Of a DNA stretch of 64,000 nt, positions 1 to 64,000 are shown piece after piece (positions within the stretch are counted from its first letter, which is position 1; each line of letters starts with the position of its first letter). The notes beneath the pieces are model-generated. The model worked only from the letters and a program-made list of their open reading frames with translations, made no database searches and was not told where the DNA came from. Both the position numbers and the translations under genes were made by a program. Source of the stretch: Pseudanabaenaceae cyanobacterium SKYG29 (GTDB taxonomy: Bacteria > Cyanobacteriota > Cyanobacteriia > Pseudanabaenales > Pseudanabaenaceae). The DNA lies in the NCBI GenBank assembly GCA_025055675.1, contig JANWWT010000001.1, positions 124,001-188,000 on the forward strand. The letters are read 5' to 3'.

Positions 1-171
1 GTTGCCATGGAACGCTGTAGTACTCAGCCCCATCATTCTACCGTGGCTGGTATGGCCGTAAACCTTGATACAAAACTTGACATTTCTCTGCTTCCCCCAA
101 ATATTCACTTGAGCCATTTGTTGGCGACTGTAAAGCAAGCTCTAATTAGTCTTGTTGGCATAGATTTTTGA
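1..171 (+). CDS. possible C-terminal end of an unrecognised gene (5' partial)
   Basis: The frame is open from the left window edge to TGA at 169-171 (56 codons), so it may be the tail of a gene beginning outside the window. I do not recognise the peptide; it contains HHSTVAGMAVNLDTKLD in the middle and ends in SLVGIDF. An open stretch of this length can occur by chance, and no domain is visible, so this is a weak call. Confidence 0.3.
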   Translation, partial: VAMERCSTQPHHSTVAGMAVNLDTKLDISLLPPNIHLSHLLATVKQALISLVGIDF

Positions 172-653
172 TGTTCACAAATTGAAGTTTAGAAAGGATG
201 TCATGAATTGATAATGAAACTAGCCAAGTTCTGATGAATAGAGAAGGGTTAAGTTTGGGGTAATCATTGGCAGGTAAGTTTTAGAATAAACAACTCCCTA
301 TTGAGGGTAAATAATTTAACTTGTTTCTGGTCAAAATAAATCATACGCCTTTTCCTTCTGAGTTTTAACTATCATAAGATGTAAGCAGTGACAAGAGCCA
401 AAGGAATAATGACAGACCCTTGAGGAGCTGGGGCCAGATCGCTGAATGTTAGCCTTACCGAGGGCTGACAGTTGGAATTTTTGGACTTAAAGTTCTAGCT
501 TGCAGACAAAATACGTTTTTGATGAGGTGAAGCAGAATTTTTTTGGTTCGAGGAGGTAAAACAGATCATTAAAAATTGCAGTTATCAACATCCCTAGCAC
601 TATGTACCTCCTGTAAGATAAAATCAAACCTGTAACATGAGAGGGAGGTGGGG
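172..653. other. intergenic region, leader of the chemotaxis operon
   Basis: About 480 bases without a supportable gene. The region is AT-rich and must hold the promoter of the chemotaxis operon, but I see no clean -35/-10 pair. A weak hairpin could form near 450-470 (TTAGCC then GGGCTGA), followed by a short T run. GAGGGAGG at 641-648 is the ribosome binding site that decides the ATG at 654 over the in-frame GTG at 648. Confidence 0.5.
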
Positions 654-2414
654 ATGTTCAAAAACATGACACTGCAAGCACGGATTGTCACCGCATTTTT
701 ATTTATGGCAGTGCTAGTAATTGTGGTTGCCTCTGTGGGTGTCTGGGGAATCCGTTCCCTCGCTCAACAGATTGAGATTATTAGAACCAACTCCTACCCC
801 ACCGCGATCGTTTTATTGCGCCTACAGCAAGAACACATAGCCCAGCGCGCTGCTGTGCGTCTCCTCCTCCGTAGTAATGCCACCCTAGAGGAAAGACGCA
901 AAGGAGATAGAGAACTAACCAGGGCACTAGAAGAGGCCCCCAAAGCTATTCAAGAGTATGATGTTTTACCCCGTGATCAGGTAGAGGATAAAATGTTCCA
1001 GAACTTCAAAGCCAAGTGGGCTAATTGGGAAAGGCTACTAGGTAATATCAAGAGTTTGTTGGATGAATACAAAGAGTTGGGAGTGCTTGACCCCCGTAGA
1101 ACATTGGTAGAATTGCGGTTAGCAGGACGCACTAACACAGTTGAATTTGCCAAAGCACAACGATCGGTAGAAATCCTAGATAAGATTTTGGAGATTAAAA
1201 GACTGGAAAGCGATCGAGCATTTACAGAGGCAGAACAAGCACTAGAGGAATTAGTCAGTTACAGCAAGGGGTTTGCACAAAAGACCTTCCAGCAGGCAGA
1301 ACGAAGTGTGAAAGCAGCTAACTTTTGGATTGTAGTCTGGACTGTAATTGGTCCAATTACCGCGATAGTGTTTGGTATAGTATTCAGCAATACTATTGCC
1401 AAGCCCCTGGGAGCTAAAATTGCTACAGTGGTAGCAGTAGCAGAAAAAATAGCCGAGGGTGATTTAACTTCCCAGGTACAAGAAGCAGAGATCAAAGATG
1501 AAATTGGGCGCTTGCTGGATGCCTTTCGCTTAATGACTATTAGTCTCAACAATTTAATTGCCCAGGTCAATCAATCAGGAGTCAAAATTACATCTTCTGC
1601 TACGCAGATTGCTGCATCGGGCAAACAGTTAGAAGCTACCGTTAATGAGCAAGTCGCCTCGACTAATCAAGTAGTCGCCACTGCTAAAGAAATTGCTGCC
1701 ACATCTACAGAACTGTCGAGAGTGATGCGGGAAGTTTCCCACTTGGCGGATACCACAACTAATGCCGCAGCCACGGGGCAAAAAGACCTGGCTGTTATGG
1801 AAAAAACTATGCGGCAATTAGCAGATGCTACAGCTTCTATTTCTGTGCGGTTGGGGGTAATTAGTGAAAAGGCAAATAATATTAACACGATCGTGACTAC
1901 TATCACCAAAGTTGCCGACCAAACCAACTTATTATCTCTCAATGCGGCAATTGAGGCAGAAAAAGCAGGGGAATATGGTTTAGGCTTTGCGGTAGTGGCA
2001 CGGGAAATTCGTCGGCTTGCTGACCAGACAGCCATTGCTACTTTAGACATTGAAAATATGGTACAAGAAATGCAATCAGCAGTGGCTAGTGGTGTCATGG
2101 AAATGGATAAATTCACCAAAGAAGTGGAACGGGCGGTCGAAGACATCCGTAATGTAGGGGGAAAACTAACCCAAGTAATTACCCAGGTGCAGGAATTAGC
2201 CCCCCGTTTTGAAGCGGTCAATCAGGGGATGGAAGCCCAAGCCATTGGAGCCAACCAAATTAGTGAAGCCATGATTCAATTGAGTGAAGCAGCCAATCAA
2301 ACAGCCGCCGCTTTACGGGAAATCAATCGGGCAATTGAGCAATTGAATGAGGCTGGGAAAGAACTAAGGCGAGAAATTTCACGGTTTCAATTACAACAAT
2401 CCCGCTTACTATGA
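654..2414 (+). CDS. methyl-accepting chemotaxis protein
   Basis: Transmembrane receptor that passes a periplasmic signal to a CheA kinase. A first membrane helix lies at residues 12-34, followed by a mostly helical periplasmic domain (about 35-220), a second helix (about 224-248), a HAMP linker (about 250-305) and a long cytoplasmic signalling coiled coil. The hairpin tip is recognisable by VADQTNLLSLNAAIEAEKAG and GFAVVAREIRRLADQ. At about 586 residues it has normal MCP size. ATG 654 sits six bases after GAGGGAGG and is preferred over GTG 648. The stop overlaps the cheW start by four bases (ATGA), so the two are translationally coupled. The ligand is unknown; cyanobacterial receptors of this kind serve twitching motility or phototaxis. 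Confidence 0.93.
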   Translation: MFKNMTLQARIVTAFLFMAVLVIVVASVGVWGIRSLAQQIEIIRTNSYPTAIVLLRLQQEHIAQRAAVRLLLRSNATLEERRKGDRELTRALEEAPKAIQEYDVLPRDQVEDKMFQNFKAKWANWERLLGNIKSLLDEYKELGVLDPRRTLVELRLAGRTNTVEFAKAQRSVEILDKILEIKRLESDRAFTEAEQALEELVSYSKGFAQKTFQQAERSVKAANFWIVVWTVIGPITAIVFGIVFSNTIAKPLGAKIATVVAVAEKIAEGDLTSQVQEAEIKDEIGRLLDAFRLMTISLNNLIAQVNQSGVKITSSATQIAASGKQLEATVNEQVASTNQVVATAKEIAATSTELSRVMREVSHLADTTTNAAATGQKDLAVMEKTMRQLADATASISVRLGVISEKANNINTIVTTITKVADQTNLLSLNAAIEAEKAGEYGLGFAVVAREIRRLADQTAIATLDIENMVQEMQSAVASGVMEMDKFTKEVERAVEDIRNVGGKLTQVITQVQELAPRFEAVNQGMEAQAIGANQISEAMIQLSEAANQTAAALREINRAIEQLNEAGKELRREISRFQLQQSRLL

Positions 2415-3091
2415 GCATTGTCACTTTACCACCGAATTGTTGGCGGGTAATTGGTATTTGGGGCGATCGTTCTTGTACCAAACTAACTCTGCACATTCAC
2501 TGTCACAATTGTCCCGTCTATGCTAGTGCTGGCAGAGAATTATTAGAGCGGGCTGTCCCTGAAGACTATCAGGCTGAGTGGACAGAGTTTTTTAGCAAAA
2601 TTAGCATCGAGCAATCTGACAAAACGATCGATACTCTGTCGGTAGGTATTTTTCGCCTGGGGCAGGAATATTTTGCCCTCTCTTCTCACTTGTTTGCGGA
2701 AGTAACGGATGTTTTACCAATTCATACTATTCCCCATCGCACTAATGCAATTTTGTTGGGTATGGTCAATATCAGGGGGGAAATTCAACTATGTGTCTCC
2801 CTGCACAATTTGTTGGGGATAACTAGTAGTGATAGGGAAACTGGGAAAAGGAAAACCTTAGAACACCGACGCATGGTCGTTATTGCCAAGGGCAGCGATC
2901 GATGGGTATTCATAGTTGACGAGATGCAGGGTATCTATCGCCTGCAAGCCAGATTATTTAATCCTCCCACTACGGTCAGTAAAAGATCGGAGACCTATAA
3001 CTATAAAGTCTTTAGCTGGCACGATCGGCAAGTAGGATTATTGGAGCCAGAGTTACTATTTCGGAGTCTCAGTCGGAGGTTACTATGCTAA
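2411..3091 (+). CDS. cheW: CheW-like adaptor with Cys-rich N-terminal extension
   Basis: Scaffold protein coupling the receptor to CheA. The CheW fold covers roughly residues 72-222 (SVGIFRLGQEYFALSS, then MVNIRGEIQLCVSL, the usual strand pattern). Before it lies an extension of about 70 residues with four cysteines, C10, C22, C31 and C34, the last two in CHNCPVY. I recall this extension in cyanobacterial pilus-type CheW proteins, where its role is not known to me; a metal or redox site is possible. The gene overlaps the receptor gene by 4 bases and cheA by 7 bases, making a tight three-gene operon. Confidence 0.88.
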   Translation: MSIVTLPPNCWRVIGIWGDRSCTKLTLHIHCHNCPVYASAGRELLERAVPEDYQAEWTEFFSKISIEQSDKTIDTLSVGIFRLGQEYFALSSHLFAEVTDVLPIHTIPHRTNAILLGMVNIRGEIQLCVSLHNLLGITSSDRETGKRKTLEHRRMVVIAKGSDRWVFIVDEMQGIYRLQARLFNPPTTVSKRSETYNYKVFSWHDRQVGLLEPELLFRSLSRRLLC

Positions 3092-5745
3092 TCGATGATT
3101 CTCTGCTGGATTTATTTTTTGTAGAAGTACAGAATTATACGCACCTATTAGTAGAAGAACTATTTATTAAAGGTGAACCTGATCCAGAGGTCATCATGCG
3201 GGCAGCCCATTCTATTCGAGGCGCGGCAAAAATTGTGGGTTTAGAAGACATTGCGCAACTGGCTGGTGCTATAGAAAACTACGTGGAAGCAAAGGTAGGA
3301 TTTGACTTAGAAACTCTAGGGGCATCTATCAATTTTTTGCGCACTGTCGGTTATGTTTCCTCTACGCAATTGCATCAGCTGTTGCCTGAAATTCATAGGA
3401 TTGCGAAAATCCATCTGGATATTATTTCCCCCCCAAATGGGATTGAAAAGGCAGTCACTACTATTCCCAGGGAACCAATAGTGGAAACTTCTACCCCTGA
3501 TTTGAGTGATCTGTCCATGCTCGAATTATTTAAGCTGGAGGTAGAAAATCAGGTTAATACTTTGAATGAAGGCTTACTGAAGTTAGAAAGCAATCTGCAA
3601 GACATTGACCAAATTGATACCTTAATGCGGTCGGCTCATTCAATCAAGGGAGCAGCAAGAATTATCCAAGTTGAAGCCGTCGTGCAGCTTGCCCACATTA
3701 TGGAGGACTGCTTCATTAGTGCCAAGGAAGGTAAGTTAAGTTTGACAACCCATCACTTAGATACCCTATTTGCTGCTGTTGATCTAATTAGTACAATTGC
3801 TAAAACTTTACCAGCATCCCTCGATGGTCTGCAGACAGAAATTCAAACAATAGTGAGTCAATTACATGCTATTTATACCCAAACAGACACACCTTCTCAG
3901 GAAATAGCGGGCTTGCAAAGGATAGAAATTAAACAAACACCAGAGAAAAGTCCAGAGGTTAAAATCGATCGAAAAGCTGAGGAAAAAACAGACATACCCA
4001 GTGCGGAAAGGGTGGTGCGGGTTAGTAAAGAAAATCTCAATCGCTTGATGGGCTTGGCGGGGGAATCTCTAGTATCTGCGAACTGGTTACAACCCTTTGC
4101 TGACTCCCTCTTAAAACTGAAGACAACCCAAACAGAACTTTCCCGTTTATTAGAAAGAGCTAATGATGAACTGAGGAGTAACAAAGCTATAGGGGAATAT
4201 GAGTTAAGGTTTTTACGCTCTGCCATCTTAAAAGCGGAACAATGTCGACAACTATTGACCGATCGGTTGAACGAGTTAGAACTATTTGCCCGCCAGTCCG
4301 CTAACTTATCCGATCGTCTATATCGGGAAGTAATTGCTAGTCACATGCGCCCTTTTGCTGATGGCATTCAAGCTTTTCCCCGTATGGTCAGAGATGTAGC
4401 CAGAAAGTTAGACAAACAAGTACATTTAGAAATTGTGGGCAAGTCCACCCAGGTCGATCGGGACATTTTAGACAAACTGGAAGCACCCCTCACTCATATT
4501 TTAAGAAATGCTATTGATCATGGTATTGAAACACCCGCCGAAAGAATTAGTAAGGGCAAACCACCAGTGGGCACCATTCGTTTAGAAGCAAGCCATCGTG
4601 CTGGTATGTTGATGATCAGTGTAACAGATGACGGGCGGGGAATTGATATAGAAAAATTGAAAGAAAGAATTATTAGTAAAGGGCTATCCACACCAGCAAT
4701 GGTCAACCAGATGACAGAGGCAGAACTAATTGATTTCCTCTTTCTGCCTGGGTTTTCTACAGCACAGCAAGTGACAGAAATTTCGGGACGGGGTGTGGGG
4801 TTAGACATTGTGCAGAGCATGGTGCAGGAGGTAGGGGGAACAGTCAAAGCCACATCGCAACTGGGTAAGGGCACTACCTTTCATCTCCAACTGCCCCTGA
4901 CACTCTCAGTAATTCGCACCCTATTAGTTGTGATCAGCCAAGAGACCTACGCCTTTCCTCTGTCCCGTATTGATTTTATTACAATCGTACACCGCCACCA
5001 AATTCACACCCTAGAAACACGGGAATATTTTACATTTAACAATCAACAAATTGGCATTATTTCTGCTGCCCAGGTTCTGCAACTGCCCACCCACTCCCAG
5101 CTAACAGACGAAATCCCCGTGATTGTGATTAGCGATCGGTTTAGTACCTATGGCTTGGTCGTAGATAAGTTCTTAGGTGAAAAGGAATTAGTTGTGCGCC
5201 CCCTCGATCACCGCCTTGGTAAAGTACCTAATATTAGTGCTGCTGCCCTGATGGAGGATGGGTCACCGACTTTGATTGTAGATGTGGAAGATTTAGTGAG
5301 ATCGATTGACAAGTTGTTAAATACTAATAGTGTTGAACACATTACCTATGACGAAAAGCTAGCGACCAGGAAAAAACGTGTTTTAGTAGTAGATGATTCC
5401 TTGACTGTTAGGGAGGTAGAGAAGAAACTACTAGAAAATCATGGGTACGAAGTAGTAGCAGGAATTGATGGGGCGGATGGTTGGAATATCCTCACTATAG
5501 ATGCCAACTTTGATTTAGTAGTTACCGATATAGACATGCCACGTATGAGCGGTATAGAATTGGTTAGTCGTATTCGCAATCACCCCAATTTCAAAACTTT
5601 ACCAGTGGTAATAGTCTCCTACAAAGACCGTGAAGAAGATCGTTTACGGGGCTTGGAAGTCGGCGCTAATTTTTATCTCACCAAGAGTAGTTTTCACGAT
5701 AATTCCCTTATTCAAGCAGTGCAGGACCTAATTGGTCTGCCCTAA
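3085..5745 (+). CDS. cheA: hybrid chemotaxis histidine kinase CheA with two Hpt domains and C-terminal receiver
   Basis: Histidine kinase of 886 residues that phosphorylates response regulators for motility. Domains in order: Hpt 1 with His42 (AAHSIRG), Hpt 2 with His185 (SAHSIKG), a P3 dimerisation region (about 310-430), a HATPase domain with the N box LTHILRNAIDHGIE and the G boxes DDGRGID and GRGVGLDI, a CheW-like P5 domain (about 605-740), and a receiver (about 762-884) with DDS, the acceptor Asp in TDIDMP and the Lys in YLTKSS. No typical P2 domain is seen. The arrangement resembles the CheA-receiver hybrids (PilL or TaxAY type) of cyanobacterial motility systems. No separate CheY or CheB/CheR lies in the window, so the fused receiver may be the internal output or phosphate sink. 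Confidence 0.93.
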   Translation: MLIDDSLLDLFFVEVQNYTHLLVEELFIKGEPDPEVIMRAAHSIRGAAKIVGLEDIAQLAGAIENYVEAKVGFDLETLGASINFLRTVGYVSSTQLHQLLPEIHRIAKIHLDIISPPNGIEKAVTTIPREPIVETSTPDLSDLSMLELFKLEVENQVNTLNEGLLKLESNLQDIDQIDTLMRSAHSIKGAARIIQVEAVVQLAHIMEDCFISAKEGKLSLTTHHLDTLFAAVDLISTIAKTLPASLDGLQTEIQTIVSQLHAIYTQTDTPSQEIAGLQRIEIKQTPEKSPEVKIDRKAEEKTDIPSAERVVRVSKENLNRLMGLAGESLVSANWLQPFADSLLKLKTTQTELSRLLERANDELRSNKAIGEYELRFLRSAILKAEQCRQLLTDRLNELELFARQSANLSDRLYREVIASHMRPFADGIQAFPRMVRDVARKLDKQVHLEIVGKSTQVDRDILDKLEAPLTHILRNAIDHGIETPAERISKGKPPVGTIRLEASHRAGMLMISVTDDGRGIDIEKLKERIISKGLSTPAMVNQMTEAELIDFLFLPGFSTAQQVTEISGRGVGLDIVQSMVQEVGGTVKATSQLGKGTTFHLQLPLTLSVIRTLLVVISQETYAFPLSRIDFITIVHRHQIHTLETREYFTFNNQQIGIISAAQVLQLPTHSQLTDEIPVIVISDRFSTYGLVVDKFLGEKELVVRPLDHRLGKVPNISAAALMEDGSPTLIVDVEDLVRSIDKLLNTNSVEHITYDEKLATRKKRVLVVDDSLTVREVEKKLLENHGYEVVAGIDGADGWNILTIDANFDLVVTDIDMPRMSGIELVSRIRNHPNFKTLPVVIVSYKDREEDRLRGLEVGANFYLTKSSFHDNSLIQAVQDLIGLP

Positions 5746-5795
5746 ATTACTGGTTCGGAAAACCGCCCTGTAGATTCCTCAGTCAATTCGCTACA

Positions 5796-5822
5796 TTAGC
5801 ACTCAGGTTAAGAGAGTGCCAA
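5796..5822. promoter_or_regulatory. CIRCE operator (HrcA binding site)
   Basis: Inverted repeat TTAGCACTC, nine-base spacer, GAGTGCCAA, one mismatch from the classic CIRCE sequence (GAGTGCTAA in the right arm). It lies 50 bases before groES, where CIRCE is expected. HrcA repression of groESL, released on heat shock, is established for cyanobacteria. hrcA itself is not in the window. Confidence 0.93.
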
Positions 5823-5872
5823 CCACTCTACTGACCATGACATTCCAGTGAGTATAGAGAGGAAGGGAAGCA

Positions 5873-6184
5873 ATGGCAACTACCACTCTGAATGTATCTA
5901 CGGTAAAGCCTTTGGGCGATCGGGTACTAGTGAAACTGAGTGAGAGAGAAGAGAAGACAGCAGGCGGCATCTATCTTCCTGATACAGCGAAGGAGAAACC
6001 CCAAATCGGTGAAGTAGCAGCAGTTGGTCCTGGCAAGCGCAATGATGATGGCAGCCGGCAAGCGATGGAAGTAAAAGTAGGGGACAAAGTTCTCTACTCC
6101 AAGTATGCTGGCACGGAAGTCAAAATTGGCACCGAAGAATACGTCTTGCTTTCTGAGAAGGACATCTTGGCAATTTTATCTTAG
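5873..6184 (+). CDS. groS: co-chaperonin GroES
   Basis: Ten-kilodalton lid of the GroEL chaperonin, 103 residues, normal length. The family pattern is complete: [14 protein letters not shown] at the start, the mobile loop [19 protein letters not shown], the turn [13 protein letters not shown] and the closing [12 protein letters not shown]. It is preceded by GGAAGGG and followed after 27 bases by groEL in one heat-shock operon behind the CIRCE element. Confidence 0.98.
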
Positions 6185-7849
<1,665 letters not shown>

Positions 7850-7861
7850 ACCCTAACTCCT

Positions 7862-7890
7862 TCCCCCCTAACGATCGGGGGGATTTTTTT
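7862..7890 (+). terminator. rho-independent terminator of groESL
   Basis: A seven-base-pair stem (TCCCCCC against GGGGGGA) with an eight-base loop is followed directly by a run of seven T. It lies just after groEL and ends the heat-shock operon. Confidence 0.9.
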
Positions 7891-7937
7891 GTCCCCCTAT
7901 GTGGCAAAATTGGCTTGGGGGTAGCAGGAGAGATGAG

Positions 7938-9068
7938 ATGGCAAGGGAGGTAAGTTTAACAGAGAAGCCCCAGTCCCCTAGAGATGCCACGATCGATATT
8001 TTACGGGGTACAGCAATTTTAACAATGGTATGTGCCAATTCCGCGGCTTATATTTTACAGCAACCCCATCCTTTGGGTATTAGACTGTATGGTACTTGGG
8101 CTGCCCCATTATTTATTGTGTTAGCGGGTTTAATGGTGGCATTGACCAAAGAGAGAAAAAATTATGGTTTCTCCCATTACTGGCAGCGGGGTGTGTTATT
8201 GTTATCAGTTGCTTGCCTGTTTGATATGATCTGTTTTGGAAGCTACCCCCTTCTAGGTTTTGATGTCTTATATTTAATCGGCATTGCTACTCCCCTTGCT
8301 TTTTGGTTTCTTCAGCTCAGATTATTTCCCCAATATATTATCATAACTGCAATTCTTGTTCTTACTCCCCCGCTGCAAAAATTCCTGGGCTACACAATAG
8401 ATATGCCCACAGCTATTCCCCTAACCTCTGGGGCAGAAAATATTGACTTCTCGCTGACTAAAGTAGTAAAACACTGGCTAATTGACGGCTGGTTTCCGAT
8501 TTTCCCTTGGCTCAGTTTCAGCTTTATCGGTGTCATACTTGCCAAACTAAGGACAGAATTTACTCACTTTGCCCGCCCCCGTTTTTTTATGGCAGGCGGG
8601 GCTGCTCTCTTGGTGGGTCTAGCTACTTGGTCTGTGGAATTGAGAAATTTGCAAGCAAATGCTACTGCTGCCGGTTCCCTCTTTGCTTTTGAAAACCTGG
8701 GCACTAGAACTAGTGGCACGGAAAACTATAGTGAAATGTTCTATCCCCCTACGCTTGGTTACTGCTTAATTGCTCTTGGGTTGATTCTGTTACTATTTGC
8801 CTTGGTAGATAGCAATCCCCGCCTATCTATCTACAAACCCCTAGAACTACTGGGTCAATGTAGCCTATTTATGTACCTCCTCCACTACAGTTTGGTTTAT
8901 CACTTACTAGATAAGTTGGTAACAGAGGAGTCTTTACCGATGGGTCAGTTTCTGTTAGTTTATCTAGGGTTTATGGTATTCCTAGTGATAGTGGCAGGGG
9001 GGATTAGATGGTTGAAACAAAAGTGGCAAACGCCTCCCTACCTAGTCAAATTTCTCCTGGGGGGTTAG
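7938..9068 (+). CDS. polytopic membrane protein of the heparan-alpha-glucosaminide N-acetyltransferase-like (DUF1624) group
   Basis: Membrane protein with about ten hydrophobic segments. The N-terminal signature RDATIDILRGTAILTMVCAN resembles the start of the DUF1624/HGSNAT-like acyltransferases, which move acyl groups across a membrane onto sugars. The substrate cannot be read from the sequence. ATG 7938 has AGGAG seven bases upstream, whereas the longer frame from ATG 7899 has no ribosome binding site, so I use 7938. The stop of groEL and its terminator separate it from the operon before. Family assignment rests on recognition by eye. Confidence 0.7.
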   Translation: MAREVSLTEKPQSPRDATIDILRGTAILTMVCANSAAYILQQPHPLGIRLYGTWAAPLFIVLAGLMVALTKERKNYGFSHYWQRGVLLLSVACLFDMICFGSYPLLGFDVLYLIGIATPLAFWFLQLRLFPQYIIITAILVLTPPLQKFLGYTIDMPTAIPLTSGAENIDFSLTKVVKHWLIDGWFPIFPWLSFSFIGVILAKLRTEFTHFARPRFFMAGGAALLVGLATWSVELRNLQANATAAGSLFAFENLGTRTSGTENYSEMFYPPTLGYCLIALGLILLLFALVDSNPRLSIYKPLELLGQCSLFMYLLHYSLVYHLLDKLVTEESLPMGQFLLVYLGFMVFLVIVAGGIRWLKQKWQTPPYLVKFLLGG

Positions 9069-9227
9069 GTGACTGAATTTTGTTGGTGTGTTTTGGGACT
9101 ACGGCTGCGTTGGGTCGGGGAAAGGAGTAGGAAAAATAAATAACACTGATCGTGCTTATTGGGATTTCTAATGGGTAGCTGTGCTATTTTAGGAGTAACA
9201 TGGAAAGAAAAGTTAAGGGGAGATGCT

Positions 9228-9533
9228 ATGAGCGAAGCAGAGACTGCAGGAATTGTTAAGGTGGAGGAAAAAGAAGCAGCCCTCAAACCTTCTACCAAAC
9301 TACCAGGTAACCGCCCGATCGGGGCAAATGGTCTGCAAATAGCGAATGTTTACCACATTGCTGGTTCCGATCGCCCTGTGGCATCTGCCAACTTGCAGAT
9401 AGTGGAGTATATTGGTGGGAATCGTCCTGTTCTGGCAACCAGCTTAAAGATCAGTGAAATTTACTACGGCAATCGCCCTGTGGCTCCCAATACCTCAGAA
9501 GACTCCTACACCCTTATGGGCTTTATTGACTAG
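9228..9533 (+). CDS. small protein with four NRP repeats, unknown function
   Basis: A 101-residue protein built from four units of about 22 residues, each starting with (G/D)NRP or DRPV and continuing as a short aliphatic strand: GNRPIGANGLQIANVYHI, DRPVASANLQIVEYI, GNRPVLATSLKISEIYY and GNRPVAPN. It ends in LMGFID. There is no signal peptide, membrane helix or cysteine. I recall proteins with this pattern in other cyanobacteria but know no function. The start at 9228 follows AAGGGGAG; the longer frame from 9159 is not supported by such a site. Its stop codon is shared in a CTAG with that of the convergent comEC. Confidence 0.75.
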   Translation: MSEAETAGIVKVEEKEAALKPSTKLPGNRPIGANGLQIANVYHIAGSDRPVASANLQIVEYIGGNRPVLATSLKISEIYYGNRPVAPNTSEDSYTLMGFID

Positions 9534-11818
9534 AGAGCTGTACCCCTCTCATCTAGCTCGGAGAGGGGATTGACTTCACTATCATCACTCCAACCGATCG
9601 CTCCTTCTCTCCCTGTAGTGAAGGTGGTTATATTCAGTTCTTCTAACTTAGCAGTGGTAGGGGGAAGGAGTCTGTTAGTGGAGGCAACTAGTGTAGTGAT
9701 TCCTGCTTGCTTGACTAACTCTGGTAAAAGTTCTCCCCCTGACCACCAGAGGACGGTGGCTCTGATCTTCTCCCCCTGCTCTAGGAGTTGCCGCTGTTGC
9801 TGCAGAGTCATATTGCCAATAAATAGCCAGCGATTGTCTCCGATCGTCAGGACCAAAGCGGGTGGGTTCGACTGGATTACTTCGATCGTGACCTTGTCAT
9901 CAAGAGTGATGACCTTACCTGGTTCGAGGCTTTGGGGGGTGATCCCAGCGCGGTTAAGGTCGGCAATCAATTGACGATAGGTTTGGGACATACTTAAGTC
10001 CTGCATGCTAGCAAACTGCTCAATCTTGACACCCTTATCAAGGAGGACATGCCAACCATCACTTACATCGGGGGTGCTGTGGGTAGCAATGCCCCAATCT
10101 AAGCGGGTTATGCCCTGCTTCTGCATAAAGCTGACCAAATTCAAGGATGCGTGGGAGCGGTTACCTGTGTTGATGAGGATGTTTTTACCCTGGGACTGAA
10201 TTAACATCACGGGAGCAGACCCCGAATCAAATACTATTGCCTGGAATAAACGACTGCGTTGCCAAACTTGGGGGATAAACAGGACTGCTGCCACTAGCAA
10301 ACCCGCCATTAGCCAACGGGGAAACTTCATTTCCCAGACCTGCTGTTGTCTCTGCCACCAGGGAGAAAGCCAGACTAGAATAATCAAACCGTAGGCTAAG
10401 GTCATTTGCCAAAGAGCGATCGTGCCTGTTGTCCTAAAACTGCCTGGTAGATTCCCCACTACTGTGACAATTTGCATTACCAAGATTGCTATGGGTTTGA
10501 GGAACCAAGCTAGTACGGCTCCCGCGGGCACATAAATTACACCCCCAATCCCACTCACAATTCCCCCCAAAATCAGGACCACAAATAGGGGAGAGGCTAG
10601 GAGATTGGCCAGCAAAGAATAAGCACTGAATGCGCCAATGCCATACAGTTGCAAGGGCAAGGTCCAGACAAAAGCAGCAATGGGGACAGCAATACTACTG
10701 GCTAACAAGGGGGGCAAATTCTGTAAAGTCCTATTGCTAATGCTTGTGGCTGTAGTCTGGAGTCCCAGGGTAGCTAAAAAGCTAAACTGAAACCCCAAAT
10801 CCCATAGCCATAGAGGGTTGTAAAGCAGAAGCAAGACAGCAGCCAGGGCTAGGCCACTGAGGGGGCGACTTTTCCGATCGAGTAGTTCCCCTGTCATTAA
10901 ACCAATCCCCATCACCACTGCTCGCAGGATGGAAGGACTGATCCCCGTCAACGCTAAATACCCTAGTAAACCCCCCGTACCCACAAGGAAACGCGGGAGC
11001 GGTGGTAACCCTTGACACAAAACCAGGACGAAGGCTAAAACGATCGAGACGTGGAACCCTGAAGCTGCCAGGGCATGGGCTAGTCCTACCTTAACAAAAT
11101 CATCTTTTACTTGAGGGGGTAAGTCGACCGCGCGGCTACCTAACACCAACGAGCTGAGAAGGACGCCTTCTGGCATCCCTGCTCCCCACACGTGGGCTTT
11201 GGTCATACGATCGCGAATTTGCCATAGTCCCCAGGGAGGTGGTTGCACTATTTGGAGGTTACGCCCCGCTAAACCCGCGAATATACCCTGCCGTTGTAAA
11301 AATTGGCGAAAGTCGAACTGATGGGGGTTCTTGGGTGCGTTGGGTTTGTACAAATTGCCCTGGATTTTAACCACCTGCCCCGGACGGACACCAGTGACTT
11401 GTAGGACAGAAACGGTTGTGTATAACTTCCCCCCGACTAATTCCCCCTGTTTTGCCTGAGGGAGGGTGAGAGTTTCCGCCTGTAATGTAAAGCGGGCTTT
11501 GCCACTGCGGGTAAGACGAGGAGTGTCTAAAACTTTGCCAGTTAGGACCGCTCGCTGGATTGGTGCTTTGCTTGCTACATCATTGGGCACAGGACGGGGG
11601 GCTCGCCAATTAGCGTAGAAATAGGCTCCCACTCCCACCAGGACAAACAAGAGCCATACCCAGGGCTTGAAGTTCTTCTCCTGTAGGCGCAGCAGCACGA
11701 TCGGTAGGACTACCCCCAGCAGCAACAAACAAAGCCCCGCTTCTAGGCTGGTGACCCCACTGGCGAGGATGCCCACAAGAAAGGCTACTGTGAGACCTAA
11801 AAACGCTAGGTCATCCAT
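9530..11818 (-). CDS. comEC: ComEC-type DNA uptake channel with degenerate metallo-beta-lactamase domain
   Basis: Inner-membrane channel for single-stranded DNA in natural transformation, 762 residues. An N-terminal membrane pair and OB-like domain (DUF4131, about 25-190) is followed by the Competence domain with many helices (VLLSSLVLGSR, then HALAASGFHVSIV and ILRAVVMGIGL), and a soluble C-terminal beta-lactamase-like domain from about residue 530. In that domain the usual THxHxDH metal site is replaced by ATHSTPDVSDGW, and the usual DVGQGDA by DSGSAPV, so metal catalysis looks lost. Eight bases overlap the upstream CBS-like gene, so they are probably co-transcribed. Pilus ATPase PilT lies at 33.6 kb. 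Confidence 0.9.
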   Translation of the reverse strand: MDDLAFLGLTVAFLVGILASGVTSLEAGLCLLLLGVVLPIVLLRLQEKNFKPWVWLLFVLVGVGAYFYANWRAPRPVPNDVASKAPIQRAVLTGKVLDTPRLTRSGKARFTLQAETLTLPQAKQGELVGGKLYTTVSVLQVTGVRPGQVVKIQGNLYKPNAPKNPHQFDFRQFLQRQGIFAGLAGRNLQIVQPPPWGLWQIRDRMTKAHVWGAGMPEGVLLSSLVLGSRAVDLPPQVKDDFVKVGLAHALAASGFHVSIVLAFVLVLCQGLPPLPRFLVGTGGLLGYLALTGISPSILRAVVMGIGLMTGELLDRKSRPLSGLALAAVLLLLYNPLWLWDLGFQFSFLATLGLQTTATSISNRTLQNLPPLLASSIAVPIAAFVWTLPLQLYGIGAFSAYSLLANLLASPLFVVLILGGIVSGIGGVIYVPAGAVLAWFLKPIAILVMQIVTVVGNLPGSFRTTGTIALWQMTLAYGLIILVWLSPWWQRQQQVWEMKFPRWLMAGLLVAAVLFIPQVWQRSRLFQAIVFDSGSAPVMLIQSQGKNILINTGNRSHASLNLVSFMQKQGITRLDWGIATHSTPDVSDGWHVLLDKGVKIEQFASMQDLSMSQTYRQLIADLNRAGITPQSLEPGKVITLDDKVTIEVIQSNPPALVLTIGDNRWLFIGNMTLQQQRQLLEQGEKIRATVLWWSGGELLPELVKQAGITTLVASTNRLLPPTTAKLEELNITTFTTGREGAIGWSDDSEVNPLSELDERGTAL

Positions 11819-12254
11819 TGAGAGCTTGGAAGGTAGCCCTCAGCAGTTCTCTTACATCCACGAGTTTGCGGCTACCATCGCCCAGTTGCACAACTATGGG
11901 GTCAAAGAATAGTTCCTCTTCCCGTTTGAGAGCCTCTAGTGTGGCTTCTTTGATGAGAGTAGAGGAGGGAAAAATCAGCACCCCTGCCTTGACAGTTTCC
12001 AGGAGAACCGTAAGGGGACGTTTAGAATAAATCTCCTTGCTGTAGGCGCGATTCATAAAGGAGTCAAAGCGAAAGCGGGAAATCACGGCAGTGGGCACGC
12101 TGTCCAAGGTAATCAAGACACCAGGTAATTCAGGGTTATTAGCAAATCTCTCCACAACGGCGCGCCCTTGGGTAGTCGCACCATCTACTTCAAAGGCGAA
12201 GGATGGCAATGACTCCAGAGTGGAAGTAGGGGTAAACTGAACTGATGTGAGCAT
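11811..12254 (-). CDS. stand-alone CBS-like sensory domain protein
   Basis: A protein of 147 residues with no membrane helix. The central stretch TAVISRFRFDSFMNRAYSKE followed by KRPLTVLLE and DPIVVQLGDGSRKLVDVREL matches, as I recall it, the CBS-like domain that often precedes GGDEF domains in bacterial diguanylate cyclases. Here the domain stands alone. ATG 12254 is used because the longer frame begins at a TTG only five bases from the divergent ackA start. The end overlaps comEC by eight bases, implying a joint transcript. A link to competence or c-di-GMP signalling is inference. Confidence 0.65.
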   Translation of the reverse strand: MLTSVQFTPTSTLESLPSFAFEVDGATTQGRAVVERFANNPELPGVLITLDSVPTAVISRFRFDSFMNRAYSKEIYSKRPLTVLLETVKAGVLIFPSSTLIKEATLEALKREEELFFDPIVVQLGDGSRKLVDVRELLRATFQALNG

Positions 12255-12319
12255 AGTTTTGCCAACGCTTTCCTTTAGCCTAGTAGCAAAGAGTACCTTA
12301 GACAAGAGGTTCAATCCCC

Positions 12320-13525
12320 ATGGGCAAGCCCGTAAAGATTTTGGTGATGAATGCTGGCTCTAGTAGTCACAAAGCCTGTCTGTACCAGCTACCTGACCCT
12401 ACCCCCTGCTGGCAAGGTGTAGTGGACTGGACAAAAGAACTGGGGCAAGCAGTAGTAACGGTAAAAACTAATCAAGGTAAATGGGAACAGCAGCTACCTG
12501 CTCCCGATCGCGCTTCTGTACTGCAGGATTTTTTAGGGACAATTTGGCAGGGGGAAAGACGGGTACTCGAGCGGGCAGAGGAAATCAGGGTTGTGGGGCA
12601 TCGAGTTGTCCATGGGGGTCGAGTCTATCAGCAGCCAGTTGTGATCGATGAGCAAGTGAAGGCGGCGATTAGAGAGATGAGTAAATTTGCTCCTGTCCAT
12701 AATCCTGCTAATTTGGCAGGAATTGAATTAGTGGAGCAGGTGTTGCCCCAGGTGCCCCAGGTAGCAGTGTTTGATACAGCTTTCCATAGTCAGATGCCTT
12801 TGCCTGCCAAGGTTTACCCCCTCCCCTATCGCTATTTTGCACAGGGGATTTATCGCTATGGTTTTCATGGCATCAGTCACCAGTACGTGGCGGGGGAGGC
12901 AGCGAAATTTCTACAGCGGGACTTGGCTGACCTGCGGTTAATTACCTGCCATTTGGGTAATGGTTGCTCTCTGACGGCAGTACGAGGCGGAATTAGTGTC
13001 AATACCACGATGGGCTTTACGCCGTTAGCAGGGGTGATGATGGGCACACGATCGGGAGATATTGACCCTGGTATTCTCATTTACTTACTACGGGAGGGGA
13101 TGACTGCCGAGGACCTCGATCGTTTGCTCAACCGTGAATCGGGCTTACTGGGTGTATCGGGAGTTAGTAATGACTTGCGGGCAATTTTAAGTGTAGAAAA
13201 TAACGATCGAGCTAAACTGGCTTATGACATATTTATTCATCGCCTGCGGGGAGCGATCGGTTCTCTCATGGCAGATTTGGGAGGATTGGATGCCCTTGTA
13301 TTTACAGCAGGAATTGGCGAAAACAGCTATAAAGTGCGGGCAGATGTCTGTGCCAATTGGGAATTTTTTGGCATTAAGGTTAACCCCGATCGGAATCAAA
13401 GTCGACCCTGTCCTGTTGATATTTCTGCTGCTGACAGTAAGGTCAAAGTGTTAGTTATTCCCACCCAGGAGGATTGGGCGATCGCTCAGGCTTGTTATGA
13501 ATTTGTAGTTAAGGGAGTGGTATAG
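12320..13525 (+). CDS. ackA: acetate kinase
   Basis: Interconverts acetate plus ATP and acetyl phosphate plus ADP; 401 residues, normal length. Family motifs are complete: NAGSSSHK near the N-terminus, RVVHGGRVY, FDTAFHSQMP, YGFHGISH, CHLGNGCSL, TRSGDIDPG and FTAGIGENS. No pta gene is adjacent. AAGAGG lies ten bases before the ATG. The gene's 3' end overlaps the convergent dihydroorotase-like gene by 31 bases, the longest tail overlap in the window. Confidence 0.96.
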   Translation: MGKPVKILVMNAGSSSHKACLYQLPDPTPCWQGVVDWTKELGQAVVTVKTNQGKWEQQLPAPDRASVLQDFLGTIWQGERRVLERAEEIRVVGHRVVHGGRVYQQPVVIDEQVKAAIREMSKFAPVHNPANLAGIELVEQVLPQVPQVAVFDTAFHSQMPLPAKVYPLPYRYFAQGIYRYGFHGISHQYVAGEAAKFLQRDLADLRLITCHLGNGCSLTAVRGGISVNTTMGFTPLAGVMMGTRSGDIDPGILIYLLREGMTAEDLDRLLNRESGLLGVSGVSNDLRAILSVENNDRAKLAYDIFIHRLRGAIGSLMADLGGLDALVFTAGIGENSYKVRADVCANWEFFGIKVNPDRNQSRPCPVDISAADSKVKVLVIPTQEDWAIAQACYEFVVKGVV

Positions 13526-14829
13526 CCCTTAATTTCTTGCCCCCACAGAATAGTATTTTGTGCTAAAGAAAGGGAGGTTTTGCTGTTGAGTTGCCAGGAG
13601 CAGTCGGGGACTAGAGCAAATATGCCATCGGGGGGTGTAATTCCTAAAATTTGACAGGGCTTTATGCGCAGGGCTTGTAGCAATTCTAGGGGAGTTAATT
13701 TCTTAGTGGTCACTAATTGCTGCCACAACAAAGGAAAGGCGAATTGTAAACCGATCGTGCCTGATGGTGCTACTTCTATCGGGAGCATGGTTTCCTCGTA
13801 GGTGTAGGGGTAGTGGTTAATAGCGATAGCATCGATCGTGCCATTTTTAACCGCTCTGATCAGTTCCTCTTGGTCTGGGGGATGGGGTAAAGGAGGTAAC
13901 AAACGGAGATGGGGACTAAAAGAATCAAGGTGACCCGTATGCCAAATCAAATGTGTCCATAGCACACTAGCTGTAATTGGTAAATGTTCATTTTTTGCCT
14001 GTTCTAAAAGAGCGATACTCCCCCGACAACTTACGCCCAACAAATGTACAGGGCAACGAGTTAACCGCACTAATTCTAACACGCTGAAAACAGCGATCGT
14101 TTCTGCTATATCTGGTGTACCCCCTAAACCCAATTTAAGGGCATGCAAACCTTCCCTCACCACCCCTTCTGCTAATTGAGCTTGCAATGGCACGAGTAAC
14201 ACAGGTTTTTGATAGGGAGCCAGATATTCCAAAGCCCGACGTAGGAGTAGTAAATTCCCGATCGGTTCAGGATAAGCAAATCCTACTACTTTTTCCAGTA
14301 GGTCAGCGTACTCGCATAAATTTTCCCTGTGGTAGAGAGAACCCCACAAAAGAAACGGATGGGGCACATAACTAAGAAAGTAATCAACAGCAGATACATG
14401 AGTAATTCCTTGATAGGGCATCACAGCCACTCGACCAAAACCACCACCCTGAGCGCATTTTTGCAGACTAGCTAAAGTTTCCCTTACCTCAAAACCTGGT
14501 TCTCCACTACGACTAAATAGGTCAACCAAAGCAGGTACAACCACCAAAGAATTAGGCTCCCTTTGCACAACTCCCCCTGGTAAATTCCCAGGATTAACTA
14601 ATATCCTGCCTGGTGAGCTTGTCGAACCAGAGCTTGTCGAACCAGAGCTTGACTTCGATAAACTCAGTCCTACGGTCGCATCCCTGCCTGGTGAGCTTGT
14701 CGAACCAGAGCTTGTCGAACCAGAGCTTGTCTCACTTTGTAGTAAAACATTTGCCAACAACACCGAGCGATCGGTGAGCACCATAGCTTGCGGGTAATAG
14801 CCACTTACTTCAGCAATGCTGTCAACCAT
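13495..14829 (-). CDS. dihydroorotase-like amidohydrolase with an inserted repeat segment
   Basis: A 444-residue protein that follows the dihydroorotase (PyrC) amidohydrolase pattern (LVVVPALVDLFSRSGEPGFE, then HLLGVSCRGSIALLEQAK and the closing region around LRIKPCQILGI). The metal-binding HxH expected after VD is absent (DLFSRSGEP), so it may be an inactive or regulatory homologue as known for some PyrC-like proteins. Residues about 32-75 are a low-complexity stretch (GSTSSGSTSSPGR twice) encoded by the palindromic repeat at 14606-14729. The reading frame stays intact through it. It is the last gene of a gshA-mazG operon, overlapping mazG by eight bases. Whether the protein is active is not decidable here. 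Confidence 0.75.
   Translation of the reverse strand: MVDSIAEVSGYYPQAMVLTDRSVLLANVLLQSETSSGSTSSGSTSSPGRDATVGLSLSKSSSGSTSSGSTSSPGRILVNPGNLPGGVVQREPNSLVVVPALVDLFSRSGEPGFEVRETLASLQKCAQGGGFGRVAVMPYQGITHVSAVDYFLSYVPHPFLLWGSLYHRENLCEYADLLEKVVGFAYPEPIGNLLLLRRALEYLAPYQKPVLLVPLQAQLAEGVVREGLHALKLGLGGTPDIAETIAVFSVLELVRLTRCPVHLLGVSCRGSIALLEQAKNEHLPITASVLWTHLIWHTGHLDSFSPHLRLLPPLPHPPDQEELIRAVKNGTIDAIAINHYPYTYEETMLPIEVAPSGTIGLQFAFPLLWQQLVTTKKLTPLELLQALRIKPCQILGITPPDGIFALVPDCSWQLNSKTSLSLAQNTILWGQEIKGYTTPLTTNS
14606..14729. repeat. duplicated palindromic repeat inserted inside a gene
   Basis: Two 46-base copies (14606-14651 and 14684-14729) beginning CTGCCTGGTGAGCTTGTCG are separated by 32 bases, period 78. 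Each copy holds the core GAGCTTGTCGAACC tandemly. The spacer contains ACTTCGATAAACTCAG, partly complementary to the core, so foldback is possible. The period is a multiple of three, which keeps the host frame open. The core resembles the dispersed REP-like element (TTCGACAAGCTCA) seen between genes in many bacteria. Confidence 0.9.
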
Positions 14830-15643
14830 TTTTCTGTCTCAGCTGTTCTTTGGCATTTTGCCACAGTTGTTCCAGCTCAGCTAAAGTGCATTCCTGCAAC
14901 GGCTTGGGGGCCTGTTTCTCTAACAAACACCACCGATCGATAAACCTCTGATTTGTACCCATCAGCGCTGCCGTGGGGTCTAACTTGTACCAGCGGGCGA
15001 TCTGTAACAGAGTAAAAAGTACATCTCCTAGTTCTTCCGACTGCCGATCGGGATTTTCTGTTGCTAAAGCGTGGCGAAATTCCTCCATTTCTTCGGCATA
15101 CTTAGCCCAGACTCCCTCAATATTTTCCCAGTCAAATCCCAGCGCTGCCACCTTCCCAGAAATTTTCATAGTTGCTTCCAGAGGCGGTAAACTGCGCTGA
15201 TATTTCTTTAGCTTTTCACTCAGGGGTGGATGCTGGTTTTCCTCATCTTTAATCTTTTCCCAGTTTGCGGTCACTTCTGCTGTATTATTTACCTGCAAAT
15301 TACCAAAGACATGGGGATGACGGCGCACCAATTTTTCACTGATACCCCTAGCCACATCTGTTAGGGAAAACTCTCCCCTCTCCTGGGCAATCTGCGCCTG
15401 TAACACCACCTGCAATAACAAATCGCCTAGTTCTTCACAAATGGCACGACTATCTCCCGATCGCAAAGCATCCACCGTTTCATAAGCCTCCTCAACAATG
15501 TAGGGCATCAAAGTTTGGGGCGTTTGGGCTAAATCCCAGGGGCAACCTGTTTGGGGATGACGTAATTGCGCCACGATGGTGATTAACTCTCCTAAAGCCG
15601 CTAAAGTAACATCTGTGCCAATTCCTGGTCTTGTTGTGTCCAT
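14822..15643 (-). CDS. mazG: nucleoside triphosphate pyrophosphohydrolase MazG
   Basis: House-cleaning enzyme that hydrolyses non-canonical or excess NTPs to NMP and PPi. Both MazG domains are present: the first after GCPWDLAQT with the metal motif EEAYETVDAL and EELGDLLLQ, the second with EEMEEF and EELGDVLF. About 273 residues from ATG 15643, which has GGAGG ten bases upstream. An upstream ATG at 15706 also has GAGG before it and would overlap gshA by 106 instead of 43 bases, so the start is not settled. Lies between gshA and the dihydroorotase-like gene in one operon. Confidence 0.93.
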   Translation of the reverse strand: MDTTRPGIGTDVTLAALGELITIVAQLRHPQTGCPWDLAQTPQTLMPYIVEEAYETVDALRSGDSRAICEELGDLLLQVVLQAQIAQERGEFSLTDVARGISEKLVRRHPHVFGNLQVNNTAEVTANWEKIKDEENQHPPLSEKLKKYQRSLPPLEATMKISGKVAALGFDWENIEGVWAKYAEEMEEFRHALATENPDRQSEELGDVLFTLLQIARWYKLDPTAALMGTNQRFIDRWCLLEKQAPKPLQECTLAELEQLWQNAKEQLRQKNG

Positions 15644-16722
15644 GCTGCTACTGCCTCCGTCATAATCGCTGTTGTCGATTTCCCTGCCTGATACGCCTGT
15701 AGCCATCTTTGTGCCTCATTGCCCTTGTGCAAAATCTGCAAGAGCGGTGACAGAAAGCAATTTACCCCCCGATCGCAGGCTAGAGGATAAACCTGTTCAT
15801 ACAACTCTCTAATCCAGTCCTCGGCTCTGATTTTACCTCCCCTTTCCCAGTGCACTAATTCCGCCGCCAAACTCGATCGAGCTGCTGCCCTCTCGTTTTC
15901 ATCAGCAATAGCGATCAATTCTGTCGGTGTAAATTTCCCACCCAGGGGATCGAGATGAACATTAGTTAGCACCATCCACAGCCGCATTTCCAACAGAGCC
16001 GTAATAGCCAGGAGAGCGATCGGGTCAGACACCAAATCCGTGATTCGTAATTCCAAACGATTGAGGTCGTAGGGTCTTCTATTGCCATTTGGGCGCACGG
16101 CACACCAGAGATGGCGGACATTTTGCATCGTACCCAGGCGCAGTTGTTCTTCCGTCCAGTTAATGAAATGGTTGTGGCTGGTAAACAAAGGCACATAGGC
16201 AGGAGTTTTGGGAAAAATTTGCCAACGGGTGGAATGAAACCCCGTCACTTGGCTATCCAAAAAAGGTGAAGATGCACTCAAAGCCAAATATAAAGCTGCT
16301 TCCATCCGCACCACCCTTATTGCCCGCATCAAGGTTTCCCCATCCTCAATCCCTACGTTGATGTGAATACTAGTGGTGACGACATTGGTACCGTAGGTCT
16401 GTTCGATATAGGAGTGATAAGGATTTTGTGGGTCCGATCGTTCGAAGTGGTCACTTCCCCCCAAAGCCATCGTACTACCAGGAAGGAGAGTGTAATCCCC
16501 CTGGGTCGCCAAAAACTGCCGCAACTGTTGCCTAGGCATTACCAAAGCTGGTAAGAGCTGTTCATAGCGTCCTAGGGGGGGGGTAGTGTACTCCACGTTG
16601 CGATTATCAGGCTCCCGTACAAACCCAGGCAAACGACTGACAATCAAACTGGAGAAACCCACCACCTGTCCCTGGGGCGTACCTGTGTAGACTTCTACCT
16701 CAAACCCTTTTGTTAGTAACAC
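15601..16722 (-). CDS. gshA: glutamate-cysteine ligase, cyanobacterial type
   Basis: First and committed step of glutathione synthesis, ATP-dependent joining of Glu and Cys. The 373-residue sequence follows the cyanobacterial GshA pattern: LLTKGFEVEVYTGTPQG at the N-terminus, NVEYTTPPLGRYE, TSIHINVGIED and RPNGNRRPYDLNRLELRITD. The start is GTG at 16722 with GAGGT shortly before it, which reproduces the family N-terminus. First gene of the operon with mazG and the dihydroorotase-like gene. gshB is not in the window. Confidence 0.95.
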   Translation of the reverse strand: MLLTKGFEVEVYTGTPQGQVVGFSSLIVSRLPGFVREPDNRNVEYTTPPLGRYEQLLPALVMPRQQLRQFLATQGDYTLLPGSTMALGGSDHFERSDPQNPYHSYIEQTYGTNVVTTSIHINVGIEDGETLMRAIRVVRMEAALYLALSASSPFLDSQVTGFHSTRWQIFPKTPAYVPLFTSHNHFINWTEEQLRLGTMQNVRHLWCAVRPNGNRRPYDLNRLELRITDLVSDPIALLAITALLEMRLWMVLTNVHLDPLGGKFTPTELIAIADENERAAARSSLAAELVHWERGGKIRAEDWIRELYEQVYPLACDRGVNCFLSPLLQILHKGNEAQRWLQAYQAGKSTTAIMTEAVAAWTQQDQELAQMLL

Positions 16723-16894
16723 CAGACCTCAACCGACCGATCGGGTCTATTATCTCCCACAAATTGCCCAAATACCAAGAATTATTTAATTTTCCCCCCT
16801 CCCTTGCAGATTATTTGTTTTGCCAGCATTGATCCAGATAGAAATATAGCCACTTCTTTAGCTTATTTTTATAACTTGATACCACAACCTTGTC

Positions 16895-16923
16895 TTGACA
16901 GGCATTACTGATAGTGCTAGGGT
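16895..16923 (+). promoter_or_regulatory. sigma-70-type promoter
   Basis: TTGACA at 16895-16900, a 17-base spacer, then TAGGGT at 16918-16923 (fits TAnnnT). Transcription would begin about 25 bases before the ATG at 16954 and feed the four-gene run through priA. Confidence 0.65.
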
Positions 16924-16953
16924 ATGGCTATATCCACCTGGGGGCTGTAGGGT

Positions 16954-18630
16954 ATGGATGAGATGGAAATTGCCGCTAAGTTAGAGAAATTTTTCGGTAT
17001 TTCTGGGTTACAAATTCAGGTAGTGTGGCAGGATGATGATTTAGTAGTGGTATTCAATCGACCAGCTGCCGATCACCTAGAATATAATCAAATGACTAAG
17101 CAGACAGTTAAATTACTACAAGACCTAAAAGTACCAGCACCTCAGCGATTAATCTTCTATTCCCGTATTTTAGGGCAAGAAGAACCTGACTGGGATAAAA
17201 TTGTCAAAGTCAAAAAAGCAGGTGTATCTAAACCGACAGCTGCCGAGGAAGAACTAACGGTATTGCAAGCAGAAGAGAAACCAGTTCCGACGCAGGTAGT
17301 TTCCCCTAATAAACCAAAGCGCAAGGAAAAACCAACACCTACTCCCATCAAAGAAGAGATAAAAGAGTCAGAACCGATCGTTGTCAGTCCACCTCAGCTC
17401 TCAGACTTTTGTTTTACTCGCAACAAAGCCTTAGTTAAAGCTGAACTACCAGCTCCTGCCCAAAAGGTTGCTGAGCACATCAAATTCTTCCATGAACTGA
17501 GTGAGAGAGTAAAACTAGAATTAGCCCCTGTTTTAGAAGACTTTTTCAAGAACCCTGACAAGACATCACTGGTTTCTGTCCCTAAAGAATTGCGGAGTTG
17601 GTTTGAGGAATTGAAGAAGCTTAAAGATGATGAGTTCCGATCGCAAGCTATCTGGTTGAGTCGCTACTGTTACAATCCCGAAAAAACAATGGAGGAAGTC
17701 AATGCCCTGTTTGAGAAACTAGTAGAACAAGAACAGGAAAAACATAAAACCTTAGAGCCATCCCCTGAATCTATTGCCCCTACTGCTACTATTAGTAAAC
17801 GATCGGGTAGTGCAGCTACTACTTCTAGTCGGTCTAGCAGGCAAGTTGTATCTAAGAGGGCGCAGCGTTTTACCCCTGATGAGTTGGTATTTATGGCAGG
17901 TGGTAGTTTGCTAATTGGAGCGATCGGGTGGTTTTTGTGGGGAACAGCAGCAGCACTTACTCCCTTTGGTTGGATTGCCGCGATTGCAGGTATTGCTTCA
18001 GGTGTTGGCAGTATCTTAGGAAATCAGGGAATTAGAACTGCAGCAGCTTTAGTATTATTGGTGCTCTATTTGATATTCTTTGGTTTTGGATTCATTATTC
18101 TTTGGATTGAGTTTTTGGGCTGGTTAACAGGGTTAATTGTAGCAGGAGCAGTGACCTCCATGAAGGAGAGTAGTGGGGCTGAGAGTATTACTGCACCGAA
18201 ACCATTCCGATTACTAGTCGTTTACGGAATTGTAATTTTAATTGGTATGGGTTACGCTGCTGCGACATGGTTTCCCAGAATGCAAGTAACAGTTGGAGAG
18301 GGAGACCCGAAAGGAAGTAACCCTGTTGATATAGTTGAAGTTACAGTTACAGATGAGACCATTAATATGTCTAAGACGCAGTTAAAAACCTCGTTTGCTA
18401 TGAGAGTAAGTAATCAAGCTAGCAAAGATTGTGATATAGACATTAGTCCACAAAGTGGTGGTGTTAGCTATTCAATTAGCCCTAGTCCTCTAGTTAAGAG
18501 CAGGAAGACTGAAACACTGAACGTGGAATTATCTAATGGGGGTATTTTTCGTCTAGGTTGTCAGGGTTGGTTATCAGAGCCAAATCTTCTGTCTCTCGAT
18601 GGTCCTATTTTCACTGCCAAGGATGATTAA
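16954..18630 (+). CDS. unknown membrane protein with N-terminal cyanobacterial domain
   Basis: A 558-residue protein I do not recognise as a whole. Residues 1-90 form an alpha/beta domain (ISGLQIQVVWQDDDLVVVF, RLIFYSRILGQEEPDW) similar to a domain I have seen at the N-terminus of several cyanobacterial proteins. A Lys/Pro/Glu-rich linker (about 90-145), a charged helical region (about 150-270) and a Ser-rich stretch follow. Three to four hydrophobic helices occupy about 308-440. The last 130 residues would then lie outside the cytoplasm and look like a beta-sandwich with two cysteines (DCDIDISPQSGG and RLGCQGW). A promoter sits before it and the next gene begins 15 bases after its stop. Confidence 0.8.
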   Translation: MDEMEIAAKLEKFFGISGLQIQVVWQDDDLVVVFNRPAADHLEYNQMTKQTVKLLQDLKVPAPQRLIFYSRILGQEEPDWDKIVKVKKAGVSKPTAAEEELTVLQAEEKPVPTQVVSPNKPKRKEKPTPTPIKEEIKESEPIVVSPPQLSDFCFTRNKALVKAELPAPAQKVAEHIKFFHELSERVKLELAPVLEDFFKNPDKTSLVSVPKELRSWFEELKKLKDDEFRSQAIWLSRYCYNPEKTMEEVNALFEKLVEQEQEKHKTLEPSPESIAPTATISKRSGSAATTSSRSSRQVVSKRAQRFTPDELVFMAGGSLLIGAIGWFLWGTAAALTPFGWIAAIAGIASGVGSILGNQGIRTAAALVLLVLYLIFFGFGFIILWIEFLGWLTGLIVAGAVTSMKESSGAESITAPKPFRLLVVYGIVILIGMGYAAATWFPRMQVTVGEGDPKGSNPVDIVEVTVTDETINMSKTQLKTSFAMRVSNQASKDCDIDISPQSGGVSYSISPSPLVKSRKTETLNVELSNGGIFRLGCQGWLSEPNLLSLDGPIFTAKDD

Positions 18631-18645
18631 ATAATTAATACCTTA

Positions 18646-19827
18646 ATGTCAGCTGTATCATTCTTGAATGTTTGGTTAGAAATTATTTGTTTGCTCCTAC
18701 CACTAAACAATGTTTTATCTTGTGTTTGGGCATTGGTAGGAATGGTAATTTACTGTCGAAAGCCAGAACTATACCATGTAGAAAAGTCTGCCCATGGAGT
18801 TTGGTGTGTTTTGGCGGGATGGTTTGTAGTTACTGCCCTTTTTTCCCCCGATCGTCTAACTGCTCTGTTGGGGTTACTGGATTTTATCCCATTTATGATA
18901 TTTGCTGTAGTGGTTAGTTATTTAGCTAAGAGAGAGGAAAGGCAAACAGTAATAGCTAGAAATTTAGTAATCAGCAGCATTCCTATCAGTTTATTTGGCT
19001 TATTCCAGGTGGTATTTAATCGACCTGACCTACAGCTACCCCGTTTGTTTTCCAGCTATATTATTCCGTTAGGTAAGAGTCCTGATGGTAGGATTCTCTC
19101 CCTATTTGGTCACTTCAATGAACTGGCAATCTTTTTAGTGATGGTTATTCCCTTAATGGCTTACTTTATCAGGCACGCCAGAGGTAGGGATAAGTGGCTT
19201 AGTTTAGTTGCTCTCCCAATCAGTTTAATTTGCCTATATTTCAGTGGTTCACGCAATGCTTGGGGGGTGGCAATTGTAGGATTTGTAACTCTTTGTCTTT
19301 ACTATCGTTTCTGGCTTGGTGTCATAGTAATTCTAGGTGTAGCAATTGCATTGATTGCTGCAGTTTGGCTACCTTTTGCTGAGGGTTTGAGAGTGCTATT
19401 TCCTAGTAGGTTAATTGAGCGGTTAGCTAGTACATTTGACCCCAATAGAACTGATTTCTTTTCAACTGCTAGTCGGTGGAATGCCTGGCAGATTGCTCTA
19501 GACTTAATTGCCCAAAGACCGATTATAGGTTGGGGCTTACGCAACTTTCCTGTAGTAGCAGCAACCCAAGGTAAAGACTTGATGGGATTACCCCATGAAC
19601 ACAATTTATATCTATCAATTGCTACTGGCAGCGGTTTAATTGGATTATTACTATTTTTGACATCAGTATTATTGCCTCTATTGCCCAAGGTGGAAGAATC
19701 ACCTTTAAGATTTATGTTTCGCTGTAGCATAGGACTCTACCTGTTATCGTGTATATTGGACATTACACTATATGAGCCGCGTATCAGTTTGTTATTTTGG
19801 CTATTGATGGGAGTTTTAACAACGTGA
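18646..19827 (+). CDS. O-antigen ligase-like (Wzy_C family) membrane protein
   Basis: Polytopic membrane protein of 393 residues with about ten or eleven hydrophobic helices. The Wzy_C-type region contains the family pattern SGSRNAW, the loop SRWNAWQIALDLIAQRP followed by GWGLRNFP, and the HEHNLYLSIATGSGLIGL motif that carries the conserved His of O-antigen ligases and polymerases. Such proteins transfer or polymerise lipid-linked glycans in the outer half of the membrane. The acceptor is unknown; no other LPS genes are beside it. No ribosome binding site is visible, and translation may be coupled to the gene before. Its end overlaps menC by four bases (GTGA). Confidence 0.85.
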   Translation: MSAVSFLNVWLEIICLLLPLNNVLSCVWALVGMVIYCRKPELYHVEKSAHGVWCVLAGWFVVTALFSPDRLTALLGLLDFIPFMIFAVVVSYLAKREERQTVIARNLVISSIPISLFGLFQVVFNRPDLQLPRLFSSYIIPLGKSPDGRILSLFGHFNELAIFLVMVIPLMAYFIRHARGRDKWLSLVALPISLICLYFSGSRNAWGVAIVGFVTLCLYYRFWLGVIVILGVAIALIAAVWLPFAEGLRVLFPSRLIERLASTFDPNRTDFFSTASRWNAWQIALDLIAQRPIIGWGLRNFPVVAATQGKDLMGLPHEHNLYLSIATGSGLIGLLLFLTSVLLPLLPKVEESPLRFMFRCSIGLYLLSCILDITLYEPRISLLFWLLMGVLTT

Positions 19828-20795
19828 GATTAAATTACTACCCTGTAAGACTGACAAACGATCGTTTGGTTTTCCTGGTCAATATTGCTACAGGTTGGGG
19901 GGAAATTGCCCCATTGGACATGCATACTACTACCCAAAAAATGATTTATGAGGAGCTAGAATACTGGCAACAAGCATTAGAGCCGATCGTTGACATTTCT
20001 GTAGTTGAGGTAAAGAATTTTAGCTGCAGCATGACCTGTGGTAACTATGTTAAATGCGGGGTAGAACAAGCACTTCTACATCATCTAGCGAATCAACAAG
20101 ACAGAACTTTAGGAGAGTTACTTTCCTATCCAAATCAACCGATAATAGACGTTGACATAAATGGTTTAATACCGAGGGTTAAGCCAGCAGAAGCTGAAGA
20201 AATGACAAAGAAACTAATTGATTGTTCTTTCACTACTATCAAAATTAAAGTCGGTAGCCCTGACATAAGCGAAGACATTGATCGTGTCAAAGTAGTGCGA
20301 CAGATAGCAGGACAGAACATAAAAATTCACCTAGATGCTAACGGTGCTTGGACAGTAAAAGAAGCAATAAACAATCTTCACTCCCTATCAAAGCTTGACA
20401 TTTCCTACATTGAGCAGCCTGTGAAGGCCATAACAGAACTAGCCATGGTTAAGCCAAGCAGTCCCATACCCATAGCTATTGATGAAGCAGTTACTTGTAG
20501 TGAGGAACTAACACAAGCGATCGAGTACAATTGTTGTGATATGGTAGTAATTAAACCAATGTTGTGGGGAGGACTATTATCAGCACAGCAGGGTATAGAA
20601 TTAGCACAGCAGAGTAACTTACCAGTAGTACTAACGGGCACATTGGAGGGGATAATTGCTAGGTGGGGTGTATATGAATTGGCGAGAGCTTGTCACATCG
20701 ATCGGGCTTGTGGTCTAACAGGTTATGATTATGTAGAATTTAATGTACAGGATAAAATTAACCCGCTACCAGCAAAGCTATGGCAACAAAAATAG
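19824..20795 (+). CDS. menC: o-succinylbenzoate synthase
   Basis: Enolase-superfamily enzyme dehydrating SHCHC to o-succinylbenzoate in menaquinone or phylloquinone synthesis; in cyanobacteria it feeds phylloquinone of photosystem I. Catalytic elements are all present: the KxK motif in TIKIKVG, metal ligands in HLDANGAW, YIEQPV and IAIDEA, and the second Lys in VVIKPMLWGG. GTG 19824 is chosen because GGGAG lies before it, it overlaps the previous stop by four bases and it gives the family N-terminus; the frame extends up to TTG 19797. About 323 residues. The other men genes are not in the window. Confidence 0.92.
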   Translation: MRLNYYPVRLTNDRLVFLVNIATGWGEIAPLDMHTTTQKMIYEELEYWQQALEPIVDISVVEVKNFSCSMTCGNYVKCGVEQALLHHLANQQDRTLGELLSYPNQPIIDVDINGLIPRVKPAEAEEMTKKLIDCSFTTIKIKVGSPDISEDIDRVKVVRQIAGQNIKIHLDANGAWTVKEAINNLHSLSKLDISYIEQPVKAITELAMVKPSSPIPIAIDEAVTCSEELTQAIEYNCCDMVVIKPMLWGGLLSAQQGIELAQQSNLPVVLTGTLEGIIARWGVYELARACHIDRACGLTGYDYVEFNVQDKINPLPAKLWQQK

Positions 20796-23170
20796 CACAA
20801 GTTCTAGTAAATTATCCTGGAATTGAAGATTTACTCAGCTACTCCATACCTGATGATCTAGCGATCGATATTGGTGATATTGTTACTGTACCTTTAGGTA
20901 GGAGATTTGTTAACGGTCTGGTTATGGAATTAACTGCAGCAGAAAACTTAACTCTAGCCAACCTAAAACCGATTGTTGATTGTGTTAGCACATCAATCCT
21001 TCCTGATTCCTATTGGGAAATGCTGCGATTTACTAGCGAATATTACTGTACTCCCCTGTTGCAAACATTACGTGTTGCTCTGCCTCCTAAACTACTACAA
21101 ACACCATCCGATCGGGTTCTCTTAACTGCTAATGTAGCACAAGATAACCTTTCAGAGAATGCTCTGCAAGTTTTTTATTTTCTAAAGTCATACCCGCAGG
21201 GAGTTAGTAAGCGTTATCTGCAGCAGAAATTATCTAACCATGCGGTTAAGGGATTAGATGAACTCAAGAGAAAACGGTTAGTTAAGGTATTGCCAACCCT
21301 ACCTGAAAAAATCAGACCATGTACAGAATTAATTGTTACTCTGCTCAAGTTGCCCGATGTAACCTTAACTACTAGACAAGCTGAAGTGATGCATGTTTTA
21401 CAAAGATTAGGGGGAGAAGTCAAAAAGACTGAGTTAATTAAAGTTGCCCAAACCAGTGATAATATGATCAATCGACTGGCAAAACTAGGTTACATTAGTA
21501 TAGAAGAAAGAGATGTGTTGCGATTCGCTTACTCAATTAACCAAGATAGAGACCAGCCTAAACAGTTAAACGAAGCTCAACAACTAGCTTTAAACAAAAT
21601 CTGTTCCTATCTGGAACAAGCTCAAACAATCTTGCTGGAGGGGGTAACGGGTTCAGGGAAAACGGAAGTCTATTTACAAGCCATAGCTAAGGTTCTGGCA
21701 ATGGGAAAATCTGCTCTTGTCCTAGTACCAGAAATTGGCTTGACTCCCCAACTAACCGATCGGTTTTGTCAACGGTTTGGTAATGAACAAGTGTTAATTT
21801 ATCACAGTCAACTGTCGGATGGCGAGAGATTTGATACCTGGCGCTATTTGTTAGTAGGTGAACCTAGGGTTGTCATTGGCACTAGGTCAGCAATTTTTCT
21901 GCCGCTAATTAATTTGGGTATGATCATTTTGGATGAGGAGCATGACCCCAGTTTCAAACAAGACCAACCCCAACCCTGTTACCACGCCCGCACAATTGCC
22001 CAATGGCGTAGTCAGAAAGAAAACTGTCCTTTAATTTTGGGTTCAGCAACCCCCTGCGCCGAAACTCTCCATCGCTCTGATTTAGTCGTTCTGCAGCTAC
22101 CCTACAGAATTGACCATCGTCCATTACCACCCATAAAAATTGTGGATATGCGACAGGAATTTAGTGCAGGTAACCGATCGGTTTTTAGCCGTTTGTTACA
22201 AACAGAAATTCAGACTATGCAAGGGAATGGTAAACAGGGAATCCTATTCGTGCCTCGACGGGGTCATAGCACTTTTGTCAGCTGTCGCAATTGTGGTTAT
22301 GTGGTCATGTGCCCCCACTGTGATGTGTCTTTGTCCTATCACTTAAACAGTGAATTTCCCCGTGGTCAGTTGATCTGTCACTATTGTAACTATCGCCAAA
22401 ATCAGACCGAAGAATGCCCACAATGTGGTTCTCAAGCCTTTCGCTATTTTGGTACTGGTACACAAAAAATAATGGAGGAATTGACAAAACTGTTTCCCAC
22501 TCTCCGCGTAATAAGATTTGATAGTGATACCACGAGGAATAAAGACCAACATCGCTACCTGTTGACAAAATTTCAACAAGGAGAAGCTGATCTCCTAGTG
22601 GGAACTCAGATGGTAACAAAGGGTTTAGATATTCCTCAAGTTACTTTGGTGGGCGTTCTAGCTTCTGATAGCTTGCTGTATCTATCTGACTTTAGAGCAG
22701 GGGAAAGAGCAATGCAGTTACTTTTGCAAGTGGCAGGCAGAGCAGGTAGAGGCGAAGACCCAGGTAATGTCATCATCCAGACCTATAACCCTGACAGCCC
22801 TGTTATACAAGCAGTTGTCAGCTATGACTATCGATCTTACATGACAGAAGAAATACAACAGCGTCTGTCTTTTAACTACCCCCCTCAGTGCCAAATAGCG
22901 GTCATTCATCTGAGTAGTACAGAACCCGATCGGGTAGAAAGAATTGCTGCTAAATTAGCAGAATATTTGTACAAGCCTAATTCTTGGGAGCTGCTGGGAC
23001 CAAGCCCTGCCCAAATTCCACGGGTAGCAAATCGCTATCGGTGGCAAATTATGTTAAAGCGTCCTTTCTCTTCTCCGACTTCATTTCCCACCTGGTCAGA
23101 ATTACGCCATCAAGTCAAAGACAAAAATATCAGAATTACAGTTGATGTTGACCCCCTACACATTCTGTAG
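20780..23170 (+). CDS. priA: primosomal protein N' (replication restart helicase PriA)
   Basis: 3'-to-5' superfamily 2 helicase that reloads the replisome at stalled forks. An N-terminal DNA-binding part (about 1-110), a winged-helix-like region, then Walker A in LEGVTGSGKTEVY, DEEH box (LDEEHDPSFKQ), eight zinc-binding cysteines between about 500 and 550 (CRNCGYVVMCPHC, ICHYCN, CPQCG) and the helicase C motifs (VGTQMVTKGLDIPQV, QVAGRAGRG). At 796 residues it has normal length. It overlaps menC by 16 bases, so expression is probably joined. Confidence 0.97.
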   Translation: MATKIAQVLVNYPGIEDLLSYSIPDDLAIDIGDIVTVPLGRRFVNGLVMELTAAENLTLANLKPIVDCVSTSILPDSYWEMLRFTSEYYCTPLLQTLRVALPPKLLQTPSDRVLLTANVAQDNLSENALQVFYFLKSYPQGVSKRYLQQKLSNHAVKGLDELKRKRLVKVLPTLPEKIRPCTELIVTLLKLPDVTLTTRQAEVMHVLQRLGGEVKKTELIKVAQTSDNMINRLAKLGYISIEERDVLRFAYSINQDRDQPKQLNEAQQLALNKICSYLEQAQTILLEGVTGSGKTEVYLQAIAKVLAMGKSALVLVPEIGLTPQLTDRFCQRFGNEQVLIYHSQLSDGERFDTWRYLLVGEPRVVIGTRSAIFLPLINLGMIILDEEHDPSFKQDQPQPCYHARTIAQWRSQKENCPLILGSATPCAETLHRSDLVVLQLPYRIDHRPLPPIKIVDMRQEFSAGNRSVFSRLLQTEIQTMQGNGKQGILFVPRRGHSTFVSCRNCGYVVMCPHCDVSLSYHLNSEFPRGQLICHYCNYRQNQTEECPQCGSQAFRYFGTGTQKIMEELTKLFPTLRVIRFDSDTTRNKDQHRYLLTKFQQGEADLLVGTQMVTKGLDIPQVTLVGVLASDSLLYLSDFRAGERAMQLLLQVAGRAGRGEDPGNVIIQTYNPDSPVIQAVVSYDYRSYMTEEIQQRLSFNYPPQCQIAVIHLSSTEPDRVERIAAKLAEYLYKPNSWELLGPSPAQIPRVANRYRWQIMLKRPFSSPTSFPTWSELRHQVKDKNIRITVDVDPLHIL

Positions 23171-23231
23171 CTGTAGTGCAGAGTATAGGTAAAATACTTG
23201 AGTATGAACTAGTTGGTGTTGGAGGAGGACT

Positions 23232-23942
23232 ATGGTGTGGCGGGCAGGATTATTGTTACCCCTGGTGTTGCCCCTATGGTGTGCCCCAGCTGCTACGGTA
23301 GAGGAGAGCTATGTCCCACCTACAGAAGTGATCATTGAAACCAACGACTACAGCGAGCCGACGATCGTGCGGGGGGAGCAAATTCTTGAACCTGTGCCGC
23401 CACCTACCTATACCTACGAAAATATTTATGTCCCCTCTGTGCAGGTAGCTGTTCGTTCCCTCTCGCCCCAAGAAATCAGGGAATTCAAGGTACCAGGGGG
23501 AATGCAGTTTCCTTTACCGATTCCTGGTTGGATTAGTTCTGTGTTTGGTTATCGTATCCATCCCATTACGGGGGAAGAACGTTTCCACCAGGGTACAGAC
23601 ATTGCTGCGCCAGCGGGTACCCCAGTCCTAGCGGCTTGGGAAGGCACAGTGGAAATTGCTGGTTGGTTGGGAGGACTTGGTTTTGCTGTAGTCATTGCCC
23701 ACGACAACGGTAACCGTGAAACCCGCTATGGTCACCTCTCCCACATCCTGGTGGAACCAGGACAAACAGTAAGCCAAGGACAACCGATCGGGCTGGTTGG
23801 TAGTACAGGTCTTTCTACTGGACCACACCTCCATTTCGAACTCTGGGAAAAAGAAGGAGAACAGTGGGTAGTTAAAGACCCTACACCTGCTCTAATTGCT
23901 GCTCTTGCTCGCCTGGAAACCTACTTAGCCCGTAAGTCTTAA
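23232..23942 (+). CDS. M23 (LytM-type) peptidase, secreted
   Basis: Peptidoglycan endopeptidase or LytM-domain regulator, 236 residues. A signal peptide (VWRAGLLLPLVLPLWCAPAA) is followed by a Pro-rich linker and the M23 domain (about 90-215). Zinc ligands are intact: HQGTDIAAPAGTPV with H and D, and the HLHFEL motif near the end. An active cell-wall hydrolase is thus expected in the periplasm. GGAGGAGG lies five bases before the ATG. The TAA is shared with the convergent J-domain gene in TTAA. Confidence 0.93.
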   Translation: MVWRAGLLLPLVLPLWCAPAATVEESYVPPTEVIIETNDYSEPTIVRGEQILEPVPPPTYTYENIYVPSVQVAVRSLSPQEIREFKVPGGMQFPLPIPGWISSVFGYRIHPITGEERFHQGTDIAAPAGTPVLAAWEGTVEIAGWLGGLGFAVVIAHDNGNRETRYGHLSHILVEPGQTVSQGQPIGLVGSTGLSTGPHLHFELWEKEGEQWVVKDPTPALIAALARLETYLARKS

Positions 23943-24889
23943 TTCCCGCCCCTTAACCAACTGAGCCAGCCTGGCATATTTTTCTTCTGTTCCTGGGATT
24001 TTGCCTCCTTGATACGGGAAACCTGAGGTAGATATTCTAGGGCGATCGGTTCCCTGGGATTGCACTTGAGAGCTTCCTCAAAACTAGCTTTCGCCATAGC
24101 AGGCAATTTTTGATTGAGATACACTAGACCCAGCAAAGCATGGCAACGACTGTCACGATTATTCAGCTTTAGGGCTTGTTTTAGCTCCTTGAGGGCAATT
24201 GCCCACTCCTTCCTTTTAATCGCTACTTCTGCTGTCTGCATATGCATAGCGAAACCACCCCGATTGATGGGAGCTGCAGGGGCAGGAATTGCTTTTTGTA
24301 TCCGTGTTTCTGGAGGTTGGATTTTGGTGTCATCGCTTTTACTTTTCACAGTTTGCCACTGTTGTTGAGGGGAGGGGGTCTGTAATTTTGTCTGATCATC
24401 CCCCCGCTCAATTAGATGAGTGCACCCCTCCTTGGCTAGGAGATATACTAGGTTTAGCTCACTGATGTCCCCTGCGTGGTCTAATATCCGCCCTATCTTC
24501 TGATACTGTACAGCAGCAACCATCCGTACAGCTTTCTCATAGTTCTCTTGGGTAGGCGATTTGACTAACGCCTTGGCTACGTCTGAATACACCACTACTT
24601 TCTGTGCCCGCTTGATCATGCGCTTTGCCACCAGCTTCATCACGTTGGAGTACTCTGCTCGCTCCCTAGCTTTGTTGAGAGCAAAGTAAGCAGGGTTAAC
24701 CATACGGGCAAAGTAGCGGTTTCCTACCTCCCTTTCTTCAGGGCTAAGATTGGATACGTCGGGGTGTAGTTTCTTAGCAATCGTCAAATAGCGATCGCGT
24801 ACCTGTAAAGGTGTTGCAGTGATTGGTACCCCCAAAACAGCGTAATGATCGTCAAGACCCTGCTGGGCAATCCCCCGCTCAATCTTCAT
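23939..24889 (-). CDS. J-domain protein with TPR repeats
   Basis: Probable DnaK co-chaperone of about 316 residues. The J domain lies at the N-terminus (DHYAVLGVPITATPLQVRDR, then LHPDV holding the intact HPD tripeptide). The central helical region is of no family I know. The C-terminal part has two to three TPR units (AIALKELKQALKLNNRDSRC, KASFEEALKCNPREPIA). ATG 24889 has TAGGT close upstream and begins nearer the J domain; an upstream ATG at 24919 lacks such a site. No membrane helix is seen. Confidence 0.85.
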   Translation of the reverse strand: MKIERGIAQQGLDDHYAVLGVPITATPLQVRDRYLTIAKKLHPDVSNLSPEEREVGNRYFARMVNPAYFALNKARERAEYSNVMKLVAKRMIKRAQKVVVYSDVAKALVKSPTQENYEKAVRMVAAVQYQKIGRILDHAGDISELNLVYLLAKEGCTHLIERGDDQTKLQTPSPQQQWQTVKSKSDDTKIQPPETRIQKAIPAPAAPINRGGFAMHMQTAEVAIKRKEWAIALKELKQALKLNNRDSRCHALLGLVYLNQKLPAMAKASFEEALKCNPREPIALEYLPQVSRIKEAKSQEQKKNMPGWLSWLRGGN

Positions 24890-25160
24890 AGACCTACTAA
24901 TTTGTAGTGCGGTGTGCATTACACGTTCAGGAAGAAACCAGTAAGTAATAGTATACCACCAAACTTCGGATTATTGGTCTGGCACCTGTTATCTAAGAAA
25001 GTTAATCCCCCTAGCCAGTTTGGGGTATCTCTTCTCACTCGATGAGTGAACTTAAATTGGGTCAAGAGTTAGAGTATAAATCTGTTGAACGGTAGTTGAA
25101 ATTCTGTGTAACTATCCCATCACAAGGGAGAAGAGTTGATCAAACCTTAACAAAGGAGCA

Positions 25161-25745
25161 TTAAACAACTTGAGTAAATTTCTGCACTGCTTCGGCAATT
25201 CGTCTGCCATACAGAATAGCAGTCAATCGATCCCCTTCTGTAATCTGAGGTGGTTTTCCTGAAAAATCTAAGTCTGACTGTCCCATCACGCCTAGATAGG
25301 AACCAAGACGATTCACTCCTGTTTCAGGATTAGTTAATTCACTGTTCCCTACCCAAATCATACCGTGTTGGGCTGCATTGATGACTAGATATAACAAAGT
25401 ACCCTGTTTATCACCACTTAAACCTGCAGAATGGGTGAATCCTCCCGCAATCTTGTTTTTCCACTTCTGCTGGAACCAGCGAGAGCTAGCGGCATCGGCA
25501 AAGGCTTTGAACTGGGCTGCCACTCCTCCCATGTAGGTTGGTGAGCCAAATACTATGGCATGAACTGTGTCTAACTCGGTTAGAAAATCTTCATCTTGAA
25601 ACCGTCCGTTCTGAATCTGCTCCCCCTTGATCCGCATCAACTGAGCTGTGGAATTTTCTACTTGCTTGACTCCCTCCGCTACTGCTTCTGCCATCAGGTG
25701 GGTGTGCCCTGTGCCCGAAAAATAAACAATTGCTGTCTTAAACAT
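25161..25745 (-). CDS. flavodoxin-fold NAD(P)H-dependent oxidoreductase (WrbA-like)
   Basis: FMN-binding flavoprotein of 194 residues. The phosphate-binding loop is VYFSGTGHTHLMAEAV, with the flavin-contact loop FGSPTYMGGVAAQFKAF and the later SAGLSGDKQGTLLYL region. These are the flavodoxin-like and WrbA-type quinone reductase hallmarks. The electron donor and acceptor cannot be read. It stands alone; 270 bases without a gene separate it from the J-domain gene and hold only a small perfect inverted repeat (25035-25049). Confidence 0.85.
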   Translation of the reverse strand: MFKTAIVYFSGTGHTHLMAEAVAEGVKQVENSTAQLMRIKGEQIQNGRFQDEDFLTELDTVHAIVFGSPTYMGGVAAQFKAFADAASSRWFQQKWKNKIAGGFTHSAGLSGDKQGTLLYLVINAAQHGMIWVGNSELTNPETGVNRLGSYLGVMGQSDLDFSGKPPQITEGDRLTAILYGRRIAEAVQKFTQVV

Positions 25746-25805
25746 ACCATAGCTTTACCAAAGGCTGCCCGTAATTGTAAAGCACTTGTCTGCTCTAATA
25801 CTAAC

Positions 25806-26083
25806 TAAATTTTATTTTATCATTTAGAGTCCGAGACCTGAGGAGGCATACCACTGCCAATTGCATTTACAGCCATGGTGCTTCTAGCAGTAGCGATCCT
25901 GTCCTGGGGGAGACTAGGTACAGGTGGTACTTACTTGTTTCTGGCAGTGGTATTAGCTTCAATGCTGAACAATGGCACAATGGTGGTAATAGATCGCAAC
26001 AACTAACAGTGTTTGAGAATGACTTTGGTAGTAGCATTACTTCTGTGCCTACATGGACAGCTCCTAGGGGAAGTTTTTAACTG
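25806..26083 (+). pseudogene. out-of-frame 5' part of the nuclease gene (probable frameshift)
   Basis: This frame is open from 25806 to TAA at 26081-26083 and from about 25878 reads like a real protein: GASSSSDPVLGETRYRWYLL, then GISFNAEQWHNGGNRSQQL and TVFENDFGSSITSVPTW. It ends at GGAAGTTTTTAAC. Removing one T from the run of five (26077-26081) would join it directly to NWDNPVTGRAG of the nuclease frame. No ATG lies in this frame, so the true beginning is lost or lies behind another break. A sequencing error in the T run is the simplest alternative. Confidence 0.5.
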
Positions 26084-28061
26084 GGACAACCCTGTGACAG
26101 GTAGAGCTGGTGCAACAGTATATGGAAATACTACAGTTTCAGTAAGCCGTCGTGGTAGCACAGTCAATCTCACTTGGAATTCTAGTGATACTCTCTGGTC
26201 ACGGTGGATCAGAAACAATAATGCTGGTAACGACTACTTTAGTTTCTCCGCTTCTCCTCCTCCCAGCCCAAAGATTACTAAAATTCACACCATTCAAGGT
26301 ATGGGTCTAACTAGTCCTCTTGTAGGTCATGTGGTCACGATCGAGGGGATTGTAGTTGGTGACTTTCAAGCTACAGGGCAAATTGGCGGCTTCTTTGTCC
26401 AAGAAGAAGATGTTGACACTAATCCCTTGACTTCTGAGGGCATTCAAGTTTTCTCCAGTACCCCTGTCAATGTCGGAGATAAAGTACAAGTCACAGGTAC
26501 AGTCGCTGAGTTTGGCACTGCTCCTAATACAATTACCCAACTGGCTTCCGTTACCAATGTCACTATATTAAGCACCAATAACACTTTACCCACACCTGCC
26601 TCTGTCACCTTACCTGTTACTAATATCAATAACCTAGAGCGATTCGAAGGGATGCGAGTAACATTCCCTCAGACACTGACTGTATCAGAGGTGTTTAATT
26701 TGGCACGGTTTGGGGAATTGCAGTTATCGGCTAATGGTCGTCGTTTTCAACCAACAGAATTTATCGACCCCAATGACAACCCAGCATCGGGTACCAGTTT
26801 TACTGGCAATAGCAACGTAGCCGCTGTAACTGCCCAACAAAGCCTAAACGATCGGCGGGCAATTATGCTTGATGACGGTTTCAGAATGCAAAATCCAGCT
26901 ACCGTCCCCTACCTCAACAGCCAAAATACTCGCCGAGTAGGTGACACAGTTACAGGCTTGACGGGAGTATTGGATCAAAGGTTCGGTAGTTATCGCCTAC
27001 AACCTACAGGTACAGTTACTTTTGTTGATGCTAATCCTCGTCCCACCAGTCCACCAAACGTGGGTAATGCCAATGTCAAAGTTGGTAGCTTCAACATCCT
27101 CAACTACTTTACTACTCTGAATGATGGTGTCAACAAAACGGGTCCCAACAGCAACCTTGAGCCGCGGGGTGCTAACAACATTACCGAGTTCAATCGCCAG
27201 CGCCAGAAATTGGCAACTGCCATTGCTCAACTGGATGCTGACATTCTGGGACTGATGGAAGTAGAGAACAACGGCATCACGGCTATTGCTGACTTGGTCA
27301 ATGCCGTCAACTCTAAGTTGGGCAGTAATGTCTATGCCTTCATTGTGGAACCAGCAAACTACACAGCTGTAGCAGGGGGAGATGATGCTATCAAAGTAGC
27401 CCTTATCTACAAGCCCAAGGTTGTTACACCAATTGGTGCACCTCTGACTACCAATGATCCCTCTTTCGCTGGTTTGGGTCGGGCACCTCTGGCGCAAACT
27501 TTCCAGCTAAATCGTAATAGAGCTGTCTTTACTGCTGTTGTCAATCACTTCAAGTCTAAGGGTGGGACAGGGACAGGGGATAACGCAGATAAACTGGATG
27601 GTCAAGGAGCTTTTAACTTCCAGCGGCGATTACAGGCTCAGGCAGTCATTAACTTCATCAACAATGTTGTTATTCCTACTAGCGGTGATCCTGATGTCTT
27701 GGTGATTGGTGACCTGAATTCCTACGGTGAGGAAGACCCGATCGATTTATTCCGTGCCAATGGTTATGTGGATTTACTTGGTCGGTTCAGTGGTGGTAGA
27801 GCTCTCTACTCTTTCGTGTTTCAAGGGCAGGCGGGTCGGCTGGATCATGCTCTGGCCAGTCCCTCCTTGGCAGCCCAAGCTACAGGGGCAAAGGCATGGC
27901 ATATCAACGCTGATGAACCTCGTTTCCTGGATTACAACTTGGAGTTCAAGAATGGAGCTGGGGGTAATACTCCTGACCTGTTTAATCCCAATACGCCCTT
28001 CCGCTCTTCTGACCACGATCCTTTGCTGATAGGCTTGAACCTAGCCAATCCTGGGCAATAA
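26013..28061 (+). CDS. ExeM/NucH-like extracellular nuclease (endonuclease/exonuclease/phosphatase fold)
   Basis: Predicted secreted DNase. After a beta-rich N-terminal domain come an OB-fold-like domain (about 90-210; HVVTIEGIVVGDFQATG, GDKVQVTGTVAEFG) and an EEP catalytic domain (about 350-675) with NILNYF, the metal Glu in LGLMEVENNG, NHFKSKGG, VIGDLNSYGEEDP and RSSDHDPLLIGL. The order matches the ExeM/NucH family. The TTG at 26013 is simply the first start in the open frame and has no ribosome binding site; an ATG at 26019 would give a hydrophobic, signal-like start. The true N-terminus more likely lies in another frame (see the preceding entry). A decayed coiled-coil gene copy begins right at its stop. 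Confidence 0.8.
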   Translation: MRMTLVVALLLCLHGQLLGEVFNWDNPVTGRAGATVYGNTTVSVSRRGSTVNLTWNSSDTLWSRWIRNNNAGNDYFSFSASPPPSPKITKIHTIQGMGLTSPLVGHVVTIEGIVVGDFQATGQIGGFFVQEEDVDTNPLTSEGIQVFSSTPVNVGDKVQVTGTVAEFGTAPNTITQLASVTNVTILSTNNTLPTPASVTLPVTNINNLERFEGMRVTFPQTLTVSEVFNLARFGELQLSANGRRFQPTEFIDPNDNPASGTSFTGNSNVAAVTAQQSLNDRRAIMLDDGFRMQNPATVPYLNSQNTRRVGDTVTGLTGVLDQRFGSYRLQPTGTVTFVDANPRPTSPPNVGNANVKVGSFNILNYFTTLNDGVNKTGPNSNLEPRGANNITEFNRQRQKLATAIAQLDADILGLMEVENNGITAIADLVNAVNSKLGSNVYAFIVEPANYTAVAGGDDAIKVALIYKPKVVTPIGAPLTTNDPSFAGLGRAPLAQTFQLNRNRAVFTAVVNHFKSKGGTGTGDNADKLDGQGAFNFQRRLQAQAVINFINNVVIPTSGDPDVLVIGDLNSYGEEDPIDLFRANGYVDLLGRFSGGRALYSFVFQGQAGRLDHALASPSLAAQATGAKAWHINADEPRFLDYNLEFKNGAGGNTPDLFNPNTPFRSSDHDPLLIGLNLANPGQ

Positions 28062-28287
28062 TGATCCAGTACATGGTATAGACACAACGAGAACTGGTAT
28101 CTGACCAAGAACTGTTGACAACTATTCTGCAACGCCAAGATAAACCCATGCAACAACAGGCAGAAAAATCTAGTTTTTACAACAATTGTTGAAAATCATG
28201 AAGAACATCTACAAGTTTATAATGCAGAGACAGATTAAACTTCTACGGGAGCACCTGCTGGGTAACAGTGACTTGAGTTGGGCATAG
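28060..28287 (+). pseudogene. decayed third copy of the small coiled-coil gene
   Basis: From TGATCCAGTACATGG onward this stretch aligns with the two intact copies downstream (AACTGGTATCTGACCAAGAA, ACTGTTGACAAC, CAACAACAGGCAGAA, GAAGAACATCT and GACAGATTAAACTTCTACG all have counterparts in order). It has lost the first 17 or so codons, carries in-frame stops and small indels, and ends in CTGGGTAACAGTGACTTGAG matching LGNSGLN. The homology starts at the very stop codon of the nuclease gene. Confidence 0.85.
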
Positions 28288-28337
28288 TATTTGTGCCGTG
28301 TTAGGATGTGATGTGTCGCTACTGAGGGGAAAAATTA

Positions 28338-28580
28338 ATGGCAGAAGAAAATCTGGGAGCAAGGATTAACAACATCGAACTACTAATCCAATACATGGCA
28401 CAGACACAACGCGAACTGGCATCCAACCAAGAACTGTTGACAACGATCGTGCAACAACAAGCAGAAGAAATCCAGCTTCTACGACAAATTCTACAGAGAC
28501 ATGATGAAACGATCGGGGTAATGCAGGGACAGATTAAACTTCTACTAGAGCGCTTACTCGGCAACAGTGGCTTAAACTAA
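28338..28580 (+). CDS. small coiled-coil protein, copy 1
   Basis: An 80-residue protein of unknown function, almost wholly heptad-like: INNIELLIQYMAQTQRELA, TTIVQQQAEEIQLLRQIL, then GVMQGQIKLLLERLLG. No cysteine, signal peptide or membrane helix. GAGGGG lies eight bases before ATG. It differs from copy 2 chiefly by lacking about seven residues (EEHLRRY region). It probably oligomerises; a role as adaptor or antitoxin-like partner cannot be read from the sequence. Confidence 0.8.
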   Translation: MAEENLGARINNIELLIQYMAQTQRELASNQELLTTIVQQQAEEIQLLRQILQRHDETIGVMQGQIKLLLERLLGNSGLN

Positions 28581-28635
28581 ACATGAATCTGTGCTGTGTT
28601 AGGATGTGAAGTACAGCTACTGAGGGGAAAAATCA

Positions 28636-28899
28636 ATGGCAGAAGAAAATCTGGGAGCGAGGATTAACAACATCGAACTACTGATCCAGTACATGGCACA
28701 GACACAACGCGAACTAGCATCCAACCAAGAACTGTTGACAACGATCGTACAACAACAAGCAGAAGAAATTCAGCTTCTACGCCAGATTGTCGAAAGACAT
28801 GAAGAACATCTCAGACGTTATGACGAAACGATCGGGGTAATGCAGGGACAGATCAAACTCCTACTAGAGCGCTTGCTAGGCAACAGCGGCTTGAATTAA
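28636..28899 (+). CDS. small coiled-coil protein, copy 2
   Basis: An 87-residue paralogue of the gene just before it; the first 52 residues are identical. It carries VERHEEHLRRYDETIG where copy 1 has LQRHDETIG, i.e. two extra helical turns. The decayed copy also has the GAAGAACATCT segment, so the longer form is likely ancestral and copy 1 a deletion. It has its own GAGGGG ribosome binding site. About 200 bases without a gene follow up to the convergent PD-(D/E)XK gene. Confidence 0.8.
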   Translation: MAEENLGARINNIELLIQYMAQTQRELASNQELLTTIVQQQAEEIQLLRQIVERHEEHLRRYDETIGVMQGQIKLLLERLLGNSGLN

Positions 28900-29095
28900 A
28901 CAAACATATGCCAGTGCTGTCTAGGCTGAGATAGCCACAGTGCGAACCAATAGCAAAAACGTAGAAATTAGGCTTGTAGTCACAATGAACAACCTAGAAG
29001 CAGAGATAGAAGTCTTCAATGCTTGCGTTAGTGTTCACCAGCAGAAATCCTAGTTACTTTGACAGTAATAGTTATCAACCAGTAGATTGAGAGAA

Positions 29096-30187
29096 CTATA
29101 TACTTGAATCGTCGCCTGTTTCCGTACTACTTAACTGGTGAGGACTGTGAATTGTGACAATTCGGGTCAGGGTATCTTGAAAATCATTGAGATTAAGTAC
29201 CGTCAGATGAAAAATATCCTTAAGAGTGCGAGCGGTATCTGTATTGACATCAGGGAGTAACATAAAAGCATGGTCTGTATCCAAACCAAGGATAGGCAGC
29301 ATACGGGCATACTTATCTATGTGCTTTTGATAATTACCTGTCTTGCCCTCAAACCAGTATACTTTTTGGTCAATTTCTAATAGTAAATCTAGTTCAAAAT
29401 CATCGCCATTTGGCAAAATTATTTGTGGGTTCATCAAAAAGGAATATCTTTCTGTGCCTAATTGATCCTTAACTAACCTGATAAACTTTGCCTTCATATA
29501 CCTTTCTAGCCATTTGCCAGCAAAAAAATTCAGGGCTTCAGGAATACGACTGGGCTTTACTGATAAAATATACTTAGGAGATTTTTGGTATCTGTATTCC
29601 TCTAAAAAGGCAATCTCGTGCAAGGACTGGCTCATCTGACACATAGCAGATATGTGGGATTGGGGTTCATCTTTCAGACAAAGGGAAACAGAATGACCTA
29701 AATTCATGCTGGATTTAATCCGATCGTATAGTTTCTGGATAGCGGGGTATCTGTCCCCCATAAATATTGCTATATCATCAAGGACAATATCCTTATCTGT
29801 TGTGATATGATTGATTGGTGGGATATGTTTAATCGCTATATTTCTCCTGCCTAAAAATCCCTCTAACCTAGTTGTGTCATTAATCGCAATTTGTTCTGTA
29901 CTTTCTTCCCCAGAGGACGCACTTCCCATTGACAGATACTCAAAGTTCTCTCCCCTGCTCCTTTGCTGCTCTGCAGGGCTGATTCTATTTACGTACAGCT
30001 CTTGGCGCAAAGCGTCAGCTATCCTACTGTAAAATTCCTCCAACTTATTCTCTACCACGAAAGCCACTCGCTCTTCCAAAAAAGGACTTAACCTAGCACT
30101 AACACTACTGCTGGAGTAACGCCGACTGAATAGTAAACCTACGCCAAGACCAAGCCCTAGCCCCAAGGAAAATACTGCCCAGCTCAT
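29096..30187 (-). CDS. membrane-anchored PD-(D/E)XK nuclease-like protein (DUF1887/Card1-like nuclease fold)
   Basis: A 363-residue protein. One membrane helix at residues 3-20 (FSLGLGLGLGVGLLF) is followed by a long helical, charged region (about 30-130), a middle domain without known family, and a C-terminal nuclease-like domain. There D267 in FELDLLLEIDQ and E280-x-K282 in WFEGKTG make the D...ExK core of the PD-(D/E)XK superfamily, in the sequence style of the DUF1887 (Card1) nuclease domain (DVLL...ECKTG). The CARF sensor of true Card1 is not recognisable. Membrane anchoring of such a nuclease is unusual. Target unknown; defence is only one possibility. Divergent from the DoxX gene. Confidence 0.7.
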   Translation of the reverse strand: MSWAVFSLGLGLGLGVGLLFSRRYSSSSVSARLSPFLEERVAFVVENKLEEFYSRIADALRQELYVNRISPAEQQRSRGENFEYLSMGSASSGEESTEQIAINDTTRLEGFLGRRNIAIKHIPPINHITTDKDIVLDDIAIFMGDRYPAIQKLYDRIKSSMNLGHSVSLCLKDEPQSHISAMCQMSQSLHEIAFLEEYRYQKSPKYILSVKPSRIPEALNFFAGKWLERYMKAKFIRLVKDQLGTERYSFLMNPQIILPNGDDFELDLLLEIDQKVYWFEGKTGNYQKHIDKYARMLPILGLDTDHAFMLLPDVNTDTARTLKDIFHLTVLNLNDFQDTLTRIVTIHSPHQLSSTETGDDSSI

Positions 30188-30373
30188 CCCCCTGCCCTCT
30201 CCTTCTCCTACAAATTTTAATCAATCACTGCTCCCCCCTCTCCCCCTTTTGCCTTATGCCGATCGGTATAACCTATGGGGCAAGTCCTGACTGGGGCATG
30301 GAATTATGTTAAAGTTTGTAAAGATAATCGAAAGTGATTTGTCTAATATTCCTTAACAATAGTACAAACTGCC

Positions 30374-30931
30374 ATGATCACCCCTATCCAAAATGTTCTT
30401 CGTCTGGTCTTTTTGCCCGCTGATCTCCAAGGTAGCCTGACTCAGTTGGCTTGGACAATCTTTCGTGTTGTCTGTGGATTTGCCATGATCCACAACGGTC
30501 TGGACAAATTTGCTGATATCCCTGGGTTTGCAGAAGCCTACGTGGAAGCAATTGGATTGCCATTCCCCATCTTCTTTGCCTATGTGGCAGCAACGACAGA
30601 AACGATCGGTGCACCCCTAGTGATGATTGGTTTAGCTACACGGCCTGCAGCTCTGGGGTTGGCGGCGACAATGTTTGTTGCCATGTATCACCATGTCCTA
30701 GTGGCTGGCTTTAGTATTCCCTATTTAGAGCTGTCGATGGTCTATGCCGCCTGTTTTCTGTTTTTAACAGTGATCGGGGCTGGTAAATTTTCCATCGATG
30801 CCCTCATTGCCGAACTTATGACCAAGGAACAGGTAAAATCACTAGAAACGTCCCTAGCAGAGGCACCAGCGACACCCACTAGGGCAGAACCGCAGGAAAG
30901 AAAGGGCTGGGGTTCCTACCTAACTCGCTAG
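30374..30931 (+). CDS. DoxX family membrane protein
   Basis: Four-helix membrane protein of 185 residues. The DoxX pattern is clear: IFRVVCGFAMIHNGLDKF in helix 1, PFPIFFAYVAATTETIGAPL and IGLATRPAALGLAATMFVAM in helices 2 and 3, and a last helix ending GAGKFSIDAL. DoxX proteins are linked to quinone, thiosulfate or redox functions, but most have no proven role. A C-terminal tail of about 40 residues is hydrophilic. No ribosome binding site is visible. A strong terminator follows. Confidence 0.88.
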   Translation: MITPIQNVLRLVFLPADLQGSLTQLAWTIFRVVCGFAMIHNGLDKFADIPGFAEAYVEAIGLPFPIFFAYVAATTETIGAPLVMIGLATRPAALGLAATMFVAMYHHVLVAGFSIPYLELSMVYAACFLFLTVIGAGKFSIDALIAELMTKEQVKSLETSLAEAPATPTRAEPQERKGWGSYLTR

Positions 30932-30949
30932 AATTAGCCCTCCAGTTTG

Positions 30950-30982
30950 AACTCCCATCCGTTGGGGTGGGGGTTATTTTTT
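30950..30982 (+). terminator. rho-independent terminator after the DoxX gene
   Basis: An 11-base-pair stem (AACTCCCATCC against GGGTGGGGGTT, two G-U pairs) with the tetraloop GTTG is followed by ATTTTTT. It lies 19 bases after the DoxX stop. Confidence 0.88.
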
Positions 30983-31088
30983 CGTAGTAGGCAACTATCT
31001 CTAACTGTAAGTATAATTACTTATCATCTTTAGGGCAGTTAGCAAAAGCAGAGAAAAAATTTCCTGAAATCCTGGTAAGTTCTGGCTT

Positions 31089-31110
31089 CACCCTATTTAC
31101 AAATGGGGTG
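31089..31110 (+). promoter_or_regulatory. long perfect hairpin upstream of the HU gene
   Basis: Arms CACCCTATT and AATGGGGTG pair over nine positions with one T-G pair, leaving a four-base loop. No T run follows, so it is not a simple terminator. It lies about 100 bases before the HU start and could act in the mRNA leader or as a protein site. The rest of the 280-base gap shows no gene. Confidence 0.45.
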
Positions 31111-31212
31111 TTCCTATTAGAATAGTTGGTTAGAAACAAGTCGCCATCAGGATTATGTCAAATTTCTTTACATAGTACCGATGGCTACGGTCAATTACCA
31201 TGAGGAGAAATT

Positions 31213-31536
31213 ATGAACAAGGGTGAACTGGTAGACGCTATTTCCAAGAGTACCAAGGAAAACAAGAATACAGTAGACAAGATATTGACAGCGACGATGC
31301 AGATCATCATGGATGCAGTCACATCTGGGCAAAAGGTGACCCTAGTGGGGTTTGGTTCCTTTGAACCCAGGGTGCGCAAGGAGCGGGACGGGCGCAATCC
31401 CAAGACCAAGGAAGCAATGAAGATTCCTGAAACTGTTGTCCCTGCTTTCTCCGCTGGCAAGTCCTTCAAGGAGTTGGTTGCTAACAATATTGAGGAAATC
31501 AAACAGATTCTGGCAAAGGAAAAGAAGGAGTCCTAA
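31213..31536 (+). CDS. hup: DNA-binding protein HU
   Basis: Histone-like DNA-bending dimer, 107 residues. The full family pattern is present: MNKGELVDAIS at the start, TLVGFGSFEPRVRKERDGRN, the DNA-contact arm NPKTKEAMKIPETVVPAFS, and KSFKELV. The C-terminus is about ten residues longer than E. coli HU and ends Lys/Glu-rich. GAGGAGA precedes the ATG. The stop is shared with the convergent methyltransferase gene (CTAA). Confidence 0.97.
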   Translation: MNKGELVDAISKSTKENKNTVDKILTATMQIIMDAVTSGQKVTLVGFGSFEPRVRKERDGRNPKTKEAMKIPETVVPAFSAGKSFKELVANNIEEIKQILAKEKKES

Positions 31537-32555
31537 AGGCGACGGGCTAGAATCCAGCGCAAGGACATAGGGGGCTCAGCGGTGGTGGGGAAAACATCCC
31601 TACCCGTTGCCCAATTGATAAACCATTTGGTAGGGGGCCAAGCTGCTGGTGGCAAAAAGGTGCGCTCATAGTCGTAGGCAGATTCATTACTCTCAATTGC
31701 TAGGGGTAACCCCGCCAAGCACTCCTGCAACTCCCCTGGGGTGACCAAAAACGACCAGGCAACCTCTGCTACTTCCCGCATCATAGGAGTGGGTACAAAG
31801 TTATCTATCGTCAAAAAAGTGCTGAACAAAATCTTGCCACCCGGTTTGAGGGCTTGGCTACTGTTTTCCAAGAGTTGGCGAACCTGGGAGAGGGAGCGGA
31901 AGTGGGAAATTACTTCCACCACTATGATTAGGTCGTAGGTGTTAGCGGGCAAGGGGGTTTTTAAGATGTCTGCTAATTGCACCTCGATCGTTAGTCCTTC
32001 TGCCTGAGCACTCTCGGTTAGTTTTTGCACAAAGACGGGAGCTAACTCGATCGCTGTTACCTGGTGTCCCAGGCGGGCAAGGGGTAGGGTATTCCGTCCT
32101 GTACCAGCTCCTACGTCCAGAATACGCAGGGGTGGTTGCCCTAGTTCCTGGACGACTGCCATCACCTTGGCATCGGGATGACTACCGAAGAGGGGACCCT
32201 GGCGAGTTTTTACCCAACGGGCGTACTTGTCTTCTATGGTTAGAATTTGGGTACTGAAACGGATACGTAGACCGCTAGTAAGACCAACTGTGGGGTCAGG
32301 GGGTTCATACTGGAAGCTCAGACGGGCATGGGGCGATTGCTGGAACCCTTCTTGAATGCGCTGGTGGAGGGTGGAACGGAGAGACTCTAATTCCTGGGGC
32401 TTGAGGTTTTGTCCCAGTGCTAGCAGTAGACTGTGCACTTGTTGAAAAAAATGATCCGCTAGATGGGGGACACAGGGAAAGACCAATTCCCCCCGTGCCG
32501 CTGTCAAGCTCTTGACTTTGGTGAGGGCAAGCTTTTCACAGGTGGGGATGTCCAT
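31533..32555 (-). CDS. class I SAM-dependent methyltransferase
   Basis: A 340-residue protein with a Rossmann methyltransferase core in its second half. Motif I is LRILDVGAGTGRNTLPLA, motif II VTAIELAP, motif IV DLIIVVEVISHF and a later LKPGGKILFSTF. The N-terminal 120 residues are unassigned. The substrate is unknown. ATG 32555 is preferred over an upstream TTG. It follows the methionine aminopeptidase gene by about 50 bases in the same direction, so it may share its transcript. Confidence 0.85.
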   Translation of the reverse strand: MDIPTCEKLALTKVKSLTAARGELVFPCVPHLADHFFQQVHSLLLALGQNLKPQELESLRSTLHQRIQEGFQQSPHARLSFQYEPPDPTVGLTSGLRIRFSTQILTIEDKYARWVKTRQGPLFGSHPDAKVMAVVQELGQPPLRILDVGAGTGRNTLPLARLGHQVTAIELAPVFVQKLTESAQAEGLTIEVQLADILKTPLPANTYDLIIVVEVISHFRSLSQVRQLLENSSQALKPGGKILFSTFLTIDNFVPTPMMREVAEVAWSFLVTPGELQECLAGLPLAIESNESAYDYERTFLPPAAWPPTKWFINWATGRDVFPTTAEPPMSLRWILARRL

Positions 32556-32608
32556 AGCGGCAAGCAAAAATAATCTGTGGAGAGCATGATACCGCAGCTC
32601 CGCCGCCC

Positions 32609-33466
32609 TTAGACAGAGGAAGTGACAAGTGTACGATCGGTCAAGATTTCGTAGCCTGTTTCCGTGACCAAAACGGTGTGTTCAAACTGGGCAGAGAGTT
32701 GATTGTCTACCGTCACCGCCGTCCACCTATCTTTGAGGATACGCACATGGCGTGACCCTTCATTGATAATCGGTTCAATAGCTAAGGTCATCCCTGCCCG
32801 CAGCTTGACATTAGGGAGCTTGTGAGTGCGGAAATTAAATACCGCCGGCTCTTCGTGGAGATTGCGCCCTACGCCGTGCCCGGTAAAATCCTCCACCACC
32901 GAGTAACCGTGGGATTTGACAAATTCTTCGATCGCTGTGCCCAAGTCCAGCAGATAGGCACCCGCCCGCACCTGAGCAATACCGACATAGAGAGCTTCTT
33001 CTGCCACCTTGATTAACCGCGCTGCCCGCTCCGAGACAGGGGGCAAAGCCACCGTAATACAGGAGTCGCCATGGAAGCCATTTTTGTAGGCACCCGTGTC
33101 TACTTTAACTACATCCCCTGGTTTGAGGACACGGCGGGGGCTGGGAATGCCATGCACTACTTCGTTATTGATGCTGATACAAATGCTAGCGGGGAAGCCG
33201 TGGTAGCCCTTGAAGCTAGGCACTGCCCCCATCTCCCGAATGCGCTTTTCTGCGTAGGCATCCACTTCCTGGGTAGTCATTCCCGGTTGCATCATCTGGG
33301 AAATCTCATGCAAGACAGTGGCAACAATCCGTGCTGACTCCCGCATCAACTCAATTTCCCGCTTGGACTTGATTTCAATACCTTTGCTAGCGGTAGGGCG
33401 GTCTTCTTTCTGTTGCCTGCGCGATCGCGTCGGAGATTCTGAGGTCAGGGCACTGAGAATATTCAT
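32609..33466 (-). CDS. map: methionine aminopeptidase, type I
   Basis: Removes the initiator Met from nascent proteins. All five metal ligands are seen: D in [12 protein letters not shown] in FHGDSC, H in [11 protein letters not shown] in [10 protein letters not shown] and E in [28 protein letters not shown] is the conserved substrate loop. At 285 residues it is slightly longer than the E. coli enzyme because of a charged N-terminal extension of about 30 residues (RSRRQQKED). Cyanobacteria often have several map genes; which paralogue this is I cannot say. Confidence 0.96.
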
Positions 33467-33579
33467 GTATAGGGTAAACCAATGTAAAGCTAATATAGTT
33501 TTAGCCTAATTCCGTCCTGGGTGGGTCAATTTTTCGCTACATTGTAGACAGGTGCCTTACTAGAGAGAGATAGATAGCT

Positions 33580-34851
33580 ATGTCCTTACCACCAATTCCT
33601 CCTCCCCCTGGGGCTAAGCCTGCTCCCCGTACCAGTGAACTGACAAAACCTACTGACAACAGTGCTACAGTTGCTCCTCCCCCTGGTGCAGTCAAGAAGG
33701 TAAAGCCCCCTGTCCCCCCACCCCCTAAAGCGCCTGTGCGTTCCGGTCCCCCCACACCCCAAACGCCTGTCGCTGTCAAAGGACCGAATCAACCAACTCT
33801 TGCCGAACTAGTAAGGGATGCCTATGACCAAGGTTGCTCTGACCTCCACTTGGGTGTAGGGGAACACGTGCGCTTCCGCAATCGGGGTTTGATTGTCATT
33901 CAGGATAAGTACCCCATCCCCGATGAGCCAACCTTCTATTCCTGGCTGCGGGAGGCAATGGACGAAAAAGCTTTACAGAAATTCCGCGATACTCTGGAAT
34001 ATGACGGGGCGTTTCAGTATGACTACTGTCGCTGTCGCTTGAATGTGTTTGACTCTTTGCGTGGTCCCTCCCTGGTAATTCGGATTATTCCCCTCAAAAT
34101 TCTCACCCTCGACCAATTAGGAGCACCGGAGGTGTTCCGTGAACTGTGCTATACCCCTAAGGGCTTGATCCTGGTCACGGGTCCCACAGGTTCCGGTAAA
34201 TCCACGACCCTGGCAGCTATGGTGGACTTCATCAATACGGAAATGCCCAAAAATATCATCTCCATTGAAGACCCCATTGAATTTGTCCACGTCAGCAAAA
34301 AATCGATCGTGAAGCAGCGGGAGGTGGGTATCCATACCCTCAAGTTTGACAATGCTCTCAAAGCTGCCCTGCGGGAAGACCCAGATGTGATTCTGATTGG
34401 GGAAATGCGTGACCGTGAAACGGTCAATACTGCCCTCAAAGCCGGTCAAACAGGTCACTTGGTGTTTGGTACCTTGCACACCAATAGTGCGATTAAGACG
34501 ATCGAACGTATCCTCAACCTCTACGAACCGGACCAACAGGGACCGATGCGGGACCAGCTGGCAGAAACCCTCGTGGCAGTAATTGCCCAAACCCTGGTGC
34601 GGACCACCGACGGCAAACGGACAGCTGCCCACGAAATCATGGTCAACACGGATGCAGTGCGGGACTATATCAAACGGGGAGCAGTAGATGAAATCGAAGC
34701 AATTATTCCCCGCAGCTCCTTCGATGGGATGTGCTCTATGAACCAATCCCTATTCCGCCTCTACGAAGAGGGGAGAATTACTGAGGAAACAGCGATCGAG
34801 CACTCCCCCAAACCTAACGAAATGGCACAGATGCTCAGGGGTCGCATCTAG
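33580..34851 (+). CDS. pilT: type IV pilus retraction ATPase PilT (or PilT paralogue)
   Basis: Hexameric motor powering pilus retraction, hence twitching and DNA uptake. Residues 1-70 are an unusual Pro-rich segment (PPIPPPPGAKPAP, PPVPPPPKAP). The core has Walker A VTGPTGSGKSTT, an Asp box IISIEDPIEF, Walker B DVILIGEMRD and the His box GHLVFGTLHTNSA. The C-terminal FDGMCSMNQSLFRLYEEG corresponds to the AIRNLIRE-to-tail region, with no recognisable AIRNLIRE copy, so it may be PilT2 or PilU-like rather than the main PilT. 423 residues. AGAGAG lies before the ATG. Its TAG is shared with the convergent gene (CTAG). Confidence 0.9.
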   Translation: MSLPPIPPPPGAKPAPRTSELTKPTDNSATVAPPPGAVKKVKPPVPPPPKAPVRSGPPTPQTPVAVKGPNQPTLAELVRDAYDQGCSDLHLGVGEHVRFRNRGLIVIQDKYPIPDEPTFYSWLREAMDEKALQKFRDTLEYDGAFQYDYCRCRLNVFDSLRGPSLVIRIIPLKILTLDQLGAPEVFRELCYTPKGLILVTGPTGSGKSTTLAAMVDFINTEMPKNIISIEDPIEFVHVSKKSIVKQREVGIHTLKFDNALKAALREDPDVILIGEMRDRETVNTALKAGQTGHLVFGTLHTNSAIKTIERILNLYEPDQQGPMRDQLAETLVAVIAQTLVRTTDGKRTAAHEIMVNTDAVRDYIKRGAVDEIEAIIPRSSFDGMCSMNQSLFRLYEEGRITEETAIEHSPKPNEMAQMLRGRI

Positions 34852-36014
34852 GCAAGGGGGGTGACCTGCAAAACGACAAATTTGAGATAGCGCCCCTCCA
34901 CAAAGCCTACGGGCACAGGGTGATCAAGGGGCTGACCCGCCTCATGGATAATCTTTCCCCTAACCTGGGCTTGACCACAGGCATCTGCCAGTATAGTTTG
35001 AAAATCAGCAGGGCTAACTTGACTGGTGCAACTCGCAGAGACCAAAAAACCCCCTGGTTTTACCAGTTGCAAAGCGATCGTGTTCAACTTGGTATAAGCC
35101 CTCAGGGCGGCAAAGCGTTGCTGTTTAGTTTTAGCAAAACTGGGGGGGTCAAGTATAACAAGGTCAAATTGCCTGCCCTGGCTGACCAGGTGGGGGAGAA
35201 GACTAAAACAATCAGCAGCGACAAATTCATGGCGCTTAGCATCCAGTCCGTTCACCTGTATATTTTGGGCGATGGCTGTCTCTAACCCCTTCCCTATATC
35301 AACACTGGTAACGTGCTTAGCTCCCCCCCGTAGGGCGTAGAGGGAAAATCCCCCCGTATAGGCAAAACAATTCAGTACAGTCCGCCCCCCACTCAAACCT
35401 TCCACATACCTGCGGTTTTCCCTATGGTCCAAAAAGAGACCTGTCTTCTGCCCGATCGTTAAGTCCACACAAAACTTGATACCGTACTCCGTCACCAGCA
35501 AATCCCGAGGGGGTAGTTCTCCCCAGAGCAGTTGGGGTGGATGGTGGTGGTCGCGCCAGAGAATACCCCGCAGAGGAGCAATTTGGGGCAAAATAGCCAC
35601 TATATCTGCTTGGAGTGTCCTAAAGCCTGCCGTGTAAGTTTGGAGCACAGCATAGCGGTCATATACATCCACTGTAATACCCGGTAGCCCATCCCCCTCA
35701 CCGTAAAGCCAGCGATAGGCAGTAGTCGCCTGCTGCCTAATTTCACCCCTGAGGAACCAAGCCCCGGCAATTTGGCGGTGCAGCCACTGCCGATCGGGTA
35801 CCTGCTGGGTGGAGAAAATCCGCAGAGCAATGGGGCTAGATTCATCCCACAGTCCAAACCCCTGCCAGCTACCACATTTGACCCTAACCCAGGTACCAGT
35901 AGGGAAACTAGCTTCCCCCTGAACATGATTACGATAGACCCAAGGGTGACCCCGCTGGAGGCTTTCGCGGAGGGAAGGAGCCACCGTCACAGAGGGAACC
36001 GTCATAGAACCCAT
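34848..36014 (-). CDS. RlmI-like 23S rRNA (cytosine-C5) methyltransferase
   Basis: SAM-dependent RNA methyltransferase of 388 residues. The N-terminal PUA-like domain begins LRESLQRGHPWVYRNHV. The middle and catalytic parts have QKTGLFLDHRENR, motif I VLNCFAYTGGFSLYALRGGA, VTSVDIGKG and the catalytic region LVILDPPSFAKTK, with a second cysteine region VSASCTSQ. These match the RlmI (YccW) family that makes m5C1962 in E. coli. ATG 36014 is the first start; ATG 36005 is an alternative and neither has a clear ribosome binding site. Confidence 0.88.
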   Translation of the reverse strand: MGSMTVPSVTVAPSLRESLQRGHPWVYRNHVQGEASFPTGTWVRVKCGSWQGFGLWDESSPIALRIFSTQQVPDRQWLHRQIAGAWFLRGEIRQQATTAYRWLYGEGDGLPGITVDVYDRYAVLQTYTAGFRTLQADIVAILPQIAPLRGILWRDHHHPPQLLWGELPPRDLLVTEYGIKFCVDLTIGQKTGLFLDHRENRRYVEGLSGGRTVLNCFAYTGGFSLYALRGGAKHVTSVDIGKGLETAIAQNIQVNGLDAKRHEFVAADCFSLLPHLVSQGRQFDLVILDPPSFAKTKQQRFAALRAYTKLNTIALQLVKPGGFLVSASCTSQVSPADFQTILADACGQAQVRGKIIHEAGQPLDHPVPVGFVEGRYLKFVVLQVTPLA

Positions 36015-36083
36015 GCAACATTACAGGACTTTACCGCTTCTGCCAAAACACAAACTCCCCCCTACCTTTTAGAACCAATCGAT

Positions 36084-36098
36084 AATATAGTAATATAG
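36084..36098 (+). promoter_or_regulatory. probable operator of the ArsR-family repressor, site 1
   Basis: AATATAGTAATATAG, a pair of AATATAG half-sites eight bases apart, located 22 bases before the repressor start. The reverse complement of site 2 (37997-38011) matches it at 14 of 15 positions. The position suggests autorepression. Confidence 0.7.
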
Positions 36099-36119
36099 GA
36101 GAATTGCTTACCAGCTGAG

Positions 36120-36524
36120 ATGGAAGGTAAACCCAGGTCTTTGTCCAGTGCAGCCCCTTTAGCAGAGGAGTGTGTGGTATCTAAACTTACGCCTGAATCC
36201 CTGGGACTGATGGCAGACTTTTTCAAAGTATTGTCAGAAGTCAGTCGCCTGCAAATTATATGTTCCCTCAAACCCGGCGCAAAAAACGTCACAGAAATTA
36301 TGCAGGAGACAGAGCTAGGACAGGCGAACGTGTCCAAGCACCTGAAGATTCTTACCCAAGCAGGTATAGTTGCCAGGGAACAGCGGGGAGTGTGTGTTTA
36401 CTATCGAATTGCTAACCCATTTTTGTTTGACCTCTGCGACCTAGTTTGTAAAGCCCTCAGTCTGCAGATAGAACATCACAGTCAGCAGGTGCAGGAATTA
36501 TCCCAGTTAGGACAAAGAAATTAG
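36120..36524 (+). CDS. ArsR/SmtB-family repressor, persulfide-sensor type (BigR/SqrR/SuoR-like)
   Basis: Winged-helix repressor of 134 residues. The recognition helix region is LGQANVSKHLKILTQAGIV and the wing REQRGVCVYYRI. Cysteines stand at 18, 48, 92, 106 and 110. C48 in LQIICSL and C106 or C110 near the C-terminal helix lie where BigR and SqrR carry the cysteine pair that forms a polysulfide bridge, so reactive sulfur is the likely signal. The metal motif ELCVCD of SmtB/ArsR is absent. Neighbours are a sulfide:quinone oxidoreductase and a persulfide dioxygenase, which fits. A matching operator pair is present. It most resembles SuoR of Synechocystis by context. Confidence 0.88.
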   Translation: MEGKPRSLSSAAPLAEECVVSKLTPESLGLMADFFKVLSEVSRLQIICSLKPGAKNVTEIMQETELGQANVSKHLKILTQAGIVAREQRGVCVYYRIANPFLFDLCDLVCKALSLQIEHHSQQVQELSQLGQRN

Positions 36525-36553
36525 CAGGGGGAAACCTTTCCCCCAATTTGATT

Positions 36554-37864
36554 CTAGTAACGATGGACTAGGCGATTAATGGGTTTGAAGATGTCCGCCT
36601 CAAAGGCAGCGCCCTTCAGCATCCGATTCCAATATAGCCAGGGCAAAATATGTACCTTGGCTAGGTACATAGAATAGCGTTCCTTGGTGGGATCGAGGGG
36701 AAAGGAAGGAGATAATTTGCCATCATAGGCGAATTCCGCCATAATCGCCGAGTTATAGCCCGTAATTAAAGGACAGCAGGTGTAACCATCGTACTGGGCA
36801 GGTAGGGATCGCCCGCGCATTGCCGCCAGTAAGTTTTCCGCCAGGACAGGGGATTGTTTGCGGGCAGCAGCAGCAGTCTTAGAAGTAGGTAGAGAGGAGG
36901 CATCTCCTAGGGAGAAAACGTTGGGGTAGCGGTTGTGTTGCAGTGTGTGCTTATTGACATCAACCCAGCCCCCAGGACCAGCTAAGGGGCTTTCCTTGAT
37001 AAAATCAGGAGCGCTCATGGGGGGAGTGACATGGATCATGTCGTAGTGGATGCTCACTTCCTCTACCCCATTTTCTGTGGTTACATCAAAAATAGCTTCC
37101 TGGGTATCTGCCTTGATCTCCTTGAGGTTGTGCTTGAACTTAACCTTTATGCCCCGCCGAGCTACTATCCGATCCAAGGCAGCAGAGTAAGCAGGAACAG
37201 CAAACATACTCGCCCCTGCCGTACAAAACATGACGGTAGTGTTTACACCCACACCACTCTTGCTTTTGAACCAGTCGTCTGCCATGTACATAATCTTTTG
37301 GGGTGCACCACCACACTTAATGGGAGTAGCAGGGTAGGTAAAAATGGCATTCCCTCCTTTGAAGTGGCGAATGGTTTCCCAGGTGTAGGGAGCATAGTCC
37401 TTGGAGTAGTTACTGGTCACTCCCCCTTTGCCGATCGCTTCCTTCAACCCCTTGATCAAATGCCAATCAATCTGAATCCCTGGACATAGTACCAAGTATT
37501 CATACTCAATTCCCTGACCCGCCTCTGTAATTACACAGTTGCGATCGGGGTCAAGTTTAGCTACCCGTGCCTGTATCCACTTAGTTCCCTTGGGCAACAC
37601 TTCCCTTTGGGGGCGGATGAAGTTAGCGATCGGGGCAATGCCACCCCCCACCAGTGTCCAACCTGGCTGATAGTAATGCTTGTCCGAGGGTTCAATGATG
37701 GCTATGTCCAAACGGCGGTCACGCTTGAGGAGCTGGGCTGCGGCACTAATCCCCGCTGCTCCCCCCCCCACGATGACAATTTGATGCTTTAAGCGGGGCA
37801 GATTGTTGGTCTCGGTCTGAGTTTGCCCTGCTTGGGCTTGCTCGATCGTTGATGTTATGGTCAT
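36554..37864 (-). CDS. sqr: sulfide:quinone oxidoreductase, type II
   Basis: Membrane-attached flavoprotein that oxidises sulfide, passes electrons to quinone and yields a persulfide. FAD-binding IVIVGGGAAGISAAAQLLKR lies at about residue 29. Cysteines C127 (LCPG), C184 (PIKCGGAPQK) and C363/C364 (YTCCPLITGYN) are present; the KCxGAPQK and CPL(I/V)TGYN contexts are those of the type II (mitochondrial SQOR-like) group. The C-terminal FKPINRLVHRY region is amphipathic for membrane contact. 436 residues. It starts in the divergent region that holds operator site 2 and so is likely repressed with the dioxygenase operon. Confidence 0.93.
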   Translation of the reverse strand: MTITSTIEQAQAGQTQTETNNLPRLKHQIVIVGGGAAGISAAAQLLKRDRRLDIAIIEPSDKHYYQPGWTLVGGGIAPIANFIRPQREVLPKGTKWIQARVAKLDPDRNCVITEAGQGIEYEYLVLCPGIQIDWHLIKGLKEAIGKGGVTSNYSKDYAPYTWETIRHFKGGNAIFTYPATPIKCGGAPQKIMYMADDWFKSKSGVGVNTTVMFCTAGASMFAVPAYSAALDRIVARRGIKVKFKHNLKEIKADTQEAIFDVTTENGVEEVSIHYDMIHVTPPMSAPDFIKESPLAGPGGWVDVNKHTLQHNRYPNVFSLGDASSLPTSKTAAAARKQSPVLAENLLAAMRGRSLPAQYDGYTCCPLITGYNSAIMAEFAYDGKLSPSFPLDPTKERYSMYLAKVHILPWLYWNRMLKGAAFEADIFKPINRLVHRY

Positions 37865-37996
37865 TTCTAAACTAGTTCATTAAAGGACGTAATACCCCTT
37901 GTACCATATTCCCACATGGTTATATTGTCCCACTTTCTAAAGAAATCCTTAAATTTTTCTCACCCCTCTTGACAAGCATATGATATGATAGTTGCA

Positions 37997-38016
37997 CTAT
38001 ATTACTATATAGTAAT
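37997..38016. promoter_or_regulatory. probable operator of the ArsR-family repressor, site 2
   Basis: Contains the perfect 16-base palindrome ATTACTATATAGTAAT (38001-38016), and 37997-38011 read on the minus strand is TATATAGTAATATAG, 14/15 identical to site 1. It lies in the 198-base divergent region between the sulfide oxidoreductase gene and the persulfide dioxygenase gene, 47 bases before the latter. TTGACA at 37969-37974 could be a -35 box, but no well-spaced -10 follows. Confidence 0.75.
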
Positions 38017-38062
38017 TAACGGCTTGAGTGAGAGTAGCAGTATAGTGATGGGAGGTTAAGAG

Positions 38063-38755
38063 ATGTTGTTCCGGCAGCTGTTTGACTATGAGACCTACAC
38101 CTATACCTATTTGATTGCTGACCCTCAGACGCAGGAGGCGATGCTGGTAGACAGTGTATTGGAGCAGGTCGATCGGGATTTGCAGCTAATCAAGGAGTTA
38201 GGTTTGACGTTGCGCTATGCAGTGGAAACCCATGTTCATGCTGACCATGTTACAGGGGCGGGGCGCTTGCGGGAGTTAACGGGTTGTCAGGGTGTAGTGC
38301 CCAAGGGAGCGGATGTAGCCTGTGCCGATCGCTTCCTCGGTGATGGGGATGTGTTGGTGATGGGGTCGATTCGCCTAGAGACGATCGCTACTCCTGGTCA
38401 CACGGATAGCCATGTAGCTTATCTGGTCAATGGTACCCATTTGCTCACGGGGGATGCCTTGTTTATTCGCGGCTGCGGGCGCACAGATTTCCAAAGTGGG
38501 GATGCGGGTGCTCTCTACGATGTAGTAACGCAACGCCTGTTCACCCTGCCCGATGAAACTTTGGTCTATCCTGGGCATGACTATCGCGGGCATACGGTAA
38601 GCACGATCGGGGAAGAAAAGAGGTACAATCCCCGTTTCCAGGGACGTACCAGGGAGCAATTCATTGAGTTTATGGCTAACTTGAATTTGCCTGATCCTAA
38701 GAAGATGGCAGAGGCTGTGCCTGCTAACATGCAGTGCGGTAAAGTAGCTGCCTAA
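38063..38755 (+). CDS. ETHE1-like persulfide dioxygenase (Blh-type metallo-beta-lactamase fold)
   Basis: Mononuclear-iron enzyme oxidising glutathione persulfide to sulfite and glutathione. The 230-residue protein has ETHVHADHVTGAGRLRELTG, the second His in TPGHTDSHVAYL, the iron Asp in LLTGDALFIRGCGRTDFQ, YPGHDYRGHTVSTIGEEK and NPR, which are the ETHE1/Blh signatures. It uses the persulfide made by the neighbouring sulfide oxidoreductase. GGGAGG lies eight bases before ATG. The rhodanese gene starts 28 bases later, and the operator lies just upstream. Confidence 0.94.
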   Translation: MLFRQLFDYETYTYTYLIADPQTQEAMLVDSVLEQVDRDLQLIKELGLTLRYAVETHVHADHVTGAGRLRELTGCQGVVPKGADVACADRFLGDGDVLVMGSIRLETIATPGHTDSHVAYLVNGTHLLTGDALFIRGCGRTDFQSGDAGALYDVVTQRLFTLPDETLVYPGHDYRGHTVSTIGEEKRYNPRFQGRTREQFIEFMANLNLPDPKKMAEAVPANMQCGKVAA

Positions 38756-38783
38756 TTTTACAACCAACTAGAGGAGGACAAAT

Positions 38784-39335
38784 ATGGTAACGACACAACA
38801 AAACTTAAATCTCGTCACAGCCGCAGAACTAAAGGAAAAACTTGACCAAGATCAGGTACTCCTAATCGATGTACGGGAGCCAGGGGAGTTTAGCGCTGAG
38901 AGAATTCCAGGGGCAAGATTGATCCCTCTTTCTAAATTCGACCCCAAGCACATCCCTGCAACTGACAAAGAAGTGGTGCTCTACTGTCGCAGTGGCAAAC
39001 GATCGGAGATGGCAGCCCAAAAACTTCTCGCAGCTGGTTGGAATTCTGTCACGAACTTACAGGGAGGAATTACCAGTTGGAAGCAAGCAGGCTTACCCAT
39101 TGACAAGGATGCCAATGCTCCCATTAGTTTGATCCGCCAGGTACAAATTGTGGCTGGTTCCTTAGTCCTAACTGGCACGCTTTTGGGCGCTTATGTCAAT
39201 CCCCGCTTCCTCTTCCTCAGTGGTTTTGTGGGAGCAGGTCTAGTGTTTGCAGGGGTAACTGATACCTGTGCTTTGGGTATGCTTCTATCCAAATTGCCCT
39301 ACAACCAGAGGGCGGGTCAGTCGTGGAATTCTTAA
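38784..39335 (+). CDS. rhodanese with C-terminal DUF2892-like membrane hairpin
   Basis: Sulfurtransferase of 183 residues. The rhodanese domain (about 10-108) has DVREPGEFSAERIPGA and the active-site loop YCRSGKRSEMA with catalytic Cys in LYCRSGKR. The remainder is a pair of membrane helices (VAGSLVLTGTLLGAYV, FLFLSGFVGAGLVFAG) of the DUF2892 type seen in YgaP-like proteins. It would move sulfane sulfur between glutathione persulfide and thiols at the membrane, in line with the neighbours. GAGGAGG precedes the start. Probably one operon with the dioxygenase and the exporters. Confidence 0.92.
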   Translation: MVTTQQNLNLVTAAELKEKLDQDQVLLIDVREPGEFSAERIPGARLIPLSKFDPKHIPATDKEVVLYCRSGKRSEMAAQKLLAAGWNSVTNLQGGITSWKQAGLPIDKDANAPISLIRQVQIVAGSLVLTGTLLGAYVNPRFLFLSGFVGAGLVFAGVTDTCALGMLLSKLPYNQRAGQSWNS

Positions 39336-39420
39336 ATTGTTTGCTACAGGTTTAGTGCAATTGCTGTAGGGGGCGTATTGCCCCTTTTTCTTGTTTTGTA
39401 CTTTAGGGGAACCAGAGTTT

Positions 39421-40245
39421 ATGGAACAACAACAGATTTTGGGTTATGTTTTGGCTTCTCTGATTGGCATTTCTTTGGGTCTAATCGGCGGAGGGGGGTC
39501 TATATTAACCGTCCCTGTGTTGGTTTATGTAATGGGGGTAAATGCTACCCTGGCTACAGCCTATTCCCTCTTTATTGTGGGCATCACAGCTTTGGTGGGT
39601 TCTCTCACTTATTTCCAGAAGAAATTGGTTAGTATTAAAACTGCTATTGTTTTCTCCATTCCAGCTTTTACTTCTGTTTATTTGGTGCGTAGATTTGTCA
39701 TTCCTGCTATTCCTAAGGAAATTTTCAGTCTTTATGGTTTTACACTAACTAGGGATATTCTATTGATGTTGGTGTTTGCGGGTTTGATGATCTTTGCTTC
39801 TGTATCTATGATTAGAGATGAAAAAGGTAAGGGACCAGAAGTAACAGAGGAAGAACATGAGCCAGAGTTTAATTTGCCTCTCATTTTTGGTGAGGGGGTA
39901 GTTGTGGGAGGATTAACTGGTTTCGTGGGAGCAGGGGGTGGTTTTATGATCATTCCTGCCCTGGTTTTGTTTGCTAGACTGCCTATGAAGATGGCGGTGG
40001 GTACTTCTCTCTTAATCATTGCTGCTAAATCCTTGATTGGTTTTATTGGAGATGTAACTAACCCTGAATTAACGATCGATTGGGAGTTATTGATTTCCTT
40101 CTCTTTCATTGCTTGTGTGGGAATTTTTATAGGCTCATACCTGTCTACTTTTATCCCAGGAGCAAAGTTGAAGCAGGCATTTGGTTGGTTTGTGGCAGTA
40201 ATGGGCGTTTATATTATTGCTAAGGAAACTCTGCTGGGTAAATGA
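39421..40245 (+). CDS. TauE/SafE family sulfite/anion exporter, copy 1
   Basis: Polytopic membrane protein of about 274 residues with eight hydrophobic helices. Conserved family features: ISLGLIGGGGSILTVPVLVY at the start and VGGLTGFVGAGGGFMIIPAL in the second half, the two pseudo-symmetric glycine-rich motifs of TauE/SafE. In a sulfide-oxidation operon it would export sulfite. ATG 39421 has AGGGGAA upstream; an earlier ATG at 39391 lacks such a site. It overlaps the next, closely related gene by four bases. Confidence 0.9.
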   Translation: MEQQQILGYVLASLIGISLGLIGGGGSILTVPVLVYVMGVNATLATAYSLFIVGITALVGSLTYFQKKLVSIKTAIVFSIPAFTSVYLVRRFVIPAIPKEIFSLYGFTLTRDILLMLVFAGLMIFASVSMIRDEKGKGPEVTEEEHEPEFNLPLIFGEGVVVGGLTGFVGAGGGFMIIPALVLFARLPMKMAVGTSLLIIAAKSLIGFIGDVTNPELTIDWELLISFSFIACVGIFIGSYLSTFIPGAKLKQAFGWFVAVMGVYIIAKETLLGK

Positions 40246-41042
40246 TGGGACAGATTGGGGGCTACTTTCTTGCTTCTCTGATTGGCATATCCCTGGGGTT
40301 AATTGGCGGTGGCGGTTCGATCCTAACGGTGCCAGTCTTGGTCTATGTCATGGGCGTAAATGCTACTCGTGCTACTGCCTATTCCCTATTTATTGTTGGC
40401 ATAACCGCTTTGGTGGGCTCATTAGATTACTGCCGCAAGCGCTTGATCAGTTGGCAGGCAGCTGTGGTTTTCTCTCTGCCCGCTTTTTCCTCTGTTTTTG
40501 TGGTACGCAAGTATCTGATACCAGCTATTCCCAGGGAAGTTCTAAGAGTAGGGAGTTTCATTCTCACTAAGGATATTTTCTTAATGGTGGTGTTTGCCTT
40601 ATTGATGATATTTGCCTCTGTATCTATGATTAGGGATAGGAAAAATGGCAAGGAGGAGGAGGTATTATCCCTGAACTCGCCTTTAATTGGTGTTACAGGT
40701 TTACTAGTGGGGGGAGTGACTGGTTTGGTGGGGGCGGGAGGCGGTTTTATGATCATTCCTGCGCTGGTGAATTTTGCCCATTTACCAATGAAAAAGGCAG
40801 TTGGTACTTCCCTACTTATTATTGCTACTAATTCCCTCATTGGCTTTATAGGTGACTTAATGAGTCCCACAGAAACAATTGACTGGAATCTCCTCATTTC
40901 TTTTTCTTTCATTGCTTGTTTGGGTATTTTCTTTGGTTCTTACTTGTCTAACTTTATTCCTGGGGCAAGGTTAAAAAAGGGGTTTGGTTGGTTCGTAGCT
41001 GTTATGGCTCTTTACATCCTAGCCAAGGAAATTGCTGGCTAA
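40242..41042 (+). CDS. TauE/SafE family sulfite/anion exporter, copy 2
   Basis: Paralogue of the gene before it, 266 residues. ASLIGISLGLIGGGGSILTV and VPVLVYVMGVNAT are near identical in both, and the second motif VGGVTGLVGAGGGFMIIPAL aligns too. The charged middle loop differs (RDRKNGKEEEVLS against RDEKGKGPEVTEEEH). The pair looks like an old tandem duplication that may work as a heterodimer or have split specificity. Two ATG codons stand at the start (40242 and 40245). Confidence 0.9.
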   Translation: MMGQIGGYFLASLIGISLGLIGGGGSILTVPVLVYVMGVNATRATAYSLFIVGITALVGSLDYCRKRLISWQAAVVFSLPAFSSVFVVRKYLIPAIPREVLRVGSFILTKDIFLMVVFALLMIFASVSMIRDRKNGKEEEVLSLNSPLIGVTGLLVGGVTGLVGAGGGFMIIPALVNFAHLPMKKAVGTSLLIIATNSLIGFIGDLMSPTETIDWNLLISFSFIACLGIFFGSYLSNFIPGARLKKGFGWFVAVMALYILAKEIAG

Positions 41043-41101
41043 GTAGAAATATTAGCAATAATGCTATACTGACAAATGGTAATTTTTGGTGGAAAGGAGA
41101 G

Positions 41102-42103
41102 GTGCAGCCACTACTAGAGGTTAGAGATGTATCCCTGCAGTATCCAGGGCAGGCAAGTAGGGCAGTAGATGGGGTTAGTTTTAGCCTCAAGCAGGGGGAG
41201 ATTCTAGCTTTGCTAGGTCCATCGGGCTGTGGGAAGACTAGTTTGCTCCGTTTGATTGCAGGGTTTGAGTTGCCTCAGGTAGGCACGATCGTGGTTAATG
41301 GTCAGGTTTTGTCTAGTCCCGATCGGTGTATTCCCCCAGAACAGCGCAATATTGGTATTGTTTTCCAGGATTTTGCCCTCTTTCCCCATATGACGGTGTA
41401 TCAAAACGTGGCTTTTGGGTTGCGGCGCTCCCAGTCCGCAGGGGCAGTGATGGAAGTACTAGAGCGAGTGAGATTGCAGGACTACAAGGATCAGTATCCT
41501 CACCAACTCTCTGGCGGACAGCAACAGCGGGTAGCATTGGCGCGAGTCTTGGTTACTAATCCTATTTTGGTACTCTTGGATGAACCCCTTAGTAATATTG
41601 ATGTGCAGTTGCGTAGCAGTCTCAGGCGGGAATTGCGGGAGATTTTGCAACAGGCGGGCACGACTTCGATTTGGGTCACCCACGACCAAGAAGAGGCAAT
41701 GGCGGTAGCGGATTGGATTGGCGTGATGCAGGGGGGCAAGTTGGAACAATTAGATACACCCCAGGGGATTTACTGCCAGCCCAAAACTCCTTTTGTCGCG
41801 CAGTTTGTTTCCCAGGCTAATTTATTGCCCTTGCCCCTTGCAGCGGTTGCTGGTTTACAGGAATTACCAGCTACGAATGGCGCAAAGGAGAAACAATTGA
41901 TGATCCTACAGGAAGACATTTGTCTGCAGGTATACCAGGATTCTGATTGTGTGATTACCGATCGAGTGTTTCTGGGCAGGGAATGGGTTTACTATGTCAA
42001 ATTGCCCTCTAGTCAAGAATTAATTGCCCGTGTTTCTAATCGCTGTGCACCTCTACCCGTGGGGACAAAGGTAGCAATTGGGGGGAAATGGCAACTAATT
42101 TAA
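41102..42103 (+). CDS. ABC transporter ATP-binding protein, FbpC/CysA/PotA-like
   Basis: Cytoplasmic ATPase of an importer, about 333 residues. Walker A is LLGPSGCGKTSLLRLIAGFE, Q loop VFQDFALFPHMT, signature LSGGQQQRVALARVL, Walker B LVLLDEPLSNID, and the H loop WVTHDQEEAM. A TOBE-like C-terminal domain follows (about 250-333). GTG 41102 is used since AAGGAGAG runs up to it and it gives the family start LLEVRDVSL; the frame extends to 40988 without a site. The C-terminus is like ferric-iron FbpC/FutC, but no permease or binding protein is adjacent, so the substrate stays open. Its TAA is shared with murF in TTAA. Confidence 0.88.
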   Translation: MQPLLEVRDVSLQYPGQASRAVDGVSFSLKQGEILALLGPSGCGKTSLLRLIAGFELPQVGTIVVNGQVLSSPDRCIPPEQRNIGIVFQDFALFPHMTVYQNVAFGLRRSQSAGAVMEVLERVRLQDYKDQYPHQLSGGQQQRVALARVLVTNPILVLLDEPLSNIDVQLRSSLRRELREILQQAGTTSIWVTHDQEEAMAVADWIGVMQGGKLEQLDTPQGIYCQPKTPFVAQFVSQANLLPLPLAAVAGLQELPATNGAKEKQLMILQEDICLQVYQDSDCVITDRVFLGREWVYYVKLPSSQELIARVSNRCAPLPVGTKVAIGGKWQLI

Positions 42104-43434
42104 TTCATACTTTGCTGGAGTTGTGCTACCAGTTGGTCTAACCCGATCGATCGGGATGCCTTACATAGAATTACATCCCCTGGCTGAGTTTCTTGGTGGA
42201 GGAGTTGAAGAATTTCTGTTTGGGTGGAGCAGGCAAATTTCTGGGGTATGTTGGTGGCAGCGTGGAAAATTTCCTTTGTATCTTCATCTGCTAAAATGAC
42301 AAGACCATAAATGCCCAATTTATTGATTTCTTCTCCTACCCATCTGTGTAGCTGAGGGCTATATTCCCCTAGTTCTTTCATAGTGCCTAGGACTGCCCAA
42401 TGTCTGCCAGGTATTGATTGCAAGAGATGGAGGGAGGCAACCACTGCTTCAGGAGAAGCATTATAGGTTTCATCCAAAACTTTGATGCCGTTGCTCAGAG
42501 TAATTAGGTTAGTTCTCCCTTGGGGGAGGGTTAACTCTAGGGGGGCTGTCGTACTAATTCGGGGGTCTAAATTGAGGGCATAAAGTACAGAAATCCCTGC
42601 TAAGAAATTCAAGGCATTGTGTCTGCCTGGTAAGGGTAGTTTCCAAGTGAGGGTATCAACAGTGATATAATCTCCCTGCACTTCTCCCCGTATATCTCCC
42701 CGATCGATGCCATAGGTAATAGTTTTTCCTCCCCAAGTTGACTTAGCTGTGCTTAATAGTAATTCATCTTCCCCATTTAATACTGCTGTACCCTGCAGGT
42801 GCTGGAGAATTTCACACTTAGCTTTGGCAATGGCTGCCTTGGAGCCTAGGCGACCAATATGGGCTGTGCCAATGTTGGTAATTACAGCTACATCAGGTAG
42901 AGCAATAGATGATAACCGATCGATTTCCCCCTGCCCTCGCATTGCCATTTCTATCACAGCAAATTGATGGCGATCGGGCTTGATTTCCAGCAGAGTTTTT
43001 GCTACGCCAATATCATTATTGAAGTTGGCATGGCTATAGTGTACTGTCTTACCAGGGGGGCAGTAAAAACCTAATAGTTTACTGATTAGCTCTTTGGTAG
43101 TAGTTTTGCCCGCCGAACCCGTTACCCCAATCACAGTAATATTACTTTTCTGTCGCCACCACCTGGCAATTCTTTGATAGGCAAGCAGGGTATTTTCTAC
43201 TACTAAGCAGGGGTAACCTGGTAAATCGTTTTCCACAATAGCCACAACTGCACCCCTATCGATCGCTTGGGGGACGAAATCATGTCCATCAAATCTTGCC
43301 CCCCGTAAAGCTACAAATACCTGCCCTGGTTGCAGGGTGCGGCTGTCGGTGTTGATAGCAACGATCGGTTGTGATGGTATTTCTGCTTGATTAAAAGTAC
43401 CTTGGGTAACAGCGATAAGGTCAGTCAGTAACAT
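42100..43434 (-). CDS. murF: UDP-N-acetylmuramoyl-tripeptide--D-alanyl-D-alanine ligase
   Basis: Last cytoplasmic amino-acid addition in peptidoglycan precursor synthesis. The N-terminal domain has INTDSRTLQPGQVFVALRG; the ATP-binding domain has VIGVTGSAGKTTTKELI; then HANFNNDIGVAKTLLEI, ALPDVAVITNIGTAHIGRLG and the C-terminal DETYNASPEAVVASLHLL. 444 residues, normal length. It starts three bases after the end of the cobD gene and is the last of cysE-cobD-murF. Confidence 0.96.
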   Translation of the reverse strand: MLLTDLIAVTQGTFNQAEIPSQPIVAINTDSRTLQPGQVFVALRGARFDGHDFVPQAIDRGAVVAIVENDLPGYPCLVVENTLLAYQRIARWWRQKSNITVIGVTGSAGKTTTKELISKLLGFYCPPGKTVHYSHANFNNDIGVAKTLLEIKPDRHQFAVIEMAMRGQGEIDRLSSIALPDVAVITNIGTAHIGRLGSKAAIAKAKCEILQHLQGTAVLNGEDELLLSTAKSTWGGKTITYGIDRGDIRGEVQGDYITVDTLTWKLPLPGRHNALNFLAGISVLYALNLDPRISTTAPLELTLPQGRTNLITLSNGIKVLDETYNASPEAVVASLHLLQSIPGRHWAVLGTMKELGEYSPQLHRWVGEEINKLGIYGLVILADEDTKEIFHAATNIPQKFACSTQTEILQLLHQETQPGDVILCKASRSIGLDQLVAQLQQSMN

Positions 43435-43437
43435 AAG

Positions 43438-44505
43438 CTAAGCCCGTAGAAGATGAACACTAGATTGTAGAGCATTCTGTAAGAGTTTGTGTTCTCTAGC
43501 CGTCAAAACTGCTAAACGAATATAGTTCTGTCCCAGTTCTAGGAAAGTGGCACAATCCCGAATTAAAATTTTGTGTTCCTTGGCTAGATGTGACTGTAAG
43601 CGTGTAGAGGGAATAGCAGTCTTGACTAACAGGAAATTCGCCACACTCGGTAAGGGAGACAATTCAGAAAATTGATATAGCCTCTCCTCTAAATCCCTAC
43701 GACTCGGTATTAGCCATGCCCTGGTTTGCTCCTGAAATTCTCTATCTTTGACTACCGCTATTCCCACGGCTGCTGCTAAATTGTTGACAGCCCAGGGGTC
43801 ACGCCAGCCTTGCCATTTTCTAATCCGATCGGGATGGGCAATTACACACCCTAACCGCAGTCCTGCTATGCTGAAAAATTTAGTTAGAGACCGCAGAATG
43901 ACCAGATTGCTATACCTCTCCACTAAGTCCACACAACTTAACTCAGGGGGTAAAAAATCCATAAATGCTTCATCAATTACAACCAGAGCAAACCGATCGA
44001 GACACTCTAAAATCCAACTTTTGTCTAGCAACTGACCCGTAGGATTGTGGGGATTATTCAGTAACAAACCCTGCCGATCGGGTTGATTAATTCCTAATAT
44101 CTGGGCTGTAAATTCAGTCTCCCAAATGCTGATATTTTTTACCCGAGCATGACAACTCTGCAAAGCTCGATCGTAATCAGCAAAAGCAGGGCGTAAAATG
44201 ACTGTAGTTGCTAATTCTGCCAAATCTCTAGCAATCCAAGTTAGTAGTTCTGCGGCACCGTTGCCAGGGAGTAAACGAGCGGGGTCAACGCCATAGAAAT
44301 CGGCTAGAGCTTGTCGTAGTTCTGGGTAATGGGGGTCAGGATAGTGACTTATTTCTGGCAGAGCCGCTTGCAGAGCTACCAGGGCAGAGGCTGGGGGACC
44401 AAGGGGGTTAATGCTAGCCGAAAAATCCACTAAATCCCGAGGAGAAACTCCCGCTATCTGCGCCCACCAAGCCCGATTGCCCCCATGCTTAAATGCCTGC
44501 TCCAC
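43438..44505 (-). CDS. cobD: L-threonine-O-3-phosphate decarboxylase (CobD/CobC), PLP-dependent
   Basis: Makes (R)-1-amino-2-propanol phosphate for the cobalamin nucleotide loop. The class I/II aminotransferase fold shows [41 protein letters not shown] and the PLP lysine region [20 protein letters not shown]. The start [15 protein letters not shown] (HGGN) distinguishes CobD from HisC. 355 residues. It overlaps cysE by 17 bases. No other cobalamin genes lie in the window, as is usual for cyanobacteria with scattered cob genes. HisC-like function is the main alternative. Confidence 0.87.
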
Positions 44506-45301
44506 CTATAAAGCCTTCGTATTCCTCGTATTCAGGAGGGACATCAATTTCACTTTTCAGCAGATGTTTGGGACGCACCTCCTCCAACAGAGAGCCATCT
44601 ATGAGGACTGTAGTAGGCGGTAGCCGCTGAATCAGACTTTCTAGGTGCTCCACGCGGGTAATTAGGCTTCTGATTGTCTCCCCTTCTGGGTCAGGTACAC
44701 GGTTGTGCTCTAGGGGTTGGATTTTTTCCTCCCGCTGCTTGACAATCCGCCCCGGAATACCCACAACTGTGCAATTGGAAGGAACATCTTTGATGACTAC
44801 TGAGCCAGCCCCGATACGCACATTGTCCCCGATCGTGATATTGCCCAACACTTTTGCCCCTGCTCCCACCACAACGTTATCGCCCAGGGTCGGGTGACGT
44901 TTGCCTGTTTCTTTGCCTGTACCACCTAGGGTTACGCCCTGATAGATAAGACAATTCTTGCCTATAATTGTGGTCTCCCCTATAACTACGCCCATGCCGT
45001 GGTCAATAAATGCTCCACTGCCAATCTCTGCCCCAGGGTGAATCTCAATCCCTGTCAGAAAGCGGGAAAACTGGGAGATCAGCCGCGGGATAACGGGAAT
45101 GCCTAACTTGTGGAGCCAGTGGGCAAAGCGATGCAACCAAATGGCGTGTAGTCCAGGATAGCACAGCAAGACCTCTAGCCAATTGCGAGCGGCAGGGTCA
45201 CGGTCAAAAATCACTTGGAAGTCGTTAATTAGGGTACCTAGCACTTGCTTCTGCCGTGAAGTTGTAAGATGATCGTAAGCCAATTTGCCCGATTTTTCCA
45301 T
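44489..45301 (-). CDS. cysE: serine O-acetyltransferase
   Basis: Makes O-acetylserine for cysteine synthesis. The helical N-terminal part has [20 protein letters not shown]; the left-handed beta-helix has [40 protein letters not shown] and [18 protein letters not shown]. The catalytic His in FIDHG is present. The tail of about 70 residues after VGIPGRIV is longer than usual. ATG 45301 lies only seven bases from the divergent ATG 45309 and has a poor site. GTG 45244 would begin LGTLINDF, close to the family's usual N-terminus, so either start is possible. Confidence 0.92.
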
Positions 45302-45308
45302 ACCCCCG

Positions 45309-45527
45309 ATGACGAAATCCTTTGCCGAAACTTACCCCACGATCGCCCGCTGGATAGCAAATTACGGTTGGGTGGAGATCGGTAAATCTGACTACAGTGA
45401 GTCCCTTGTCCGTGCTTTTGCTGCAGAAGGGCTGGTCTGGGAAAATTTGGATAAATACAAAACCATCGATGATGCTCTGCAAGCGCTGGAAGCTAGTTTA
45501 GCCAGTTGGTTGGAAGACCATGCATGA
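45309..45527 (+). CDS. small acidic protein of unknown function
   Basis: A 72-residue hydrophilic helical protein: [40 protein letters not shown], then [16 protein letters not shown] do not recognise a named family, but the composition is even and protein-like, and it overlaps glcE by eight bases. The frame extends back to TTG 45285; ATG 45309 is preferred. It is divergent to cysE. Confidence 0.65.
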
Positions 45528-46695
45528 ACTGCTAGCCCCGATCGTTGGCACTGAAAATCTCCAAACAATAGAGAGCAAGTTGTGGGTTACCCCCCCTAGC
45601 CAAACCCAGATGGCGGCAGTAGTCAAGCTCTGTCACGATCGGCGCTGGCAGATAGGGATTGTAGGGCAGGGGAGCAAGTTAGCCTGGGGCAACTCTTTGC
45701 AGGGTGCAGACCTGGTGCTGAGTACGGCGAAACTCCATCGCTTAATCGACCACTCCCAGGGGGATTTGACCATCACTGTAGAAGCGGGCTACAAATTTGC
45801 CGAATTGCAATCTTTTTTGGCACAGTACCAACAGTGTTTGGGCATCGACCCACCCTACAGGGAGCATTGTAGTATTGGCGGCGTAGTGGCAACGGGAGAG
45901 AGTGGTTCCTGGCGACAGCGTTACAACAGCGTGCGGGATCAAATTTTGGGGATTAAGTTTATCCGATCGGACGGTGAAATCGTGAAAGCGGGGGGCAGGG
46001 TAGTCAAAAACGTAGCGGGTTACGACCTGATGAAACTTCTGACCGGCTCCTACGGTACTTTGGGCATCATCACGGAAGTTTGTTTTCGTCTTTATCCTCT
46101 GCCCTCACCCCGTGTTTTTTACCTCTGTCAGGGGGAAGCAGAACAGATGCAAAAATTACGATCGGTCTTACTCCGTTCTCCTCTCACTCCCCTTAGTTTG
46201 GATTTATATTCCCCCTATCTCTTGCAACAATTGGGCTATGCAGCTAAGTGGGGTATTGGTATAGAATTAGCGGGTGTGGCAACAGAATTTGCCAGTAATC
46301 TACTCACGGAAATAGTCAACAATTTGGGCATTGCCCGGCAAATAATCGAGGGAGATTTTAACCGATCGGTCAGTCAAATATTTGAAAGGAACGGACGTTG
46401 TAAGATGGGGGTGCCCAGTGCTCAAGCCATAGAAGTTTTTGCCCAGATTGCCGATCGGTATCCCCTGCAAATTCATCTAGGTAGCGGTCTAGGGTTGCTG
46501 CTACTTGCCGATCAGGCAGAAGTTAGCTACTGGCGACAACAACTGACCAGGTTAGGGGGATTTCTCACAGAGCAAGGTAGAGTGAGAGATTCTATCAATT
46601 CCCAGGTTAGACAAATGATGGCAAAGATTAAGCAACAGTTTGACCCCCTAAATCTTCTCAATCCTGCTACGTATGACCCCACCCCAATTCTATGA
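45520..46695 (+). CDS. glcE: glycolate oxidase/dehydrogenase FAD-binding subunit GlcE
   Basis: FAD-linked subunit of glycolate dehydrogenase, needed in photorespiratory 2-phosphoglycolate salvage. FAD_binding_4 elements: IGIVGQGSKLAWGN, DLTITVEAGYKFAELQ, the core HCSIGGVVATGESGSWRQRY and VKNVAGYDLMKLLTGSYGTL. The C-terminus FDPLNLLNPATYDP is also as expected. 391 residues. The catalytic GlcD and iron-sulfur GlcF are not in the window. It overlaps the DUF29 frame's upstream extension but not its chosen start. Confidence 0.92.
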   Translation: MHELLAPIVGTENLQTIESKLWVTPPSQTQMAAVVKLCHDRRWQIGIVGQGSKLAWGNSLQGADLVLSTAKLHRLIDHSQGDLTITVEAGYKFAELQSFLAQYQQCLGIDPPYREHCSIGGVVATGESGSWRQRYNSVRDQILGIKFIRSDGEIVKAGGRVVKNVAGYDLMKLLTGSYGTLGIITEVCFRLYPLPSPRVFYLCQGEAEQMQKLRSVLLRSPLTPLSLDLYSPYLLQQLGYAAKWGIGIELAGVATEFASNLLTEIVNNLGIARQIIEGDFNRSVSQIFERNGRCKMGVPSAQAIEVFAQIADRYPLQIHLGSGLGLLLLADQAEVSYWRQQLTRLGGFLTEQGRVRDSINSQVRQMMAKIKQQFDPLNLLNPATYDPTPIL

Positions 46696-46778
46696 TGGTA
46701 GTAAAGTTCTGTCCCTATTGTCTTGGGGGATGGGGAGCACTAAACTATCACACCAGAAAAAGAGGTAAAGGAAGCCGC

Positions 46779-47213
46779 ATGGGAGAGACTAGACAAACCC
46801 TCTACGACAGAGATTTTGCCCTCTGGGTAGAAGACACTGTGGCTAAACTGCAGAACCAGGACTTTTCCCACCTAGACCTAGGTAACTTAATCGAAGAGGT
46901 AGCATCCTTGGGCAAAAGAGATAGACGGGAACTACTCAACCGCATGACAACCCTGTTGGAACATCTCCTCAAACTCCGCTACGTTGACCTACCAGAATGC
47001 TGTAATGGTTGGCGAGTAACTATCAAGCGCACGCAAAGAAAACTATATCTTCTGTTGCAAGACTCTCCTAGTCTGCGAAATTTTGCTAGAGAAAATATCT
47101 TAGAGTGTTATCAAGTAGCTTTATCGATCGTTAAACAAGCCTATCCCTCTGTCAACTTTCCCCCAGATTGCCCGTTCCCCCCAGACATCGATCTGCTAAT
47201 TACTGAAAATTAA
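46779..47213 (+). CDS. DUF29 family protein
   Basis: A 144-residue protein with the DUF29 pattern: TLYDRDFALWVEDTVAKLQ, LGNLIEEVASLGKRDRREL, LLEHLLKLRY. Such proteins are very numerous in cyanobacteria, often as recent duplications; the function is unknown. ATG 46779 is chosen because AAAGGAAG lies six bases before it; the longer frame from 46692 has no site. Confidence 0.85.
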   Translation: MGETRQTLYDRDFALWVEDTVAKLQNQDFSHLDLGNLIEEVASLGKRDRRELLNRMTTLLEHLLKLRYVDLPECCNGWRVTIKRTQRKLYLLLQDSPSLRNFARENILECYQVALSIVKQAYPSVNFPPDCPFPPDIDLLITEN

Positions 47214-47254
47214 GGGCTGGGTTATGATGGGAGGGTTAGTGAAAAAATGAGAGT

Positions 47255-48427
47255 ATGCAATTTGCCAAGCGCCTCGACAAAATCCCCCCCTACCTGTTTG
47301 CAGAACTCGATCGGAAGCGGAATGAACTGACCGCCAAGGGTGTAGACATTATCAACATGGGGGTAGGTGACCCCGACAAACCCACGCCCGACCATGTGGT
47401 ACAGGCGATGATCAAGGCAGTACAAGACCCCCGCACCCACAACTATCCCCCCTACCAAGGGACAAGAGCCTATCGGGAAGCAGCAGCAGCATTCATGGCA
47501 AGGCGGTTTGGTGTTACAGGCTTAGACCCCGATACCCAAATAGTTTCCTCCATTGGCTCTAAGGAGGCGATCCACAACATTTTTCTCGCTTTTGTCGAAC
47601 CAGGGGACTACGTCCTTATTCCTGACCCCGCCTACCCTGTCTATCGCACCTCCACTATCTTTGCGGGGGGAGAATACTACACCATGCCTCTCCTCCCAGA
47701 GCATAATTTTTTGCCCAACCTCGATCGGATTCCCCTAGAAGTAGCCCAGAAAGCCAAGTTACTGTGGGTCAATTATCCCAATAACCCCACGGGAGCGATC
47801 GCTGATTTGGCATTTTTCCAGGAGTTGGTAGATTTTTGCCGTCGCTATGAAATTTTGCTCTGCCACGACCACGCCTACGCTGAGATGGCTTACGACGGTT
47901 ACAAACCCCCCAGTGTCTTACAGGTGCCAGGGGCATTAGATATAGCAGTAGAGTTCCACAGTTGTTCCAAGTCCTACAACATGACGGGCTGGCGGGTAGG
48001 TTTTGTAGCTGGCTGTACAACGGGCATCAAGGGGCTAGGACAAGTGAAGACTAATGTGGATTCGGGGGTATTCAAGGCAATCCAGGAAGCAGCGATCGTT
48101 GCCTTTGAGACCAGGGAAGAGGACTTACAGAATTTGATGGCGGTCTACCAACGGCGGCGCGACCTGGTAGTAGAGGGACTGAATAAACTGGGTTGGCATT
48201 TGACTCCCCCCAAAGCGACCCTGTATGTATGGGTGCCAGTGCCCCAGGGCTATACTTCGACAGAATTTGTCACCCTGTTGTTGGAGAAGTGCGGTATCAT
48301 TGTGCCGCCAGGAAATGGCTATGGGAGTGCGGGGGAAGGATTTTTCCGCATTGCCTTGACGGTGGAGGAGGAACGGATTTTAACCGCCTTTGAGCGGATG
48401 GCACAAGCAGGTATTCGCTACCAATGA
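47255..48427 (+). CDS. dapL: LL-diaminopimelate aminotransferase
   Basis: PLP enzyme making LL-diaminopimelate from tetrahydrodipicolinate in one step, the lysine and peptidoglycan route of cyanobacteria and plants. Features: FAELDRKRNELTAKGVDIIN, MGVGDPDKPTPDHVV, IGSKEAIHNIFLAFVEPGD, VNYPNNPTGAIADLAFF, and the lysine region EFHSCSKSYNMTGWRVGFVA. 390 residues. It begins 41 bases after the DUF29 gene and overlaps the following gene by four bases. Confidence 0.92.
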   Translation: MQFAKRLDKIPPYLFAELDRKRNELTAKGVDIINMGVGDPDKPTPDHVVQAMIKAVQDPRTHNYPPYQGTRAYREAAAAFMARRFGVTGLDPDTQIVSSIGSKEAIHNIFLAFVEPGDYVLIPDPAYPVYRTSTIFAGGEYYTMPLLPEHNFLPNLDRIPLEVAQKAKLLWVNYPNNPTGAIADLAFFQELVDFCRRYEILLCHDHAYAEMAYDGYKPPSVLQVPGALDIAVEFHSCSKSYNMTGWRVGFVAGCTTGIKGLGQVKTNVDSGVFKAIQEAAIVAFETREEDLQNLMAVYQRRRDLVVEGLNKLGWHLTPPKATLYVWVPVPQGYTSTEFVTLLLEKCGIIVPPGNGYGSAGEGFFRIALTVEEERILTAFERMAQAGIRYQ

Positions 48428-48771
48428 CAGGGGATATAGTCAGTCATCTCCAGGGCGTAGTCTTCTATGACGCTAGGGGGCTACCCCAGGTACTGTTCAC
48501 CACGCGAGAACATAGTATTCACTGGACGGAAAAGAGTTTTCAAGCTTTACATTTCCAGGAATGCCTAGGGGAGATTCTCCAACTGCCACCCCTGCAATAT
48601 GCCTATCTGGAGCTACAAAGCGAAAAAATCTTGTTAGTAAACCAGGGGGAGGGGTATGTTGCTTGTCTATGGCAGGGAACAGTTCCAGAATTGTCGGCTG
48701 GCATCATTGCTAGGTTGCAAACTCTCACCCCTGATACTCTCCGCCAATACCCCCAGCTTGTCAGGCTATAA
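48424..48771 (+). CDS. hypothetical protein coupled to dapL
   Basis: A 115-residue soluble protein I do not recognise. The pattern is beta-rich (GVVFYDARGLPQVLFTTREH, LELQSEKILLVNQGEGYVA) with a short helical tail. The start overlaps the dapL stop by four bases (ATGA), implying translational coupling. Its stop abuts that of the convergent DUF3288-like gene without a gap. Confidence 0.75.
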   Translation: MTGDIVSHLQGVVFYDARGLPQVLFTTREHSIHWTEKSFQALHFQECLGEILQLPPLQYAYLELQSEKILLVNQGEGYVACLWQGTVPELSAGIIARLQTLTPDTLRQYPQLVRL

Positions 48772-49044
48772 TTATGCCCAATCGTCTCTGCCGTCTTGAT
48801 TGGTGTTATAGACGCGCTCCCGCCAGTGGAGTGCCCTGGTGTAGGCAAACAGAGACTCTTCTGTATGTCCCCAGGACTGCAGGAGCTGCTGCAAATCCCT
48901 CTGAATATCCCTAGCACCAGGGAACCCCTCATAGCGAATGAGTAACCGCGCTAGGTCAGCCAAGTGCCGGTCCGTAGGCTGGGATATGAGTAGAGTGTTG
49001 AGCAATTCCCGATCGGTGGCGTACTGGGGGTGTTGCTGCTCCAT
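48772..49044 (-). CDS. DUF3288-like small cyanobacterial protein
   Basis: A 90-residue soluble protein. It starts EQQHPQYATDRELLNTLL and continues with ARLLIRYEGFPGARDIQRDL and LLQSWGHTEESLFAYTRALH, as I recall for DUF3288, known only from cyanobacteria and without known function. It begins six bases after the gene upstream and is likely on its transcript. Confidence 0.8.
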   Translation of the reverse strand: MEQQHPQYATDRELLNTLLISQPTDRHLADLARLLIRYEGFPGARDIQRDLQQLLQSWGHTEESLFAYTRALHWRERVYNTNQDGRDDWA

Positions 49045-49050
49045 AGGTGC

Positions 49051-49998
49051 TCAGCGGGGTTGGCGATTAAGGACGACCATTTTAATGCCCACATCGGGGT
49101 TACGGGCAATGATTGTCTGATGGGTGTCTGCTAGGTACAGCTTTTTGAACCCCAGGGTGACGGACTGTTCCAGCAAATTGTCCATCATTTGGTCCTGTTG
49201 GAAGGGAGTGAGCTGATACCAGTCGTCGGTCACCAATACTACTAGTTTACCCAGCTTGTAATTTGCTTGTACGCTGTGAATCAGTCCTTCCCCAAACAAC
49301 TGGGCAATTTTAGCGACTTGGTTTTGCACATCGCTCACCAGAATCCGATCGGGGGGAATCACGCCCTTACCCCGCACAGGGGCATCCACCGCTACTGGGA
49401 GGGATTTGGCTTTTGTCACCGCCACTGCTTTTTGCCCTGAGGGTTTGAACAGCAGGAATAGCAACAGTAGAATGACCAGAGTGTAGGTAGCCGATCGTTT
49501 TGCCACAATCGGTTTGAGGGGTTCGGGGGCACCAGTTTGGATAAAGCGATCGATGGGAGTAACCGCAGTGAGGACACGGGCATAGAGGGGGCTGGCTTGC
49601 CAGTCAGTCAGGGGTTTTTGACTCCCCAGCCAGGTATAGAACTGCTGTAGTTTAGGATCGAGGCTATCCACTAACCACTGGAAAAAGCTGACAATACGGG
49701 GGAAAACCTTAGTGCGAGTAAATTCCCAAGCCGTCCCCAGTTCCTGTTGCACTTGGGGGGGGAGGAGGGGTTGATCATCGGGTTCTGCCTGCCATTTTTG
49801 GGTCAAATTCAGCACCTGTGCCAGGAAACTAGCCAAAATAGCCCGCAGTTTTTGTTGCCAACCCTCGCTGGGTTCCCCTGGACTCAATTGCTGTTGCCAC
49901 TGTGCTAAGGTGGGGTTGATTTTACTTAAAAAACGACGTAAAAATAATACAAATTGTTGTCCCCAATGCCCCAGTTTTTCCTGTAGTTTATTATTCAT
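49051..49998 (-). CDS. unknown single-pass membrane protein
   Basis: A 315-residue protein of no family I know. The first 160 residues are helical and Trp/Gln-rich (GHWGQQFVLFLRRFL, FPRIVSFFQWLVDSL). One membrane helix lies at about 173-192 (TYTLVILLLLFLLFK). The last 110 residues form an alpha/beta domain (DVQNQVAKIAQLFGEGLIHS, LGKLVVLVTDDWYQLTP, FQQDQMMDNLLEQSVTLGF) ending in DVGIKMVVLNRQPR, probably on the far side of the membrane. Paired with the DUF3288-like gene six bases after it. Confidence 0.75.
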   Translation of the reverse strand: MNNKLQEKLGHWGQQFVLFLRRFLSKINPTLAQWQQQLSPGEPSEGWQQKLRAILASFLAQVLNLTQKWQAEPDDQPLLPPQVQQELGTAWEFTRTKVFPRIVSFFQWLVDSLDPKLQQFYTWLGSQKPLTDWQASPLYARVLTAVTPIDRFIQTGAPEPLKPIVAKRSATYTLVILLLLFLLFKPSGQKAVAVTKAKSLPVAVDAPVRGKGVIPPDRILVSDVQNQVAKIAQLFGEGLIHSVQANYKLGKLVVLVTDDWYQLTPFQQDQMMDNLLEQSVTLGFKKLYLADTHQTIIARNPDVGIKMVVLNRQPR

Positions 49999-50128
49999 AG
50001 TCGCGCTATAATACAGAATTACTGTCAGATTTTAGCAAGGGATAGGTAATTCGCAGCAAGCAGTGTAACTTTATGAGTGCAAGGGAGAAAAAAACGCTTA
50101 AACTAACATCAATTTGTGCTTTGTTGTA

Positions 50129-51298
50129 ATGAGGATTTTGGTACTAGCTTGGGAATTTCCCCCCCGTATTGTTGGCGGGATTGCTAGACATGTAGCAGGT
50201 TTATTTCCTGCAGTAGTGCAAAGGGGTCAAACTGTCCATTTATTGACCGTGGCAACAGCCAATACCCCCAGCTATGAGGTAGTCAAAGGCATCCATGTCC
50301 ATCGCCTGCCCATCCCCGAACAGCGGGACTTTTTCCAGTGGGTCAAGGGCATGAATCAGGTCATGGTGGAGTGGGGACACAAGCTAATCAATGAACAACC
50401 CTTCGATTTACTCCACGCCCACGACTGGTTGGTGGGGGAAGCGGCTGTCCAACTAGCGGCACAAACTGGATTGCCTCTGGTAGCTACTATCCATGCCACA
50501 GAGTATGGCCGCCACAATGGTATTCACAACGATAGTCAGCGCTATGTCAGTGACCAGGAACGTCGCCTAGCTAGTGCTGCCTGCCGAGTAATTGTCTGCT
50601 CTCAGTATATGCTGCGGGAAGTAGGGTGGGCGCTTGGTTGTCCCCCCCACAAAGTGGATGTCATCTATAACGGCATTAACCCTGAACAAGCTTACGTTCC
50701 CCCCTTCGATCGGGAGGAGTGGCGTGCCCAATTTGCTCCCCCTGATACCAAGATAATCTATTACAACGGGCGTTTGTCCCATGAGAAGGGGATTTTCGTT
50801 CTCCTAAATGCTATGCCTAGGGTGTTACAGGGGATGGCAGGCAAAGTCCGTTGTCTGATTGTGGGGGCAGGACATCCAGGGCATGAGTTGTTTCTCAAAA
50901 GGCAAGCGGAGCAGCTGGGGATCAAAGATAAAGTCATTTTTACGGGGTTTATGGCGGATGAGGATTTGCCAAAGTTACGATCGGTGGCGGATTGTGCTGT
51001 CTTCCCTAGTTTATACGAACCCTTTGGTATCGTTGCCCTAGAGAGTTTCGCGGCGGGTGTGCCTGTGGTAGTTTCCAATACGGGGGGCTTGCCTGAAGTG
51101 GTGGAAGACGGGGTGACGGGGATTGTCACGAAGGTGAATAACTCCCAATCCCTAGCAGAAGGAATTTTGCGGGTGCTCCAAGATGCTGACCTTGCCCAAA
51201 CCCTTGTGGCCAACGCTAGAGCCGTCCTCGATGTCAAGTTTAACTGGCATATGCTAGCGCAGCAAACGATCGAGACCTACCAAAAATGCCTTAGCTAG
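50129..51298 (+). CDS. GT4 family glycosyltransferase
   Basis: Two-domain GT-B glycosyltransferase of about 389 residues. The N-terminal loop is LAWEFPPRIVGGIARHVAGL; LLHAHDWLVGEAA and TIHATEYGRHNGIHN follow; the donor domain begins IIYYNGRLSHEKGI and holds the EX7E motif in YEPFGIVALESFAAGVPVVV. GT4 enzymes retain the anomeric configuration and use nucleotide sugars; acceptor unknown. ATG 50129 gives the family start RILVLAWEFPP; the frame extends back to 50114. Its TAG lies within an eight-base overlap with the convergent kinase gene. Confidence 0.92.
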   Translation: MRILVLAWEFPPRIVGGIARHVAGLFPAVVQRGQTVHLLTVATANTPSYEVVKGIHVHRLPIPEQRDFFQWVKGMNQVMVEWGHKLINEQPFDLLHAHDWLVGEAAVQLAAQTGLPLVATIHATEYGRHNGIHNDSQRYVSDQERRLASAACRVIVCSQYMLREVGWALGCPPHKVDVIYNGINPEQAYVPPFDREEWRAQFAPPDTKIIYYNGRLSHEKGIFVLLNAMPRVLQGMAGKVRCLIVGAGHPGHELFLKRQAEQLGIKDKVIFTGFMADEDLPKLRSVADCAVFPSLYEPFGIVALESFAAGVPVVVSNTGGLPEVVEDGVTGIVTKVNNSQSLAEGILRVLQDADLAQTLVANARAVLDVKFNWHMLAQQTIETYQKCLS

Positions 51299-52907
51299 CA
51301 CAGGGCGGTAGTTTAGTGAGACTGAGATTCCGTTGAGCAGTTGTTACTAAGGGCTTGATCTCCTGCTGCCAGTGCTCGATAGCGGGAAAACAACGGGCTA
51401 ACTCGATGACGCGAGACCAGTTTTCCTGTTGGTAGGCAGTTTTGATTTGGGGCAGGAGTTCTAGGGCACGATCGGTTTCCTGCTGCCACTTGGCGATACG
51501 GACTTGGGCTGCTTGGTAGTGGGCACTGACTGGGGGAATTACTTTAGCATCCACAATTGCTAGTTCCCCTTTGCCCTCCTGAAAATCCCGTTCCCCCTTG
51601 CGCAGAATTTCCTCAGCAAATAGGTCAATCTTACTCAGGGCTTCTGCCTTGAAATCGGCAACACTCACCTGCTGCAACTTATCGAAGGCTTCCTGGAACA
51701 AACCACTCCCTCCTAGTTCCCCCCCCCATTCCAACAAACAGCGGTTTTGCCAGCGCCGCAGCGATTCAGGTAAGGACTTGTAGGGAAGATTAGTACTATA
51801 GTTCACACATTCTTCGTAGCGAAACTCGCGAAAAAACTTTGCCAACACCTGACTGTGTTTTTGCACATCCAGCCAACGCACCGTCACTATCGCTCCCAGA
51901 ATAGAGAGCAGAGCAGTACCAGCAATCATCCACACTACCCGTAATCTCTGCTTGGAAGTGGAGAGGGGACGATCGGGGACAGTGAGCAATGCTGCTTTGA
52001 GGTCTACCACGGAGGGGATGCGTTTGTCGGGGTCTTTTTCAATACAGCGCATCACGATCGTTTCCATCTCCCTAGGGATGTGTTCCGTGTAGGGTTGGCG
52101 TTTGAGAGGGATGGGAGGTTTCGTGGTATGGGCGATCGCCCAGGTCATAATGGTGGTGTCATCACTGTGGGAGAGACCGAAGGGGTCAGTACCTGTAAGC
52201 ATTTCGTAGAGCATCATGCCCAAGCTGTAGATGTCTGCCCGTTCGTCAATACTGGGATTTTCCTCTAGTTGTTCAGGGGCAGCATAGCGGCAAGTTCCCC
52301 AAAAACCCCCTGAAATAGGGGCACTGTTATCCTTCTGTTCTTGAAAGCGCAGTTTGGCGATACCGAAATCCAGAATTTTGACCAAGTCACCAAACACTGT
52401 GGGTACAAGAAAAATATTGTCCGGTTTGAGGTCACAATGAATGACTTGCACTAATTCTGTGGCTTGCGTCTGATTGCTCCAAACATTTACCCCTGTGTGA
52501 GCATGCTCCAGTCCATCGCAAATTTGTATGGCTAACTTTTTTGTTTCCTCTACACTCAAGCGCCCTTTTTGTTTCAGTAACTGCCTTAGCGTGTAGCCCC
52601 TTAACAACTCCATGACATAGAACGGTTGACCTCCCTCAGTAATCCCAAAGTCTGTAACCATTACCACGTGTTCACTTTTGATAGCAGTACATAGAGACAC
52701 TTCCCGCTCAAAGCAACGGCGCATTTTGCTGTCATGGCTAAAGTGAGTGCGCAATAATTTCAAAGCTACCCGCTTACCTAATTGTTTATCGAGGGCTACA
52801 TACACCTCCCCCGTACCCCCACTGCCAATTAGTTCTTCAATAAGGTAGCGCTGGGAGTTACCACTGCCAATAGTTTGCCCGATCAAACTATTTGATCCCT
52901 GGCTCAT
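51291..52907 (-). CDS. eukaryotic-type Ser/Thr protein kinase, membrane-bound, non-RD
   Basis: Kinase of about 538 residues. Gly loop IGSGGTGEVYVALDKQ, Lys in RVALKLLRT, the catalytic loop VIHCDLKPDNIFL, DFG in KILDFGIAKL, and the P+1 loop GTCRYAAPEQL are all present. Cys replaces Arg in the HRD motif. An insertion (VNVWSNQTQATELVQ) precedes the catalytic loop. A membrane helix at about 325-345 (VVWMIAGTALLSILGAIVTV) puts the C-terminal 190 helical residues outside. ATG 52907 is preferred to the TTG at 52919. Substrates unknown. Confidence 0.9.
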   Translation of the reverse strand: MSQGSNSLIGQTIGSGNSQRYLIEELIGSGGTGEVYVALDKQLGKRVALKLLRTHFSHDSKMRRCFEREVSLCTAIKSEHVVMVTDFGITEGGQPFYVMELLRGYTLRQLLKQKGRLSVEETKKLAIQICDGLEHAHTGVNVWSNQTQATELVQVIHCDLKPDNIFLVPTVFGDLVKILDFGIAKLRFQEQKDNSAPISGGFWGTCRYAAPEQLEENPSIDERADIYSLGMMLYEMLTGTDPFGLSHSDDTTIMTWAIAHTTKPPIPLKRQPYTEHIPREMETIVMRCIEKDPDKRIPSVVDLKAALLTVPDRPLSTSKQRLRVVWMIAGTALLSILGAIVTVRWLDVQKHSQVLAKFFREFRYEECVNYSTNLPYKSLPESLRRWQNRCLLEWGGELGGSGLFQEAFDKLQQVSVADFKAEALSKIDLFAEEILRKGERDFQEGKGELAIVDAKVIPPVSAHYQAAQVRIAKWQQETDRALELLPQIKTAYQQENWSRVIELARCFPAIEHWQQEIKPLVTTAQRNLSLTKLPPCAS

Positions 52908-52968
52908 GGAAATATGCAAAAAACCTGTAATCAGTATATCCTAACCTTGAAGCGTTCCCAGTTTAACC

Positions 52969-53781
52969 ATGTCTAGGCGGTTTACAGCACTGACAGCCGC
53001 GCTCATCCTGTGTGGTTGCACAGCTAAACAGACACCCCTTGCCCCCGACCAAACTGTATACGCAGGACGCTGGACAGCCGCTGATGGCACTTATATTCAC
53101 ATTTACCTTGACGGCGTGGCAGACATCAAAACTTCCCGCCAGGAAATCAAGGGTGGTAGTCTACAGTTGCAGGGGCAGGAGATCACAGTCGTCAAGGGCT
53201 GGCGAAGACAAACCTACCAAATCACCCAGCCCCCCCAACAGCTAGGCAGCGGTTGGTCGATGACCCTCAATGGTATTCAGTACAATCGCGGTGCTGATAA
53301 GCAAGCCATAATCGCCACTCTACCCCCCCATCGCTTCCAAGACCCCAATACCTTTGCCGGTAAAGTAGAACGTCTCTTGAAGCAGAGCTTTGAAGAACAG
53401 ACGAAAATTCCTGTCCATGGCGTAACCTGCCCGATCGCTGTGGCACCCAGAATTGGCAACGAGTTTAGCTGTCGGCTCACGGCTACTGATGGTAGCACCC
53501 TCGATGTGGTGGTCACCTCGACGGATGGGGCGGAAAACGTTGCCTGGCGAGCTAAGGAGGGCTTATTATCTTTAAGCATTCTGGAACGGGGTATTCGGGA
53601 TAATCTGCAACAACAGACAGGACAGGCTAGCCAGATTAGTTGTGGTGGTCAGTTGTTTAAGATTGCCAGCCAGGGAGATAAATTCCTCTGCCAATCCCTA
53701 TTTGCCGATGGTCAAAAGAAACAAATTGAAGTCACTGTAATCGATAATGAAGGGACAGTGCGCTGGGCAATCTATGAGTAA
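52969..53781 (+). CDS. lipoprotein with two DUF4333-like domains
   Basis: A 270-residue lipoprotein. The signal peptide ends with the lipobox LCGC, lipid Cys at residue 17. A beta-rich domain (about 25-115; VYAGRWTAADGTYIHIYLD) precedes two DUF4333-like repeats, each with a Cys pair: VTCPIAV with FSCRLTA, and ISCGGQLF with FLCQSLF. Probably anchored on the periplasmic face. It is divergent to the kinase, whose external tail could be a partner; that is inference. mnmA follows after 26 bases. Confidence 0.82.
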   Translation: MSRRFTALTAALILCGCTAKQTPLAPDQTVYAGRWTAADGTYIHIYLDGVADIKTSRQEIKGGSLQLQGQEITVVKGWRRQTYQITQPPQQLGSGWSMTLNGIQYNRGADKQAIIATLPPHRFQDPNTFAGKVERLLKQSFEEQTKIPVHGVTCPIAVAPRIGNEFSCRLTATDGSTLDVVVTSTDGAENVAWRAKEGLLSLSILERGIRDNLQQQTGQASQISCGGQLFKIASQGDKFLCQSLFADGQKKQIEVTVIDNEGTVRWAIYE

Positions 53782-53807
53782 AATGAAGATCAGTCACATA
53801 ATTCTCT

Positions 53808-54863
53808 ATGGCTACTTCTGTAGTTGTTGGTCTTTCAGGCGGTGTAGATAGTTCGGTAGCAGCGGCATTGCTGCAGCAACAAGGCTATCAGGTATTTGGT
53901 TTGACTTTTTGGTTGATGCGGGGCAAGGGACAGTGTTGCTCAGAAGGTCTAGTCGATGCCGCCAGAATTTGTGACCAGCTAGGCATTCCCCATGATGTGG
54001 TTGATAGTCGGGAGACGTTCAAGGAAAATATTGTTGATTACCTCATCAGTGGTTACAGACAGGGAATTACTCCTTTGCCCTGTTCCCGCTGTAATAAGTC
54101 AGTAAAGTTTGTCCCCATGCTGGAGTATGCCCAAAAACGGGGGATTGATAAAATTGCCACGGGACACTATTGCCGCATCAGCTATAACTCCAAAACCGAT
54201 CGTTACGAACTCCGCCGTGCCATCGATCGCAGTAAAGACCAATCCTATTTCCTCTATGAGGTGCCCCAGAGTTCTCTCCGTCACTGTCTGTTTCCCCTGG
54301 GGGAATTGACGAAAGCCCAAACCAGAGAGATTGCCCAATCGCTGGGACTAGCTACTGCCGATAAACCTGATAGCCAAGACCTCTGTTTGATTGAAGCCCA
54401 CGGCTCTATGGCCAATTTTCTCAACCAGTACATCTATGGCACGAAGGGGCAAATTGTCGATCGTCAAGGTAGGGTGCTAGGGGAACACAATGGCATTCAT
54501 CATTACACGATCGGTCAACGCAAGGGTTTAGGTATTGCTCACTCTAGTCCCCTGTATGTCCTGGGCATCGATGTGGGTCGCAATCAGGTCATTGTGGGGG
54601 AAAGATGGGAAGCGGAGCAACCCCGCTGTCAGGTCAGGGAAGTAAACTGGGTGTCTCAAGTACCCACGGATAAACAATTTCGGGCGGAGGTGCAAATTCG
54701 CTATCGGTCTAACCCTGCCCCTGCAACACTCACACCGATGGGGGAAACGGAGGTGAAGATTGAATTTGATGAACCGCAATTTGGCATTACCCCTGGACAA
54801 GCGGCTGTCTGGTACGACGATGACCTCTTACTGGGGGGAGGCATAATAGCTAGCTCATCCTAG
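53808..54863 (+). CDS. mnmA: tRNA 2-thiouridine(34) synthase MnmA
   Basis: Sulfur insertion at U34 of Lys, Glu and Gln tRNAs. The PP-loop is [16 protein letters not shown]. The first catalytic Cys lies in [12 protein letters not shown] and the second in [26 protein letters not shown] and the C-terminal beta domain ([12 protein letters not shown]) complete the family pattern. 351 residues, normal length. The [12 protein letters not shown] stretch after the PP-loop replaces the MKNWD pattern of E. coli. Its last 14 bases overlap the convergent giant gene. Confidence 0.95.
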
Positions 54864-57800
54864 TCTCTTCTAAGGCGGCAATCAGAAGCCGGACCTGTTT
54901 TTCCCAGGTAAGATTTTGCATAAATAGTGCTGCTTGCTGCCCCTTCTGCTGGGCGGTGACTCGATCGTTATACACTCTTTCCATAACTTCTAGTATTTCC
55001 TCTATGTCTGATTCACCCCAGTCCTGGGTACCAGGAAAGATCGGATGGGAGGGTACAGGTGCTTGTTTCGTAAGGGGATAACAATGACTTTCATCGATTA
55101 AATCTAAATGACCAGTGTTAGCAGACAAAATAGTAGGTACACCGCAGGCAAGACATTCCATAGCTACCAGATTAGTTCCCCCCTCACAGCGATTGGGAAA
55201 TAGTGCCACATCTGCTTCCCGATAGACCAAAGGCATCAAATAGTTCGGTACTAACCCCACATCGTAGAAAGATTCCGGGGGCAGACCATTCTCTATCAAC
55301 CAACTGGTAATATCCAATCGTTGCTTATCTGCCTGCAACTGCGGTAGCCCCTTAACATTGCCTGTTTGATCCATGCCCAACATGAACTGTGACCAGAAAT
55401 TATGCCAAGCAAACACCAACAGAGCGTCAGGGTGCTTCTGGTAAAATCGTTTGAAGGCTGCTACAACAATATCCTGACCCTTACGAAATTCAATCTTACC
55501 ACCAGAAAAAATGACAAACCGATCGCTAAACAAGCCTGACTTGGGCGCAGGATGAAAGAGAGTGGGGTCAATGCCTTGCAGGACAGTGTAGACGTGATCA
55601 ATGCCATTTTGCTTGAGAATCCTGGTATTCCAGCTAGACCCCGCTAGAATTAGATCATACTGCTTTGCTCTTTGTTTGTCTTCCTCTGTAATTAGAGTGT
55701 TCTCAAAAAAGATAAAACCAATGTTCCTTGAACCAACAAACTTATCTCGGCTGCCACAGGAAATACCATTACCCAGAGCATGCACTACAGGCACGTCCAA
55801 CTGGAATACACCTTGGGGGTTCTGACCTAACAATTGGTGTAATCGATACCATTCTGCCAGAAGCGGTGCAATTAGTTTTTGCATCAGGGGGTTGTAGTGA
55901 CCACTGTCCAAACCAGCAGCTGATAAAAGGACTGGCTGATAGTGGGGATGAAAGAGCAGTTGCAGAGCCAAGTTAGTACCAAACACGCCCCAGCCCGTAT
56001 TTAGACCCAAAGACCACCCGATCGCTATCTTCTTTTTCTCTCTTCTTTGTGAAAATTGTGGTTGTCTTGGTTGTTTTTTATATTCATCTAGCTTACTGGC
56101 TGCTGCTGATATGACATCTGCCCAATACTTTCGCCTCTTTTGCCTCAACAGAGTTATGGTGGGATACCAGGGTGTGTCAAAGCCTTCTAACAACCAACGC
56201 CAATCAGCCGAGAAAGGCAGTAATACCCAGGTTGGTTTCCCCAGCGCCCCTGATAAATGAGCAACTGCTGTATCAACTGTAATTACTACATCCAACCGAT
56301 CGATGATGGCTGCTGTCACACCAAAGTCTGTCAAATAAGGTTGCAAGTTGATTAAATTGGGATAACGATCGATAAATTCTTGATCTCCCTCTGGTATATC
56401 TTTCTGGAGCAAGTAATACTGGACATCAACAATTGCCAACAAGGGTTGCAACAGATGGAAAGGAATAGAACGATCGATAAAAGTCTCATGGTCTTTCTTA
56501 CATGCCCACACCAAGCCTACCTTTAGTTTATTCGTCTCAGAAAAGAAATTCATCAGAGTGGTAGGTAAAGGCGGGGCAGTCAAATACTTATGTGCTTTGG
56601 GTAGATTGTCCAGGGTAATCCCTAATAAATGGGGCAAGCTCATGAGCGGAATCCAGTAATCAAATGCGGGTAATGGCTGACCATTCTGGAGGACATCATC
56701 TACACTAGACAACGATCGAGCCAAGGGTAATAATTCATCAGAGCAAGCGTAGATCACTCTCTTTGCGCCTTTTTGTTTTAGAAGTGGTAGAAAGCGCCAG
56801 AATTGAATTTGGTCCCCTGCTCCCTGCTCTGTCCACACTAAGATTGTTTTGTCTGTCAAATCACGACCATGCCAGCGGGGTTGGGTAAAAGCGGGAATAG
56901 GATTAGAGAATTGAAATTTGATCTGTTGCCAGCGCCATTCATACTCCCTAAACCCAACTGCGTAATTCCCCTGCTTCAGTAGATTAACAGCAATGCCAAA
57001 CCTTGCTTCCCCATTGTCTCGTACCTGAATACTCTGCTGATAGGTTCTGATGCTTTTATCTATCTCATTTAAGTAACCGTAGGCACTACCTAAATTGTTC
57101 CAGGTCTCGATCGAATTTGGTTCTATCTGTAACGATCGGTGTAGGTAAAACAGAGCCAATTCTAGGTGTCTAAGATAGAGAAGAGTCCCTCCCACCGCAT
57201 GATGTATTCCCCCCTCCAAGGGATAGTAAGTCAGAGCTTTGTATAGGTAACTCAGAGCAATTTCTGGTTGTTTTTCTTGTACTTTGATTACTCCTAACAA
57301 ATGATTAGCAGAGACAATGTCTTGACCGCTATCTATTAACTCCTGACATATACTTTCTGCTTGCTGTATATTACCCGATCGGTAACAGGTCACAGCCTGA
57401 TTAAACTGCTCCAAGGGAGACAGGGGCGTAAAAATAAACTGCAAAGCAACTTTTATTTCCCTAATTACATCCTGCCAATCATTGGTTAGATGAGATTTTT
57501 GGCGAAACAGTCGCACTGAGGGATACCAAGGAGAATCAACCCGATCGGTCATCCATCGCCAATCAGGAGAAAAGTTAAGTAAAATCCATGTGGGTTTACC
57601 CATAGCAGCAGCAATATGAGCCACTGATGTATCTATGGTGATTACCAGGTCAAGGTTCTGGACGATCTTGGCTGTTTCGTAGAAATTGGTCAACTTGTCG
57701 CTTGTATCTACGACACCGTGTTGAGAGAGTATTTCTGCCTCCTCCTCTGTTATTTCCTTCTGCAGGGATATAAACTTAACTCCAGGCACATCAAAGAGTT

Positions 57801-60800
57801 GGGCAAATTCCGAGAGAGAACTAGAACGCCTCTTGGCACTCAAACTAGCCGATCGGGAAGCCCAACAAATCCCTACCCACGCTCTTGCATCGGCATTCCT
57901 CTCTGTAAAATCAAAGGGCACACTCAGGTAAGGAACAGGACAGGGAATACTATCTAAAGTAGTGCCGCACAAATAGGGCAAGCTGAGCAGGGATACCCAG
58001 CAATCAAAAGTAGGGCAAGCCTCACCAGGAGGAATTAACTTGTCAATCCAAGGTATGCATTTTAATAATTCCAACAATGGTTCTGGGCAGGCATAAAATA
58101 CAGCTCTAGCTCCCCTATCTTTCAATACCTTGGCATAACGAATAAATTGAATTTGATCTCCTATGCCCTGCTCTGTCAGAATCAAAATTTTCTTGCCGAA
58201 TATATCAGAACCATCCCACTGCGGTTCCTTGAATTGGGGAGCAACAAATCCCTGTTCCAAAAACTGTTTACTCTTGAATCGCCATTCGTATTCTCGCCAC
58301 CCCTCTGAGAAGTGACCTGCTAATAGTAAAGTCTGAGCTAAGTTAAATCTAGCATTGGCGTAGGTAGGGTCAATTTCAATTGCTGCGGAATGATGAATCA
58401 ACGCCCTTTCTAACTCCCCTGTGTCCCTATAAATTGATGCCAAACCGCTATGGGCTTCTGCTGATTTAGGATTGACAGCTAACGCCTGTTCAAACATTTC
58501 CCTAGCCTCATCATAACGATCATTTTGTTGCAAAGTAGTAGCAAAATTGGTGTAAATCTGAGCATGGTTAGGATGGAGTTTGATAGCTTCCTTGTAGTGG
58601 TAAATAGACGATTCTAAGTCTCCTAACTTACCATAAGCGATACCTAAATTAGTGTGGGCTTTGGCGAAATTAGGATTGTATGCCAGGGCTTGGAGATAGA
58701 GATTAATTGCTCCCCTGTGGTCTTCTTGCTCATTGAGAGCATTACCCCAATTAAAGTAGGCTTTAGCCATAGCTTCTTTCAAACCAGGGTAATCGGGATT
58801 ACTTTGATAAATTCTTTGGAAAACTGCAATTGCTTCTTCCAAACGACTAGTCTGACCCAGCATATTACCAAGAGCAAATACCAGGTCATGTCGTGTGGGG
58901 GATAATTTCACTGCCTGTTGCAAAGTAGTAATTGCTAAGTCTATTTGACCATTTTGATAGGCAATTGCCGACTGACTAGCTAAACTCTCCACATCCACTT
59001 CACCTAGCAGCAAAGTATCTATGGCATCACTCACACTATCGACAACACTTTGCCAATCACTAAGCTTAGGTTGCACAAATAATCTAGCAGAGTCATACCA
59101 GTTATATTGCCAGCGCCAGTCAAATACATGGGGTAGTAAAATCCAGGTTTTTTTACCCATTGCCCCCGCCAAGTGAGCCACAGCACTATCAATAGTAATT
59201 ACCAAATCTAAATAATTGATAATCTCTGCTGTGTCCCGAAAATCAGTAATATGTGTACTCAAATCTATGACTGTATCCCCATGTAACTGGAGAATCTTTC
59301 TGTCCTCTGCAGAAATCTGGGGCTGAATGATATAAAATTGACAGTCATCACGATAAAACAGCTGATGCAAGTAGGGGAGACCGATCGATCGTTCTTTGGC
59401 AGTGGGATGGGTGGAAGCTGTTTCCCAAGTAACGCCTATTTTTAACTTGTCTACACCGATAAAATATTCTTGCCACTTGTAGTTAGTTGGTACGATCAGG
59501 TAAGAAGAAGTGAAGGGGATATAGGAAAAGAAACTGGGGATGTCACCTAGGGGAATGTAATAATCAAATTCGGGGTATTGATCACCATCAGTTACCAAAC
59601 GATCGATGGATGAAACTTCCTGGAATAGTCGCACTAAGCTTTTATGGCAACCGTAGTAGAGTGCCTTTACCCTTGACTTAATCAGTGACAAATAACGCAC
59701 AAATTGAATTTGATCACCAAAGCCTTGCTCGGGATGAATGTATAGAATTTTGTTGGACATATCCTCACGACCATCCCACTTAGGCTGTCGATAATTTGGC
59801 TTTTGGTTATGACTACAAAAACCTTCCACCTGCCACCGATAAAGATAATAACTAAATCCTTCCTGCAGTTTGCCTGCACTGAGGAGAGCAGTAGCTAAGT
59901 TGAGTTTGGCTTCGGTTAAATTGGGACATAGTTCCACAGACTTTCTTAATGTAGTTTCTGCCGCCGCATAGTCTCCTAGAACTATTTCCAATGTTCCTAA
60001 GTTGTTATATGCTTCGCCGTAGTTTGGTCGTTTTTGCATCATCCTTCTGTACTTCTCTCTCTCTTTGCAGAGAGCGTAGTGTTGTTGATACAATTCCAGT
60101 TGTTGTTTTACTCTTCTAATCACTGGTTGCCACGTTTCTTTGGCAAAACGACGGAACAGCCGCACAGACTTGTACCAAGGGGTATCTTGCCGCTTCAGCA
60201 ACCAACGCCAATCAGGGGCAAAGGGAAGGATGATCCAGGTGGGCACATTGAAAGTACCTGCTAAATGCCCAATCATCGTGTCAACTGTCACGACTAGGTC
60301 TAGGTGTTGCACTAGAGCAGCCGTATCAACTAAATCCTGCAAGAGAGGACAAAGACTAACCACCCGATCGTTATATTTTTCTAGCAGCGGCTTTTCTTCC
60401 TCAAATACATCTTTTTGCAGAATGTAAAAATCAACCCCTTGCACATCTAACAAAGGTAAAAATTCTGGTAGAGGAATTGTTCTTTTCTTGCCTGTAGTAG
60501 GGTTACCCAGATTAGCTGTCCACACTATACCTACCTTTAAGTTACTAGGGCGCTTTTGGGGTAATTGGTGCAAGCTTTTGTCTATACGGAAATGCGGTAA
60601 GTTGTGTGGTATTTTGTGTAAGTCAATTCCCAATAGATGGGGTAGGCTCATAAGGGGGTAGTGGTAGTCAAAGTGGGGGAGTTCATCTCCAATGACATAA
60701 ACTGCATCTGCACCTTCTACTGTCTTCATGATGTTGCGCAGTGGTTCCTGATTGCACTCCACGATTACCCTACCGCCCATCTTTTTCACCAGGGGGATAT

Positions 60801-63800
60801 AGCGGGAAAACTGAATGCAGTCTCCCAATCCCTGTTCAGTGTAAATTAGTAGAGTTTTATTAGGAAATGGTTTGCCATCCCACAGGGGTTGTGACAGTCT
60901 ATGGATACGGGAATTGTACTCTTGAATGTGATGTCGCCATTCATACTCCGCCCACCCCTCTTTTAATTTCCCTAAGCTCATAGTGGCTATGCCTATGTTC
61001 ATGTGGGCATCTGGATGATTAGGTTGATACCGCAAGATGGCGCGAAAAGCCTCGATCGCTTCCTCTAGTTTTTCCTGCATTGCCAGAGCAAGACCATAGT
61101 TCAAATATGCGCCTACGGCATCAGGTTTCCTTTCTATAGCTTGGCGGAAATAATCACAGGCAAGTTCATATTCTTCTCTTTTATTTGCAATCACACCTAG
61201 ATTGATGTAAGCTTCAGGGTAACCAGGTTTTATTTCTAATGCTTCTCGCAGAAATTTTTCTGCTTCTGCAAACTGTTCTACCTGAATTAGGGCAACGGCA
61301 AGATTTATTCTTGTATCAGGGCAGTGGGGGGTCAATTCTAATGCTCTCCGTAGAATTTTGACTGCTGTTTCTCCCTGTTTGTGCTCTATGGCAATTCCCG
61401 CTAGACTCCTTAATGCCTCTACACAATTTTCGTTTAGCTCTAGGGCACGATTTAATTCTATTTGTGCTGATTCATAGTCTTTCTTGCGAGCGTAGGCATT
61501 TCCCAGATGCAGGTGATAATTACTGTTGTTGGGGTCGATCGCAATTGCCTTGCGATAGTTTTCTATTGCTTCCTCTAACTTCCCTTGGGCAGAATATACC
61601 AAACCAATGCCGTCGTAGGCACGGGCATAATCGGGCTTAATTTCTATAGCCTGTTGGAAATTTTCTAGTGCTCCTTCCCAGTCATTGATAGCTTTGAGGG
61701 CATTGCCTAGATTGAAATAGTGCTTGGGGTCTTTTTTGCCATAACTAATAGCTAGTCGATATTGCTCAATTGCTTTTTCATTATCTCCTAGTTTCTGATA
61801 GGCGTTACCTAAATTGTTGTGCACTTCTGGTGTGGGCTTTATCTCTAGTGCCCTGCGAAAACACTCTATAGCTGCGGGAATTTGCCCCAAACGATCGAGT
61901 ATTAAACCTAAATTGGCAGGTATGTCTTTATGCTTTGGTGCTAATTCTAATGCCTTCTGTAAGTATTCTGCCCCTTTAGCTGCATCCCCCAATTTATAAA
62001 CCGAGACTCCCATCATATTCAGTACCTCTGCATAGTCAGGGGCAATTTCTAAGACTTTGCTACCTTGCTCTACTGCCTCTTGATAGTTGCCTTCTTCGTA
62101 AGCCTGCAATGCTTTCTGTGCTAGTTTCAATGCTTCCTGCTGCTCATTCAATGCCTCTATAATTTGGCGAATTTCTACACTCGATCGTTTTAACTTTGTA
62201 CTGAATATGTAGGGTGTAGGAGTGAACGATAAAAGACTATCTTTCACTTGGGCAATTACCCCTAGCCAATCCTTAGACTGGGCTTGCCGAAACAACCTAG
62301 CAGTGGGATACCAGGGTGAGTCTGTCCGATCGAGCATCCACCGCCAGTCGGGCATAAAAGGTAATAAAACCCATACTTCTTTTGCCATTGCACCTGCTAG
62401 ATGTGCCACCGCTGTATCAACGGAAATTACCAAATCTAAATGTTGGATAGCAGTAGCCGTATCAGCAAAGTCCTTCAATTCTTCTCGTAAATCAACTAAA
62501 TTCAAAGTCTTCAGTAACTCAGCATCCTCCTCCTTCATGTCTTTTTGGAGGCTAAAAAACTGGATGTGATCCAACTCAAATAACTCCCGCAGAAAAGTCA
62601 GAGGAATCGATCGTTTAGGTGATGTTTTATGGGTGAGACTACTGGCCCAGACTATCCCTACCTTTAGTTTATTCTTGCCATGGGTTGCAATCAAATCTGG
62701 GATAGGAGAGTTGGGGTCATCAAGGGGGAACAAATAGGGAACGGAATTAGGAATTGTCTCCAGGCTTGTACCAACGGCTGCGGGGACAGATTGTAGAGGA
62801 ATCCAGTAATCAAATTTGGGGCGGGGAAAGCCTTCGCTAATCAAAATGTCAATATCTTTGTAGGTGGCAAAAAGACGATGCAGTATCTTGGGACATTCAT
62901 ACATAACTCTGCCACCTCTAGCTTTGATCAAACTGGCATAGCGGATGAACTGAATGCGATCGCCTATCCCTTGTTCATTGAGTAATAAAACTGTTTCTCC
63001 TGACAGTTCTCTGCCGTCCCATCGTGGTTCGTCGTAGCTGGGCTTCCCATTTTTTTCTATAAATTCTTTCATCTCCCAACGATATTCGTAGTACTGAAAT
63101 CCCTCTTTTATCCGCCCCTTCAGTAAGTAGGCCATGCCCAAGTGGAATCTCGCTTCAGGATAATTAGCGTCATTCTCTGCTGCTTTTTGATAGTTTTCGA
63201 TCGCAGCATCCACATCCCCCTTGCGCAGGTAAGCATTCCCCAAGTTATTGTGAGCAAGAGCGTAACCAGGCTGCACTGCTAGGGCTTTTTTGTAGGACTC
63301 GATCGCTTCTTCTAGGGCTTCTTGTTTCTGGAGGGCATTAGCCAGGTTAGCCAAAGCTTTGGCATTGTTGGGGTCTTCTTTGAGGAGTCTGTTGTAAACA
63401 TCAATGGCTGTCTCTAATTCATTCTTATCTTGCAGAGCATTACCGAGATTGTTAAGCGCATTTAGATTATCAGGGTCTAACTCTAACGCTTTATGACATA
63501 GAGCAATTGCCTCATCTAGTTCACCCTTTTCTTTCAGCAATAGAGCCAAGTTACCATAAGCATCCGCAAGATTGGGATTAATTTCAATCGCCTTCCTACA
63601 CTGTTCTATGCCTTCATCCAGTTTACCTATTTCCCTTAGTAAAACCCCTAAGTTACTGTAGGCATGGGCAAGGTTGGGCTGAATTTCGATCGCTTTTCTG
63701 TATTGTGCAATAGCTTCCTCATGTTTACCTGCCTGAGAAAGTAGTGCTCCGTAGTTGCAAAGAGTTTGGGGATTATCAGGTTGCAAAGATAGGGATTTTT

Positions 63801-64000
63801 CAAAATACTTAATCGCCAGCTCTGTTTCTTTTTGCTCAGCATAAACCACTGCCAAACTAGCTAGAGTATCGGCACGATCGGGATCAATTTCCAGGGACTT
63901 AGTCAGACATGTAATTGCTTGTGAAAAGTTTTTGAGAACGTAATAGGTCACACCTAAATCTGCCCAGGCTTGATAGGATTGTGGTTGCAAGTGGGTAGCA
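54850..64000 (-). CDS. giant modular TPR glycosyltransferase: five GT9-like modules plus C-terminal GT4 (5' partial)
   Basis: One frame of more than 3,040 codons, open to the window edge (the TTG at 63990 is not a real start). Numbered from there: nine TPR units (1-295), GT9-like module 1 (296-587), about twelve TPRs, module 2 (1011-1300), short TPR linker, module 3 (1376-1660), about six TPRs, module 4 (1895-2187), about four TPRs, module 5 (2345-2635), and GT4 (about 2650-3046). Each GT9-like module starts EGW/FxxYExRW, has (E)QGxGDxIQFxR, KxGIxWA and [20 protein letters not shown] followed by DWRW and SPWYP. The GT4 domain has [17 protein letters not shown]. No signal peptide or membrane helix is seen. 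Role unknown; protein or surface glycan modification is likely for TPR-linked GTs. Confidence 0.9.

Follow-up and report, generated by a model that had tools for sequence, protein, structure and literature searches.

An ArsR-family repressor gene and three candidate operators in a cyanobacterial sulfide-detoxification cluster

Sulfide-responsive repressors of the ArsR family are already known, as are cyanobacterial neighbourhoods of arsR and sqr (PMC5061849, PMC11304991, PMC4307280). SqrR of Rhodobacter capsulatus, SoxR/sHdrR of Hyphomicrobium, BigR of Xylella and YgaV have the ArsR fold and targets in sulfide oxidation, and the ArsR protein described here is like them in these respects, in an aligned cysteine of helix 2 and in having a second cysteine in helix 5. 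The SqrR/SoxR group belongs to another phylum, however, and its two cysteines are 66 residues apart (C50 and C116 in SoxR) instead of 58. Among cyanobacteria, SuoR of Synechocystis sp. PCC 6803 (pSYSM; suoS-suoR / suoC-suoT) is an ArsR-like repressor of an sqr gene that binds the shared divergent promoter (PMC4307280). Its identity to the present protein is 37.5% over 66% of the sequence, and a cysteine occupies the position of C106; its locus differs in encoding a type I SQR, a DUF302 protein and a ChrA-like transporter, in its tie to arsenite and in having no pdo, rhodanese or TauE gene. RexT of Nostoc is a further cyanobacterial thiol sensor of the ArsR-SmtB family (PMC8960804), but unlike the present protein it carries vicinal cysteines (C40-C41) in helix 3, senses H2O2 and controls trxA2. 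In Thermostichales MAGs, arsR adjoining a type II sqr was read as arsenic-related regulation, and the accessible part of that source mentions no operator.

The window, that is the whole 64-kb stretch of DNA that was analysed, corresponds to positions 124001-188000 of contig C1 in a 2.56-Mb assembly that is 97% complete. It holds the gene cluster listed in Table 1, whose products would form a route from sulfide to thiosulfate or sulfite with export; neither an arsenite transport gene nor another arsenic gene accompanies sqr, pdo, the rhodanese gene and the two tauE genes in the cluster. The sister genome shares this gene order, with sqr alone on the opposite strand, as do several further families of cyanobacteria. 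The TauE/SafE genes are similar and stand in tandem (39421-41042), and in the sister genome (L033) the second copy is found as fragments alone. No second close ArsR is encoded in the source genome, the next one being 32% identical. Judging from these sequences, it is probable that one ArsR protein operates on three operators, those of arsR, of sqr and of the pdo run, as a sulfide-detoxification switch that reactive sulfur would release.

Table 1 Genes, candidate operators and presumed promoter of the cluster (positions in the window)
Feature	Position	Strand	Evidence
arsR, ArsR/SmtB-family repressor, 134 aa	36120..36524	+	HTH_5 and HTH_metalloreg models; C48 and C106 invariant; predicted fold
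sqr, sulfide:quinone oxidoreductase	36554..37864	-	close to mitochondrial SQOR; E 1.7e-128 to solved SQOR
pdo, ETHE1-like persulfide dioxygenase	38063..38755	+	near solved bacterial PDO-type MBL protein 4ysb and human ETHE1 4chl
rhodanese with YgaP-like membrane part	38784..39335	+	sequence models
TauE/SafE exporter 1	39421..40245	+	
TauE/SafE exporter 2	40242..41042	+	
arsR operator core AGAACCAATCGATAAT	36071..36086	+	aligned position of ACTACCGTGTGGTAAT in relatives' arsR promoters; left arm degenerate
15-mer AATATAGTAATATAG, 3' flank of arsR operator	36084..36098	+	exact match; relatives keep flank as ATAATGATAAG or ATAGTAATAAG
sqr operator ATAACCATGTGGGAAT	37908..37923	-	second-best place in window with PDO- and arsR-trained matrices; same place in relatives
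second 15-mer TATATAGTAATATAG, one arm of pdo operator and flank	37997..38011	-	sequence match
pdo operator ATTACTATATAGTAAT	38001..38016	+	perfect palindrome over -10; top match in window of PDO-type matrix
presumed pdo promoter	37969..38003	+	TTGACA 37969-37974 and TATATT 37998-38003; inferred

The assignment of the repressor to the ArsR/SmtB family is based on scores of 47.7 bits with HTH_5 (cut-off 22) and 78.2 bits with HTH_metalloreg (cut-off 55), and its fold, predicted from an alignment, matches the structures of SqrR, BigR and SmtB. Neither C48 nor C106 varies in 47 homologues or in an overlapping set of 29. C48 aligns with C41 of SqrR in helix 2, as expected for a protein of the SqrR/BigR kind; the position of the second cysteine of SqrR and SoxR is occupied by L113/S114, and C106, though in helix 5, lies about two helical turns earlier. 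The protein scored 40.1 bits with the curated BigR equivalog model NF040642, whose cut-off is 155. Given this score and the spacing of 58, the protein may work like SqrR without being filed with SqrR or BigR. Persulfide would then be its effector, as suggested by the gene context and the two invariant cysteines.

The first-pass annotation had drawn attention to a 15-mer upstream of arsR that recurs with one change (14/15) on the minus strand between sqr and pdo, where it overlaps a perfect palindrome; both copies and the palindrome were found exactly as described. It had taken the two copies for a matched pair of operators, and this view has to be revised in several points. Three operators were found, the third being that of sqr, which had been missed. 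Alignment with relatives further showed that, despite their likeness, the 15-mers upstream of arsR and pdo are not in the same register and pair different parts of the two operators. The 15-mer upstream of arsR is mainly the 3' flank of the operator core, since a gapped alignment pairs TAATATAGTAATA of the window with TAATATAGTAATA or TAATATAATGATA of relatives, which places the orthologous core on the 5' side of the 15-mer. The latter includes TATAGT (36086-36091), the likely -10 element of arsR, and AGTAAT (36089-36094), which forms a second half-site.

When a matrix was trained solely on the arsR promoters of other genera, the arsR (36066-36097), sqr and pdo sites of the window took ranks 1, 2 and 3 over 64 kb and both strands. 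With a matrix from the PDO promoters of other genera, the pdo site came out on top, followed by the sqr site, and the arsR site was at background. The pdo operator is the best of the three copies in the window, and 13 further genomes have the same site, as an exact pattern, ahead of PDO. At the presumed pdo promoter the spacer between TTGACA and TATATT is 23 bp, as compared with 17 bp in the sister genome; hence, the promoter may have shifted. The sqr and pdo operators are 93 bp apart in the window and mostly 84-86 bp in relatives; DNA looping between them, considered in view of this regular distance in relatives, was set aside because of the spacing in the window. An element TTTAAGG(A/T)TTTCTTTAGAAAG upstream of sqr (37930-37955), outside the operator, is kept in relatives and is perhaps an activator site. 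In relatives (L034-L043), the pdo leader downstream of the operator contains a short conserved reading frame of about 24 amino acids, MVxGYLxxFxxxVxxxILxVxGD(T/V), which is absent from the window and whose product has no match in Pfam.

It could be argued that the repeat is a chance likeness between AT-rich promoter stretches. The arsR copy is indeed AT-rich and overlaps the likely -10, the two 15-mers sit in different registers, and at three mismatches the palindrome pattern is no more frequent in the genome than background (11 places against 9 for the reversed control, or 22 against 18 rows over both strands). On the other hand, a best 15-mer match of at least 14/15 was obtained for only 4 of 1500 Markov shuffles of the intergenic pair (P ~0.003). 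The whole-genome search proposed earlier gave, at up to two mismatches, the two known copies of the 15-mer and no other in 2.56 Mb, the pattern read backwards giving one match, and the palindrome pattern has a single place at the same tolerance. Moreover, the exact palindrome ATTACYATATRGTAAT occurs 24 times in 22 of 388 genomes of the class and its reversed control not once, and the footprint in relatives, conserved across many families, contradicts coincidence, which we therefore regard as highly improbable.

The setting was determined for 22 of these 24 copies. Fourteen stand upstream of PDO, while an arsR homologue follows two of them; one precedes psbA, and one precedes a DUF2892 gene beside arsR on a plasmid of Pseudanabaena sp. 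ABRG5-3. The remaining four (L089, L090, L091 and L100) fall within open reading frames and were left out of the operator count. In relatives, PDO promoters carry ATTAC(T/C)ATATGGTAAT, which in several overlaps the -10 of TTGAC(G/A)-N16-18-(C/T)ATATT; arsR promoters carry ACTACCGTGTGGTAATATAATGATAAG, with TATAAT inside, and sqr promoters carry ATTACTAATTGGTAGT or near variants. In the Synechocystis locus (8.3 kb), the top matrix match, with a score of 9.6, is ATAACTACATAGTTGT in the suoC-suoS intergenic region. This palindrome, which may share the operator form, falls within the promoter region bound by SuoR (PMC4307280), the comparison being made at the level of that region. On the ABRG5-3 plasmid, two strong operators were seen (L234, 3926 and 4589), one upstream of the arsR homologue and the other upstream of the DUF2892 gene, which is followed by a gene for an FAD/NAD(P)-binding oxidoreductase. 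The ArsR protein of this plasmid is 63% identical to that of the window.

The possibility that the palindrome serves another regulator sharing these promoters, with ArsR binding elsewhere, was weighed against the link between the site and arsR. Outside the genus, 38 of the 78 arsR loci show a site no more than 230 nt upstream of the gene, compared with 34 of the 2114 other blocks in these loci, an enrichment that extends over many families. The site also tracks the presence of the ArsR gene: PDO promoters carry it in 21 of 29 genomes with ArsR and in 2 of 10 in which no close ArsR was found. After removal of the training genomes the figures are 18/26 and 2/10 (P 0.011, an optimistic value, as the genomes are related). 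Those two promoters do speak for a different regulator, and the site is missing from the other 8 of the 29 PDO promoters in ArsR-bearing genomes. A palindrome of this 16-bp size fits an ArsR dimer, and taken together a second regulator seems quite improbable. Concerning the effector, SuoR represses an sqr gene and also controls an arsenite transport gene (PMC4307280), and one of its cysteines aligns with C106; C48, C106 and C110 of the present protein could bind a thiophilic ion. With the SuoR-linked genes tied to arsenic, arsenite or another metalloid is kept as a candidate effector of the same operators and repressor, though an unlikely one: five of the 29 homologues lack C110, which speaks against a conserved site of three thiols, and the regulated genes point to a route from sulfide to thiosulfate or sulfite, with export, in a cluster that holds no arsenic gene.

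In the preferred reading, with reactive sulfur as the signal, the reduced ArsR dimer would bind an AT-rich 16-bp palindrome, A(T/C)TAC-N6-GTAAT, and occupy three promoters, namely those of arsR (36071-36098), sqr and the pdo-rhodanese-tauE-tauE run. Bound there, it would cover the -10 regions, with tight repression at pdo and looser repression at sqr and arsR. On entry of sulfide, reactive sulfur species (sulfane sulfur) would modify C48 and C106, the modified repressor would leave the DNA, and SQR, persulfide dioxygenase, rhodanese and exporters would be made until the signal had been burned off. Weighing against this scheme are the degenerate arsR core, the 23-bp pdo spacer and a cysteine spacing unlike that of SqrR. 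The first-pass proposal of one regulon comprising repressor, sqr and the dioxygenase-rhodanese-exporter run is nevertheless well supported by gene order and operators conserved in many cyanobacteria, except that sqr, having its own operator, would not be served solely through the pdo site. As the same switch precedes the same genes in so many of these organisms, one small repressor very probably controls the whole detoxification set.

A literature search, with subscription papers mostly outside it, found neither this operator nor the layout with three promoters nor the cysteine spacing described; for the operator of a cyanobacterial sqr repressor it yielded just the statement that SuoR binds the promoter region. 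Cyanobacteria alternate between oxygenic and sulfide-exposed life, and the operator is a candidate DNA code for that switch. With a matrix valid across many families, the sulfide regulon may become predictable from sequence, and the exact sites can serve as probes for binding tests. The results also suggest that there is a clade of ArsR proteins whose cysteines are arranged differently and which may be linked to photosystem II genes of the low-oxygen type. All four psbA genes of the sample that encode Leu158 carry an operator-like site upstream (L088, site 1501; L236; L242; L245), with matrix scores of 12.5 to 27.9, whereas none of the sampled Phe158 genes has an upstream site above a score of 5. 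We take Leu at position 158 of D1 to be the signature of the low-oxygen form and Phe158 that of standard D1. The four genes come from two families and have their sites at different distances, and the sample, which was selected for similarity to one Leu158 gene, includes two loci without a readable signature, so that the link is a lead and not a result. A general sulfide/low-oxygen switch of cyanobacteria, with a sensor cysteine pair of new spacing and with control over photosystem II in other species as well, is thus a tentative extension that we hold to be somewhat doubtful. A further operator-like site, ATTACT(A/G)TCTAGTTAT, was noticed at L172 6318-6333, with similar ones at L156 (~6325) and L159 (~6294); that of L172, with an arsR homologue about 2 kb away, lies between genes that, by sequence reading, are acsF-like (oxygen-dependent chlorophyll cyclase) and heme oxygenase-like.
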